NCBI RefSeq assembly: GCF_007750395.1
Contig: NZ_CP036281.1
Coordinates: 4,549,001 to 4,613,000 of the forward strand
From: Polystyrenella longa
Lineage (GTDB): Bacteria; Planctomycetota; Planctomycetia; Planctomycetales; Planctomycetaceae
Direction: 5' to 3'
Length of the DNA: 64,000 nucleotides
The notes below the pieces were generated by a model. It had not been told where the DNA came from and did not search any database. It was given only the letters and a program-made list of their open reading frames with translations. This document shows positions 1 to 64,000 of this stretch, one piece after another. The number at the start of each line of letters is the position of its first letter. Within the stretch, counting starts at the first letter, position 1. Position numbers and translations under genes: made by a program.

Positions 1-192
1 AATGTAGACTTTACCTTCACCACGGACATATTGAGTCGCTGCAATACGGCAGGCTTCAATAGTTTGTCCAGTGATATGTCCGGGGTCTAAAGACTGGAGT
101 CCCCAATCACCAAAAGAGACAGTATTACCCCGAGAGGCGTTACCTTTTATGCGTCTTCTTTGGCTTTTTCGATGCTTGACCCGTCTTGGCAT
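1..192 (-). CDS. rplP: 50S ribosomal protein L16, N-terminal 64 codons (cut by window edge)
   Basis: L16 of the large subunit, near the peptidyl-transferase and tRNA sites. Reading the minus strand from the ATG at 190-192 gives MPRRVKHRKSQRRRIKGN, followed by a stretch containing FGDWGLQSLDPGHITG, which matches the conserved L16 N-terminus. The frame is open to the window edge, so the C-terminal half lies outside. The start lies inside the 3' end of rpsC: the two genes share 53 bp in different frames, which is tighter than the usual short gap or 1-4 bp overlap and suggests translational coupling. No later ATG fits, because the conserved arginine-rich N-terminus begins within the overlap. Confidence 0.93.
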   Translation of the reverse strand, partial: MPRRVKHRKSQRRRIKGNASRGNTVSFGDWGLQSLDPGHITGQTIEACRIAATQYVRGEGKVYI

Positions 193-841
193 TAGTGCCA
201 TCGGTGTTGTCCTCTTCTGTAATGTCGCCTAAGTCAATCCAAACTTTAATACCAATGATTCCCTGAGGAGTCAGTGCTTCCGTTAAGCCGTAATCGATTC
301 GTCGACGTAAAGTCGACAGTGGAACGGAACCGCGAGTTGCTTTTTCCGTTCGTGACATCTCGGCACCGCCGAGTCGTCCCGAAATCTGAATTTTAACTCC
401 GTACACGCCAGCTTCCATTACCTGGTCCAGAGACCGTTTCATTGCTCTACGAAAACTACCTCGTTTGAGCAACTGTTGAGCAATGTCGTCTGCAACAAGT
501 TTAGCGTTTCGCATCGGAGCATTGATCTCTTTGATCTTCAACTCCATTCGGCGACCGGTCAAATCTTCCAGTTCTGCTTTCAGCTTGTCAACTTCCTGTC
601 CTTTTCGACCGATCAAAATACCGGGACGAGAGGTGTGAAGTAATAAGACAACCTGGTCGCGAGTTCTTTCGATTTCAATTTTCGGAATACCGGCGAACTG
701 ATATTTCTTTTTGATGAACTGGCGGATCTTCTGATCTTCAACCAAAAGTTTTCCGAAGTCCTTCTTCGAGGCGTACCAGCGGCTTCGCCATTCTTCCGCA
801 ATACCAAGTCGAAAACCGGTAGGGTGTACTTTTTGACCCAT
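140..841 (-). CDS. rpsC: 30S ribosomal protein S3
   Basis: S3 sits in the head of the small subunit at the mRNA entry channel. The 233-residue product starts MGQKVHPTGFRLGI, a universal S3 start, and has the KH-domain motif (GILIGRKGQEVDKL) around residues 75-88 and the C-terminal S3 domain ending near GIKVWIDLGD. After residue about 208 comes a low-complexity lysine/threonine tail (ending KKPKKTHKR). Part of the DNA for this tail also encodes the start of rplP in another frame. It is preceded by rplV and followed by rplP, as in the standard S10 operon. Confidence 0.98.
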   Translation of the reverse strand: MGQKVHPTGFRLGIAEEWRSRWYASKKDFGKLLVEDQKIRQFIKKKYQFAGIPKIEIERTRDQVVLLLHTSRPGILIGRKGQEVDKLKAELEDLTGRRMELKIKEINAPMRNAKLVADDIAQQLLKRGSFRRAMKRSLDQVMEAGVYGVKIQISGRLGGAEMSRTEKATRGSVPLSTLRRRIDYGLTEALTPQGIIGIKVWIDLGDITEEDNTDGTNAKTGQASKKPKKTHKR

Positions 842-886
842 GTAACTGGAACCTCTATTTGTCTGTTTTGTTTATATCCTGAAAGA

Positions 887-1231
887 TTACACAATCTCAG
901 GAGCATCAAGTGCGATATGAATGTGAGAAGCGCGGCGACGGATAATAAAAGCCGTCCCACGAGCTCGTGGCTGAATTCGTTTAATCATCGGGCCGCCATC
1001 GACTCGAGCTTCCACAATTTTCAGCGAACCCACATTACGGGCCCCTTTGTCTTCCGCGTTAGCCACGACCGACTTCAGGACCTTTTCAAGCATTTTTGCA
1101 CCACGGTTTGGTACGTATCGCAATGCATTCAGCCCTTCGACCGCACTCATACCACGAATCATATCTGCAAAGGGACGAACCTTTGTGGCAGAGATTCGAG
1201 CATTTTTGTGACTCGCCTTAATAACCGCCAT
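887..1231 (-). CDS. rplV: 50S ribosomal protein L22
   Basis: L22 lines the peptide exit tunnel. The 114-residue product has the family features: an N-terminal IKASHKNARISATKVRP stretch, a central helix, and the tunnel beta-hairpin rich in basic residues around MIKRIQPRARGTAF (about residues 82-96). Its length is normal for the family. The upstream gap to rpsS is 136 bp, long for an S10 operon, and contains a small hairpin (CAGCTG, 4-nt loop, CAGCTG near 1266-1281). The downstream gap to rpsC is 45 bp. Confidence 0.98.
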   Translation of the reverse strand: MAVIKASHKNARISATKVRPFADMIRGMSAVEGLNALRYVPNRGAKMLEKVLKSVVANAEDKGARNVGSLKIVEARVDGGPMIKRIQPRARGTAFIIRRRASHIHIALDAPEIV

Positions 1232-1367
1232 TGTCTTGTACCTTTATGACTTCTTTAAACCTGCCCAGCTGAAACCAGCTGTGTGTATTCTCTGAATCAG
1301 GACCGGCCTAGCCGGGAACGTTATATCGAATAGCGAGAATCTTAAATGACTCATACGCCATCTGTTG

Positions 1368-1637
1368 TTATTTCTTACCGCGAGCACCATGACCACGGAA
1401 AGTCCGCGTCAGGGAAAATTCACCCAATTTATGTCCAACCATATCTTCCGTCACGTAGACTTGAAGATGTGCCCGGCCGTTGTGGACCAGGAATGTATGA
1501 CCGATAAATTCAGGTGAAATGGTTGACCTTCGCGCCCAGGTTTTAATCGGCTGCTTTGCACCAGTCTCATCGAGCTTGGCAATCTTCTGCAGCAGCTTGG
1601 CGTCAACGAAAGGACCTTTTTTAAGGGACCGACCCAT
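1368..1637 (-). CDS. rpsS: 30S ribosomal protein S19
   Basis: S19 is in the head of the small subunit near the A-site tRNA and the inter-subunit bridge. The 89-residue product begins [16 protein letters not shown] and contains the conserved [19 protein letters not shown] segment and the C-terminal [13 protein letters not shown]. Length and motifs are typical. It lies between rplB and rplV in canonical order. Confidence 0.98.
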
Positions 1638-1682
1638 AACTTTATACCTTTTGTTTTCAGTAAGCTATCTTGCGATAACCGA

Positions 1683-2540
1683 TCAAACTTTGAGTGTTCC
1701 ATAACGACGTGATTTACGTCGTCGTACAATCGCTTTGGAAGAAGCTTTTTTACGTTTACGAGTTCCGCCCCCTTTGGCCAGTTTACCCGTCGGGCTACAA
1801 GGATGACGTCCACCACTATTGCGGCCTTCACCACCACCCATCGGATGAGCTACCGGATTCATCGCAGTACCACGAACGTGGGGACGACGACCCATCCAGC
1901 GTTTACGACCCGCTTTTCCAAGCGTAATGTTCTGGTGTTCACTATTACCAATCTCGCCGATAGTGGCGCGACAGGTACTGGGTAGACGACGAACCTCACC
2001 AGAAGGAAGCGTAATCTGAGCCCATTTGTCTTCACTCGCATTCAACACTGCTGATGTACCGGCACTTCGGGCCATTTGGCCACCTTTGCCTGGTTGCATT
2101 TCAATGTTATGAATGGCGGAACCCAGCGGTATATTTTTCAACTGCATGCAGTTACCGACTTCCGGTTCTGCGCTGTCGCCGCTGATAACCTTTGCACCAG
2201 CAACCAAACCTTCTGGTGCCAGGATGTATCGTTTCTCACCGTCAGCGTAGTGCAATAAAGCAATACGAGCAGTACGGTTTGGGTCGTACTCGATAAAAGC
2301 AACCGTTGCGGGAATACCGTCTTTGGTTCGTTTAAAATCGATAATACGATAAAGTCGCTTATGCCCACCACCACGATGACGCGAGGTGATTTTACCCTGA
2401 TTATTCCGACCGCCGGCTCTTCTTAGTCGAACTACCAGAGACTTTTCTGGCCTCTTTTTACGATCCGTAATTTCAGCGAAGTCAGAAACGGATGCACCGC
2501 GTCGACCAGCTGATGTCGGTTTGTAATATCGAATACCCAT
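1683..2540 (-). CDS. rplB: 50S ribosomal protein L2
   Basis: L2 is a core large-subunit protein needed for subunit association and peptidyl transfer. The 285-residue product has the N-terminal OB-fold segment ([19 protein letters not shown] near residue 45) and the C-terminal catalytic-site loop with [18 protein letters not shown] near residues 222-239, including the conserved histidine next to PMGGG. It ends in a basic tail. It follows rplW by 66 bp. Confidence 0.98.
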
Positions 2541-2606
2541 TGTGACAACCTTTTATTGTAAAGAGCTTTCAGTTCTCTTATCTTGCATTCCAACAATCAA
2601 ATCGGC

Positions 2607-2912
2607 TTAGAAGAACGAAATTCGATCATCATCGTGCAATTGTACGAAAGCCTTTTTCCAACTCTTGGTTTTACCAAGCATCATTTTATGTCGACGAGTT
2701 TTGCCCTGATGATTCTGAGTACGAACTCCGATCACCTTGACGCCCCACAATGTTTCGACTGCTTTTTTGATGTCCGTTTTATTGGCATCAGAATGCACTG
2801 CGAAAGTGTAGGTATTGTATTTCTCAGAGATGTGGGTCCCTTTTTCAGTCACGAGCGGTTTTAAAACAACCTGATGTGGCTCGAGGGTAATTCCACTTGT
2901 TTTGGCAGACAT
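2607..2912 (-). CDS. rplW: 50S ribosomal protein L23
   Basis: L23 is at the tunnel exit, where it docks trigger factor and the signal recognition particle. The 101-residue product has the family pattern: LKPLVTEKGTHISEKYNTYTF followed by the VETLWGVKVIGVRTQNHQGK loop region. Length is typical. It lies between rplD and rplB. Confidence 0.96.
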   Translation of the reverse strand: MSAKTSGITLEPHQVVLKPLVTEKGTHISEKYNTYTFAVHSDANKTDIKKAVETLWGVKVIGVRTQNHQGKTRRHKMMLGKTKSWKKAFVQLHDDDRISFF

Positions 2913-2964
2913 TGCTCAAACTCTCTTATGGATTTAGGTTAAATGTATTGTTAAGGAATTTTGA

Positions 2965-3600
2965 TCAGGCAGTAACAGCAGCTGGATTCAACAGTGATTC
3001 CAACGCGTCTTTAGTAATGATCAACTCATGTTGGTGCAGCAGATCATAGGCATTCAGGAAATTCGTAGGCGAAACTTGCAACTGCTCTATGTTGCGCGAC
3101 GATCGCCACAGATCAATATTGTATTCCGGAATAACCATCAGGACACTTTTGCTTGCCAAACCTAAAGTCTTCAGTGTATCTGCGATCAACTTAGTTTTGG
3201 GGCCGTCTACTGAAAGACTATCAACCAGGCAAACCTGATTGTCTTCAAATTTACTTCGAAGAGCCATTCTTGTCGCCAGACGAACCGCCTTTTTAGGAAG
3301 ACGATATGTCCAGTCTTTAGGAGTTTTAGCGAAGGTATGGCCACCACCTTTTCGGACAGGTGTCCGGCTGGCACCAGCACGAGCTCGCCCAGTTCCTTTT
3401 TGACGGAACAGCTTCTTCGTACTACCTGCGACTTCGCCACGCCCCTTGGTTTTAACGGTACCAACACGCTTGTTGGCTTCGTACATCACCACAACATCGT
3501 GTAGCAATTGCTTATTGATTTCAGGAGACAAAGCGTCCAGATCGTAATCAAACGACCCGACTTCGTCGCCGCTCATATTTTTAATCGCTATCGAGGCCAT
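2965..3600 (-). CDS. rplD: 50S ribosomal protein L4
   Basis: L4 sends an extended loop into the exit tunnel; in some bacteria it also represses its own S10 operon. The 211-residue product contains the loop region RGEVAGSTKKLFRQKGTGRA at about residues 54-73 and the following RPVRKGGG-like segment, then the Rossmann-like globular domain. Residues 1-20 (MASIAIKNMSGDEVGSFDYD) form the usual beta-strand start. Nothing in the upstream leader could be assigned as an L4 target. Confidence 0.97.
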   Translation of the reverse strand: MASIAIKNMSGDEVGSFDYDLDALSPEINKQLLHDVVVMYEANKRVGTVKTKGRGEVAGSTKKLFRQKGTGRARAGASRTPVRKGGGHTFAKTPKDWTYRLPKKAVRLATRMALRSKFEDNQVCLVDSLSVDGPKTKLIADTLKTLGLASKSVLMVIPEYNIDLWRSSRNIEQLQVSPTNFLNAYDLLHQHELIITKDALESLLNPAAVTA

Positions 3601-3667
3601 CGGAATGCCGCCTTCAACGCCAATAATAATTTGTGTTGTTTTTTAATACAGACAGAAGCTCGTAAAC

Positions 3668-4378
3668 TTACTTCTGATTTTTGTAACGATTCTTAGTACT
3701 GTGACGGAGAATTACTTCACCACCATTAGGGCCAGGAATAGCCCCTTTCACTAAGACAAGATTGTTTTCTTCGTCGAGCCGAACAACCTCGAGATACCGC
3801 ACTGTCCGTTGGACACTGCCGTATCGCCCAGGCATTTTCGTACCCTTCATTACGCGGGAAGGGTCAGCACTTTGACCAATGGAACCACCATGACGGTGAA
3901 CTCGTTTCACACCGTGAGAGGCTCGCTGACCGGAAAAATTATGCCGTTTCATAACACCCGCGAAACCGCGACCTTTACTCGTACCAATCACATCGATGAA
4001 CTTGAGGTCAGCCAAGTGAGTGACAGTCAATTCTGCTCCCACTTCGAGATCACAATTCTCTCCATCAGTACGAAACTCTTTAATAAACTTTTTGGGCTCA
4101 CAGCCAGCCTTGCCGAGCAACTCAACTCCAGCTTCTTCACGTGTTTTACGACGCTTACTGGAAATCGAGGCCACATGACCGCGTTCACTCCGTATCGCAA
4201 GACGGCGAGGTTTATCACCATACCCAATCTGCACCGCTTCGTAGCCATCACGCTCAAGCGTACGTACCTGAAGCACAGAACAAGGGCCAGCCTGAATGAC
4301 TGTCACTGGAACCAGTACTCCACTCTCATTGTACACTTGCGTCATACCAATTTTCTGGCCGAGCAATCCAACAGGCAT
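3668..4378 (-). CDS. rplC: 50S ribosomal protein L3
   Basis: L3 is an early-assembling large-subunit protein near the peptidyl-transferase centre. The start was placed at the ATG at 4376-4378, giving MPVGLLGQKIGMTQ, rather than the possible start six codons upstream, because the family begins at this point and a GGGAAGG tract precedes it. The 236-residue product has the RGFAGVMKRHNFSGQRASHG segment around residues 145-165, the loop that reaches the catalytic centre, and KMPGRYG further on. It is first after rpsJ. Confidence 0.96.
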   Translation of the reverse strand: MPVGLLGQKIGMTQVYNESGVLVPVTVIQAGPCSVLQVRTLERDGYEAVQIGYGDKPRRLAIRSERGHVASISSKRRKTREEAGVELLGKAGCEPKKFIKEFRTDGENCDLEVGAELTVTHLADLKFIDVIGTSKGRGFAGVMKRHNFSGQRASHGVKRVHRHGGSIGQSADPSRVMKGTKMPGRYGSVQRTVRYLEVVRLDEENNLVLVKGAIPGPNGGEVILRHSTKNRYKNQK

Positions 4379-4563
4379 TATTTCGCCTTCCCACAATAAA
4401 TATATACTGAAAGACTGTTAACTCTGGGCAACAGACACCGACAGTACGCGGATTCCACGTAAGTCTCGATGCAAATTCAGAGAACAAATCCCGGATTCAT
4501 AATTTCTGTAGCACTTTGCGATCAAGCCGCAGGCCACAGCGATTCAGACAGCAAGACTCAGGG

Positions 4564-4896
4564 TTAGCTACCTGCTGAAGCTTTAATCTTGATGTCGACA
4601 CCCGCTGGCAACGAAAGCTTATTCAGCGCATCGATAGTCTTGCCAGTTGGCTGAATAATATCTATCAATCGCTTGTGAGTTCGAATCTCGAACTGCTCTC
4701 GCGACTTCTTGTCAATATGCGGACTACGCAATACCGTATACCGTTCAATTCGAGTCGGAAGAGGAATTGGACCATGCACTTCAGCACCGGTCCGCTTCGC
4801 GGTATCGACAATATCAGATGCCGATTGATCCAGAACTGAGTGATCGTACGCTTCCATACGGATGCGAATTCGTTCCTGTGTCGCAGCAGCGGCCAC
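4564..4896 (-). CDS. rpsJ: 30S ribosomal protein S10
   Basis: S10 is in the small-subunit head and also partners NusB in transcription antitermination. A GTG start at 4894-4896 is preferred because GGGAGAG lies 4-6 nt upstream and it gives a family-like N-terminus ([19 protein letters not shown]). A TTG seven codons upstream is open but has no such site. The product is 110 residues, with the conserved [20 protein letters not shown] and [12 protein letters not shown] segments. It is the first gene of the S10 operon, with its own promoter about 70 bp upstream. Confidence 0.96.
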
Positions 4897-4968
4897 GAAT
4901 CTCTCCCAACATCTCAAAATTTAACAGTGCGGTAACCAGCAATTTATGTAAATCACTGGAAGCGGAAG

Positions 4969-4997
4969 ATGTTATTAATCCTCTTCTGCTTTGTCAA
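4969..4997 (-). promoter_or_regulatory. Predicted sigma-70 promoter of the S10 operon
   Basis: On the minus strand a perfect -35 box TTGACA (4992-4997) is separated by 17 nt from TAACAT (4969-4974; four of six matches to the -10 consensus). It lies about 73 bp upstream of the rpsJ GTG, so rpsJ onwards can be transcribed independently of fusA. This is from sequence only; no start site is known. Confidence 0.65.
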
Positions 4998-5260
4998 TAA
5001 AACCGACTCACTTTCAGCCAAACTTCCGAAATGCTTTCGGACCGTCTCTGGCTCCCGGTGAGGGGTCACACATACTACAGACAAGAGGGCCGCCCCTCAA
5101 GCAACGTCACTCAATATTTTTTTAAATTCGGTACCTTATCACTCGAATTCAGCCGAACCCCTATATTTCAAGGCCCTTAGGGCCGTCTGGATAGTCAACA
5201 AAATGGGATTGACAGCGATATTCTCTCTTTTGAATATTGATTTTACTTCAATCTCTTCCG
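4998..5260. other. Intergenic region between fusA and rpsJ (263 bp remaining after the promoter)
   Basis: No coding region is convincing here. Two short GC-rich dyads are visible, GAGGG-4 nt-CCCTC near 5084-5097 and GGCCC-TTA-GGGCC near 5170-5182. Either might help terminate fusA transcription, but neither has a good U-tract on the minus strand. The usual tuf gene between fusA and rpsJ is absent; tuf lies at 22.4-23.6 kb. Confidence 0.5.
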
Positions 5261-7342
5261 CTACGACATCATATCCCTCAACACTTCCGCCGGAGCCTCG
5301 GCATACTTCAACGGCTCCATTGAGTAAGAAGCGCGCCCCTGGGAAAGACTGCGAACCTGGGTAGAATACCCAAACATTTGTGACAAGGCGGCTTCTGCCT
5401 CCATTACAGTCAGGCTCCCCTTTTGCACTGAGTTCACAATCAGCGCCCGGCGGGCATTTAAGTCTGATTGAATATTGCCCAGGAATTCATGCGGAGTAGT
5501 TACTTTCAATCTCATCATTGGCTCGAGTAGAACAGCCCCTGCTTTTCCAAGAGCTTCATACACGGCATTTCCGGCGGCGGCTTGGAGAGCAACATCCGTC
5601 GTTTCCCCTTCCCGGTAGTCCACATCGAGAATGGTCAATTTGACCCGGATCAGCGGATAACCAACCGCCCCTCCTGCCTGGGTCACATCTTTGATCGATT
5701 GCTTTAGTAGCTCGGCCATTTTGGGAGGAAGCGCGTCGGGCTTCAGCTTACTCTCCACCTTAACGGCATCTTCCTCGCTCGGTTCGACTCGCAACTTAAC
5801 CTGGGCATACTGCGTCACACTGTTTGCGGTACGACTGAACTCTCCCGAGACTTCCTGTGCCTTTTTAATAGTTTCACGATAACTGACCCGAGGCTTATGA
5901 ACTTTAATCTTGAGATTGAAGTCATGCTCCATTCTGTTCTTCAGAATCTCCAGGTGCAGCTCCCCCATACCACTGATAATTGTTTGCCCAGTCTCTTCGC
6001 TCACCTTTGCCTTAAAGGTTGGATCCTGGCGAGAAAGCTTATCAAGAACCTCCTCCAATTTCTTACGTTCGGCACTCGAGTCCGGCTCGACCGCCATGGA
6101 GATAACCGTCTCTGGAAAGACGATGTTCTCCAGTGCAATCGGATGCTTGCTATCACATAACGTGTCGCCTGTTGCGACATCCTTCAAGCCAATCACACCG
6201 ATAATATCACCAGCATAGACCTCATCAGTCTCAATCTTTTCACGGGAGTCGGCCTGAACTCGACGCAACTGCGACACCAATTCTTTTTTTCCAGTACGAG
6301 GATTCAATACCCGACTCCCCGACTTCAATGTACCGGAGTAGACGCGAATGAAATGAAACTCACCATGCTGGTCAGTGACAACTTTAAAGACCAGCCCGCA
6401 GAATTGCTCTTCAGGATTGCAGTCGCGTTTCAGTTTGCCCTGCTTCTTACCTGAAGGATCGTCCCCCTCCACTGGTGGCATATCCAACGGGCTGGGCAGG
6501 TAATCAGAAACCGCATCCAGAATCGGCTGCACACCAATAAAGTCGAGCGATGAACCACAGAAGAGGGGCTGCACTTCACCTCGCAGCGTCGCCGCACGAA
6601 GTGTCTTCTGGAATAGATCGTAGGGTACATCTTCCGTTTCCAGGTAGACTTCCAATAGAGACTCATCCAGCTGCGCCACTTCTTCAATCAGTCTTGAACG
6701 CCACTCTTCCGCCAGGCCCTGAAACTCTTCCGGGATCTCCTCTTCACGCATGTCCGCCCCTTTACTCTCCGGATCGAAGTACAGGGCCTTCATTTTATAG
6801 AGATCAATAATCCCCGTGAGATACCCCGGTGCAGGAGCGGAACCTGCTCCCATTGGCACCTGCATGGCGATGGGGTGCGCCTCTAATCGCGATTTAATCT
6901 CATCGAATGTTTGCTCAAAGTCAGCGCCAATTCGGTCCATCTTATTTATGAAGCAGACGCGTGGAACCTTGTAATGATTTGCTTGCCGCCAAACAGTCTC
7001 GCTCTGCGCTTCCACACCTTCCACAGCACTGAAGACAACGATGGCACCATCAAGCACGCGTAAACTGCGCTCGACTTCCGCCGTAAAGTCGACGTGCCCA
7101 GGCGTATCGATCAGATTGATGGTTTTATCCCGCCAGTGACAAGTAATCGCAGCGGAATAAATCGTAATTCCCCGCTTCGCCTCCTCTTCATCAAAGTCAG
7201 TGGTCGTCGTGCCATCATCAACACTTCCCATGCGATGAGACGCGCCCGAATAATACAGCACCCGTTCTGTCGTTGTTGTTTTCCCCGCGTCAATATGCGC
7301 GATGATTCCAATGTTACGTATATTTTCGAGTTCCGTATCCAT
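5261..7342 (-). CDS. fusA: Elongation factor G, of the second (spdEFG2/mEFG2-like) class
   Basis: Five-domain translational GTPase of 693 residues. The G1 motif AHIDAGKTTTTERV lies near residues 15-28, followed by RGITI, DTPGH and NKMD. The switch I context (YYSG...GSVDDGTTTTDFDEEEAKRGITI in part) and SAAITCHW resemble, from memory, the second EF-G of spirochaetes and mitochondrial EF-G2, rather than canonical EF-G (which has MDWMEQEQERGIT) or the translocation-specialised class (MDSMELERQRGIT). In mitochondria EF-G2 works with the recycling factor to split ribosomes. The gene sits in the classical fusA position after rpsG, but a terminator upstream and its own -10 box suggest separate transcription. 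Whether it translocates, recycles or does both here is unknown. Confidence 0.9.
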   Translation of the reverse strand: MDTELENIRNIGIIAHIDAGKTTTTERVLYYSGASHRMGSVDDGTTTTDFDEEEAKRGITIYSAAITCHWRDKTINLIDTPGHVDFTAEVERSLRVLDGAIVVFSAVEGVEAQSETVWRQANHYKVPRVCFINKMDRIGADFEQTFDEIKSRLEAHPIAMQVPMGAGSAPAPGYLTGIIDLYKMKALYFDPESKGADMREEEIPEEFQGLAEEWRSRLIEEVAQLDESLLEVYLETEDVPYDLFQKTLRAATLRGEVQPLFCGSSLDFIGVQPILDAVSDYLPSPLDMPPVEGDDPSGKKQGKLKRDCNPEEQFCGLVFKVVTDQHGEFHFIRVYSGTLKSGSRVLNPRTGKKELVSQLRRVQADSREKIETDEVYAGDIIGVIGLKDVATGDTLCDSKHPIALENIVFPETVISMAVEPDSSAERKKLEEVLDKLSRQDPTFKAKVSEETGQTIISGMGELHLEILKNRMEHDFNLKIKVHKPRVSYRETIKKAQEVSGEFSRTANSVTQYAQVKLRVEPSEEDAVKVESKLKPDALPPKMAELLKQSIKDVTQAGGAVGYPLIRVKLTILDVDYREGETTDVALQAAAGNAVYEALGKAGAVLLEPMMRLKVTTPHEFLGNIQSDLNARRALIVNSVQKGSLTVMEAEAALSQMFGYSTQVRSLSQGRASYSMEPLKYAEAPAEVLRDMMS

Positions 7343-7506
7343 CGTCTTAATATCCAGTTTCTGACTCGTCCGGGTTTTATGTTCGTTTCAATTTCAGTTT
7401 CAACTTCAGCAGAACCGCTCAACTGCAGCGAAATATCGCTGCGACGTGGCGAACAGAACAGGTGACATTCTTTTTCCAGAACCTGCAACACCCACCTGCT
7501 GGCAAA

Positions 7507-7512
7507 ATTATA
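7507..7512 (-). promoter_or_regulatory. Predicted -10 box for fusA
   Basis: A perfect TATAAT on the minus strand lies just downstream of the rpsG terminator and about 165 bp upstream of the fusA ATG. The region 16-17 nt further upstream is the terminator's T-tract (TTTTTT/TTTTTG), so the -35 box is poor. It would give a leader of roughly 155 nt. Confidence 0.5.
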
Positions 7513-7525
7513 CCGTTCTCAATAA

Positions 7526-7571
7526 TTACAAAAAAACGCAGGACGCGGCTACAACCGACATCCTGCGTTTT
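7526..7571 (-). terminator. Rho-independent terminator after rpsG
   Basis: On the minus strand AAAACGCAGGATG pairs with CGTCCTGCGTTTT (13-bp stem with one G-U) around a 13-nt loop, followed directly by a run of Ts. It lies 66 bp past the rpsG stop and before fusA, splitting rpsL-rpsG from fusA. On the plus strand the same stem is followed by TTTTAATTTT. Confidence 0.88.
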
Positions 7572-7637
7572 AATTTTATGTGATTGTCACTTTCAACAGC
7601 GAGGCCACCTTTGACATGGCATTTACCTGTTGAGGCC

Positions 7638-8111
7638 TTACCAGGCGAAGTGAGCAAAAGCTTTGTTGGCTTCTGCCATACGGTGAATGTTTTCACGAGT
7701 CGTGATCGCAGTACCTTCACGACGGAAAGCCGCCATCAACTCATCCGCCAGGCTCACTGCGGTGGGACGACCTTTACGATCGCGAACTGCTTTGAGAATC
7801 CAGCGAATCGCCAGAGTCTGCTGACGTTTAGGATTCACAGGAGTCGGAACCTGGTAGTTGGCACCACCAACTCGCTTGGAACGAACTTCCATATGGGGTT
7901 TGACGTTTTCAACTGCTCGCGTGAAGACATCCAGAAGATCCTCTTCGGGCAGTTTTTCCTCGATGATGTCCATGGCGTCATAAAAGACACCTGAGGCGAC
8001 TGTTTTCTTGCCGTCCAACATCAGGCAGTTTACAAATTTGGAAACCAGTTTGGATTCAAACCGGGGATCTGGTTTCAGCTGTGTTGCGCTGGCCGTAAAT
8101 CGCTTCGCCAT
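7638..8111 (-). CDS. rpsG: 30S ribosomal protein S7
   Basis: S7 initiates assembly of the small-subunit head. The 157-residue product begins [18 protein letters not shown] and has the conserved [32 protein letters not shown] and ALAIRW-like ([16 protein letters not shown]) segments. The C-terminus AFAHFAW is a typical S7 end. It is followed by a strong terminator. Confidence 0.98.
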
Positions 8112-8245
8112 TGACTTTAAAACCTCTGACTTGGGCAGTGTCTTGTTCTTACAACAACTTCAAGACTGCTTACATGCTTATTGAAATATCAGTTTGATCG
8201 AATCGCCGGTGTCGACTGACCCGGCACAATAAACCTCGCGGTAAC

Positions 8246-8617
8246 CTACTTAGCCCGCTTGGCACCGTAACGGCTTCGAGCCTGTTTACGATCGCTAACA
8301 CCCAGGGTATCGAGAACACCACGGACGACTTTATAGCGAACACCCGGCAAGTCGCGAACACGACCACCACGCACCAGCACAATGGAGTGCTCCTGCAGGT
8401 TGTGGCCTTCACCCGGAATATAGGCGGTGACCTCTTTACCGTTAGAAAGTCGCACACGAGCCACTTTACGAAGAGCCGAGTTCGGTTTTTTCGGAGTGAC
8501 GGTTTTCACCACGAGACAAACACCTCGTTTTTGAGGACACCCTTCCATAACCGGTGTTTTGCTCTTAGCTGTTTGTTTTTTACGTGGTTTGCGAACCAGC
8601 TGATTAATAGTAGGCAT
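8246..8617 (-). CDS. rpsL: 30S ribosomal protein S12 with Arg at position 88
   Basis: S12 monitors codon-anticodon pairing in the decoding centre. The 123-residue product aligns without gaps to Mycobacterium S12 over its length. The [11 protein letters not shown] loop (Lys43 and Lys44) is intact. In the second loop, [15 protein letters not shown], position 88 is Arg (codon CGC at 8354-8356), where most bacteria have Lys. The Lys88-to-Arg substitution is a classical streptomycin-resistance change. It is the first gene of the str segment and is followed by rpsG. Confidence 0.98.
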
Positions 8618-9004
8618 TGTGTTGTTGTCTTGACAAAATGTCGATTTAAAAATTTTTGTACGAATATCACCCGGTTAACAGGAAGGTAAACCCTCCTCTG
8701 CCGGTAGAACAGACATCGCATCGCCATTCAAAGCGACACAACCTGTTTTAAAACAACCACTTAAGTCGGATACTAGGCTTCCAAACTCATGCGATGGGAC
8801 CACTTTGCAGTGGATACCCGAATTTAGAGTCGCCCAATTTACCGGTTGACATGGTTACCGTCAAGGAACCTGAAATCAACTTCCTCAGGCGAGGACTCAT
8901 TTTCCAGCGACTTGGCTGGCTCGTTTAACAAATTCCGCCCCCTGCTCTCCAATTTGAAGAAGAACAGGGACGGATTCTTTGACTATTCAGCCCAGACCTT
9001 CATT
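8618..9004. other. Gap between rpoC and rpsL (387 bp)
   Basis: No gene is supported. A small dyad CCACT-TTGC-AGTGG lies at 8800-8813 but has no U-tract, so it is not a clear terminator. The stretch probably holds the end of the rpoBC transcript and the rpsL promoter; a weak TTTACC/GATATT pair on the minus strand (around 8670-8695) is the best candidate and is not convincing. Confidence 0.4.
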
Positions 9005-13285
<4,281 letters not shown>

Positions 13286-13368
13286 GTGACGCTCCTTGTT
13301 TATTTGACGGGTAGTTATGAGTGATATAAGTCATGTAGAAAAATGAAGATGCTTAACCGGTTTGATCC

Positions 13369-17091
<3,723 letters not shown>

Positions 17092-18114
17092 TCGTTCACT
17101 CTCTCTTATTTAAGCATCGCAACTGTTCTCAGCGGAGAACGCGAAAACTAGAGGCGATATTGGGATGCTGCTAAAAATTGAAGACGACAACCAGCCATGC
17201 ACAACTGATCGCAAAGTTCTGCGAACATTTACACGACAGGAATAAATTGACAACTGACTTAAACATATTCACTATTCTGGAATCTCGTTTAAAGTCAGAT
17301 CAAAAACGTCTCAAGCAACTGTTTCGCTAGATACAAAGCAATGATGGCCTGACAGCTTGCTTTGATCAGCCTCTGTTGAATGAGTTGTTATGTACGAATC
17401 TAAATCAAATCACCAATCGAAAACCGAGTGGCTTGAGAGAGAATCAGATTCGAGTCAGGACAGAGTGATAATTAATCGGGACTTTGGCAGTGAGTTACAT
17501 GCGTTTATTTTTCAGCCCTGGTCGAACGCTTCAGATACCATTGGAGAATTGGAATCAAAGCAGACACCTACAACTAAATAACGCTCTCGTAAAAGTCTGA
17601 TAAAAGTCGATGGATCTATACGCGGACTTTAAAAGCAAAACCGATAAGTCGTGCAACCAGGCGTGAATTGGAAATCAACAAAATTCCAGGAACACCACCT
17701 CCAAACTGAGGTTTCCAATATGCGAAACTTGGTTTAGGCTCTTGCACGCGAAACTAGAGAATTACAACGCAAGATAAAATCTAAACGAATATCCAAATCG
17801 CACACCATGAACGGCGCGCAAAAACAGTTACTTAGCCAATCATCGATTTTTAGAAACCAATGTTTTTGCCCAAGTAATCTGTGGAAATTTAGATTGAGTT
17901 TGACAGGGTTGACGAGTGACTCCGGACAGCACGTCTGTCCCTTTCTTACACGCAAATACAGTGTATTCGCCTTAGAAGATTTCACAATCGCGCAATAATA
18001 CCTAGTCCAGTCTACACTTAGTGAAGTGCTGCTGGCAAGTAGGAACGGCCGATGCCGACGACAGGTCGAGAATTTTCTTTTCAACCTGCCATCGACGATC
18101 TGTACAGAAACAAC
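17092..18114. other. 1-kb non-coding region between rplL and rpoB
   Basis: No ORF here has protein-like composition or a ribosome-binding site. Near the rplL end an imperfect stem (arms about 18061-18070 and 18080-18090) could act as an attenuator or RNase III site, as known between these genes in E. coli. A weak TTGTCA/TAAATG pair on the minus strand near 17215-17255 is the best rpoB promoter candidate. The plus strand has several TTGAC-like boxes (17247, 17900, 17909) but no downstream gene. Confidence 0.4.
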
Positions 18115-18531
18115 CTATTTAAGTTCAGCTGTACCGCCTGCCGCTTCAACTTCTTTGACCAGTTTTTCGCCATCTTCTTTAGAAACTGCTTCTTTAAGCG
18201 GCTTCGGTGCACTTTCGACGAGGTCTTTGGCTTCTTTGAGGCCAAGACCAGTCGTAGAGCGAACGATTTTGATGACGTTGATTTTGGAATCGCCGAATCC
18301 AGTCAGGATAACGTCGAATTCGTCTTTTTCAGCAGCAGCTTCGCCGCCACCGTCTCCGCCACCTGGAGCAGCCATCATGACTCCACCACCAGCAGCAGGT
18401 TTGATACCGTGTTCGTTTTCAAGATAATCTGACAAGCTTTTCGCTTGCAGCAAAGTCAAACCAACGATCTGATCGCCCAGAGATTTGATCGAGTCGTCGT
18501 ATTCAACAGTTGTTTCTTCGGCCGTAGACAT
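18115..18531 (-). CDS. rplL: 50S ribosomal protein L7/L12
   Basis: Stalk protein that recruits translational GTPases; it forms dimers bound to L10. The 138-residue product has an N-terminal dimerisation helix region (residues 1-40), a Gly/Ala/Pro-rich hinge ([18 protein letters not shown], about 46-63) and the C-terminal domain with [29 protein letters not shown] and AGGTAELK. The hinge is glycine-rich and longer than usual. AAAGGA lies upstream of the ATG. Confidence 0.98.
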
Positions 18532-18663
18532 TCTAAATTTCCTTTCGCAAAACCTGGCAAGACTGCTTGCCTCAATTGTTTTTTATGTATTGCTGTAAAA
18601 GTGTTGATGTAATCAGGTCGGACATAAACGGAATGCTTATCCGACCGTAGCAACAAGAGGAAC

Positions 18664-19179
18664 TTATTCCTCTTCTTCTGATTTCGATTTGATCTGGCTG
18701 CCAAGGGCAGAACCTGGTCCCAGCAAAGCGGCGGATATTTGAGCACCCGGACTAAGAAGAAGACCCGAGATAGTCGAAAGAATTTCCTCACGACTTGGAC
18801 TCTTACTCAAGGCTTCGACACCGGCAGTATCAAGGGTTTCCCCCTCAACTGTTCCACCGAGAATGTCGAGTTCCTTTAACTCTTTACCCCATTTCGCGAT
18901 CTCTTTTGACAGGGCAACGATATCTTCGCCACCCCAGATCAATGTTGAGGAACCATTCAATACTTCACCAAGTCCTGTAATCCCTTTTCTTTCCAGGGCT
19001 ACTCGGGCCAGTGAGTTTTTGACGGACAGGGCTTCAATATCCTTACCCTGCAGCGCCAAGCGCCATTTATTCGTTGTGATCGCATCCAATCGGGACACGT
19101 CCACGACGAGCATATCGCTGTGACCATCGATGCGACCTTGAATCTCATCGATAATCATGCCTTTGACACGTTTACTCAT
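18664..19179 (-). CDS. rplJ: 50S ribosomal protein L10
   Basis: L10 anchors the L7/L12 dimers to the ribosome. The 171-residue product starts MSKRVKGMIIDEIQGRI and has the VDVSRLDAITTNKWRLALQG segment and the conserved NSLARVALE. The C-terminal helix for L12 binding is followed by an acidic tail ending SKSEEEE. It lies between rplA and rplL with gaps of 90 and 132 bp; the former may hold a leader for feedback control by L10. Confidence 0.96.
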   Translation of the reverse strand: MSKRVKGMIIDEIQGRIDGHSDMLVVDVSRLDAITTNKWRLALQGKDIEALSVKNSLARVALERKGITGLGEVLNGSSTLIWGGEDIVALSKEIAKWGKELKELDILGGTVEGETLDTAGVEALSKSPSREEILSTISGLLLSPGAQISAALLGPGSALGSQIKSKSEEEE

Positions 19180-19269
19180 TGTTCGATACTCGCAATTTAA
19201 CTGTCTGGATTCTTGATAGGTAACTGACTGAACCCACCGTGACGGGATTCACTCACCGATCACTAAGAG

Positions 19270-19974
19270 TTATACAGAAACCTGAATTCCAGGTGACTTG
19301 GAAGCAGACAGAGCCACGTTTCTCACGTAGACCCCTTTAGCAGCAGTCGGCCGAAGCTGATTGATGAATTCAAGCAATGCCGATGCGTTATCTCGAAGCT
19401 GATCGTTGGAGAAAGAAATCTTTCCGATCACGCAATGCACGTTGCCGGCATTGTCACAACGAAACTCCACTTTTCCTGCTTTGTAGTCTTTAACTGTCGT
19501 AGCCACGTCTGTGGTAACGGTTCCCGCTCGGGGTGAAGGCATCAGGCCTCGTGGACCCAAAACCCGTCCGAGTGGACCAACCAGGCCCATCATGTCCGGT
19601 GTGGCAATCGCGACGTCAAATCCGGTCCAGCCATCTTTGACTTTGTCAGCCAAATCTTTGGCCCCAACAAAATCAGCTCCAGCCTCTTCCGCCGCTGCGG
19701 CATTATCGCCCTGAGCGAAGACAAGGACCGTCTGGGTTTTCCCGATACCGTGCGGCAACACGATAGATCCACGGACGATTTGATCAGCCTGGCGAGGATC
19801 AACTCCCAGACGAACCGCCATCTGGACGGTCTGATCGTAGCGACAGGGTTTAATCGTATTTGGAAGCGATTCTTCCAACCCTTTTAAACAGTCAACTGCA
19901 CCGGACAGATTAAGCGAACCCGCTTTATCCACCTGTTCGGCGAGATATTTCATACGTTTAGATTTAGCAGCCAT
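19270..19974 (-). CDS. rplA: 50S ribosomal protein L1
   Basis: L1 forms the mobile stalk that moves deacylated tRNA to the E site and often represses the L11-L1 operon. The start was set at the ATG at 19972-19974 ([14 protein letters not shown]), preceded by TTGGAAAACGA, giving 234 residues, the family length. An open frame 18 codons upstream yields a non-conserved extension. Conserved parts include [19 protein letters not shown] (about 128-146) and [15 protein letters not shown]. Confidence 0.96.
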
Positions 19975-20040
19975 TCGTTTTCCAATACTTACGTGGTGAT
20001 AACGAGACAGACTCTCCCACATTGCCAACAGCGATTCCCG

Positions 20041-20466
20041 CTACTTGGCAACTTCCAGTCCCATACTGCGGGCTGTTCCCTCAATAATCTTCGAGGCTTG
20101 TTCGAGACTTCCAGCGTTCAGGTCTTCGTATTTGGTTTTCGCAATTTCGAGAACCTGCTCTTTAGTAACCGTTCCCACTTTTGTGTCTTTGGGACTACCG
20201 GAACCTTTAGCGATTTTCGCAGCCTGCTTAAGCAGAACTGCAGCCGGCGGGCTTTTGATCACGAATGTGAAAGAACGATCGTTAAATACGGTGATCACAG
20301 TCGGGCAGATCATACCATTCAATTCACGAGTCTGATCATTGAACTGCTGTACGAACTGGCCGATGTTCACCCCGTGCGGCCCAAGTGCCGTACCCACGGG
20401 AGGTGCGGGAGTGGCTTGTCCACCGGGAACTTGAACTTTGATCTCTGTAACAACCTGTTTAGCCAT
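20041..20466 (-). CDS. rplK: 50S ribosomal protein L11
   Basis: L11 forms the GTPase-associated centre with 23S rRNA and is needed for RelA-dependent stringent control; it is also the thiopeptide target. The 141-residue product begins [25 protein letters not shown], with the prolines at the thiostrepton site intact, and has [16 protein letters not shown] and the C-terminal rRNA-binding domain with GTARSMGL. It is followed by rplA. Confidence 0.98.
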
Positions 20467-20641
20467 CGATATTACCGTTTACTTGTAAATTTCTGATTTA
20501 TGCTACAAAAGTCGACCGAAGTCGAATTTCATCTTTATTAATCCGCACGTTCAACCTGCGGCTCATTTAAACAGATATAAATTGTGCTCCGGAGAATATC
20601 CGGATGAGCCTGTCAAGGGAAGGAGTACGCTGTTTTTTTGC

Positions 20642-21220
20642 TTATACTTTTTCGAGTTGCCAGTATTCCAGCTCGACAGAAGTCGATCGACCGAAGATTT
20701 CGATCAAAACGGTGATTTTACCGCTCGCTTCATCAATACTGTCAATGACTCCTTCGAAGTTCTGGAATGAACCTTCATTCACTTTCACCGTCTCACTTGG
20801 GGTGAAGCCAATCTCCAATTTGGCCGGTTCAAGCTCTTTATCCTCTTCGCGACCCATCATCCGGTCAATTTCTTCCTGCTGCATTGGCATTGGCTTGCCA
20901 GCGGCACCGGTGAAATCGCCCACTCCATTTGTATCGCGGATCAAGTACCAGGTATCATCCGTCAGAGTCATGTTAACCATGATGTAACCCGGATAGAGCT
21001 TTCGCTCCGTGATTTTTTTCTTACCGTTCTTGGTCTCTGCAACCTTTTCCGTTGGAACTACAATCTCGCCGAAGAATTCCTGCAGGTCTTCCCGCTTAAT
21101 TCGCTTCAGCAATGCCTCTCTGATCGATTTTTCCCGGTTACTCTGAACCTTCAGAACGTACCATAACATCTTTTCCTGACCGGAAGATGTTGCCTCGTCT
21201 GAAGTGTTTTGTTCGTCCAT
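20642..21220 (-). CDS. nusG: Transcription termination/antitermination factor NusG
   Basis: NusG binds RNA polymerase and couples it to the ribosome through S10, or to Rho. The start was placed at the ATG at 21218-21220 ([11 protein letters not shown]), with a GGGG tract upstream, giving 192 residues. The NGN domain begins at [16 protein letters not shown] and includes [12 protein letters not shown]. The C-terminal KOW domain contains [17 protein letters not shown] and [16 protein letters not shown]. The linker carries an acidic [12 protein letters not shown] stretch. It lies between secE and rplK in the canonical order. Confidence 0.97.
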
Positions 21221-21420
21221 TACCAGCCCCTGAGCCTGGGAAAGATCACCCGTGCGACCTACGCACAGAGTGATAATCACAAAAAAGGAAAACTTGTATG
21301 ATGCATCGCCACAGGCAATATACCCACGGCAACATTGAGACCGACGTTTTCGTGTAGGCTTTAAACACCCTAAGCCAATTTAAGAACAATCGTTCCTAAA
21401 CAGCCGAGCCGTAAACCAGA

Positions 21421-21849
21421 CTAACGAACACCTAACGCCGTCAATACCCACTGCCAGAAGAGGTCACACACGAGCAGAAATGCCGCCAACAGAACCATTG
21501 TGACAATCACAACAACTGTTGATCGTTTAAGTTCTTCCCGACCGGGCCAGCTTACCTTGGCCATTTCCGCCTCGACTGCAATAAGAAAATCTGCAAATCG
21601 AGGATATTGAGTCAAACGAAAGCCGAACCAAGCAATAGGGACCAACAACCCGAACGCCAATGCCGCCTGCATTGACTCAGTCCAGTCATTTGGTGTCAGC
21701 TGCTTTGACGCAACCCAAGCCCCAGCGAACAGAATCAGAACGACTGACCAACTTGTGATCAGGCGAGTCCATCGACCCTGATTGCGTTTATATTGACCGA
21801 ACCCAACCAGGCTGGACATTAAGTTGACGTTTTTTTCAGCTCTTGACAT
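21421..21849 (-). CDS. secE: Preprotein translocase subunit SecE, three-helix form
   Basis: SecE clamps the SecY channel. The product is 142 residues from the ATG at 21849 (a GTG three codons upstream is also open). The conserved amphipathic helix and last membrane segment, VEAEMAKVSWPGREELKRST followed by a long hydrophobic run, occupy about residues 90-135. Two more hydrophobic segments precede them (about 33-50 and 65-82). Many bacteria have a single-span SecE; this one is three-span, as in E. coli. It precedes nusG. Confidence 0.94.
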   Translation of the reverse strand: MSRAEKNVNLMSSLVGFGQYKRNQGRWTRLITSWSVVLILFAGAWVASKQLTPNDWTESMQAALAFGLLVPIAWFGFRLTQYPRFADFLIAVEAEMAKVSWPGREELKRSTVVVIVTMVLLAAFLLVCDLFWQWVLTALGVR

Positions 21850-21932
21850 CGATCTCACTCAACCCCAAATCCGGCCGGAGCCAGTCAGATTGCTAACAGT
21901 TTCCGTTCTCATAGCCGTTCAACAGGTGAAAC

Positions 21933-22004
21933 ACGGGCGGAGGGACTTGAACCCCCAACCGCCGGATTTGGAATCCGGTGCTCTGCCAATTGAGCTACAC
22001 CCGT
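21933..22004 (-). tRNA. trnW: tRNA-Trp (anticodon CCA)
   Basis: A cloverleaf can be drawn on the minus strand: 7-bp acceptor ACGGGTG/CGCCCGT (one G-T), D arm GCTC/GAGC, anticodon stem CCGGA/TCCGG with loop TTCCAAA, and T arm with GTTCAAG. CCA is not encoded. It lies between rpmG and secE, a common bacterial position. Confidence 0.97.
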
Positions 22005-22041
22005 AATTGCAGCGCATTCCCTGGAGAACACCCTGCTCCGA

Positions 22042-22197
22042 TTATTTCTTACGAGATTCCTTGTGCAATGTATGTTTGCGCAATCTCGGACAATATTTCA
22101 TCAGCTCCAAACGCTCGGTTCCCCGAGTCTCTTTGGAAACACGATAATTCCGCATGCCACTCTCAGTACATTCCAGCCAGACATATTCGCGGGCCAT
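22042..22197 (-). CDS. rpmG: 50S ribosomal protein L33 with reduced zinc-site cysteines
   Basis: Small large-subunit protein of 51 residues, read directly from the minus strand between tRNA-Trp and tuf. It starts [20 protein letters not shown] and continues with [20 protein letters not shown], clear L33 signatures. Zinc-binding L33 has two CxxC pairs; here only the first cysteine of each pair remains (CTES and CPRL), so zinc binding is unlikely. The product ends in a basic SRKK. The order tuf-rpmG-trnW-secE-nusG is widespread in bacteria, which supports the call. Confidence 0.95.
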
Positions 22198-22372
22198 TAG
22201 TCATCTCGCTTATTTATTACTTGATCTTTGTATTTTAAAATCCTGGAGCCCAAACCCAAAGCGACCTGCCATACCCATTGAAACACAAGAGATATGGGCC
22301 CGCCAAAGGTACAGACAAGAATAGCCGATTGCCACAACTCGGCGGCAATCGGCGATTCCATGTTCCTGTCAA

Positions 22373-23569
<1,197 letters not shown>

Positions 23570-23707
23570 TTCTGATAGGTCTCCCTGTGACACTGTAATA
23601 GCAAGTACCTGAAATGGCACTCACCGAACGAGTTAAAGTAACTTCGCGCCTCTCAGGGAAGGAATATACAACCCCTAATCCCAGGCCAGACAAGAAAGAC
23701 AGGCAAA

Positions 23708-23780
<73 letters not shown>

Positions 23781-23951
23781 AACGAAAGAAACCTGCATAC
23801 CTGCCTGATGATGATTACCGCGAAGCGAGGACACTTCTGCCTCCAATAACCCCGAAAACAAGTTCCGAGAGAATACCAGAGGGCTAAAATGTTGATCTCA
23901 CCAGCAGAATCAGACCCGTGTGTGGGGACCCACCATCAAGACGTAACAAAG

Positions 23952-24022
23952 AGCGGGTGAAGGGAATCGAACCCTCACAACCAGCTTGGAAGGCTGGGGC
24001 TCTACCATTGAGCTACACCCGC
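23952..24022 (-). tRNA. trnG: tRNA-Gly (anticodon TCC)
   Basis: Minus-strand cloverleaf: acceptor GCGGGTG/CACCCGC, D arm GCTC/GAGC, anticodon stem CCAGC/GCTGG with TTCC in the loop, and T arm AGGGTTCGATTCCCT. CCA is not encoded. Equivalent in position to glyT of E. coli. Confidence 0.97.
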
Positions 24023-24253
24023 ATCGAACTGAACGAGACATACCGACAGGCAGTCGCCCCGACCCAGACTATCATGCATTCAGCAATTACAACAACCTTC
24101 ACGAGCCCGGAAATAAGCCAGACTCGCAGAACCGGACGAACTCTCAACCCTTCCGACCACCCAGAAGACCGCTACAGACCCATCTCAACAGAGAGACGTG
24201 GCCTCCAGTAACGGAGATCGAGCACGCGAGAAAAAGAGAGCCGCATAAAGGAG

Positions 24254-24335
<82 letters not shown>

Positions 24336-24527
24336 CCGATTTTCGCTCCCAGTGACGTACAACTTTTGGACGCACCGACAGCAAACCTGTTACCCTCCAC
24401 AAAATAACCCTCAAAGCCCACCCTTCAAGCCAAAGCCAGAAGAATACGGCAGATGTACAGAATTACTTAAACAGAGAGTTGTGCAGATGTTGCAGCCAAA
24501 GTCGGCAGATGAACATCTTCACAATGG

Positions 24528-24600
<73 letters not shown>

Positions 24601-24631
24601 AGATTTGTTGCTGCTGAGCTGCAAGCTGCTC

Positions 24632-24659
24632 ACTATAGCGTTCCAAACAGACCTTGCAA
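24632..24659 (-). promoter_or_regulatory. Predicted promoter of the tRNA-tuf operon
   Basis: On the minus strand TTGCAA (24654-24659) and TATAGT (24632-24637) are separated by 16 nt. The predicted start is about 25 nt before tRNA-Thr(TGT). The bases between the -10 box and the start (GAGCAGC) are GC-rich, a discriminator typical of stringently controlled stable-RNA promoters. No activity data. Confidence 0.7.
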
Positions 24660-25003
24660 GCGTTCCTCACCCCGAAAAAAGAAGTGAGAAACATTTTTCC
24701 ACAGCAAACTGAGTAGTATAGAGGTCGCCCGGCAGCGCCAGGTTCGCTCGATTTCCCATGGTTGAACCCCATTCCGAGGAACAAGTCAGCCCCGGAAGCC
24801 GATTCGGAACTCAAATTGAGTACCTGATTGGACTTCTGCTGGAAAATCGGTGGGGGAATCTAATGTATTTGCCCATACAGGATCAACCCGAGTGCGTTCT
24901 CATTTCCAATAGTTTGCTCAATTCGTGAAACAACCATCCCCAAAACAACCCATTCCCAGGTTCTGTCAGCCAGATTCCTGCCATCGCTGGGTGTGTAAAA
25001 CAA
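24660..25003. other. Intergenic region between the tRNA-tuf operon and the flagellin terminator
   Basis: About 340 bp with no convincing coding region on either strand. Short open frames cross tRNA or terminator sequence and lack ribosome-binding sites. Confidence 0.5.
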
Positions 25004-25043
25004 ATAAAAAAACGCTGACCACCAGATTGATGGTCAACGTTTT
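25004..25043 (-). terminator. Rho-independent terminator downstream of flagellin
   Basis: On the minus strand AACGTTGACCA pairs with TGGTCAGCGTT (one G-T pair) around a 9-nt loop, followed by TTTTTTATTTG. It lies about 110 bp past the flagellin stop. The plus strand also has a T-rich flank (TTTTCTATTTT), so it may work in both directions. Confidence 0.88.
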
Positions 25044-25153
25044 CTATTTTCATCATAACTTTGCTGAGTGACCTACTTGTCACGTATCTATGTTCACGAT
25101 TCATTTACAGTGAATCGTTAACATCACTCAGAAAATTATGGGCCTAGCTTCGA

Positions 25154-27316
25154 TTACCCGAGGAGAGCCAGTACCTGTGAAGGTGTCTGGTTCGCGATGG
25201 ACAATACCGAAGTACCGGCCTGACTCAGAATCTGAGCTCTTGTCAGGTTGGCAGTTTCGATGGCGAAGTCAGCATCGACGATACTCGAACGAGCTTCGGT
25301 AATGTTCTCCAAGGCTACAGAAAGCGTCGAGATGTTGGTCTCGATCACGTTCTTCTGAAGAGCACCGATACGACCACGAAGCGTGTTCACGCGGGAAATT
25401 GCTTCGTCAACGATGTCGACGAGGGTTGAACCAGGAACGGAAGGACCGACGTCGAGCAAGCTCTTACCGGCACCTGAACCAAGTTCGTACAGTTTACCCG
25501 AAGAACCACCCAGTCGAGCCGTGTTGATTGCATCGATACCGATACCGATCTGACCCTGTGAAGAAACTTCCTGACCGATCTGGAAGAGTGAACCCCCACC
25601 GGTGATCGTGATTGTCGAGGAGGTGGCTGTCGAGTTGCTACCTTCAGCCAATGTCAACGAGACGTCCAGGTTGGCCGTTTTCACAGAGGCTTTCAAACCG
25701 TTGGTTTGAGCTGTCTGACCGTTGATCGTCACTCCAATATCGACACCCGAGTCACGAGTCGCCACGGTGGTGTCGTCATTCAGAGTTGTGGAAAAAGTAC
25801 CATCCAGAACATTGATGTCCACAAATTCGTTGGACCCATATTCGGAACTGGTGAACGTCAGTGACGAGTTTACACCATCAGAAACGGTACCAGCAGCTGC
25901 TGCTGCCAAAGTGTCGGTTCCGTTTCCATTATCAACGGCGGAAATCAGAGCATTCACAGTCTCATTGCCGTTAATGAAGGCTTCAACATCGTCAGCAGTC
26001 GAAGTAATCGTTCCGTCACCGTTGGTGGCGAGGTTAATTACGATCGTTTCCTGACCGTTCGCTTCAGTGGTGACAGTTGCACTCAGAGCCTGGTTGTTTC
26101 CGCTTGGATCAGCCAGTTGCACGGAGATCGCATTGGTAAACAACGCCTGACCGGAAGCTGAACCACGAGCATCTGTGAAGACGAGTCCGGCATCCTGCTG
26201 ATCAACACCGTCACCCACCTGAGTAGAGGCGATTGCTTCAACGAGACCGGTTCCATCGTTACCAGCAGTATCAGCCACTGAAACTAAGGCATTCGCAGTA
26301 GCGTTTCCGCTAATAAGAGCGCTGACGTCATCCGCAGTCGAGGTAATCGTACCGTTGCCGTTTGTTGCCAGGTTGACAGTGATGTCATTACCTGAGATTG
26401 ATAGACTTAACGACTGACTATTTGCCGAAGGGTCAGAGAAGGTGACACTGATTTTGTTTGTGAAATCACCCTGAGTTCCCGTTGCCCGAGCGTCAGTGAA
26501 GGTCAAATCATTATTCGCACCCGTGGAAACCAAATCGACTGTTCCAGCAACTGTTGCGATCTGCGTATTCACGGTCAACGTTCCGACAGAACCGTTGGTC
26601 GCTGTGGCAGTCACACCCGTTACACCAGTCGCAGCGTTAACAGCGTCGGCAATGTTGGCCGTTGAAGAAGCGGAGTCGAAGAAGAGCACCTGGCTCCCCC
26701 GTGACCCGGAGACTTCGAAAGTCGTTTTGCTGGTTAAAGCTCCACCGTTAAAGTTAAGTTCGGCTTTTTCAGCAGTCTGATTAACTTGCGCAACGACTTC
26801 GATCGTTGGGCTGGAGCCGAAGACGGCTTCGTTGATTTGGAAGTCAGACAGTTCAGCGGCGTCTGCTGTTGATAGTTGAGTTGTGAAGCCTTTGCTACCG
26901 TCGATCAGTTTTGATCCTGCGAAAGTCGTGTTCGCAGAGATACGGTTGATCGCGGAGAGAGCAGCGTCAATCTGCAGCTGGTTAGCCGAGATCTCTTCGT
27001 CTGACAACGCCCCGTCGTTCAAACCTTCCTGTACCAGACCACGAACCTGGTTGAGCAGACCGCTGATCTCACCGATGGCAGAGTCAGCCGTCGAGAGCAC
27101 GTTATTAGCACGGTTTGAGTTTTTGATGGATTGCTCGATCGTGGTGATCTGAGCACGGAGAGTTTCGCCGGCGATCAAACCCGCCGGGTTGTCTTTACCG
27201 GAGTTAATCTGCAAACCTGTTGACAGACGTGTCAGGGAGGTTCCCAACAGATCGTTTGCCTTGTTCAAGCTTCGCAGACCTCGCAGTGAGGCAACGTTAG
27301 TGTTAATTCTTGTCAT
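25154..27316 (-). CDS. Flagellin with enlarged, internally duplicated variable domain
   Basis: Flagellar filament protein of 720 residues, secreted by the flagellar type III apparatus. The N-terminal D0/D1 coiled-coil region (MTRINTNVASLRGLRSLNKA, then LSTGLQINSGKDNPAG) covers about residues 1-150. The C-terminal D1/D0 region (ENITEARSSIVDADFAIETA, then a hydrophobic leucine-rich end) covers 630-720. The middle of about 480 residues is Thr/Asn/Asp-rich beta sequence with a tandem duplication of about 108 residues (271-378 and 378-486). It stands alone; no other flagellar gene is in the window. No sigma-28 or sigma-54 promoter was recognised upstream. AAAGG lies upstream of the ATG at a somewhat long spacing. 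Confidence 0.95.
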   Translation of the reverse strand: MTRINTNVASLRGLRSLNKANDLLGTSLTRLSTGLQINSGKDNPAGLIAGETLRAQITTIEQSIKNSNRANNVLSTADSAIGEISGLLNQVRGLVQEGLNDGALSDEEISANQLQIDAALSAINRISANTTFAGSKLIDGSKGFTTQLSTADAAELSDFQINEAVFGSSPTIEVVAQVNQTAEKAELNFNGGALTSKTTFEVSGSRGSQVLFFDSASSTANIADAVNAATGVTGVTATATNGSVGTLTVNTQIATVAGTVDLVSTGANNDLTFTDARATGTQGDFTNKISVTFSDPSANSQSLSLSISGNDITVNLATNGNGTITSTADDVSALISGNATANALVSVADTAGNDGTGLVEAIASTQVGDGVDQQDAGLVFTDARGSASGQALFTNAISVQLADPSGNNQALSATVTTEANGQETIVINLATNGDGTITSTADDVEAFINGNETVNALISAVDNGNGTDTLAAAAAGTVSDGVNSSLTFTSSEYGSNEFVDINVLDGTFSTTLNDDTTVATRDSGVDIGVTINGQTAQTNGLKASVKTANLDVSLTLAEGSNSTATSSTITITGGGSLFQIGQEVSSQGQIGIGIDAINTARLGGSSGKLYELGSGAGKSLLDVGPSVPGSTLVDIVDEAISRVNTLRGRIGALQKNVIETNISTLSVALENITEARSSIVDADFAIETANLTRAQILSQAGTSVLSIANQTPSQVLALLG
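25859..26506 (-). repeat. Two tandem ~108-residue repeats within the flagellin gene
   Basis: Repeat 1 (about 26183-26506) and repeat 2 (about 25859-26185) each run FTDAR..., then a SDPS/ADPS...Q(S/A)LS segment, then INLATNG(N/D)GTITSTADDV or its VNLATNG variant, ISGNAT/INGNET, and VGDGVD/VSDGVN. The 18-residue core around NLATNG is almost identical between copies at the protein level. Confidence 0.85.
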
Positions 27317-28187
27317 CTGATTTTGGCCTTTCTTACGACCGTTCTGTGTGACCCTCTAATGTCACATCCGGGAAACAGAGGATCAATATGTGCAAATCCT
27401 GTAAGCCTTCCTTGCCCGAGGGAATTCCTATCGTTTGCAACAAAGCAACCGAGAGATTATGTCGGACTCCTTGTTCCCTATGATGGACAGCCACGAGATA
27501 AGCCCGCCGGAGTGATTTCCCCACTCCGCTGAACAGGTTCTCGTGCCCATTCACAGAGAATGGCATCATCATGACGCACATTCCCGTCACCATTGCCCTA
27601 TGTCTATGGGCCATCTCTCAGACACATCGACATGTGAGTTTAGGCTGTTTAGTGAAATTTGGTAAAAATGGAACTTTTTACAAACTTCTGCCCGATAAGG
27701 ATTCAGTGGCTTTCTCAGAATCGGATATTTTTCCTTGACAATAGCTAATCTTTGGTGCGTCAAGCAGACTTACGATCAGAAAGATGAGTCCGAGGAAATA
27801 CAAACCTCGCGAGCAACAATAGTCCCGTCAAAAACGTATCTTGCCTGACCAGTCCAAGCCGTTTTTTCCCTGAGATTCTCGTCGCATTTCTCACATAATC
27901 TCGATTTAAGCAAAGAATCCGACCAATATGTGAAGGTCGATTTTCACAGATTAAGTTCCTGGTCTGGCCCAGCCAGAATATTGGATAAAAATCAGAGCTT
28001 GGGATCGGGTACGATTCAAGCGGATTGGCAAATTATGCCGATTAAAAGGGTCGGGACGATTATTCGGGTTCAAGCTTTCCCAGCCAGGTCGACAGCAAGA
28101 CCGACTTCAGAAATACAAGGCAGCGTGAACCGAGTGAACGTACTGGCTGTTTCCCGGGTGCCGCGTCCTGAAAGGGAGAGGCCCCGC
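27317..28187. other. Intergenic region upstream of flagellin (minus) and of the lpx operon (plus)
   Basis: About 870 bp before the plus-strand terminator. Short open frames exist (for example about 27930-28253 plus) but have no ribosome-binding site or recognisable sequence. CTTGAC...GTCAAG half-sites 19 bp apart lie near 27736-27767. The stretch must contain the flagellin promoter, which could not be identified. The terminator at its right end hints at an unannotated plus-strand transcript. Confidence 0.4.
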
Positions 28188-28218
28188 GACTTGAAAACAA
28201 GTCTTTTCCCCTTTTTTT
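28188..28218 (+). terminator. Rho-independent terminator with no obvious upstream gene
   Basis: GACTTG-AAAA-CAAGTC (6-bp stem) is followed by TTTTCCCCTTTTTTT on the plus strand. It is short but has a long U-tract. It lies upstream of the lpx operon and downstream of no gene on its strand. Confidence 0.6.
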
Positions 28219-28249
28219 ATAGAGGTCCCGCGATTTCCCCGGAATCATA

Positions 28250-28277
28250 TTGACGTAAATTGAGGGTTGTGCAAAAT
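28250..28277 (+). promoter_or_regulatory. Candidate promoter of the ompH-lpxC-lpxA operon
   Basis: TTGACG (28250-28255) and CAAAAT (28272-28277) are separated by 16 nt, just after the terminator. Matches are five and four of six. It would give a leader of about 155 nt before ompH. An alternative is TATATA at 28313 with a poor -35 box. Confidence 0.4.
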
Positions 28278-28438
28278 ACCGACCGAATCTCTGCAAGAAT
28301 ATTCTCTCCAGCTATATAAGGCTCTCTCTCAAGGAATGAGCGGGAGCGGCTTCAAGGAGGGAAATTTCCTGAGTGTAGAGAAACAAACTCGGTACAAAAC
28401 ACCAAGTCACATTCTGGAATCAATCAGTCAATATCGTC

Positions 28439-29119
28439 ATGGCTCAAGCAAGGGCCAGGGTGAAGCAAAGGAGTGCTTTAGCAGTGAAAAAACTAGTTTT
28501 GTCAATCACCGCCGTTGCTGTCATGGGAATCATTCTTTCAACCTGTACGGTCGCCACCGCACAGAATTCAGCCGGTGGTTCAAGTGCACCACATAAAATC
28601 GGTTTGATTGACATGGCTCACATCTTCAAGAACTACGAAAAGTTCAAAGATGAGCGTAAACAAATCGAGGAAGATCTCAAATCAGCATCGGAAGGTGCTA
28701 AAAGTAAGCGTCTCGAAATTGAAAAATTACAGGAAATCCTGAAGGGTATCAGCCCTACCTCCTCTGAATTCAGCGTCAGAGAAAAAGAAGTAGCGGGAGC
28801 CGTCGCTGATTTTCAGGCCGATGCCAGCGCGATTAAACGTGAACTGGTCATGAAAGAGGCGGATCTGTATAAACGGACTTATCTGGAAGTCACTGACATC
28901 ATCAGTAAGTATGCTAAAGCCTACAACTACACACTTATCTTGCGATACAGTGCAGAAACAGTGGAAGCAGATGATGGCCCACAAGACGTCATGCGTAAAA
29001 TGGGCAGCCAGGTTGTCTTCCATCAGGAAAGCGACGATATCACCAACGCAGTCCTGAAATTCATGAATGATCAATACAAACCTTCGGCCGCAAGTCGCGG
29101 AACCGGAACCCGAAAATAG
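28439..29119 (+). CDS. OmpH/Skp-like periplasmic chaperone
   Basis: 226 residues. A positively charged start and hydrophobic segment (about residues 17-40, VLSITAVAVMGIILSTCTVA) form a signal peptide or anchor. After it comes KIGLIDMAHIFKNYEKF, the typical OmpH/Skp beginning, then a long charged coiled coil (about 70-150) and a short beta segment. Skp holds outer-membrane proteins in the periplasm. It is the first gene before lpxC and lpxA, and skp-like genes commonly neighbour lpx genes. No good ribosome-binding site precedes the ATG. Confidence 0.85.
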   Translation: MAQARARVKQRSALAVKKLVLSITAVAVMGIILSTCTVATAQNSAGGSSAPHKIGLIDMAHIFKNYEKFKDERKQIEEDLKSASEGAKSKRLEIEKLQEILKGISPTSSEFSVREKEVAGAVADFQADASAIKRELVMKEADLYKRTYLEVTDIISKYAKAYNYTLILRYSAETVEADDGPQDVMRKMGSQVVFHQESDDITNAVLKFMNDQYKPSAASRGTGTRK

Positions 29120-29232
29120 ACGATGCGGTGATGCGGTCCACTTGGCCGTTGATACCAAATCAGTAGGACAGGAATCCCGGCAGTGTGGTGTCGTCATACT
29201 ACACTGTCGCTTTAATCTGAGAGCAGGACCAC

Positions 29233-30135
29233 GTGACCGCAAGCAGTCGATCGCAGACTCGCCAACAACAGACCATTAAAAAGTCTGTCTCATGCCGGGG
29301 TATCGGTTTCATCACCGGTGCGGAGATCGAAGTCCACTTTCATCCTGCCCACACAAATACGGGAATTCAGTTTCAACGAACAGATCAAGCCGGTCTCCCT
29401 GTGATACCAGCCCTGGTTGAATACTGTGTTCCTCGACAACGTCGAACAGCGTTACAGAATGGGGAATGTTCACTCGAGCTGACCGAACACGTTCTCGCTG
29501 CCCTGGCTGGGTTGCAGATCGATAACTGTCTGGTCGAAGTGAGCGGCGTCGAGTTACCCGGTGGAGACGGATCAAGTCTGATCTTCACCGAACCGTTGCT
29601 CGAAGCAGGTATCGAAGTTCAATCGGCACCTCGTCAGGTGCTGGTGATTGACCGGCAGATATCTGTTAAAAACGATCAACGGATGGAGTTATTTGTCCGA
29701 CCTGCAAATCAGGCTGAAATGCAGATTGGGTATCAACTCGATTACGGTCCTCGCTCGCCGATATTTCCACAGGTTTTTCATCTTTCCATCTCTCCGGAAA
29801 CTTTCCAGAGGGAGCTCGCCGCCAGTCGCACTTTTGTACTTCAGGATGAAGTTGAAGCACTTCGGGCATTGGGTTATGGAAAGCGGACCACCTACCAGGA
29901 TCTCCTGGTGTACGGTCCGGAAGGAGTCATTGATAATAAGCCAAGATTTGTTGACGAATGTGTTCGTCATAAAATGTTGGATTGCGTTGGGGATTTTGCT
30001 CTACTGGGTTGCGATATTCACGGATACTTCCAGGCCTATCGTTCTGGTCACGAGTTAAATCGAAAACTAATCCGTCAAATTCGCACCGAGTATCGGGGGG
30101 AGTTGGAATCAGGCTCACGCCAAAAAGTGGCCTGA
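29233..30135 (+). CDS. lpxC: UDP-3-O-acyl-N-acetylglucosamine deacetylase LpxC
   Basis: Zinc amidase for the committed step of lipid A synthesis. The start is GTG at 29233, with CAGGA upstream. Expected active-site residues are all present in the 300-residue product: Glu85-His86 in LTEHVLAALAGLQIDN, His246 and Asp250 in DECVRHKMLDCVGD, and His273 in YRSGHELNRKL. A GGDGSS segment (110-115) matches the usual DGS motif. The product is a stand-alone LpxC, not fused to FabZ. It lies between ompH and lpxA. Confidence 0.95.
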   Translation: MTASSRSQTRQQQTIKKSVSCRGIGFITGAEIEVHFHPAHTNTGIQFQRTDQAGLPVIPALVEYCVPRQRRTALQNGECSLELTEHVLAALAGLQIDNCLVEVSGVELPGGDGSSLIFTEPLLEAGIEVQSAPRQVLVIDRQISVKNDQRMELFVRPANQAEMQIGYQLDYGPRSPIFPQVFHLSISPETFQRELAASRTFVLQDEVEALRALGYGKRTTYQDLLVYGPEGVIDNKPRFVDECVRHKMLDCVGDFALLGCDIHGYFQAYRSGHELNRKLIRQIRTEYRGELESGSRQKVA

Positions 30136-30168
30136 ATCCATCGCAGATAGAGGCACAAGGATGTCGCC

Positions 30169-31023
30169 ATGTCTCGGAAGATTTCACATTTAGCTTATGT
30201 CGATCCGCGAGCGGAACTAGCCGATGACGTTGAAGTCGGCCCGTTTTGTTATGTAGGTCCGCGAGTCGCCTTGGGACGAGGCTGTCGATTAGACAGTCAC
30301 GTAACTCTGGTTGGCCACACGATTGTCGGGGAGCGTAACCGCTTCTATCCGAACGCCGTTGTGGGTGCGGATCCGCAGGATATCAGTTACCAGGAATCGG
30401 AAACAGAAGTCATCATTGGAGATGACAACGTTTTCCGTGAAGGGGTAACCGTTAATCGTGGAGCGGAAAAAGAAGATCACGTTACGCGCATCGGCAATCG
30501 AAATATGCTGATGGCGAACAGCCACGTCGCGCACAACTGCCATATCCATAATGGGGTCATCCTGGTGAATGGTGTGCTGCTGGGTGGTCACGTGCATGTT
30601 CACGATGGTGCCATCATCTCGGGGAACTGCGTCGTGCACCATTTCTCGACGATTGGCAAACTGTCATTCGTCAGCGGTGGCTGCCGTGTACCACACGACA
30701 TTCCTCCCTTCATGCTAGCTGCGGGAAGTGATAATCCGACAATCCGGACAATCAATCTCGTCGGGATGCAACGTTCGGGAATCAGTCGAGAGACCATCAG
30801 CCTGATCAAACGCGCCTACAAAATGCTGTACCGCGAGTTCAAGACGCTCGATGAAATTCGGGAATTATTCTCGACTGAACTGGAAACTGTACTGCCCATC
30901 GAACTGGCGAGTTTGTTAACATTTATCGATCAACAACGCAAAGGACGCATGGGCCGCGCTAGGGAAGCGTTTCGGAATACCCCTGCATCTGCCGATGGAT
31001 CGAAAGAACGGAGAGCGGCATGA
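30169..31023 (+). CDS. lpxA: Acyl-ACP--UDP-N-acetylglucosamine O-acyltransferase LpxA
   Basis: First acyltransferase of lipid A synthesis, a trimeric left-handed beta-helix protein. The 284-residue product shows hexapeptide repeats over about residues 1-190 and the catalytic histidine in NSHVAHNC (His122, equivalent to E. coli His125), then the C-terminal helical domain (TISLIKRAYKMLYREF). The stop codon overlaps the next gene's start (ATGA), so the two are probably translationally coupled. Whether it acylates an oxygen or a nitrogen at position 3 cannot be told from sequence by eye. Confidence 0.95.
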   Translation: MSRKISHLAYVDPRAELADDVEVGPFCYVGPRVALGRGCRLDSHVTLVGHTIVGERNRFYPNAVVGADPQDISYQESETEVIIGDDNVFREGVTVNRGAEKEDHVTRIGNRNMLMANSHVAHNCHIHNGVILVNGVLLGGHVHVHDGAIISGNCVVHHFSTIGKLSFVSGGCRVPHDIPPFMLAAGSDNPTIRTINLVGMQRSGISRETISLIKRAYKMLYREFKTLDEIRELFSTELETVLPIELASLLTFIDQQRKGRMGRAREAFRNTPASADGSKERRAA

Positions 31024-32096
31024 GCCGGTTGAAACTGGGCGTAATCGGTGTCGGAGCACTGGGTCGACACCATGCTCGAATTCTATCCGAGATGAACGGA
31101 GTCGATCTAGTCGGCGTCGCGGAAGTCAATCCCGAACAGGGTCAATCCGTCGCGGCTGCCTGCAATACAACCTGGTACACCGACCCGAACGAATTGCTCG
31201 ACAAAGTCGATGCGGCCTCCATTGTCGTTCCTTCTATCTATCACCTGGACGTCGCTAAAAAATTCATCAGCCGCGGCTTACCCGTGATGATCGAGAAACC
31301 GCTTGCTGCAACCTATGCCGACGCTTCGCGTATTTTTGAACTTGCTGAAAAGCACTCCTGTCTGGTTCAAGTAGGACATATCGAACGGTTTAATCCCGCT
31401 TTCCAGATGGTGGCCGATAGCTGTTCCACTCCTAAATACATTCGCTGCGAGCGCCTCGCCCCGTTTACCTTCCGATCTACAGACATCGGCGTCGTCCATG
31501 ACCTGATGATCCACGATATCGATCTGGTCCTCGCACTCAACAATTCGCCGCTCGCCCGCGTGGAAGCTTTCGGCGCTTCTGTCGTCAGCGACCACGAAGA
31601 CTGCGCCCAAGCCCGGCTACACTTTGAAAATGGCTGCATCGCCGACTTGAATGCCAGCCGGATTCACCCCGAAGCCCGCCGCACTCTGCATTGCTGGGGT
31701 TATGAGGGAAGTTTCACCGCCGACCTGAACACACGAGAAGTCTCATCTTTCAAACCGGGCGAAACATTAAAACATGGTCCATCGCTGACGGAACGGTCTC
31801 GACGACCGGGGGCCGATATCGAACAGATGAAACAAGACATCTTCGGTAAACAAATCGAAATGGATCAGGTCACTCTTCCGAAAGTGGATGCACTGACGGC
31901 CGAGTTACAGAACTTCGTCGACAGCATTCTGCAGGGTGTTCAACCTGTCGTAAACGCCCAAGCGGGTCTCTCCGCCATGGAAGTCGCCGAAGCCGTCCTT
32001 ACGTCGATTAAGAGCCATCAATGGGAAGGTTCGAAAGCAGGCCCAGTTGGACCGCATTTCGAAATTCCCGCCGCAGCCGGTCTGCGGGTCGCTTAA
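31020..32096 (+). CDS. Gfo/Idh/MocA family oxidoreductase, GnnA-like by context
   Basis: NAD-dependent sugar oxidoreductase family, 358 residues. The Rossmann nucleotide motif is GVIGVGALGRHHARIL (residues 7-22) and the family EKP motif is in VMIEKPLAA. GHIERFNPAF and HDLMIHDIDLVLAL follow, with the conserved Asp/His-type catalytic region. It overlaps lpxA by 4 bp. In Acidithiobacillus, gnnA (same family) sits next to lpxA and, with aminotransferase gnnB, makes the 3-amino sugar nucleotide for amide-linked lipid A. No gnnB homologue is adjacent here, so this role is inference. A different nucleotide-sugar oxidation is possible. Confidence 0.8.
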   Translation: MSRLKLGVIGVGALGRHHARILSEMNGVDLVGVAEVNPEQGQSVAAACNTTWYTDPNELLDKVDAASIVVPSIYHLDVAKKFISRGLPVMIEKPLAATYADASRIFELAEKHSCLVQVGHIERFNPAFQMVADSCSTPKYIRCERLAPFTFRSTDIGVVHDLMIHDIDLVLALNNSPLARVEAFGASVVSDHEDCAQARLHFENGCIADLNASRIHPEARRTLHCWGYEGSFTADLNTREVSSFKPGETLKHGPSLTERSRRPGADIEQMKQDIFGKQIEMDQVTLPKVDALTAELQNFVDSILQGVQPVVNAQAGLSAMEVAEAVLTSIKSHQWEGSKAGPVGPHFEIPAAAGLRVA

Positions 32097-32237
32097 CGAC
32101 AATTCGTCTACGAGCACGTCTCAATACACCCCTGCCGCCCATACGCCTGATTGCGCCAGCTTCAACTGGCGTCTGCCCTGGCCGAAACATATAATAAATC
32201 TCTTATCCGATTGCGTATCGAGGGAGATTTCTAATAC

Positions 32238-35200
32238 ATGTTTCGAATCGTTCATGAACGGGCGTTGTGGCTCGACTTTATCTTTGCAGGATTGATTCTG
32301 TGCGGATTTCTGACTCCAATTTCTGGAGCCGACCCCACCAGCAACGCCAATGAGAATCAGTTCTCAGCTGATCAGTTGGAATTCTTCGAGAAAGAGATTC
32401 GCCCGATTCTGGCGAACCGCTGCTACGATTGCCACGGTCCAGAAACGGAGGAAGCCAATCTCCGGCTCGACTCGCGCCCCTCAGTTCTAAAAGGGGGCGA
32501 CACGGGGCCCAGCATCGTCCCTGGACATCCGAAACAGAGCGAACTGATCGATGCCATCAATTACGAGGCGGGCGGCTACCAGATGCCTCCAGACGGCAAA
32601 CTGCAGGCCGAAGAAATCGCATCTTTAACCCGCTGGGTGCAAGAAGGGGCCCCCTGGCCTGCAGAAGAAGTTGAAGAATCTGCGACCGGTGACGGATTCA
32701 ACCTGGCCGAACGAGCAAAGCATTGGTCTTTCCAACCAGTCAAGAAAGTGACTCCTCCAGCGGTCACGGATACCAATTGGCCCCTGCAATCGCTGGATCA
32801 TTTCATTCTTCGTGAGCTCGAAAAGTCTGAAATCGCTCCCGCTCCACCGGCCGACAGCGAGGTTTGGCTCCGTAGAGTGACTTTCGACCTGACAGGACTA
32901 CCACCAACAATTGAAGAACGAGACGACTTCCTCAACGACAATTCCGAAACCGCCTACGAGAAAGTTGTAGACCGTCTTCTGGCGTCCGATCAATACGGCG
33001 TGCGCTGGGGACGTCATTGGCTGGACCTGATGAGGTTCGCCGAATCATACGGTCACGAATTCGACTACGACATCTACCATGCCTGGCGCTACCGGGATTA
33101 CGTCGTCAATGCCTTCAATCAGGACCTGCCCTACGATCAGTTCATTAAAGAGCATGTTGCCGGCGACTTGTTTGAAAATCCACGCCGATCCGCAACTGGT
33201 CAGAATGAGTCCGTACAGGCAACCGCCTTTTACTGGTTGGGCCAAGGTAAACATTCCCCCGTTGATATCCGCTCCGAAGAATGCGATCTCGTCGATAATC
33301 AGATTGATGTCCTCACAAAAAGTTTCCTCGGACTCACCGTCTCCTGCGCCCGCTGCCACGACCACAAATTCGATCCGATCACCACCAAAGATTACTATGC
33401 TCTCGCCGGTTACCTGCAGTCCTCCCGCTCGGACTGGACAATCATCAACGACACTCCTGCGGTTCAGGAAACGTTGCACCAACTGGACGAACTCACCACC
33501 ACCGGTCACCAGAAAGTCAGCCAGAGAATTCTCTCCGAACTGGCTTTACAGCTTGAATCTGACAACACGCTGCTCAACCGCCTGAAGGAAGGATTGTTCG
33601 CGCAAGAGAGCATCTCTTCAGAAGCGCATCCATTCCATTTATGGAAAGAAATTGCTTCTAACGAGGACTCGGCCCGTAGACGAGAGATCCTGGGACAAGC
33701 GGATACCTCCATTAAAGAGGACGCAAAATTCCGCGAACAGGCCGTCTCCTTCGCGACATTCACACCAGCAGAATCGGCTGATTGGTTCCTGAGACATTTC
33801 GTAAAAGAAGAACGATTCTCTCAGTCGGGAGAACTCTCTTTGTCCGCACTTGGGGATGGAAAATGGGAATTCATCACCGGTGGTGCTCTGCACACTGGCC
33901 AACTTGGAAAGCAGATGCAAGGTTCTTACCGGTCGCCCACGTTTGAAGTTGAACACAATTTTATACACTACCGAATTCGTAAACAGGGTGGAGAACCGAC
34001 ACAAACCCGAGGATACAAACAAGGCCCGGTCAACTTAGTCGTCGATGGATTGATATTGATCAAGAACCCGCTGTACGGTTCCCTTTCACTCGCCCTTCCG
34101 ATCGATGGATCCACTGTCTGGTTGTCCCAACAGGTCGACAGGGCGATAGGTCACCGGGCCTATATTGAGATTCTAGACGAAGACGATGGCGACATCGTCG
34201 TGGAAAAAATCCTCTTTTCGAACAATCCCAATCCCCCTCTGATACTTACGAATGAAGCCGTTTCCAGCACGCTGTTCGACATGGTTCCCATTGACGTCGA
34301 TGATCCAATTGACGTCGATGCCGCCTGTTTCAATCTGATTAAAAATATCACTTCTCGGGCAGCCAACGATTTACGAGGTCTCAACCCGGCGGAGATCGAA
34401 TTGCTCAATAACGTTTTGAGTGTGGCAGTTCCGCTATTTAACGAAGAGGTCCAGCATTCGATTGATCGTTTTCAATTGGCTGTGGAACAATTGCAGAAAC
34501 AAATTCCGAAACCGGAAAAGATCACCGCAATCACCGCAGGCACTCCGGAAAATGAATACGTCTTGATTCGTGGCAATCATGAAAAACTCGGCGAGCCTGT
34601 TCCTCGACGATTTCTGGAAGCCCTCGATCCGGACGCCGCTAAGTCGGGTACAAACTCAAACCGGTTGAAACTGGCCGATAAAATTGCTTCACCAGAAAAC
34701 CCATTAACCGCACGAGTCATCGTGAATCGACTTTGGTTACATCATTTTGGACGTGGCATCGTCGCTTCTCCCGACAATTTTGGAATCCTGGGGGAAGCTC
34801 CATCGCATCCGGATCTTCTCGATTTCCTGGCGACCGAGTTAGTACAACAGAAGTGGTCACTGAAAGCGATCCACCGTCAGATGGTTCTTTCCCAAACATA
34901 TCGTATGGCGAGCGAACTGGCAGATGCTCATGCTGAAGAACAGGATCCTGCCAATCTGCTCTGGCACCGTATGCCGATCCGCCGCCTCGAAGCCGAAGCG
35001 ATTCGTGATAGTGTGCTGTCCGTCTCTGGTCAACTCGATCTGAAACTGGGTGGTCTTTCAGTCTCACCCCACCTGACCGATTTCATGGAAGGACGTGGGC
35101 GACCGTCACAGTCAGGGCCACTGGATGGGGATCGGCGGCGCAGCATATATCTGATGGTTCGGCGCAATTTTCTCAACCCAATGTTTCTCGCTTTCGATTT

Positions 35201-35540
35201 CCCGACGCCCCATACTACGATGGGCCGCCGATCCGTCTCCAACGTACCCGCTCAGGCCCTCACGATGATGAACAACCCTTTCGTCGTGGTACAGGCAAAA
35301 TTGTGGGCAGAATCAATTCTTGAAAACGAATCGGCCAGCGACTCGGATAAAGACCGAATCGTCCGCATGTATTTACAGGCCTTTGGACGAGAACCAAAAC
35401 AGGAAGAGGTAGACCTCGGAGTCACCTTCCTCGAACAGCAACGGCAGGAATACACGGGTGATCCTGAAAGCGACTTAAAGAGCTGGTCCGACTACGCTCA
35501 TGTTCTGTTCAATGTAAAAGATTTCATCTACCTCAATTGA
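32238..35540 (+). CDS. Planctomycete cytochrome c / DUF1549 / DUF1553 protein
   Basis: 1100 residues. A hydrophobic N-terminal segment (about 11-30) is a signal or anchor. The PSCyt1 cytochrome domain has heme motif CYDCH at 62-66 and a likely axial methionine in YQMPPDG (Met116). DUF1549 follows (about 180-380, WLRRVTFDLTGLPPT, GRHWLDLMRFAES), with a second CxxCH, CARCH, at 370-374. The C-terminal DUF1553 (about 800-1080) contains NPLTARVIVNRLW and NVPAQALTMMNN. Between them lies a region of beta-type sequence. Function is unknown; such proteins are abundant in planctomycetes and are usually paired with a DUF1501 gene, as here, 66 bp downstream. Confidence 0.9.
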   Translation: MFRIVHERALWLDFIFAGLILCGFLTPISGADPTSNANENQFSADQLEFFEKEIRPILANRCYDCHGPETEEANLRLDSRPSVLKGGDTGPSIVPGHPKQSELIDAINYEAGGYQMPPDGKLQAEEIASLTRWVQEGAPWPAEEVEESATGDGFNLAERAKHWSFQPVKKVTPPAVTDTNWPLQSLDHFILRELEKSEIAPAPPADSEVWLRRVTFDLTGLPPTIEERDDFLNDNSETAYEKVVDRLLASDQYGVRWGRHWLDLMRFAESYGHEFDYDIYHAWRYRDYVVNAFNQDLPYDQFIKEHVAGDLFENPRRSATGQNESVQATAFYWLGQGKHSPVDIRSEECDLVDNQIDVLTKSFLGLTVSCARCHDHKFDPITTKDYYALAGYLQSSRSDWTIINDTPAVQETLHQLDELTTTGHQKVSQRILSELALQLESDNTLLNRLKEGLFAQESISSEAHPFHLWKEIASNEDSARRREILGQADTSIKEDAKFREQAVSFATFTPAESADWFLRHFVKEERFSQSGELSLSALGDGKWEFITGGALHTGQLGKQMQGSYRSPTFEVEHNFIHYRIRKQGGEPTQTRGYKQGPVNLVVDGLILIKNPLYGSLSLALPIDGSTVWLSQQVDRAIGHRAYIEILDEDDGDIVVEKILFSNNPNPPLILTNEAVSSTLFDMVPIDVDDPIDVDAACFNLIKNITSRAANDLRGLNPAEIELLNNVLSVAVPLFNEEVQHSIDRFQLAVEQLQKQIPKPEKITAITAGTPENEYVLIRGNHEKLGEPVPRRFLEALDPDAAKSGTNSNRLKLADKIASPENPLTARVIVNRLWLHHFGRGIVASPDNFGILGEAPSHPDLLDFLATELVQQKWSLKAIHRQMVLSQTYRMASELADAHAEEQDPANLLWHRMPIRRLEAEAIRDSVLSVSGQLDLKLGGLSVSPHLTDFMEGRGRPSQSGPLDGDRRRSIYLMVRRNFLNPMFLAFDFPTPHTTMGRRSVSNVPAQALTMMNNPFVVVQAKLWAESILENESASDSDKDRIVRMYLQAFGREPKQEEVDLGVTFLEQQRQEYTGDPESDLKSWSDYAHVLFNVKDFIYLN

Positions 35541-35606
35541 ATGACATCGCCGGACTGCGTGGCCCTGACTTAAGATTCTAATCAATTAAAATCGTCTGAG
35601 TTTCTT

Positions 35607-37052
35607 ATGCAATACGATCCTCTTCATCCCCAAACGCCAACGCGTTTTTCATTTTCGCGCCGTCAACTCCTACGGCAAGCTTCCACTGGCTTCGGGGCCT
35701 TGGCCATGTCAGCTTTGGCACCGCAATTCGGATTGGCGGGGCAGGATGGTGCTCAAAATGGGTTATCACTACCGGCTACCCACCATCCCTCTAAAGCCAA
35801 GCATGTCATATTTCTGTATATGGATGGAGGAGTCTCTCATATTGACTCCTTCGACCCCAAACCTCAATTGGACAAAGAGCACGGTCAGCCATTCAAAATG
35901 AAAGTGCAACCGACGCAGTTCGATGACGTCGGCAAAGTATTAAAATGCCCTTGGAAGTTCAAAAATCACGGAGAGAGTGGCCTGCCGATCAGCGAGTTGT
36001 TCCCCCACATCGCCCAGCATGCAGATGAATTGTGTGTCGTCCGCTCGATGACCTCCAGCTTTTCGGAACATACGAACGCCAATTATTTTCTCCACACAGG
36101 CCATGGGTTACAGGGACGTCCTTCGATGGGCTCGTGGTTTACTTATGGGCTGGGGACTGAAAGCGAAAACTTACCCGGATTCGTTGTTCTGATGGGTGGA
36201 TTGATGCCACCGGGCGGCGTTGACTGCTTCCACAATGGATTTCTTCCGGCGGCCTATCAAGGTTCCATATTCAAAAAAGGAGAGGTGCCGGTTGCCGACC
36301 TGTTGCGTTCGGAAAAAACAGAATCGGCTCAACGACGAAAACTGAATCTGTTACGTCAACTTGACGAGAATGTCCTCGACCAGGCGGGGGAACACGACGA
36401 ACTGGAATCGGCCATTCGAAATTACGAACTCGCCTTTCGCATGCAGACAGCCGTCCCCGACCTGGTTGACCTCAGTCAGGAAACGGAATCTACTCAGAAG
36501 AACTATGGACTGGATTCCACCGACGAACACACGCGCAGTTATGGGCGACAGTGCTTGACGGCCCGGCGACTTGTCGAACAGGGAGTTCGCTTCATTGAGT
36601 TGACCTGTCCCAAGATCGGAGGGCTTGATCGCTGGGACCAGCATTCTGGCCTGAAATCGGGGCATGAGAAAAACGCGAAGGCGATCGACCAACCCGTTGC
36701 TGCGTTAATTGATGATTTGAAGGAACGGGGATTGCTGGACGAGACCCTAATCGTCTGGGCAGGGGAATTTGGGCGTACACCGATGGCTCAGGGAAGTGAT
36801 GGACGAGACCACAATCCGTTTGGATTCACCATCTGGATGGCGGGTGGCGGTGCCAAAGGGGGCACGATCTACGGTGCCACAGACGAATACGGATACTATG
36901 CTATTGAGAACAAACTGCAAATTCATGACTTACACGCCACGATGCTGCACCTGCTTGGAATGGACCACACCCGATTAACCAAGAGGTTCAGTAGCCGAGA
37001 CATGCGTTTAACCGACGTCCATGGAAAAGTTGTCCACGACATCATCAGTTAA
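35607..37052 (+). CDS. DUF1501 family protein with Tat signal
   Basis: 481 residues. The N-terminus has a twin-arginine signal, SRRQLLRQASTGFGALAMSA, from about residue 17, predicting folded export. The body is an alkaline-phosphatase/sulfatase-like fold: HVIFLYMDGGVSHIDSFDPK near residue 67, GRQCLTARRLVEQGVRFIEL, and the late WAGEFGRTPMAQGSDGRDHN. Function is not known. It follows the cytochrome/DUF1549/DUF1553 gene on the same strand and is probably co-transcribed and functionally paired. A strong terminator follows. Confidence 0.9.
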   Translation: MQYDPLHPQTPTRFSFSRRQLLRQASTGFGALAMSALAPQFGLAGQDGAQNGLSLPATHHPSKAKHVIFLYMDGGVSHIDSFDPKPQLDKEHGQPFKMKVQPTQFDDVGKVLKCPWKFKNHGESGLPISELFPHIAQHADELCVVRSMTSSFSEHTNANYFLHTGHGLQGRPSMGSWFTYGLGTESENLPGFVVLMGGLMPPGGVDCFHNGFLPAAYQGSIFKKGEVPVADLLRSEKTESAQRRKLNLLRQLDENVLDQAGEHDELESAIRNYELAFRMQTAVPDLVDLSQETESTQKNYGLDSTDEHTRSYGRQCLTARRLVEQGVRFIELTCPKIGGLDRWDQHSGLKSGHEKNAKAIDQPVAALIDDLKERGLLDETLIVWAGEFGRTPMAQGSDGRDHNPFGFTIWMAGGGAKGGTIYGATDEYGYYAIENKLQIHDLHATMLHLLGMDHTRLTKRFSSRDMRLTDVHGKVVHDIIS

Positions 37053-37148
37053 ATTAGAACCCATCCTGAAACCCGGTTGTGGTTCTCTTAGAGCATTTAA
37101 AATAGGGTTGGTTTTGAGCCATCAGAGGGTTTCAGGACCACTTGAAAA

Positions 37149-37188
37149 TGAAAAAGAGGGACGCCGAATTCGACGTTCCTCTTTTTCA
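37149..37188. terminator. Bidirectional terminator between convergent genes
   Basis: TGAAAAAGAGGGACG and CGTTCCTCTTTTTCA form a long stem (with G-U pairs) around a short loop. Each strand has T-rich sequence at the stem end. It lies between the DUF1501 gene (plus) and the sialidase-like gene (minus). Confidence 0.85.
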
Positions 37189-37211
37189 ATAATTCAATTT
37201 TCCGTTACGCT

Positions 37212-38474
37212 TTACTTCGCGACCAGCTGATTGGGTTGAGACCAGTTAATACGGGCCAGCAGAGTATCACCGCGATACCCTCCGAATGGGCGGTGTTCTC
37301 CCACAGTGACCCAGGACTGGTCAGGGCTCACATTCGTGATATTGAAATTCCCCATCAACGCGACGCCACGAGGATCATTCTTGGGATCCCCGAGCAAAGG
37401 AAGGACCACCTGCTCCGTCTCACGTTTCAAACGCATCGTTTGGGTATCGACTTGCGCCATGTAGATGGGGGCACGATAACGAATCACCTTCGCGTTCTCT
37501 TCAGCGCGACGCGTATAGACCAGATACAGGGCATCCGAATGCTCGAGCCAATGCTGTTGTGTTGTGGACATCACGAGAGGCTCGCCATCCTCCCAGCTCC
37601 ACGCTTGCTGTTCTTCCCATTGTAAACCATCATCAGAGACAGCTACGTAGCCACGTTCGTCTTCCGCGCGAATCGTGACATAGAACTTGTCCCCGTAATG
37701 AATCATGGAAGGTTCCAGCAGTCCGCGTTTGACACCATTGTGCAGAGCGTTGCCTGTTTCCACGACCGTGATATCTTCCCCATCGAACTGACATCGAATG
37801 GTCGATATCGAGCGGGCTTCATCGACAGTCGCTCCATAGGTCAAAGGTATGAGTAATTCTCCATTCTCAAGAGTGACCCGCTGTCCGCAATTGCTGGTGT
37901 AAATAAACGCCCCTCTGGGGTCTTCCCAGGTTAACTTACGTGGCGTGGACCATGCTCCCTCGGCATTACGAATAGTATAAACCGGCCAGCGATTCAATTG
38001 AGGACGAGCCAGAACCCCGTCTCGATAAAAGACGTTATGTCCCATGGCAATCGACGTGTTGGTCTGCGGATGAAATTGCGGTGTCACGTCGCATACACCA
38101 ACTTCGTGCCTGGCATCAAACGGAGTACGACCCAATCCAGAAATCAGTTCGGGATCGCTCCAGCTCTTCCCACCATCTTTGGACAGGGTCCAGTGAACCG
38201 GACCAAAGACATCGGATCCGCTGATGGACTGCAAGGTCATCAACACCTCGTCCTGTTGCCCTGTCGGGACAACACAGGCACGCGGGTGAAACCAACGGGA
38301 TTCTCCCGAGCGACCGTTGAAGAGAATTTCGGACTCGATTGATTTAATCAAACCCGAATTCTCCTTCTGCTCTGCTGTCGCCAGCTGACCGGCTGACAGT
38401 AGAGCCATAGCAGCGGCAGATTGAGCCAGAAATTCTCGACGGTTGGGAAAGGAGGAGTATTCAGTCGGATTCAT
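37212..38474 (-). CDS. Tat-exported sialidase-like (BNR-repeat) protein
   Basis: 420 residues from the ATG at 38474 (a GTG five codons upstream is open). The N-terminus has a twin-arginine signal, NRREFLAQSAAAMALLSAG. The body looks like a sialidase-type beta-propeller: WTLSKDGGKSWSDPELI is a clear Asp-box, and similar DDGLQWEEQ occurs later. A WFHPRACVVP segment may carry one of the arginines of sialidases. Whether it cleaves glycans is not shown. Planctomycetes carry many such secreted proteins. It is convergent with the DUF1501 gene. Confidence 0.78.
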   Translation of the reverse strand: MNPTEYSSFPNRREFLAQSAAAMALLSAGQLATAEQKENSGLIKSIESEILFNGRSGESRWFHPRACVVPTGQQDEVLMTLQSISGSDVFGPVHWTLSKDGGKSWSDPELISGLGRTPFDARHEVGVCDVTPQFHPQTNTSIAMGHNVFYRDGVLARPQLNRWPVYTIRNAEGAWSTPRKLTWEDPRGAFIYTSNCGQRVTLENGELLIPLTYGATVDEARSISTIRCQFDGEDITVVETGNALHNGVKRGLLEPSMIHYGDKFYVTIRAEDERGYVAVSDDGLQWEEQQAWSWEDGEPLVMSTTQQHWLEHSDALYLVYTRRAEENAKVIRYRAPIYMAQVDTQTMRLKRETEQVVLPLLGDPKNDPRGVALMGNFNITNVSPDQSWVTVGEHRPFGGYRGDTLLARINWSQPNQLVAK

Positions 38475-38602
38475 ATCACCAGTTTTCACAGAATGAAGAG
38501 TTCAAGTGAGATTAAAGAGGAGTCCTCATCCTACTCACCATGATGACCCCATGCTACTTCTCTTTTATATGGGAGAGGGGGCCCCGAATTGAGATCGACG
38601 AA

Positions 38603-40117
38603 TCAGGGTTTGGGAGCAAAGGTTTGAAGTCGTGCCAGTTGGTCGAAACTGATCTTTGGTTTTCCGGTAGTATCAACGAAACCAGAGGCAGCATACCGAT
38701 TAGGACTGCCATCATGAAAATGCTCGAACTGAATACCTGTCACAGACTCTTTTGCAATCATCAGAGAGATTACTTTTTCGTACCAATCCGCCTGACTTTG
38801 TAGAGATACGAGATGGGTCTGTTTAGAATCAACTTGAATTCGAGAATTTTCCTGCGTCTCTCCCGAAGAAGGAGCCGCCAGAACAACTTGTAAAGGAATG
38901 CCGAGAGAACTCCAATAATCCACGATCCTCGAAAGTTCTAACCAGTCGAAGGAGGGAACACGATTATTTTCATACCCGTCCGTCAGGACAAGTTTCAATG
39001 AACTCAGTTTACCACGTGCACGAGTAAGGACATCAACGAATGTCAGTGATGTGAGAAGATATCCACCGTCACCATGATACACCCCCCAGGGATCTGTCAC
39101 GAGCAGCGAGATCTCCAGTTGGTTGTCTATCTGCTGCATGATTTCGAGAGACCGACTTAGAAACCGCAGCCTTACTTCCTCGGACAGAAAGCTCCATTCT
39201 TCGTCGGCGGCTCCCATCTCACTGTTGACGGAGAGATCCCATTTACGAATTTTCCCGGCAAATCGAGAGACTATAGTCTCGATAAAATCACAGAGCAAAC
39301 TCTGCATGCTGATTGCATCACCCTGCCATTGCTTCAACCAGGCTGGCAGTCCTTCGCTGGAAAAATCGAGTAAAGGACCGGCAGAAACAATCTTGTTCTG
39401 ACTGATCAGGAAATCGATCGTTTCATCGATCTCTTCCACCCGAGGAGATGACCGGAGTTCCTCATCCATGTTCCAATGCAGAGGCAACACGAATTCGTCG
39501 AATCGTGCTAGCAGTGATTTCAGGTTTTCTTCGTTCTCTTCTTTTTGAAAATCAAAACTGACCCCGCAGGAGTAATGCAGGGGGGGCACGGTATAGCGGC
39601 GACTTTGCAATTTCATGCGTTGACCGATAAAGCTCGACATTAAAATGTCGGACGCCGCTTGAGCCTGTTCCAAGGCAGCGCCCCCCAATCGGGAGGATTC
39701 TTTGATATTGGTCTGAGTCTGTACACCTTGAGAAAGAAACTCGTGAGCGCGATCCAGACGTTCGTAGAACTCCGCCGGAATCGTCATTCCCATAATCTGC
39801 CAGTTTCCAGACTGGTTTCGCAAAGCTGAAACTTTGCCACGCGCTAACTCCACCAACAGCGAGTAGGGCTCTTCCCGTTCCATAAGAGAACCCGTTTGGA
39901 AAAGAACATCGCCCAATTGTTCCAGAGGCCAGGGAAAAGAGAGCTTTGCACTCCGCTCATCCGCCTTGCGAATGGCTATCTGGTTATCCTGCACCAGCAG
40001 CTGCTGTCCCGGAAAGACTTTGCCTTCGTAGCTGACGAGAAACGCCCGATCACCCAGTCGATTCATTAATTCGTTTGAATTTTGCTCCGGGTCGAAAGCA
40101 AATCGGATTACACCCAT
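38603..40117 (-). CDS. GH10-like protein of unknown function (degenerate glycosidase fold)
   Basis: 504 residues, no signal peptide. The N-terminal ~175 residues resemble a planctomycete-specific beta domain. The C-terminal part looks like a distant family-10 glycoside hydrolase barrel: SAGPLLDFSSEGLPAWLKQW (about 245-264) recalls the substrate-loop motif of xylanases, KIRKWDLSVNSE (289-300) recalls the acid/base motif with Glu300 kept, and ASGFVDTTGKPKISFDQL is a typical GH10 end. The usual H..vWH motif and the nucleophile motif are not evident, so activity is doubtful. Cytoplasmic location is likely. Alone on the minus strand. Confidence 0.55.
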   Translation of the reverse strand: MGVIRFAFDPEQNSNELMNRLGDRAFLVSYEGKVFPGQQLLVQDNQIAIRKADERSAKLSFPWPLEQLGDVLFQTGSLMEREEPYSLLVELARGKVSALRNQSGNWQIMGMTIPAEFYERLDRAHEFLSQGVQTQTNIKESSRLGGAALEQAQAASDILMSSFIGQRMKLQSRRYTVPPLHYSCGVSFDFQKEENEENLKSLLARFDEFVLPLHWNMDEELRSSPRVEEIDETIDFLISQNKIVSAGPLLDFSSEGLPAWLKQWQGDAISMQSLLCDFIETIVSRFAGKIRKWDLSVNSEMGAADEEWSFLSEEVRLRFLSRSLEIMQQIDNQLEISLLVTDPWGVYHGDGGYLLTSLTFVDVLTRARGKLSSLKLVLTDGYENNRVPSFDWLELSRIVDYWSSLGIPLQVVLAAPSSGETQENSRIQVDSKQTHLVSLQSQADWYEKVISLMIAKESVTGIQFEHFHDGSPNRYAASGFVDTTGKPKISFDQLARLQTFAPKP

Positions 40118-40600
40118 GCTGTTCCCTTTGTCTGACCCGATTCAATACATGTTCAGTGATAAGGAGTTCAGGATAAACGCCATAGACGTATTACCCGGAA
40201 GGAACGGCAAACGGGACAATCCCGGTGCTGGAGATGAAGGAGAGGTTAGCTTGTGACCGAATTGCGGAATCGACTACCCATTTCGACCAGATCGTGACGA
40301 CATATCTTCAGTTCATTTCCGCCACAAACTGCGGTCTCTCAGTGTACTTGTGTCGTCAAGATTGTTCAAGAAGGTGACGAATGTTAGACTTTTCCAACGT
40401 CAGCTCCTTCCCCTTGTATACGGAAGACCGCCGCTCGATCTTCATGTCGTCCGGTCACAGAGCCTCCTTTTTCGAAAAACAGTCAGAGGTAAGTGGAAAG
40501 ATCTTCCGAAAAGGAACGTCGTAACGACGTCCCTTCCCTAGAAGCCCACCCTCTACTCGTCCTGACAGAACGTTGCTAATTTCTACCCCGGAGTTGTTTG
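40118..40600. other. Intergenic region upstream of purC (483 bp)
   Basis: Lies between divergent genes and probably holds both promoters. No ORF is convincing; one short plus-strand frame (40350-40541) lacks a ribosome-binding site. No riboswitch was recognised. Confidence 0.4.
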
Positions 40601-41491
40601 ATGTCATCAGCTGCATTCGTACAAAGTAATCTTACAGGGATTCCGGTGAAACGGGGCAAAGTCCGGGACGTTTATGATTTTGGCGACCGACTCCTGTTCG
40701 TCGCGACTGACCGCATTAGCGCCTTCGACTGGATCATGCCCAACGGCATTCCGGATAAGGGTCGTGTGTTGACTGGTATCAGCAAGATGTGGTTTGACCG
40801 ACTGGAAGTCTCGAATCACTTGCTCAGCATGAATCCGGCCGATCTCGACCTACCGACCGATGCGCCACTGGACGCACTCATAGGCCGAAGTATGGTCGTC
40901 CGCAAAACGGAAGTCGTGCCAATCGAATGCGTTGTGCGAGGTTATCTGTCCGGTTCAGGCTGGAAAGAATACCGCGAACAGCAAACTGTCTGCGGAATCG
41001 AGCTACCGGCAGGCCTCCAGGAATCGGCTCAACTTCCCGAGCCAATTTTCACTCCAGCAACCAAAGCCGAATCAGGGCATGATGAGAACATCCCGTTTAA
41101 GGTAATGTGCGATCAGGTCGGTAACGAACTTTCAGAGAAACTCCGTTCACTCTCGTTCGAAATCTACCAGAAGGCGGCAAGCTTCGCTCAAACCAAAGGG
41201 ATCATACTGGCCGATACCAAATTCGAGTTCGGTTTGCTGGATGGCGAGATCATCCTGATCGACGAAGTGTTGACTCCCGATTCATCCCGGTTCTGGCCGA
41301 TGGACACTTACAAACCGGGCGGCCCTCAGTTCTCGTTCGACAAACAATTCGTCCGCGACTGGCTCGAATCAACCGATTGGGACAAAAACAGCGAACCTCC
41401 CACCCTGCCCGAAGAAATCGTCACCCAGACAAGAGCGAAGTACATCGAAGCCTATGAGTTGCTGACCGGGGAAGAGTTTGGTTGGAAGTAG
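40601..41491 (+). CDS. purC: Phosphoribosylaminoimidazole-succinocarboxamide synthase
   Basis: Purine pathway enzyme joining CAIR and aspartate with ATP hydrolysis. The start is ATG at 40601, with CGGAG about 8 nt upstream, giving 296 residues. Motifs: [25 protein letters not shown] (residues 19-43, in part the ATP site), [13 protein letters not shown], and [28 protein letters not shown]. It is the longer, yeast-like type with an insert after the Gly-rich region. It stands alone; no other pur gene is nearby. Confidence 0.95.
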
Positions 41492-41652
41492 GGTTCAGCA
41501 GTTCTTACGAATAAAAGAGTTCCTCAATACCAAACACCACTTTAAAGGTATTAGTTCTCCGAAAGGAAGAGGCCTCTTTCCGAAATCAGAACGAATTACG
41601 TCAATCCAATCAATTATGTTTTGCAGCGACTCCAATAGGAGCATCACTACAT

Positions 41653-44094
41653 TCACTCAATTCCAACGGAAGCATCTGGGTTTCGACTGGAATAAAACAT
41701 CTTAATTGGCAGGGTCGCTAGATCAGAATCCGCAGGTACGAAAAATGGAATGCGAATTTTATTGAAAAGCTGTCCAACCTCTATTTTAGTCTGATTCGCC
41801 CGCATTCCCTGCCTGTCAAGAGGTAAATAAGGACCTTCTAACCCAAACAGGTTTTCTCCAAGGCAAAAGGCTTCGCCCCATAGCAGCCCCTTTTCTTCCG
41901 AAACCAAAGCTAAGATCACGTTGGTTCGTGAGTCGACTTTTCGATCTTTGAGAAAATCTAATTCGTCAACCGAACGTGTTATTTTCGACTTGTTCTCTTC
42001 ATAAACACGCTTGGTCATGTCACTCCCAAAGTACAAGCAGATTTTTGTAGAAGACGACTCATCGTATTGCAGATCGTTCTTTAGGATCGCCTTCACCATT
42101 AATTCGGAGAGTTCGTTTCTTTGTTCCAGTGACATGGTTGGATAGGGTGATTCAATATGGAGTTCTACACCAAGGGGAGTATCAGGTGTGAATAAAGCAG
42201 GCTCGTTATTTCGAAACGCATCGATGCTCCTGGCTGCTGCCGTCGACACCAGTGGGATTTTCATGAAGCGTTTTTTCAATCCATCGGCTGAGCCGATATT
42301 TTTAAATAAAAACAAGTTGTTACCTTGGAGCCAATGTTTTCCACCTGAACCTCTCGTATGTCTATTTATGTAGAAAATAACTGGCATACGATTGGTTTCG
42401 GTATCGATGAGATGTTTCCCAGATATGGCCACCAATCCGGGCTTCGCAAGAGAATGAACATTTTGGTTTTCCCTCCCTATAATCAGCAGGTCCAGGTCCT
42501 TGAATTTGCTGATCCGATGAAAATTTCCGTCGCTTAAAAGATAAGTCAGAATAACAAATTGAGCGACGTCATTTCCTTCACGAATCAAGACATGAATAGA
42601 GTCTCGAGAAGTATCAATCGCCCAACCTAAGACGCCGAGAAAATGCAGCTCAAGATCTTTGCCTGGAATAATTTTTCCTGTGATTTTTTTCTGAGTGATA
42701 TCGAAGAAATTGAGCGATCGATCCATCATACCGTCGATTAATAAATAACGTCGATCAGGAGTTAACCGAGTCCCTCCTCCAAAGTGATCTAGAAAGTTTC
42801 CAAGACCCTGCGGCATATTTTTTGACCATACGAGTTCCGTTGAAATGGTTGATAACCCGTTAATCTCCATTCCTGAACTATTTGAGAGTTGACGCTTTAG
42901 TACAGTGTCATTTGGACCTTTAAACTGAACTTCGTAAGCGTCACTGTTGAGTGCTTGTGAGTTAGGTTTTAGCCTCGCCATAGTCTTCGAGACGTCATAC
43001 TTTATTCCCTTTAAATCATTGTAAATGATCAAAGTATCTTTATTCTGCAAGTCGAACAGGTTCGCCAATTTCTTCTCTGAGTTGACAGGAAATTCGCTGA
43101 TGATATCTCCGGTCTCTCCATCCAGAATCCAAAGGGGACTTACCTGACTCTCAAACTCTACCTGTGGCTTTTTTCTATTAATATTAGAACGCTGTTTCGA
43201 TTCCCGTCTTCTCGAGGAAGTTTCTGGCACAGCGCTTTCGCCTGTTGCGTTGATCACAGTGAATTCGCGTGTCACTAAAGCAAGCCGGCTACCATCAGGC
43301 AAGAATTGCAGTTGCTCAACTTGCCCGCTGATGTTTGACTTTAGTTGGAGATATTCATTATTTCGCAGATCGACTCTTCCCAACACCTTCTCTTTGGAGT
43401 CATTCTGAAGTGTTTCGACAAAGATAAATGGCGATTCAGTATCACAAATGTGGATTCGAGTAATTCGTCCTGGAATTTCAATTTCTTCAGAACTGAATTG
43501 ATCACTAGAGAAGTCCATTTCTGGTTTTTCAATTTCAACATTCCATCCCCCTTCCACATAGCTCCCTTCAGCCCCTTCATTCACCTTCGTTTGCGACAAC
43601 GAATCTTGCCCTTCAGTCACCTCCATTTTTTTGCTGGATTCTGTTGAACCAGCACCAGAATCCGATGCCGCCTGAGTCCCCATTTCACTCTTTGCAACTG
43701 CAGCTTCCTCGTCAATGCCCCTCATCATTGTTACAGAGATCGCGATTCCTCCGCCAACGAGGAGAAGCAGGCCAATGGCGATTCCACCGATGAGCAAGAA
43801 ATTGTTGCTCTCCGATTTCTTTTTCTTTTTTCTCGAACGCTGTCGCCCCTTTGGGTTCGATGCTGTTTGGGTACGGCGAAGTGGTGCGAATTCATCCGAT
43901 GTATTTTGAGTGGAATGAGTCCTTTGCTGACTTGCGGACGGCCGCATTCGGGCTTGCCTCCCGGATGAAGAACTTGCTACAGCTGGAACCTTCACAGCAG
44001 ATCCACAGTTCTTACATTTGAAGGAACGTCCGGCGTATTCGTCTTTGACCTGATAAGGTCGGTCACAGTCGGGACACGTGAGGGATATCGTCAT
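41653..44094 (-). CDS. Zinc-ribbon, single-span membrane protein with large extracytoplasmic domain
   Basis: 813 residues. Residues 6-32 form a zinc ribbon (CPDC...CKNC), followed by a basic, Ser/Arg/Lys-rich linker (about 38-95, ending RSRKKKKK) and one membrane span (about 98-121). The rest is outside the membrane and reads like a beta-propeller-like domain: IHICDTESPFIFVETLQND, LDGETGDIISEFPV and similar short strands. The cytoplasmic zinc ribbon resembles the MJ0042 type common in planctomycetes. Family unknown to me; a sensory or scaffold role is conceivable. No partner gene is apparent. Confidence 0.75.
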   Translation of the reverse strand: MTISLTCPDCDRPYQVKDEYAGRSFKCKNCGSAVKVPAVASSSSGRQARMRPSASQQRTHSTQNTSDEFAPLRRTQTASNPKGRQRSRKKKKKSESNNFLLIGGIAIGLLLLVGGGIAISVTMMRGIDEEAAVAKSEMGTQAASDSGAGSTESSKKMEVTEGQDSLSQTKVNEGAEGSYVEGGWNVEIEKPEMDFSSDQFSSEEIEIPGRITRIHICDTESPFIFVETLQNDSKEKVLGRVDLRNNEYLQLKSNISGQVEQLQFLPDGSRLALVTREFTVINATGESAVPETSSRRRESKQRSNINRKKPQVEFESQVSPLWILDGETGDIISEFPVNSEKKLANLFDLQNKDTLIIYNDLKGIKYDVSKTMARLKPNSQALNSDAYEVQFKGPNDTVLKRQLSNSSGMEINGLSTISTELVWSKNMPQGLGNFLDHFGGGTRLTPDRRYLLIDGMMDRSLNFFDITQKKITGKIIPGKDLELHFLGVLGWAIDTSRDSIHVLIREGNDVAQFVILTYLLSDGNFHRISKFKDLDLLIIGRENQNVHSLAKPGLVAISGKHLIDTETNRMPVIFYINRHTRGSGGKHWLQGNNLFLFKNIGSADGLKKRFMKIPLVSTAAARSIDAFRNNEPALFTPDTPLGVELHIESPYPTMSLEQRNELSELMVKAILKNDLQYDESSSTKICLYFGSDMTKRVYEENKSKITRSVDELDFLKDRKVDSRTNVILALVSEEKGLLWGEAFCLGENLFGLEGPYLPLDRQGMRANQTKIEVGQLFNKIRIPFFVPADSDLATLPIKMFYSSRNPDASVGIE

Positions 44095-44421
44095 GGAGGC
44101 TGACCCTGGAATTTGCTAATCAATCAACCTGCGCCCAGATCTATTTCACACTTTCCAACTACAACTTCGCTCGGAGAGCAATGCGCAAGACGGTCGCAAC
44201 TTAGTTCTCAGATGGATGTAAGGCAAATATGCATAACAGAAATGCTGGCAAGAAATGAGTATCGACGTCTGAAGGAGACTTCCGATTTAAATTGTCATTT
44301 ACAGACGGACACTATGTTGCCAAAACAGAGACCTTCTGACAATCTCATTCCTGAAGATATTTTAGCCATTCTTAAAATGGCCATATCTCAATGCAGGTTC
44401 AGGACTGCCCGATCGATTAAA
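44095..44421. other. Intergenic region (327 bp) left of the zinc-ribbon gene
   Basis: Contains part of an open plus-strand frame (44113-44583) that overlaps the 3' end of the minus-strand gene to its right and has no ribosome-binding site; not called. Nothing else seen. Confidence 0.4.
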
Positions 44422-44862
44422 TCAGGCATAGCGGCGAGGGACGCCGAGCTGGGACTCAAGATGTCGCTCGTTCCGGTGATGATGAATCAATTGTTTCATC
44501 CACTGATGCAGGTCGTATTTCAGACGATTGATTTTCGTCTCGACTGCCCCCCGGGCAACGAGTTCCGATCGAAGTTGTCGTAACTTCAAGTAGACTTTGT
44601 GCTTCTCAGAGAGCAGCGAATCGAATTCGCCCTGATGCGACTCGTGTTCCCGCTGGTTCAGATGCAGGTACTGACCGCTTTCTGCCAGATCAAGCTCACG
44701 CGGTAACGTCGTGAGAAGCGTGTCGATGATGGCGATGGTCCAGTTGAGATTGGAGTCATCCGGCGTTTCTTCGAGAACATCGCGGAGATCGCCCAGTAAA
44801 ATGTATTCCAACGTACGACAGTCGTTGAGAAGTTGAGTCTTATCGATCGTACTCGCACACAT
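44422..44862 (-). CDS. Hypothetical coiled-coil protein
   Basis: 146 residues from the ATG at 44860-44862, chosen because GGAGG lies 8 nt upstream; an ATG two codons earlier is only 2 nt from it. No signal or membrane segment. Residues about 10-60 are helical (LNDCRTLEYILLGDLRDVLE) and the C-terminal half is charged and helical (HESHQGEFDSLLSEKHKVYL, then basic HQWMKQLIHHHRNERH). I do not recognise the family. Confidence 0.6.
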   Translation of the reverse strand: MCASTIDKTQLLNDCRTLEYILLGDLRDVLEETPDDSNLNWTIAIIDTLLTTLPRELDLAESGQYLHLNQREHESHQGEFDSLLSEKHKVYLKLRQLRSELVARGAVETKINRLKYDLHQWMKQLIHHHRNERHLESQLGVPRRYA

Positions 44863-45175
44863 AAACATATCCTCCGCTTCTGCCCTCTGGCAGATTGGAT
44901 TGGAGGTTGCGAACTGACTGGCCCACTTCACAGGGCAGCCTGAATGACCCTTTCTTATCCCTGAAAGAGCGGGCGGTTAACTGGCCCGTAGCTACCCTTG
45001 AGTTTATCGATCCGAATTCGAGTTGTCAAAAAGTTTGATGACTGTTCCTCGAAAGAAATAAACTCGCCAATACAGAGAAGATCGTACTTGACTCACTTAA
45101 AAAAGTTTGTCTCGAAAGAGTTCCAGCACATCCCTATCAGGAGGAATTTCGATTCAGACAACGCACGCGACCGAT

Positions 45176-46300
45176 CTAAATTGTCTCCGTTTTAGCTTCC
45201 TTATTGACGTTAAACTGGCAGATTACGATTCCGAGCTCATACAGGAACAACAGCGGAACCATCATCAGAATCATACTCTGAGGGTCGGAGGGAGTCATCA
45301 ACATTGATACTACCGCGATCACCAGAATCGCCATGCGTCGTTTTTCGCGATACGTTTCCACCGAGCAGATGGATAGTCTTTCCATGAACAACATCACTAC
45401 GGGTAATTGAAAACTAACCCCAAACATCACTGGCAACATGATGGCGAAACTAATCCATTCCTTCAGGAAGATCTGCGGATCGACACCCATCGATTTGTTA
45501 AAGCTCAGCAGGAAACTCAGCACAAACGGGAGTACCAGATAGAAACAGAACATCACTCCCGTAAGAAACAAACCGATACTGAAGGGTAGATAGTAATAGA
45601 CGTAACGGCGTTCGGACGGGTAGAGACCGGCGGCGACAAACAACCAGAGCTGATAAATCAGCCACGGGCTACTGAGCACCAGGCCGGCAACGATGGAGAC
45701 CTTCAAATAAATCAGGAAAGCCTCGTGGACTTCTCGCGTGACTGGCTCTGAGTTCTTCTTGATGATTTTGACCAGCGCTTTCTGCTGGCTACGAAGGGTG
45801 TACAGTTCTTTGAACAAATCCGATTTGAGAGGCAAGACAATTTCTTTATCCGATTGAACACTCGCTTTCGGAAACTGCTCCGGATCGACTTCATGCAGAG
45901 CGGGAACCAGGTCAGCCACGCGGACCTTCACTTTTAGTACATCTTCATGTTCTGGTTGCTCAGGAGCCTCTTCGGCAGAACTGTCCGGTTCTACTGATTG
46001 CTCGTCAGCCACAACCGGATCCGCCGATTCGTTCGTCGCGGTTTCTTCAGCTGGAGCGACTTGGATTTCGGGTTCCTCGTCGCCTGAATCGAATTTTTCG
46101 ACGCCGTAGTCGTTGTAATCCAACAGGGCCTCTTTGATCGGCTGTGTAATGTATTGCACCAGTTCCTGCCCGTAGAACAGGGTGACACAACAGGCCAGAA
46201 CTAATCCAATCAACCCGCGGATCAAATGGACGCGGAGGATCTCCAGATGTTCCCCAAAGGACATGGATGATTCTTCAAATAGATCTCTCGACTTGGCCAT
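45176..46300 (-). CDS. tatC: Twin-arginine translocase subunit TatC with acidic loop insertion
   Basis: TatC recognises twin-arginine signals and builds the Tat translocon with TatA. The product is 374 residues, against about 230-260 in most bacteria. The N-terminus MSFGEHLEILRVHLIRGL and first membrane span (about 29-45) are typical, as is the second half (AFLIYLKVSIVAGLVLSSPW, YQLWLFVAAGLYPSERRY, four or five further spans). Between residues 56 and 190, the first periplasmic loop is expanded by about 110 residues: a Glu/Asp/Pro-rich part (70-120) and a mixed-charge part (121-186). The cytoplasmic recognition residues (Glu20, and Glu230 in SERR) appear kept. No tatA gene is in the window. 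Confidence 0.93.
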   Translation of the reverse strand: MAKSRDLFEESSMSFGEHLEILRVHLIRGLIGLVLACCVTLFYGQELVQYITQPIKEALLDYNDYGVEKFDSGDEEPEIQVAPAEETATNESADPVVADEQSVEPDSSAEEAPEQPEHEDVLKVKVRVADLVPALHEVDPEQFPKASVQSDKEIVLPLKSDLFKELYTLRSQQKALVKIIKKNSEPVTREVHEAFLIYLKVSIVAGLVLSSPWLIYQLWLFVAAGLYPSERRYVYYYLPFSIGLFLTGVMFCFYLVLPFVLSFLLSFNKSMGVDPQIFLKEWISFAIMLPVMFGVSFQLPVVMLFMERLSICSVETYREKRRMAILVIAVVSMLMTPSDPQSMILMMVPLLFLYELGIVICQFNVNKEAKTETI

Positions 46301-46920
46301 AGTTGATTTCCGAGTCAGATTATTCAGGTGGGGTAGATAAAGGATGGATAATTACGGCAGGACTATTCACTTCAATGGTCTTATCAGGGACGGGACGAAC
46401 ATATAGCCCGGTACCGAAATGGACGACGATCCTGATTTCCTTGATATCGTTTGAACGTTTTCGCTGTTCAGTCCCGGCAGGCAGGCTCATTTGGGTACAG
46501 GCTGTTAACCTGATCCATCCTGCGTAGCACTCCATAACCATAGAGGAGAGGAATGGGTGCCGATTTGAGCGACGGAGGTCACCAACTGGGCGTATCTGCG
46601 AATAAAGAACCGATCACTTCTAGCCGGCTCGAAATCCGACTTGCTAGCGCGCCTGGACAAACGAAATACAAACGACCATGTCAAATGCCACTTTGAAGGG
46701 CCGATTCAACCAAGTATGTCAAATTTCGTCTCATAAATGAAGGATCGAGAGCCGTGCAGACGGATCGAGCATATCCACCGGATTGACCACTTCCTCAATA
46801 GCGGGAAGCAGCTCGCTGGCAGACAAATTCACTCTACTCTCCCTTACCCCCGCTGTCAATTGGCAGAACGAGAACAACAGGACAACAGAACACATTTACA
46901 CCACATCAAAGATAGCAGCC
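46301..46920. other. Intergenic region (620 bp) upstream of tatC
   Basis: No convincing gene on either strand. A minus-strand frame at 46320-46541 (73 codons) has no ribosome-binding site and an unremarkable composition. No terminator was seen for the membrane gene to its right. Confidence 0.4.
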
Positions 46921-48885
46921 TTAACTCTTCAAATCGTCGTCATCGAATTCAGGTGGTGGATCTGTTGATAATCGTTTGGCACGGTCCATGCTTCTTCCCA
47001 GGATGAAGTAGAATACGGGCGCCAAAAAGGCCAGTCCCAAACCGTAAGTGATCGGCTTTTCGAATCGCTCGGCCAGTTTGATATTTAAATAGATCCAGAT
47101 CACCATGTTTCCGATCAAGGCGATACCCACGAGTGGCAAACTGACGATCGGTACCAACTCCGAGCTAAAACTGGATACGGAAGCCAATACAATATTCATC
47201 ACAATAAACAGTGGAAACCAGACTCCAGGCATCCCGGCCGCTTTAAATTGAAGATAGTTGCGAACCCAGGGAATCAATGCAAGTATGCCGGTGTTTTTTG
47301 TCTTTTCAAAAATTCGACACAATCCATCGTAATAGAGAATTATGGGCAAGAACACGATAAAATAAACCAACAGTTCGGCAACGATAATCGTTCCGAACGG
47401 AATGCCCATCGATACGGCGCCAATCATAGTGGCGGCCACTTCGAGTCCGAAGAAGAGATGACAAAATAACCAAATTGCCCCGACTTGCGACCGAAACGGG
47501 ATCGGGAGATATTTCTTCTTATCCAAGACTTTGTAAGTCGCCCCCGGAACCTCTCTGATGAGATCCAGCGAATTCTGGCAATAATAAACCAAGTTACCCA
47601 GACAACGGGCAGAGCCGATCAAAAAGACTCCGGCAAAGCAGGCGATGGGCAGCAGAATCGCTTCCGATTTCACCCAGACCATATAGTCGACTTCATTATT
47701 GGCCTTGCTGTTTCTTAGTTCGATCAATTCATCAGGTAGGACTTCTTTGGGCCCGGGGTTTAGTCTCTGCGCCCATGTAATCCGGGCATTCATCCTCATT
47801 GGCTCCCAGACTTCATCCAAATCATCCGCAACATAGTTATAAGCAACGGCATAGCCAGCAATGGGGATGGCGGCAAACATCAACGTCAATAATCCCCAAA
47901 CAAGTGATTGACCGATGGTTCTCATCGTCAACTGCGCTAGCTTGAAAGGGTTCCAACCTGGCCAGGTTACCGGCATCGACATGTGGCCGACTGCAGATGG
48001 GATGGACAAACCAACGAGCGTCAGTGAAAAGCCGAGCAGAATTCCAATGATGGTTAAAAAGGTCTTTGACCCACTACCGGAGGCCAATAATGAAAATCCG
48101 ACCACCAAAATGAGCGGAAACAACACCAATGCGTGAACAAAGACATTACAAATCACCCACGCAAGGAATCGATATCCATTCTGAAAGACCATGAAAATAT
48201 CGAATTTCTTCGGTTTAAACGGTCTCGTTTTTTTCTTCTTCTTAAGCGCTGCGTGATACTGAAATGTATAAACGGCCATTTCTGAAGCAATTGTCCAGAA
48301 CCACCCAAAAAAGAATGCAGTACTGACACTGACAAACGCCCACATGAATATTTCAACGGTCAGTCCATCACTGAAGTGGATGAAGAAGTGAGCGATGGCA
48401 ATGAAGATATAGGCCAACATCGAAATAAGGATAGAACGGCCGATCAGGCCGAAGTTTTTAAAGGGGTATACGAAAAAGTCGTTCGCCACATTTTTGAAGA
48501 AATCACGTGGGTCTACCCCTTTAACCGCGATTAGGCGTTTGCGTTTCTCAGTCAACTGGCCCGTTTCGACATCGATACCACACGACTCACATACACCCGT
48601 TTCGGGATCAACGTCCTGTCCGCAGCGCGGGCAGATTTTCATCTGCTGATCTTCCAGAGGCAAGTTACCGAGTGCTGTCATAAAACCTGTGGATGAAGCG
48701 GCTTCACGACGTTTGCGACCTGGCGAAGACTGGCTGGGTGGTTTGGCAGATCCTTCGCTTCCAGGCTGCCGCGAGGGCACCTTGATACGATTAGCGCATT
48801 TCGGGCACTTGACGACTTTGCCCATGGCAGCGTCAGGCAATTTCAAACCAGCTTCACAAACTTTACAGCGAATTTTTATCGGCAT
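46921..48885 (-). CDS. Multi-span membrane protein with two N-terminal zinc ribbons
   Basis: 654 residues. Zinc ribbon 1 is at about 7-33 (CKVC...CPKC), zinc ribbon 2 at about 85-103 (CPRC...CESC), with a basic Pro/Ser linker between. About ten hydrophobic segments follow from residue 145. The C-terminal ~130 residues (GILALIPWVRNYLQFKAAGM, then AERFEKPITYGLGLAFLAPV and FYFILG) resemble the DUF5684 type of small membrane domain. It ends with an acidic DDDD tail. Likely an inner-membrane protein of unknown role; the zinc ribbons would face the cytoplasm. Confidence 0.72.
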   Translation of the reverse strand: MPIKIRCKVCEAGLKLPDAAMGKVVKCPKCANRIKVPSRQPGSEGSAKPPSQSSPGRKRREAASSTGFMTALGNLPLEDQQMKICPRCGQDVDPETGVCESCGIDVETGQLTEKRKRLIAVKGVDPRDFFKNVANDFFVYPFKNFGLIGRSILISMLAYIFIAIAHFFIHFSDGLTVEIFMWAFVSVSTAFFFGWFWTIASEMAVYTFQYHAALKKKKKTRPFKPKKFDIFMVFQNGYRFLAWVICNVFVHALVLFPLILVVGFSLLASGSGSKTFLTIIGILLGFSLTLVGLSIPSAVGHMSMPVTWPGWNPFKLAQLTMRTIGQSLVWGLLTLMFAAIPIAGYAVAYNYVADDLDEVWEPMRMNARITWAQRLNPGPKEVLPDELIELRNSKANNEVDYMVWVKSEAILLPIACFAGVFLIGSARCLGNLVYYCQNSLDLIREVPGATYKVLDKKKYLPIPFRSQVGAIWLFCHLFFGLEVAATMIGAVSMGIPFGTIIVAELLVYFIVFLPIILYYDGLCRIFEKTKNTGILALIPWVRNYLQFKAAGMPGVWFPLFIVMNIVLASVSSFSSELVPIVSLPLVGIALIGNMVIWIYLNIKLAERFEKPITYGLGLAFLAPVFYFILGRSMDRAKRLSTDPPPEFDDDDLKS

Positions 48886-49380
48886 CGTCTGCTGCTCAAA
48901 GAATTCCTGATCCTCAGGAGGGATCCGTGCGAAGCACGCATCGGGTTATGGCTGAATCCTGTCAGCACGTTTCGTCTAATTTATAAAGAATCCGAACCCC
49001 TCGACTTTTACACGCTCTTGATGAGCATGAGGGACGATCCGTCGCGGGCGTTGCCACCGTAATAGCTTGGCGTTTCCCTACGGGTTCGCCGCTTAGTATC
49101 CGAAAGCCGGGAGCAACACTTGAAGACCTGTTTTCGAGAATGAAGCGGTTCTGGTCAACTGTACGAAAAACCATACAGCGTAGTGATATAGAGGCGTTTA
49201 GAGCTCTAAACTGCACTTCTTTCGAATCAAACGCAAGCAACTTACTCTTGATTACGTACGGAACGAATTAAAAACAACGACCAACCTGTATTTCCTGACT
49301 CATCCATCACATATTTCAGCAGGAGACCCGCATAAACAGACGACAATCAGGCTCATTTTGACAGAGAAAGAGCCCCTCGA
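48886..49380. other. Intergenic region with short dyads (upstream of trpB promoter)
   Basis: No gene is supported. A hairpin CGTGC-GAA-GCACG lies near 48926-48938, and a perfect 16-bp palindrome GTTTAGAGCTCTAAAC lies at 49196-49211. A minus-strand frame (48962-49240) gives an unrecognised peptide without a ribosome-binding site. The local sequence (48925-49110) reads differently from its neighbours and might be a repeat remnant, which could not be tested within this window. Confidence 0.4.
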
Positions 49381-49409
49381 TTGACCCCACCCGCTTGCCG
49401 GTTAATAAT
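49381..49409 (+). promoter_or_regulatory. Predicted promoter of trpB-trpA
   Basis: TTGACC (49381-49386) and AATAAT (49404-49409) are separated by 17 nt; each matches five of six consensus bases. The predicted leader is about 140 nt. It contains a CCTGC/GCAGG dyad near 49435-49448 but no Trp-rich leader peptide was seen, so attenuation is not evident. Confidence 0.6.
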
Positions 49410-49555
49410 CTAGGCTCTATCAATAAACATCTCCCCTGCGCGTGCAGGTCAACCTGATGTTCATTCTACCGGGTTTTTCTGATCAAAAATCCTGGTTCAG
49501 ATTGTTTGTCATGCCTTCTTTTCATTCTCCTGTTAATCCTTTCTGAAGCCTTACT

Positions 49556-50764
49556 ATGCCCACTAAAGCGACATCACAGGTTCCTGATGCACAGGGACGT
49601 TTCGGTGAATTCGGTCGTCGATTTGTTCCCGAAACACTGATGCAAGCCCTCGAAGAACTCACCGTCGAGTATCAGAAGGCGAAAGCCGATCCGAACTTCC
49701 AGGCCAGACTGGACAACCTGCTTCGCACCTTCGTCGGTCGCGCCAATCCGCTCTATTTTGCAGAACGCCTCACGGAACATTGCGGCGGAGCGAAAATCTA
49801 TCTGAAGCGGGAAGACCTGAATCACACCGGCGCTCATAAAATCAACAACACCATCGGTCAAGCACTGCTCACCATGCGCATGGGCAAAAAACGAGTAATC
49901 GCCGAAACCGGAGCCGGTCAGCATGGTGTCGCTACCGCCGTCGCCTGTGCCCGTTTTGGTCTCGACTGCGTTGTTTACATGGGCGAAGAAGACATCCGCC
50001 GCCAGAAATTGAATGTCTTCAATATGCGAACGATGGGGGCTGAAGTCCGCCCCGTCACCACTGGTTCACGCACACTGCGGGACGCCATTAACGAAGCCAT
50101 GCGGGACTGGATGTCGTCTGTGGACACCACTCATTACATCTTGGGTTCCGTTGTCGGTCCGCATCCCTTCCCGCTAATCGTCCGCGATTTCCAATCCGTC
50201 ATCGGAAAAGAAGCCCGGCAACAATGTCTGGAAGAAACGGGACGCCTGCCTGACGAAGTGATCGCCTGTGTCGGTGGTGGTTCCAATGCGGCAGGAATGT
50301 TTTATCCATTCGTCGAAGATGAATCAGTCCGCCTCACCGGTGTCGAAGCGGGTGGCCGCGGTCCAGAAGCAGGACAACACGCCAGTCCGTTGAGCTACGG
50401 CCGCAAAGGTGTCCTGCACGGTAGCTTCAGCTATGTCATGCAGGACGACGACGGCCAAACCTGCGACGTCCATTCCATTTCTGCTGGACTCGATTATCCG
50501 GGCGTCGGACCCGAACATGCCTACTGGAAAGATACCGGCCGAGTCGATTACGTCGCTGCTGAAGATGACGAAGCAATGGCCGCCTTTAAGAAACTGGCCA
50601 CCCTGGAAGGTATTCTCCCTGCACTCGAATCCTCTCATGCAATTTCTCATGCGATGAAAGCTGCTAAGCAACGCTCAGCTGACGAGATTGTTGTTGTCTG
50701 CCTTTCCGGTCGAGGTGACAAAGATGTCTCCGAAGTCGCTCGCCTACTCGGACAAGACCTCTAA
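49556..50764 (+). CDS. trpB: Tryptophan synthase beta subunit
   Basis: PLP enzyme joining indole and serine to make tryptophan. The 402-residue product has the PLP lysine in [10 protein letters not shown] (Lys95), the phosphate-binding [10 protein letters not shown] and the conserved ETGAGQHG and GVEAGGRG. It is of the standard TrpB1 type, as expected for a partner of TrpA. The ATG lacks an obvious ribosome-binding site. The upstream trp genes are not here, so the pathway is split in this genome. Confidence 0.97.
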
Positions 50765-50892
50765 TTCGTTATCGACATTGATTCGTCATCACCATTGAGC
50801 AACAGGACGACATTGAGCAGCAGATCGATTTTCGTTACTGACAGTCCATCTGATTACACGCCCCTTCAACATTATTTCTGTGGATCGTTACC

Positions 50893-51705
50893 GTGCCCTC
50901 CCGTATTTCAGACGTCTTTATCAAACTGAAAGCCGAAAACCGGCTCGCTTTCATGCCGTTCATTACTTCCGGCGACCCGGACATCGCTACGACTGGCCAA
51001 TTGATTTCCGAACTCGGTCGTCGTGGTTGTGATATGATTGAAATCGGTTTTCCATACTCCGATCCTATCGCAGACGGTCCTACCATTCAGGCCTCCTATA
51101 CTCGGTCGCTCGGGCGGGGGCTGCATGTAGAGGACATCTTCAAAACAGTCGCCGCACTGCCGACCGACAATCTTCCCCCTTTGGTGGCGATGGTTGCTTA
51201 CGCAATTATCTACCGCATCGGACCGGAAGAGTTTTTAACCAAACTCAAACTGGCCGGCTTCTGCGGGATGATCGTCCCCGACCTGCCCGGTGACGAAGCA
51301 GCGAGTTTCTTCGAACTGGCTCAAAAGCATGAGCTCGATTTGGTACAGCTTGTCTCTCCCACCACGACTCCTGAGCGAGTCTCACGAATCCTGGCGGCGG
51401 CCAGTGGCTTCGTCTACTGCATCTCGGTCGCTGGTATTACAGGTGTCCGCGATGACCTTCCCCCTGAATTGAAAGATCAATTGCGGTGGCTCCGGGAAAA
51501 AACCGATCTGCCTCTGGCTGTGGGTTTTGGAATCGGAAAACCCGAACAGATTGATATGCTCCGGGGAGACGCCGACGGTGTGATTGTTGGTTCCGCCATC
51601 GTCCGTCAGTTGGAACCTCTGACGGAATCCCCCGATCAGAAAGAGGCGATTCTCAAACAGATCGGTGACTACGCCGCTGAAATGCTCGCGGCTACCAAGC
51701 CGTAG
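50893..51705 (+). CDS. trpA: Tryptophan synthase alpha subunit
   Basis: Cleaves indole-3-glycerol phosphate and passes indole through a tunnel to TrpB. GTG start at 50893; 270 residues. Catalytic Glu50 and Asp61 are in IEIGFPYSDPIADGP. The phosphate-binding segments (GVRDDLP, GFGIGKPEQ, GVIVGSAIV) are present. It lies 128 bp after trpB. It is convergent with the RND gene, whose stop is 28 bp away; no terminator was seen between them. Confidence 0.97.
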   Translation: MPSRISDVFIKLKAENRLAFMPFITSGDPDIATTGQLISELGRRGCDMIEIGFPYSDPIADGPTIQASYTRSLGRGLHVEDIFKTVAALPTDNLPPLVAMVAYAIIYRIGPEEFLTKLKLAGFCGMIVPDLPGDEAASFFELAQKHELDLVQLVSPTTTPERVSRILAAASGFVYCISVAGITGVRDDLPPELKDQLRWLREKTDLPLAVGFGIGKPEQIDMLRGDADGVIVGSAIVRQLEPLTESPDQKEAILKQIGDYAAEMLAATKP

Positions 51706-51733
51706 AGACATCTTCAGGCTTTTTCTCGTTTAG

Positions 51734-54700
51734 TCAGGTCGTCGCGCTGACAGCGACACCGGTCTGAGGAATGAGTTCTTCCTTCCGCCTGGCTGGGGAC
51801 TCACCCCCCTTAGCGGTTTTACGTTGATCGCAGAATCGTTTGGGTGAGAAGCGAGTCATCAGGAGATAACTACAGGGGATGAACAGTAGCGCCATAATGG
51901 TCGCGGCACTGACTCCTCCCGAGATGGCAATCGCCAGCGGCGGCCAGAAACCGCCGCCGGCAATCAAGAGAGGTAAAAATCCGGCGATCGTCGTGATCGT
52001 CGTCGCCAGGACATGGCGGCTCTCGTCCATGACAATGTGATGCACCGCTTCGACGTCTCCATTACGAGCCCGATCGTCTGCTCTTAATGCGGCCAGTACC
52101 ACAATGGAGTCATTAATAGCTACACCCACCAGGCCCATCGTTCCAATAATGGCCATGAATCCGAAGGGATATCCGGCTACCCAGAGCGAGCCCAGTCCAG
52201 GTCCGACAGCAAGTGCCGCCACGACGAGAATCATGCCCGCTAAACGGAATGAATTAAACGAGAGCACCAACGTCGAGATCATCAGAACCATTAACATCCC
52301 CACGGAAGCCATCAGGTTCCCGACGGCATTGTCTCGTTCAGCGGCTTCGCCCCCAAATCGGGCCTTATAACCGGGTGGCAATGTGAAGTTGTTCTCTTCT
52401 AGCAGATGTGTGAAATCGGCGACGACCTCCGCTGGCAAAACACCGGCCTTAATAAACCCTTGCACCGTATTCACCCGGCGGCGATTGTGCCGAGTAATTC
52501 CGGCCGATTCGGGAATTAAATTCGCTTTCGCGAGTACCGATAGAGGCACTGTCGTCAGCTGATCACTCTCTACGTCTCCTACAGGTTTAACAAGATCGAG
52601 TGACATAATCTCTGCCAAGCGACTTCGATTTGTGCCTGAAACTCGCACTCGAACTGGAAGTTCTTCGGTCGCTTCCAGAATCGAACCACCCGAAAATCCT
52701 TCCAGCGCTCCGTTCATCTGTTCGGCGATTTGAGTATGATTCATTCCCAGTAATCGAGCTTCTACTTCGTCGATCTCCAGTCCAATCTTGGGTAAATCTT
52801 CGGAGATCACGGCGCGAGTGTGAAGTACGTTATCTGCCCTTGCCAGAATACGCCGCGCTTCATCACCCAGATTCTTCAATCTTTCCAGGTCAGGACCGTA
52901 GATGCGATATTCAACAGGGGCTTCAAAAGGAGGCCCCTGTTCAAGCTGCCGGACAATCGTTCGCGAACCAGGCCATCTGCGGTCAAGTTCCTCCTGTAAT
53001 TCATGAATAAGGTCCCGACTACCTTCGGAAGAATCGAGCTGAATAATGGCATGTGCGTAACGGGACGACTGTTCCCGGGATTGAATGATGTTGTAATAAA
53101 AGTTCGGCGCACTCCGTCCCAGAAACCAGTGGACGTTCTTGATTTCAGGATGATCTAACAACTGCTCTTGAACCTGCAATACCGCTGCTTCAGTCTGATG
53201 CAGCGATGCCTGCGGTGAAAGCTCGAATTCGATATGAAATTGATCCCGATCAGCAGGCGGAAAAAACTGCTCTGGCAGCTGTGGAAATACGGCAAATCCA
53301 AGAATCGGTCCAACGATCGCCAACAAGATCCCCACGACCGGATAAGCCAATACCCAATTCAGAAATCGGGAGAAAACGTCTGTTACTCGAGGCAGTCTCA
53401 ATCCTTGTTTCCACCAAGGCCCATGCTTTGCATTCTCCCGTTCGGCAAGGTGCTCTTCTCCTGTCTGCATATATTCGGGAAGGTGAGGAAGTGGGGGCCC
53501 GTTTGCTAAAGCCAGGTTTCCCTGTGAAGCCGATGAGGCTGGTTCTTCTGTAATCTCCAGTCGATCCTGAACATGATTAATCAACCCATTCAGCGCAGGA
53601 ATGATCGTTAAAGAAACGAACAGAGAACTGAACAGAGCCAGGATCACACTGAGGGCGATTGAACCGACGAATTCACCAGCAGGCCCCGGCATCAGTGCAA
53701 TTGGCATAAAGGCGAACATGGTCGTTAATGTTGATCCCAACAAAGGAATCGACAACTGGCCCACGGTGTCCTGAATCGCGGCGAGTACCGACATCCCTTT
53801 GTGCAACCGCCGATTCATTTCATCGACGACCACAATCGCATTATCAATCAATAAACCCAGTGCAATAATCAAACCCGTAATCGACATCTGATGGATCGGT
53901 ATCCCCCAGAGCCGCATGCCAGTCAGGACCATGAGCGAAGAGAGCGGCAAGGATAAGCCGACTAGCAATGCCGAGCGCCAGCCCATCAAAATGAAGATGA
54001 CCACAAAAACTGCGGCGGCCCCCAGGATCAAGTTACCAATCAATGTATCCAGTCGATCAGCCGTGTAAGTACTTTGATCGAAGATCATGTTAAGCCGAAC
54101 CCCGACAGGTAACTCCGTGGCGTACTGCTCCACAATTTCGCGAGCCTGAGCTGCCCATACATCAATCCGCTGATCGGACTCCACATAAACACCCAGTGCC
54201 ACAGCGGGCTGACCATCGAGATAAACACGACTTGAAACCGGCTCTACTATTCCTTTATGCACTTCGGCGATATCAGCAAGACTGACTAGTTCCCCGTCGT
54301 CATTGGGTTGCAGCGGTATCTGACGCAGACGTTCGAGCGAATCCAGTTCCGTCTCCGGTTCGATCAACAGGTCATCCTTTGTTGATCGTTGCTGGCCCGC
54401 TGAAATCTTGGCGTCACTTTCCCGGATGTAGTCGGATAGCTCTTCCGCCGTCAGACCCAGCGCACTCAGTTCTGTCTGATTGACCTCCACCCGAATTTCT
54501 TCTTCCGGTTCACCGAAATAATCAATGTCTTTGGTACCAGGAACCGTTCGCAGACGAGTTTCCAGCTCCTCGGTCAGTCTTCGCAATATCCCATATCGAG
54601 GTTCCCCATCCGTCTCCCAGGCCAAACCCGCGATCAAAGCGTACGCCTGAGCGTTGACCTCTTCGAAGATGGGTTCGTTCGCTTCTTCAGGCAGCTCGGG

Positions 54701-55051
54701 ACGAACATCGTTCAGCTTATCACGAACCCGGGACCAGACTTCGTTGCTAGTATCAAAACTGACTTCATCAACGAGTTCAATCTGAATCATCGAGAACCCA
54801 GCGGAACTCGTCGACTCCAACGTTTTGATCTCTTCGACTTCCTGCAGCGCTTCTTCGATTTTTTCTGTAAGCAAAGCCTCCACTCGCTCTGGGCTTGCGG
54901 AAGGGAAGATTGTCTTCACCATCGCGAATCGCTCCGCCATGACAGGGTCTTCCAGGCGGGGCAGTAACCGAAAAGCAAAGATACCCGAGACGGTGATCAG
55001 CGCGAGTGTTAATAGCAACAGTCGGGGATTTCGATAGAACAAAGTCGACAT
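51734..55051 (-). CDS. RND efflux transporter permease (HAE1-like)
   Basis: Inner-membrane pump of 1105 residues, close to the family size, with twelve predicted spans, two large periplasmic loops and an internal duplication. The TM4 motif reads ALGLLIDNAIVVVDE: Asp is kept at the first position but the second Asp of AcrB (407-408) is Asn. TM10 has GVAINDSIVV, lacking the AcrB lysine but carrying Asp, as seen in some non-enteric RND pumps. Substrate unknown; multidrug export is the family default. It begins 3 bp after the adaptor gene and is part of the tetR-controlled operon. Confidence 0.88.
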   Translation of the reverse strand: MSTLFYRNPRLLLLTLALITVSGIFAFRLLPRLEDPVMAERFAMVKTIFPSASPERVEALLTEKIEEALQEVEEIKTLESTSSAGFSMIQIELVDEVSFDTSNEVWSRVRDKLNDVRPELPEEANEPIFEEVNAQAYALIAGLAWETDGEPRYGILRRLTEELETRLRTVPGTKDIDYFGEPEEEIRVEVNQTELSALGLTAEELSDYIRESDAKISAGQQRSTKDDLLIEPETELDSLERLRQIPLQPNDDGELVSLADIAEVHKGIVEPVSSRVYLDGQPAVALGVYVESDQRIDVWAAQAREIVEQYATELPVGVRLNMIFDQSTYTADRLDTLIGNLILGAAAVFVVIFILMGWRSALLVGLSLPLSSLMVLTGMRLWGIPIHQMSITGLIIALGLLIDNAIVVVDEMNRRLHKGMSVLAAIQDTVGQLSIPLLGSTLTTMFAFMPIALMPGPAGEFVGSIALSVILALFSSLFVSLTIIPALNGLINHVQDRLEITEEPASSASQGNLALANGPPLPHLPEYMQTGEEHLAERENAKHGPWWKQGLRLPRVTDVFSRFLNWVLAYPVVGILLAIVGPILGFAVFPQLPEQFFPPADRDQFHIEFELSPQASLHQTEAAVLQVQEQLLDHPEIKNVHWFLGRSAPNFYYNIIQSREQSSRYAHAIIQLDSSEGSRDLIHELQEELDRRWPGSRTIVRQLEQGPPFEAPVEYRIYGPDLERLKNLGDEARRILARADNVLHTRAVISEDLPKIGLEIDEVEARLLGMNHTQIAEQMNGALEGFSGGSILEATEELPVRVRVSGTNRSRLAEIMSLDLVKPVGDVESDQLTTVPLSVLAKANLIPESAGITRHNRRRVNTVQGFIKAGVLPAEVVADFTHLLEENNFTLPPGYKARFGGEAAERDNAVGNLMASVGMLMVLMISTLVLSFNSFRLAGMILVVAALAVGPGLGSLWVAGYPFGFMAIIGTMGLVGVAINDSIVVLAALRADDRARNGDVEAVHHIVMDESRHVLATTITTIAGFLPLLIAGGGFWPPLAIAISGGVSAATIMALLFIPCSYLLMTRFSPKRFCDQRKTAKGGESPARRKEELIPQTGVAVSATT

Positions 55052-55054
55052 AAA

Positions 55055-56419
55055 TCACTTTTCCCCAGTCTGGCCTACCGGCTCAAGGGACTCACCCCTG
55101 TCGGTAGTGGGAGAATTCAGGCGGACCCGATCTCCCTGCACAACACGATGCGTTCCCTCAGTGAGTAAAATATCTCCCTCCTGAAGAGTTCCAGCCACGT
55201 AGACGTTTCCATCTAGCGTGTACAGTTCTTCCACATCACGCCGCTCCACTGCAAAGACTGTAGACGAAGTGATGCCCTCAGCTTCCGGATCGACAGGAGA
55301 GAGAGTGTAGCAGGACCACAGCCCCCGTGTTCCCCGCACCAGAGCGTCTGTGGGAACCCAGAAACCAGCTTCATTGATCGTTTCCACAAAACGGAAACGG
55401 GCGATCTGACCTGAATAAATATGTTTGCTTACAGATTCATCGATGAATTGAAACAACACCGATTGAGTTCGTGTCTCCCGATTCAACTTGGGAATGAGAT
55501 GCGACCGTTTCACCTGATAAACCTGGTCGTTAATCGTAACCTCGAATTCCTCTTGTTGCATAATCTGAGCAGTCAATTCCACCGGCACACCGACCCAGAT
55601 TTCGAGCGATTGATCTTCGATCAGTTCAAAGACGGTCATTCCAATGTCGACTACTTCCCCTTCATCAATTAGTCGAGACGTAATCGTCCCCGCGAAAGGC
55701 GCTTTTAACGTCGCATCTTCCAGATCGATCTCGATGGAGTTGAGCGATGCTTGCAGCTCTTGAACAACAGCCTTCTGAGCAACCATCTGTTCCTGTCGCG
55801 TCCCCTCCACAAGCTCGTTTAATTCTTCCTGTGCGGAAGAAAGACGAGATTCGACGGAGAGAAAGTCGTAATGAAACTGATCCCGTTCCTGAGCAGTAAT
55901 TGCTCCCGAATTATGCAATTGATCACTACGTTCTTTCTTGCCAAAAGCGAGATCGCGCATAGCCTTCAGCTCTTCCATTTGATCTCGTTTGGCTTCAATC
56001 GTCTGTCCTCGAGGTCCTGCAACCAGCTCTTGCAGGCGTGCTTCCGCCTGAGCAAGTTTCGCTTTAGTCTGGTTTTGTTGAGCAACCAATCGATCCGATT
56101 CCAAAATAGCGAGCGGAGCATTCGCATCGACCCGGCTACCTTCATCCACCAGACATTTCGTTACCAGCCCACCGACTTCAAAACTGAGTTCGCTATGCCT
56201 TTTCGCTCGGACCATACCAGTAAAGGTCCGCTCTTTCTGAAAAGAATGCTGGCGAACAAGCTGTTTTCCAGAAACGACGAGCAGCTCGGAAGCGTCCTGT
56301 CGCGGTTCGGATTGGGCGTGTACCAGTTCAGACTCAGCAGGCCCCATCGAAAACCAATAGATTGCCAACAGAAGGAGCAAACCACAGGCGATGAGTTGAA
56401 TATCCGGTCGCCTTGTCAT
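55055..56419 (-). CDS. RND efflux periplasmic adaptor subunit
   Basis: Membrane-fusion protein that links the RND pump to an outer-membrane channel. The ATG at 56417-56419 (MTRRPDIQLIACG) is preferred to open codons further upstream because the next 20 residues are the hydrophobic anchor and the upstream codons would cross the operator; length 454. The lipoyl/biotin-like half-motifs (FEVGGLVTKCLVDEGSRVDANAPLA and the later LKAPFAGTITSRLIDEGEVV) flank a coiled-coil hairpin (about 110-240). No outer-membrane channel gene is adjacent. Confidence 0.88.
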   Translation of the reverse strand: MTRRPDIQLIACGLLLLLAIYWFSMGPAESELVHAQSEPRQDASELLVVSGKQLVRQHSFQKERTFTGMVRAKRHSELSFEVGGLVTKCLVDEGSRVDANAPLAILESDRLVAQQNQTKAKLAQAEARLQELVAGPRGQTIEAKRDQMEELKAMRDLAFGKKERSDQLHNSGAITAQERDQFHYDFLSVESRLSSAQEELNELVEGTRQEQMVAQKAVVQELQASLNSIEIDLEDATLKAPFAGTITSRLIDEGEVVDIGMTVFELIEDQSLEIWVGVPVELTAQIMQQEEFEVTINDQVYQVKRSHLIPKLNRETRTQSVLFQFIDESVSKHIYSGQIARFRFVETINEAGFWVPTDALVRGTRGLWSCYTLSPVDPEAEGITSSTVFAVERRDVEELYTLDGNVYVAGTLQEGDILLTEGTHRVVQGDRVRLNSPTTDRGESLEPVGQTGEK

Positions 56420-56422
56420 TTT

Positions 56423-56437
56423 TTGACTTTCCGTCAA
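56423..56437. promoter_or_regulatory. Palindromic operator upstream of the adaptor gene
   Basis: TTGAC-TTTCC-GTCAA on the plus strand, a perfect 5-bp inverted repeat with 5-nt spacer, ends 4 bp before the adaptor ATG. A second copy differing only in the first two spacer bases lies upstream of tetR. A TATATT -10 candidate lies about 10 bp upstream. Probably the binding site for the TetR-family product. Confidence 0.7.
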
Positions 56438-56471
56438 TGAATATAGAAACAGGTTCAACCGCTGGTCTACC

Positions 56472-57200
56472 TCATTTAAGAGGCACATCTTCCAGCAGGT
56501 CAGAGAACATCTCTTCCGCAATTCGCTCCATCGTTTTCTTATAGTCACTTTCGTAAGAGAGGGGCATCCAGCTCAATCCGTCCAGCAGCATTTGAATATT
56601 ATTAATGATCGCCTCGAACGGTGATTCGACCCCTAATTCGCCCAATTGCCCGCTCAAAATGATGCTGCTTCCCCCAAAGGAAAGCGACCACATGCCAAAG
56701 GCAAGCTGCTCGGCTGTCAGGAATTCGGGCAACTTCAGATCTCCGGCGGCCACACCGTCGCGGATGATCCCGGTGACGATTCCCATACAACGAATTTCAC
56801 AGGAAATCAGCTTATCCTGACGTTCTGGAGCTGCTTTATCCCGAATTGAATCGGCGCGAATAATTTGTTCCACGCGGAAATAGTCGGAAAACTTGCGGAC
56901 GAACAATTCAACGGCCACCCCCAAAGCGGCCATACGTTCGCGCGGGCGGCCCTGGAATTCAGCAGCGCGTGCCATCATTTCCACACGCTTCTCAAGAGTC
57001 TGAGCCGCCAATTCCATAATGACGTCTTCCTTGGAACTGAAATGCTGATAAATCGTCCCTTTGGAATACTCCATTTCCGTGGCAATCTGGTCCATTTTCA
57101 GTCCGAGATAGCCATGTTTAATAAGTAAACGCCGGGCCACTTCGAGTATGCGGGCCTCCCGTTCTTTCCACTCACGTTCTTTTCGGGGTGATCGATTCAT
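56472..57200 (-). CDS. TetR-family transcriptional repressor
   Basis: Dimeric DNA-binding regulator of 242 residues. The N-terminal helix-turn-helix is LKMDQIATEMEYSKGTIYQHFSSKEDV (about residues 34-60); the rest is the all-helical ligand-binding domain. It is upstream of the adaptor-RND genes (53 bp gap) and is likely their repressor and its own. ATG start at 57198-57200, with AAGGAT immediately before. The ligand is unknown. Confidence 0.9.
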   Translation of the reverse strand: MNRSPRKEREWKEREARILEVARRLLIKHGYLGLKMDQIATEMEYSKGTIYQHFSSKEDVIMELAAQTLEKRVEMMARAAEFQGRPRERMAALGVAVELFVRKFSDYFRVEQIIRADSIRDKAAPERQDKLISCEIRCMGIVTGIIRDGVAAGDLKLPEFLTAEQLAFGMWSLSFGGSSIILSGQLGELGVESPFEAIINNIQMLLDGLSWMPLSYESDYKKTMERIAEEMFSDLLEDVPLK

Positions 57201-57206
57201 ATCCTT

Positions 57207-57235
57207 AATATAAACTACTTGTCAGTTTTTGACAA
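57207..57235 (-). promoter_or_regulatory. Predicted tetR promoter
   Basis: On the minus strand TTGTCA (57230-57235) and TATATT (57207-57212) are separated by exactly 17 nt. The predicted start falls at or within a few bases of the tetR ATG, so the transcript may be leaderless or have a very short leader. Confidence 0.7.
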
Positions 57236-57243
57236 TCCGTCAA
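57219..57243. promoter_or_regulatory. Operator overlapping the tetR promoter
   Basis: TTGAC-AATCC-GTCAA (57229-57243) is the second copy of the operator dyad, overlapping the -35 box. A further half-site forms TTGTCA-GTTTT-TGACAA (57219-57235). Binding here should block the promoter, as in autoregulated TetR systems. Confidence 0.7.
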
Positions 57244-57476
57244 TTTTACTCTTGAGCAATTCTTAACCAACTATTCCATGCATTGCCCGTAACTTCTGAC
57301 TCTCCCTCCAATTGCGCTAACGTAATCATTTTACTAATCCATAAAACAATTTCTCTCTGCAACGAACCGTGGAAAATGAATTTGTACTGCTGTTTACGTT
57401 ATGATGAATCTGTCTTCACCACGTTTAAGAAGATGGAACCATTTGCATTCACTCGTTCCCAAATAGGAGTAGCCCC

Positions 57477-58454
57477 TTGTTCGCCGGTCACATCAGCGCC
57501 CCCAACAAAATCGAATTAGTCGAAGTCGAAGAACCCAAACTGAGTAATCAGAGGGGCGAGATTCTCTTTCAGCCCGAATGCGCCTGCCTGTGTGGATCGG
57601 ACATGCCCTTCTTCACCATGAGCGGAGAAGTTGACACCCCCGTCGTCGGACATTCCCTGCACGAGATGATTGGCTCCGTGATCGACACCAACGGATCAAA
57701 ATTCAAACCAGGTGATCGCGTTTTAGCGGTGCCTGTCTATCAGGTCGGTTTCTTTGAACGTTATGTCCTCTCCGAAGAACGCGCGATTCCATTAGCCGAC
57801 AATATTGCCGAAGACATCGCCATGATGGCCCAGCCACTTGGAACTGTGCTATATGCTCTGCGCAAACTGCCAAACATGTTGGGCAAAACAGTGGCGATCG
57901 TAGGTCAGGGGCCAATAGGTCAATTGTTTACACTCGCTTTGCGAAATTTGGGGGCGAGCAGAATCATCGCTATTGATCCACTGGCGGCACGTCTCGAAGT
58001 GAGTCGTAAATCGGGAGCGACTCATTTCATCTGCAATGGTGACGCCGATCCCGTGGAAGAAGTCACCCGAATCACGAATGGAGCGATGGTCGACGTCGTG
58101 ATTGAAGCGGTCGGACATCAGTATCAACAACTCAACCTGTGTGCAAAGTTGGTCAAAAAGTTTGGAATGCTCGTCTACTTTGGAGTGCCTGCTCAGACTA
58201 TAGAGAATGTCGGTTGGGGAGAGGTGTTCCGTAAAAATCTAACGGTCGTCACCAGCGTCGAACCAGATTTTTCGTTAGATTTCCCTCTCGCCATGCAATG
58301 GATTTCAGAAGGCCGGGTCGATGTGTCGCATTTACTAACACATAGGTATCCTCTTTCTGATATCCAGAAAGCTTATGAACATTTTCGTGACAAGACTGAT
58401 GGATCCATCAAGGTGCTCATTGAATTTCCATCCTGGAAACACAAAACGCTATAG
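57477..58454 (+). CDS. Zinc-type medium-chain dehydrogenase, short form
   Basis: NAD(P)-dependent alcohol/polyol dehydrogenase family, 325 residues. The TTG start at 57477 is chosen because AGGAG lies 7 nt upstream; no ATG fits. The catalytic zinc region CACLCGSDMPFF (Cys36 or 38) and GHSLHEMIG (the usual GHE motif with an insertion) are present; the structural-zinc lobe with four cysteines is absent. The cofactor motif is AIVGQGPIGQLFTLAL (about 139-154). Substrate unknown. It is divergent from tetR, with 276 bp between. Confidence 0.82.
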   Translation: MFAGHISAPNKIELVEVEEPKLSNQRGEILFQPECACLCGSDMPFFTMSGEVDTPVVGHSLHEMIGSVIDTNGSKFKPGDRVLAVPVYQVGFFERYVLSEERAIPLADNIAEDIAMMAQPLGTVLYALRKLPNMLGKTVAIVGQGPIGQLFTLALRNLGASRIIAIDPLAARLEVSRKSGATHFICNGDADPVEEVTRITNGAMVDVVIEAVGHQYQQLNLCAKLVKKFGMLVYFGVPAQTIENVGWGEVFRKNLTVVTSVEPDFSLDFPLAMQWISEGRVDVSHLLTHRYPLSDIQKAYEHFRDKTDGSIKVLIEFPSWKHKTL

Positions 58455-58525
58455 TAAACATCACCGCCCGCAAACAGTGACTGACAACTCTTGCTGATGT
58501 GATCGATGTAGCACGAGGGCAATTA

Positions 58526-60211
58526 ATGACTTTTGAACTGCACCCCAAGAAACGACACCAACGTCTAAACGACTCCCTCCTCCGTTACCTGCCTGCCAAA
58601 GTTGCCCTGCCCTTAACGATCATTTTTGCGTTGGTGCCAGCCAGTCTGTCATTTCAGAACGCGAATCTAGACGCCGTCGAGAGCATCTCCAAAGCGGAAA
58701 GTGAAACGCCTGAGATCTGGGCGGATGCGCCTCGATTCGAAATCGATGAAGACGATTTAAAACGGCACATTAATTTTCTGGCCAGCGATTCGATTGAAGG
58801 ACGGGAGGCAGGAAGCCCTGGTGGACAGGCAGCGGCGGCGTATATCGTGTCTGAATTGCAAAAGTACGGACTGGAGCCTGGAGCCGCCTCCCAAGATTTT
58901 TACCAGGAATTTGGTAACGGCTATCGAAACATTCTAGCCGTCATTCCTGGTGCAGAACCGGACCAGCAGCAAACAACGGACACCAGCCGTGAGGAGGAGT
59001 TCATTGTCATTGGGTCCCACTATGATCATGTCGGTTATGGGAACTCCAAGAACAGTCTCGGACCGCTGGGCCAGATCCACAATGGGGCCGACGACAATGC
59101 AAGTGGCACTGCTATGTTGCTGGAACTCGCGCAATCCATAATGAATCGAAAGGAAAAACCAACACGTTCTATTCTATTCGCTTTTTGGGATGCGGAAGAA
59201 CGCGGGTTGGTTGGATCACGTCATTGGGTCGCCAATCCGACCTGCGGTTTGGAGCAGGTCAAATTCTATTTCAACTACGACATGGTTGGACGTCTGAAAG
59301 ATGAAGGCCTCGAAGTCTATGGCATTCGCACTGCCTTCGGAATTCAGAAACAACTGGTTCGGAACAATCACTCACCTTCACTTCGCCTGCTCTACAATTG
59401 GGACAACAAAGGAGACAGTGATCACTATCCGTTTTACAAAAAACGGATTCCGTATCTGATGCTGCATACAGGCAAGCATGAAGACTATCACCGCCCCTCT
59501 GACGATGCCCAGCTAATTAACTACGAAGGACTTGTTAACCTCACGCAGCTATCAGCGCGACTGCTGTGGGACGAATCGAATCGGTCCGCACCTTCTCAAT
59601 TCCGCCAGAAATCAATATCGGAATCCGAGTTTGTTCGCAGCGGCATTCAATCTCGCACGGGAAGCTTCACCGAACGGCTTGGTTTAACTGTCATTCGACC
59701 TGAAGGTAAAGAAGATCTCGTCGAAGTTCGGCAAGTCTACCAACAAAGCCCGGCATCGACGGCGGGACTACAAACAGGCGATCAGATTCTGAACTTCGGC
59801 AACTTACCGATCGATTCTGTCATATTTGAAACGCTGGTACTGAGAGTCGAAAGCCCGGTGGCCGTTACTTATGTCCGTCCTCCATCAACCGAGCGTCAGA
59901 AAGTGATGATTCGGTTGAGTGGGAATCCGCAGCTACTTGGAGTCAATCTGCATTTTGATTCCGCCGAACCGGGCGCCGCAACGATTATTCGTGTTCGCCC
60001 CAATTCTCCCGCTCATTTCGCGCAACTAGAAAATAGCGATGTGATCTGGTCGATCAATGGCCATTGGCCTGAGAAGCGGGAAGACTTTTTCAAAGTGCTA
60101 GCCACAATTCCGCGTGATCAGAAACAGCTTTCACTGGTGATCGAACGCGAAGGCAAACTACGAGAAATCAACGTTAACTTGTGGCCAGACAGCGACGTGC
60201 TGGAGAATTAA
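58526..60211 (+). CDS. M28 metallopeptidase with two C-terminal PDZ-like domains
   Basis: 561 residues from the ATG at 58526, preceded by GAGGG; a GTG nine codons earlier is open. A hydrophobic segment near residues 28-45 acts as signal or anchor. The peptidase domain (about 70-360) has metal ligands in GSHYDHVGYG, GADDNASGT, DAEERG, NYDMVGR and HRPSDD. Two PDZ-like repeats follow (about 380-470 and 475-560), with SPASTAGLQTGDQIL and SPAHFAQLENSDVIWS. Likely a periplasmic or outer-facing aminopeptidase. It converges with the pilO-like gene, 26 bp apart, with no terminator seen. Confidence 0.88.
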   Translation: MTFELHPKKRHQRLNDSLLRYLPAKVALPLTIIFALVPASLSFQNANLDAVESISKAESETPEIWADAPRFEIDEDDLKRHINFLASDSIEGREAGSPGGQAAAAYIVSELQKYGLEPGAASQDFYQEFGNGYRNILAVIPGAEPDQQQTTDTSREEEFIVIGSHYDHVGYGNSKNSLGPLGQIHNGADDNASGTAMLLELAQSIMNRKEKPTRSILFAFWDAEERGLVGSRHWVANPTCGLEQVKFYFNYDMVGRLKDEGLEVYGIRTAFGIQKQLVRNNHSPSLRLLYNWDNKGDSDHYPFYKKRIPYLMLHTGKHEDYHRPSDDAQLINYEGLVNLTQLSARLLWDESNRSAPSQFRQKSISESEFVRSGIQSRTGSFTERLGLTVIRPEGKEDLVEVRQVYQQSPASTAGLQTGDQILNFGNLPIDSVIFETLVLRVESPVAVTYVRPPSTERQKVMIRLSGNPQLLGVNLHFDSAEPGAATIIRVRPNSPAHFAQLENSDVIWSINGHWPEKREDFFKVLATIPRDQKQLSLVIEREGKLREINVNLWPDSDVLEN

Positions 60212-60237
60212 GTTACCACTTTTATCCTGAACAAGAT

Positions 60238-61131
60238 CTAAAAGCTCGCTGGAATTGCATAAGCTTGATCGAGGTTCTCACCGATAGAAAGCAGCCACTT
60301 CGAACCACCCGATTCCAGGATGACATCCGACTCGGCAATCTGCACGATTTTTCCAGTAAAGTCACCCACGGTCAGTTCTTCACCCGACTTGAGTTCCACC
60401 CGTTCGTCAGTCGCTCCTAAAGTGAACCAGGCTTCGGGCTGGCCGGTGAGCGAGGAGTAGGTAATGCCGGAGAGGCGAGTCAGGTTGACGGGATCGAATT
60501 CCCCACCGACAGAAAAGAAGTTCCGTTTAATAATCGGTCGGTAGTCGAGGACATCGCTATAAGCGAGTCGCTCCGAGGGTTCCTCTGTAATGAGATGATC
60601 ACGCTTGACGCCTGCCATTGACAGGGCTTCGATACCCAATGAGATATCGATCTGATCCGAACTTTGCGAAGGAGTCAGGCTGAGTGAGTTAATTCGATGG
60701 AGCAAGTTCGTCTGATAGAACTCATACAGTAAAGCGGTAAGCTGCTCCAAATTCCCTTTGCCTCGCACAGAGAACGACAATGCGCGATAGGCGCCTTTTT
60801 TGGTGGAGACAGAGCTATTCGCTTCTACATTCGTGCTGGCAAGTCCTGCTCGGCTCACAAGCTGTAACAACCAGTTTTTATATAGTGCGCTCGCCCGGTC
60901 CACGTTTTCCGGCAAAGCCTGTTTTTCCCAGTGAGGAAGTTCCCTGTTGGCTTTCTTCCCTAAGTGGATCACCTTTTCGTAGTCGAGAATCTTCTCTTCT
61001 AATTTCTTCTGGCTACTCTCCAGTTTTTCTTTGGGGCCACTCACAAATGATTGCTGGATGTACTCTGAAGCTTGGAACAGCATCAGACCACCAAAACAAA
61101 TATAGACCAGAATTTTCATACGTGGTGACAT
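60238..61131 (-). CDS. PilO/GspM-like protein fused to a PilP/GspC-like domain
   Basis: 297 residues. One membrane span at about 6-24, a coiled coil (about 32-65), the PilO/GspM ferredoxin-like domain (about 85-175) and, after DVLDYRPIIKRNFF, a PilP/HR-like beta domain (about 200-290: GEELTVGDFTGKIVQIAESD and GSKWLLSIGENLDQAY). In other bacteria PilO and PilP, or GspM and GspC, are separate proteins linking the inner membrane platform to the secretin. It follows the PilM-PilN fusion on the same strand. Confidence 0.65.
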   Translation of the reverse strand: MSPRMKILVYICFGGLMLFQASEYIQQSFVSGPKEKLESSQKKLEEKILDYEKVIHLGKKANRELPHWEKQALPENVDRASALYKNWLLQLVSRAGLASTNVEANSSVSTKKGAYRALSFSVRGKGNLEQLTALLYEFYQTNLLHRINSLSLTPSQSSDQIDISLGIEALSMAGVKRDHLITEEPSERLAYSDVLDYRPIIKRNFFSVGGEFDPVNLTRLSGITYSSLTGQPEAWFTLGATDERVELKSGEELTVGDFTGKIVQIAESDVILESGGSKWLLSIGENLDQAYAIPASF

Positions 61132-61234
61132 GGTTGGCTTCGACTCGCGAGGTAATAACGTTTCTTGTTGAAGAGCCCCTGATTTCAGGTGGCTCGAACA
61201 CTAACTGTGAAAGTTAATTCTACTTCTGTTGTAT

Positions 61235-62743
61235 TCAGTTACCTGTTTTTTCTCGACCCGATGTAGACTTGGTTGCCGTTTCGGGAACTTCAGCTTGATC
61301 TGTTTTCGGTTGCTCCAGGTATTCGACTGGTTCTCGCTTATTGACGCCCAGCGTCGCGTCGTAATGGGACCCGTAGAAATCACCCACGCGTTCTTTGACG
61401 CGGGGAATCCGAATGCGGTGATGTTTGTCGGACAGACTTTGTTCGAGTTCATAAACGATTGATGAATCGCGAACGAATCCCTGGAAAGAGATTTGCCCGG
61501 CCGCTCCCCGACCTTCGGGCGCTAACGAGAGCGACATCCGTTGGATCATGGCATCTTTACTGGGGGGTAATTGCACGGAGATATCGCGTAGCTCGTCCAG
61601 CCAGTTGATGTTTCTTGCCTCCCAATCCTTTAGAGCCTTCAATTGCCGAGCCGGGGTAATTGCTTTTTCGGCAAGTTCTTTCTTGTTCGAACGCTCAACG
61701 GTCAGTGCAGCGACTTTGTCTGTAATATCGGCCAGCTGGTCGTCCAGATACATCCATCCCGCCGCAACCAGAGCAACGACACCGGCGGCAATAAGAATTT
61801 TTTGACGGTTCCGATTGGGTGGTGGTGGTGCTTTCCGAGGATTAGCAAAATCGAAATCAACCGTCTCGCCTTTGCTGTGCTGCAACATCATCCCTACTAG
61901 GGACGCGTATCGTCCCGGATCAGTCGAGATGGTAACTTTGGAAGCGCCGACGGATTCGAATACTTCATAAGCTCCGCATTCTATTTGGAACTCTTCTTGC
62001 ACACGAAGAAAGAGATCCAGGTGCTCTTCACCGCCGAACACGTAAATATGTTTCACCGATTCGGCTGCGATCTGTTCCTGCGTAATCAACATCAGCGTCC
62101 GATGGATTTCCGCGAGGATCTTCTGATGCAGTTCAACAGCGCTGGTTTCATCGGGAAGTTGTATTGTTCGAGAAATTTTGACCTTTCGATTTTCAACAAC
62201 CGTCAAGTCGAACGAATCGCTCAACATGTTGATCAACAGGCAGGGCTCATCAATACCGCTGGTTAAAGCAAACAGTCGTGCGGCCGCATAAGGTCGTAAC
62301 TGAATCTTGGAAGGATGAATACCAGCGGCCTCGGCCGTATTGATAACCTCGGTTTGACCAGCAGAGGAAATCGCAGCAGCAGTAACGTTGAGCGCCCCTT
62401 CGTCTGTAGTTCCTGTCGTGATGAAGTCGAGCGTCGACTCTTCCGTAATCGTTGAGGAATCTCGCATCGCCTGATTTGCGACCATCAAAGGAAGCTCGTT
62501 GTCGGAGACAACAGGAACCTGCATCTGCAGCAGTTCGACCTGGCTACGGTTCACGCCCAACAAGGTGAAGGCCTTGCCCGCGCGAATCATCTCGACGGCA
62601 TCATGTAACGCGGAGCTGACATCTTCATCAGGTTGAAGATACACCGCTTCAACTCGTTCAATGTGCAATTCTTTCCGACGGATGAAACCTACCACCAGAC
62701 GGATTTCTTTGCGGTCCCAGTCGACGGCTAACAGACGAGCCAT
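61235..62743 (-). CDS. PilM-PilN (GspL-like) fusion protein
   Basis: 502 residues from the ATG at 62743, with GGTGG 8 nt upstream (a GTG four codons earlier is open). Residues 1-295 are an actin-like cytoplasmic domain (PilM/GspL cytoplasmic type), then a proline-rich linker (308-314), one membrane span (about 315-333) and a periplasmic coiled coil plus PilN-like ferredoxin domain. This is the GspL architecture. It is flanked by gspK and the pilO-pilP fusion gene, so it belongs to a type II secretion or pilus platform. Confidence 0.72.
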   Translation of the reverse strand: MARLLAVDWDRKEIRLVVGFIRRKELHIERVEAVYLQPDEDVSSALHDAVEMIRAGKAFTLLGVNRSQVELLQMQVPVVSDNELPLMVANQAMRDSSTITEESTLDFITTGTTDEGALNVTAAAISSAGQTEVINTAEAAGIHPSKIQLRPYAAARLFALTSGIDEPCLLINMLSDSFDLTVVENRKVKISRTIQLPDETSAVELHQKILAEIHRTLMLITQEQIAAESVKHIYVFGGEEHLDLFLRVQEEFQIECGAYEVFESVGASKVTISTDPGRYASLVGMMLQHSKGETVDFDFANPRKAPPPPNRNRQKILIAAGVVALVAAGWMYLDDQLADITDKVAALTVERSNKKELAEKAITPARQLKALKDWEARNINWLDELRDISVQLPPSKDAMIQRMSLSLAPEGRGAAGQISFQGFVRDSSIVYELEQSLSDKHHRIRIPRVKERVGDFYGSHYDATLGVNKREPVEYLEQPKTDQAEVPETATKSTSGREKTGN

Positions 62744-62935
62744 ATTCAGATCCACCGTAATTTTATCAGAGTATTGTTTTGTATTATAATGAGTCCATCC
62801 ATCGTTCTAAAACTCTTCATTGGCAAGCAAAGTTCAAACTGAACAGGACAGGATTCTCAGGCATGACTTATAGGAAATGGTCGGAATGATTCCGGTTTGG
62901 GATGATCCGGGGAGGACGGATTCTGGCAGGGTAGG

Positions 62936-64000
62936 TCAATCGAGTGCTGAGGACGAAGTCGAGCTGGAACCGGCTGATTCAAACTCCGATTCGTCCAGTT
63001 GAGCCCCCAAAAGTTCGGGAGGGAAAGGTTGGCCCTGCATCCGCAGGTCAGTCCATTTTACCACCCGGGGAGAGCCCTGGGTACCGTCGATTATGACTTC
63101 TGCCCGCATCGAGGGGCCAGTTTGATCGTAAAAACCGACAACTTGTGCCTGATAGACATTTCCTCCACACGTGAGATAGGGAATCAACTCCTCCATTTTC
63201 TCCAGCGTAACCGCCTCTTCCAACAATGGCCAGATCGCATGTTGCCGAGATGCAGGATCGGTACTGGACTGATTTTCACGTGCAGATTGAATTGCTTCCA
63301 ACGTTGGATCATCCATTCCCGGAACCGCCTTAAGGACAGGAGCCGGAGCAAGATTCAAGTTCACTTTGCCGATGAGGACTGGCTCCGAATCGACGGTCAG
63401 ATTCGTAAACAATTTTGTTAATTCATCGTCAGGACCACTACCACTCCCACTCAGCGGACTCGCGTAAATCACTTCGTCCTCTTCCCCGATAGCAGGCTTT
63501 TTGATGGTTGTTCCAACTAACGCCAGAAGATTGTTAATCGGAAATTGAACCGGCTTGGAATAATCCATCGTAAGACTATCAACCGGCTGGGCACTGCTAA
63601 AGGCGGCGGGATCACGCTTTTCTGCCGCTTGTCCGTACTGACGGTAAGCCACGATATAATTGGCCCACGCCGCCCCTAAGCTCTCGGTGACTGCAGCATG
63701 TAATTGTTGTAGATCGGCTTGGTTCACATTGATTAAAGGTTCACCTGTCGCATTCTCATTTCGCTCGGCACTGTGAACGGTCAGTAACCAAGTCCAGGGG
63801 AAGGTATTGTCGTCTTCCAGCGATTCAGAACTTTCTTCGTCTGTTTGCAGACTGAGTTCATTCGGATCGGTATAGAAATCGTAGTTAAGATCTTTTCCAT
63901 ACAATATTGATCGATTGACATCGCGAACCAGCAACAGTTCGTCCAATGCCAGTGGCACCCCGTTACGAGCAGAATATGCGGGCGACAGGGCACCGTAATA
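62936..64000 (-). CDS. gspK: Type II secretion minor pseudopilin GspK (5' end missing)
   Basis: 354 codons to the stop; the frame is open through the window edge, so the prepilin signal lies outside. The visible part starts YYGALSPAYSARNGVPLALDELLLV, typical of GspK after its pilin-like core. Two helix-hairpin-helix-like segments, VNQADLQQLHAAVTESLG and LNLAPAPVLKAVPGMDDPTLEAI, match the alpha domain. The C-terminus is Ser/Glu-rich. It is upstream of the GspL-like and PilO-PilP-like genes on the same strand, so these probably form one operon. Confidence 0.82.
   Translation of the reverse strand, partial: YYGALSPAYSARNGVPLALDELLLVRDVNRSILYGKDLNYDFYTDPNELSLQTDEESSESLEDDNTFPWTWLLTVHSAERNENATGEPLINVNQADLQQLHAAVTESLGAAWANYIVAYRQYGQAAEKRDPAAFSSAQPVDSLTMDYSKPVQFPINNLLALVGTTIKKPAIGEEDEVIYASPLSGSGSGPDDELTKLFTNLTVDSEPVLIGKVNLNLAPAPVLKAVPGMDDPTLEAIQSARENQSSTDPASRQHAIWPLLEEAVTLEKMEELIPYLTCGGNVYQAQVVGFYDQTGPSMRAEVIIDGTQGSPRVVKWTDLRMQGQPFPPELLGAQLDESEFESAGSSSTSSSALD

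Follow-up and report, generated by a model that had tools for sequence, protein, structure and literature searches.

TatC of Polystyrenella longa is a known protein in a genuine variant form that extends across the class: its first periplasmic loop (P1) is 121 residues longer than that of E. coli TatC and carries an acidic linker followed by a module conserved in the family. The length of such a loop has a published precedent. Published lengths of P1 run from 14 residues (S. aureus) to 248 (Pirellula staleyi), and those of P2 from 19 to 183, the longest being that of M. xanthus (Kneuper 2012, PMC3712464). For the giant P1 of P. staleyi, also a planctomycete, that comparison of loops gives the length alone, with no module, composition or function; no title or abstract among the matches listed from the open-licence literature concerns a planctomycete P1 module or repeat domains in TatC. 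The family's conserved module and the swapping of domains in the same loop seem to be the new part. In E. coli TatC the periplasmic loops are hot spots for inactivating mutations, with a role that Kneuper 2012 (PMC3712464) calls not clear. A phylum with a module inserted at the permissive point of P1, and with repeat domains added in places, provides natural experiments on what the Tat core complex can tolerate and recruit on its periplasmic side. Coordinates refer to the window, the whole stretch of 64,000 nucleotides of P. longa DNA that was analyzed.

The tatC gene and the fold of its product

45176..46300, minus strand: tatC, 374 aa, single copy; ATG start, Pfam and NCBIfam matches
46139..46258, minus strand: TM helix 1 and beginning of P1, residues 15-54, ending at P54; P54 invariance in alignment A2, E. 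coli alignment
45737..46123, minus strand: P1 insert, residues 60-188; local alignment to E. coli TatC, loop measurement
45941..46102, minus strand: acidic linker, residues 67-120, probably disordered; composition, low identity, low pLDDT
45749..45940, minus strand: conserved module, residues 121-184; AlphaFold2, profile match, alignment A5
45179..45736, minus strand: TM2 to TM6 and C-terminus, residues 189-374, ordinary TatC; P2 loop unchanged

The Pfam TatC family PF00902 matches residues 17-349 over profile positions 1-208 (E 1.4e-60; 205.1 bits against a cut-off of 25.1), and the NCBIfam tatC equivalog model TIGR00945 scores 163 bits, above its cut-off of 132.7. This open reading frame is the only TatC match in the P. 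longa genome. An AlphaFold2 model made with 79 aligned sequences has a mean pLDDT of 83.3 and the TatC fold: it matches 4hts with Z 23.0 and rmsd 2.4 over 226 residues, and six other TatC entries with Z 18.1-22.8, comparisons that mostly reflect the TatC body and hardly probe the module. With residues mapped onto E. coli TatC from alignments, P54 (E. coli P48), F221 (F94) and E230 (E103) are invariant in the 79 sequences of alignment A2; D339, at the position of E. coli D211, is at least 90% conserved in alignment A1 and does not reach the 90% list for A2. Isoleucine occupies residue 21, which corresponds to E. coli E15; among the A1 relatives this position is V, E, A, C or I.

Site of the insert and its acidic linker

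The initial annotation put about 110 extra residues into P1, close to the excess measured here, and the insert is not in P2, whose length equals the median of the measured loci. By local alignment, with soft edges, the insert enters approximately between E. coli P54 and Q55. E. coli P1 accepts the insertion or deletion of single residues only in the stretch K51-T58 (Kneuper 2012, PMC3712464); the insert thus falls within the permissive stretch of the loop.

The division of the insert into an acidic and a mixed-charge half, noted when the sequence was first read, is real: the linker has 20 D/E and 1 K/R (net -19), and the module has 8 D/E and 12 K/R (net +4). Among 76 sequences, with the window protein included and three Gimesia-like ones left out, the linker has a median net charge of -3 and is below zero in 64, and the module likewise has a median of -3. 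The minimum for the linker (-19) and the maximum for the module (+4) both belong to the window protein, and the strong acidity is therefore its own peculiarity. The acidic half was considered as the functional module and ruled out, since it is unconserved.

The linker is probably disordered, judging from the AlphaFold2 model, where pLDDT falls below 50 at residues 79-82, 84-94 and 96-111. Its mean pairwise identity is 16.5% in 48 sequences, and its length varies from 27 to 125 residues. Such laxity suits an explanation, which we consider rather improbable, in which P1 accumulates sequence at little cost and the insert as a whole is a mostly passive ornament.

The conserved module

AlphaFold2 places a strand at residues 122-127, a helix at 128-138, a second strand at 153-158 and a second helix at 161-184, with block means of pLDDT of 76-94 over residues 121-190; the module is thus predicted to fold as beta-alpha-beta-alpha. 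Such a confident predicted structure is not what a passive ornament would lead one to expect. The sequence pattern consists of a hydrophobic strand, xxxLxxxLHxxxPxxxP, a variable-length loop and the second strand; alignment A5 contains the 25 of the 79 A2 sequences that were picked for showing it (A2 itself excludes L096, for which no start was found, and L101, which is too long). Over 48 sequences, pairs are on average 29.7% identical in the first strand-helix part and 23.5% and 24.2% in the next two parts, as compared to 65.7% in TM2-6.

A profile of 26 family relatives, built with the window protein excluded, recovers the window loop at 42.6 bits (E 3.3e-13), far above the highest score among 3,240 shuffled loops (11.7 bits), which again argues against passive accumulation of sequence. 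Known domain families offer no counterpart: the window segment has no Pfam match, five Pfam families each match one of the 25 A5 members (best 0.0091), and a PDB profile search with the module returned nothing convincing (best E 0.17).

Selection was gauged in the 35 pairs of sequences at 78 to 99.5% identity that the 79 named loci provide. Of these 35 pairs, 28 have a finite dS over the final 65 insert residues, and their omega there is 0.08-0.37, with the qualification that in Gimesia-like and some distant pairs this stretch is not the module detected by the profile and that several pairs have a dS close to saturation. The TatC body has omega of 0.01-0.26, usually below the value for the end of the insert. 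Judged by these ratios, purifying selection acts on the insert, though less strongly than on the rest of TatC, and values so well below 1 weigh against a passive insert. Random sequence in close relatives had been named at the outset as a refutation; the second half is non-random in family relatives and under purifying selection, and the acidic half is unconserved.

Distribution of the long loop and of the module

TatC is matched in 56 of 59 relatives and in 288 of 294 genomes of the phylum; the two same-genus genomes, 78% and 65% complete, have no TatC match. Loop lengths were measured in 224 of 229 fetched loci, which were picked to cover families and not at random (L096, L202, L196, L208 and L227 were dropped). 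In class Planctomycetia, all 133 measured loci have a P1 excess of 56 to 359 residues and an unchanged P2; these comprise 54 loci labelled as same family or same class, the window included, and 79 named loci whose class is assumed from similarity and titles. The insertion is thus lineage-wide, and so consistent a long P1 is another point against mere tolerance. Outside the class, with an insert defined as at least 20 extra residues and most families represented by one or two loci, 22 of 54 family labels have a P1 insert in at least one locus, seven have a P2 insert and 25 have neither.

A frameshift, a wrong start codon or a mis-assembly, the first and last of which had been named as possible explanations at the outset, would be an extraordinarily improbable origin for this architecture: it recurs in many separate genomes, the N-terminus is conserved, and there is no stop in any TatC match among the matches listed from relatives and phylum. 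This reading is already refuted by the relatives.

Over all 224 loci, 164 have a P1 insert only, seven a P2 insert only, 53 neither and none both. Mutual exclusion of P1 and P2 inserts is only suggestive, because related families share events and the loci are not independent. In six loci (L209 and L222-L226, of families f11, f42, f46, f54, f63 and f66) the insert is in P2 instead of P1, and several of these inserts have a stretch resembling DP..P..GQ.WI. P2 is longer also in L199 (f29).

The module has a much narrower reach than the long loop. Among 136 profile targets outside the training set, which left out family f4 and L190, 69 score above the 11.7 bits of the best shuffle: the window protein, which is present twice, six of nine others of its family, 59 of the 79 named loci, some seemingly near-identical to training members, and two of three from family f2. 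None of 13 targets from class families f3 and f5-f10 and none of 30 from outside the class exceed this value; nor do the Gimesia-like loci L083, L084, L088, L158 and L159, L229, and distant named loci including L120, L136 and L131 (titled Pirellulales or Pirellulaceae). Among the measured loci the long loop is class-wide and the recognizable module is not, and the idea of a class-wide or phylum-wide domain is not borne out. Against 13 distant named loops (alignment A6, 13 of the 19 distant loci listed), a profile comparison aligned the strand-helix part over 23 columns with P 2.2e-4 and a probability of only 45%, pointing to a possible distant kinship. The absence of a detectable module from Gimesia-like loci, L229 and most other families, together with the widely varying length of P1 across the phylum, speaks for the passive explanation.

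Inserts in solved TatBC complexes

The solved TatBC complexes carry inserts in different periplasmic loops, and their TatC subunits pack against each other at the periplasmic side (Deme 2026, PMC13323110). The best PDB sequence match to the window TatC is that of Nitratifractor salsuginis (9E02, 9E04, 9E06, 9E07), which has the same TatC fold and, by our alignment, a large insert in P1 as well, at about chain residues 47-160; the A1 profile alignment runs through this insert, but with low posterior values there. Unlike the window module, which is predicted to be folded, the N. salsuginis insert is disordered in the solved complexes, and it is unrelated to that of Myxococcus xanthus (Deme 2026, PMC13323110). 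TatC of M. xanthus (9E03, 9E0S) shares with the window protein a large periplasmic insert, one that is folded; the isolated domain is a homotrimer, which augments TatC-TatC contacts (Deme 2026, PMC13323110). That insert, however, is in P2 (183 residues; Kneuper 2012, PMC3712464), the loop that is unchanged in the 133 class loci. Our comparison with 9e03 gave a best stretch ending at chain residue 156.

A possible tethered cap

The preferred reading, the likeliest of those considered but still a tentative one, is that the insert forms a tethered cap over the TatC trimer and reinforces it. P1 is expanded, at a position where E. coli TatC accepts small insertions, by an acidic tether and a family-conserved module. 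In the (TatBC)3 core complex, three modules would lie over the periplasmic cap, where their two-strand units could pack or pair across protomers and strengthen TatC-TatC packing, and the tether would leave the flanking P1 helices unrestrained while each module reaches over the three-fold axis. By analogy, the planctomycete insert would do the job that the inserted P2 domain does in the solved M. xanthus complex, reached from a different loop.

The site of the insert within the E. coli permissive stretch argues for such a cap, as do the conservation of the module in the family, its predicted fold and the low omega at the end of the insert. The homotrimeric M. xanthus insert and the packing of TatC at the periplasmic side (Deme 2026, PMC13323110) point the same way, and dominant-negative changes cluster in the periplasmic cap and make TatBC complexes smaller (Cleon 2015, PMC5102672). 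P1 and P2 inserts never occur together in the 224 loci, as expected if either serves one purpose.

Other evidence pulls in the opposite direction. The disorder of the Nitratifractor insert counts against the cap and favors a passive ornament. Four inactivating P1 substitutions of E. coli TatC leave TatBC complexes at normal size (Kneuper 2012, PMC3712464), and the TatC-TatC disulphide in the cap still forms with the dominant-negative changes (Cleon 2015, PMC5102672); changes in P1 therefore need not act via TatC packing. The module is dispensable for Tat in general, since 53 phylum loci are insert-free and most tested families lack a detectable module. The exclusion of P1 by P2 inserts rests on few events, in P2 families that may be related, and the identity of the module (24-30%) is modest, between that of the linker and that of TM2-6. 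The confinement of the module mostly to the family and the contrary results in Kneuper 2012 and Cleon 2015 make the cap less likely and the ornament more so, though the cap still ranks first.

Other domains in the same loop and the case for docking

The insert could instead bind something periplasmic, using the tether as a flexible arm; the partner might be a substrate as it emerges, a chaperone, a component of the envelope or an assembly of TatA. This docking reading, which contains the idea of a docking or gating module from the initial annotation, is improbable to the same degree as the passive ornament, both ranking below the cap. Conservation of the module in the family would fit docking too, and further arguments for it come from domains that share the loop. 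In Planctomycetaceae bacterium isolate RS395 (L101:2885-4729), leucine-rich repeats are present in the P1 linker, ahead of a module that is kept at 54.9 bits; this TatC has 615 aa from the chosen start and some undetermined bases, and its AlphaFold2 model was poor (pLDDT 62.0) and was left unused. The same arrangement occurs within the window's family, in L218:680-2674 (module 33.8 bits). Leucine-rich repeats are a binding fold. In another family of the phylum, P1 of L190:1408-2670 contains PQQ/WD40-like propeller repeats, with a PQQ_2 match (E 2.7e-6) that barely passes the cut-off (27.7 against 27.6 bits). P1 of L192, L195, L198 and L204 has 208 to 214 extra residues that look helix-rich by eye.

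Which partner would dock is another matter. The initial annotation took P1 for the place where TatC contacts TatA and TatB, a claim that finds no support in E. coli photo-crosslinking, in which P1 residues 49 and 63 gave no TatB product and P2 did crosslink (cited in Kneuper 2012, PMC3712464), or in the solved complexes, where TatB lies against TMH1, TMH5 and the TMH5-6 loop (Deme 2026, PMC13323110). P1 as a TatA/TatB binding site is not favored; contact by a protruding insert is possible. The gene neighborhood also speaks against docking, in that the neighboring genes gave no clear partner candidate and the tatA/tatB-family genes, an adjacent pair about 0.69 Mb away, are unlinked to tatC. Two open reading frames within 10 kb have twin-arginine-like N-termini, as had been reported; they are listed here with the gene upstream of tatC:

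35574-37052, plus strand: DUF1501 protein, twin-arginine-like N-terminus RRQLL
37212-38501, minus strand: protein with a BNR-like match just under the cut-off, twin-arginine-like N-terminus RREFL
46921-48885, minus strand: gene upstream of tatC, weak zinc-ribbon matches, several membrane spans by eye

The initial annotation suggested that the insert may suit the many Tat substrates of planctomycetes. The twin-arginine profile TIGR01409 has nine matches in the genome; short and weak, it missed both of these proteins and is too weak to count Tat substrates. The upstream zinc-ribbon gene was matched at 20 of 80 named tatC loci, and the two genes downstream of tatC at none of the 80, within flanks of at most 4 kb, some of them shorter.

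A broader and more speculative proposal, given less credence than any of the three readings above, is that P1 gives the planctomycete Tat translocase an evolvable docking platform: a conserved module and a tether, with other domains (leucine-rich repeats, propeller-like repeats, long helical-looking segments) grafted in by different lineages, which would couple Tat export directly to periplasmic partners.

A further unusual TatC is encoded by L205:868-2646, in a 593-residue open frame with about 160 extra P1 residues, a long charged C-terminal tail and a weak DUF3108-like hint (E 0.0042).
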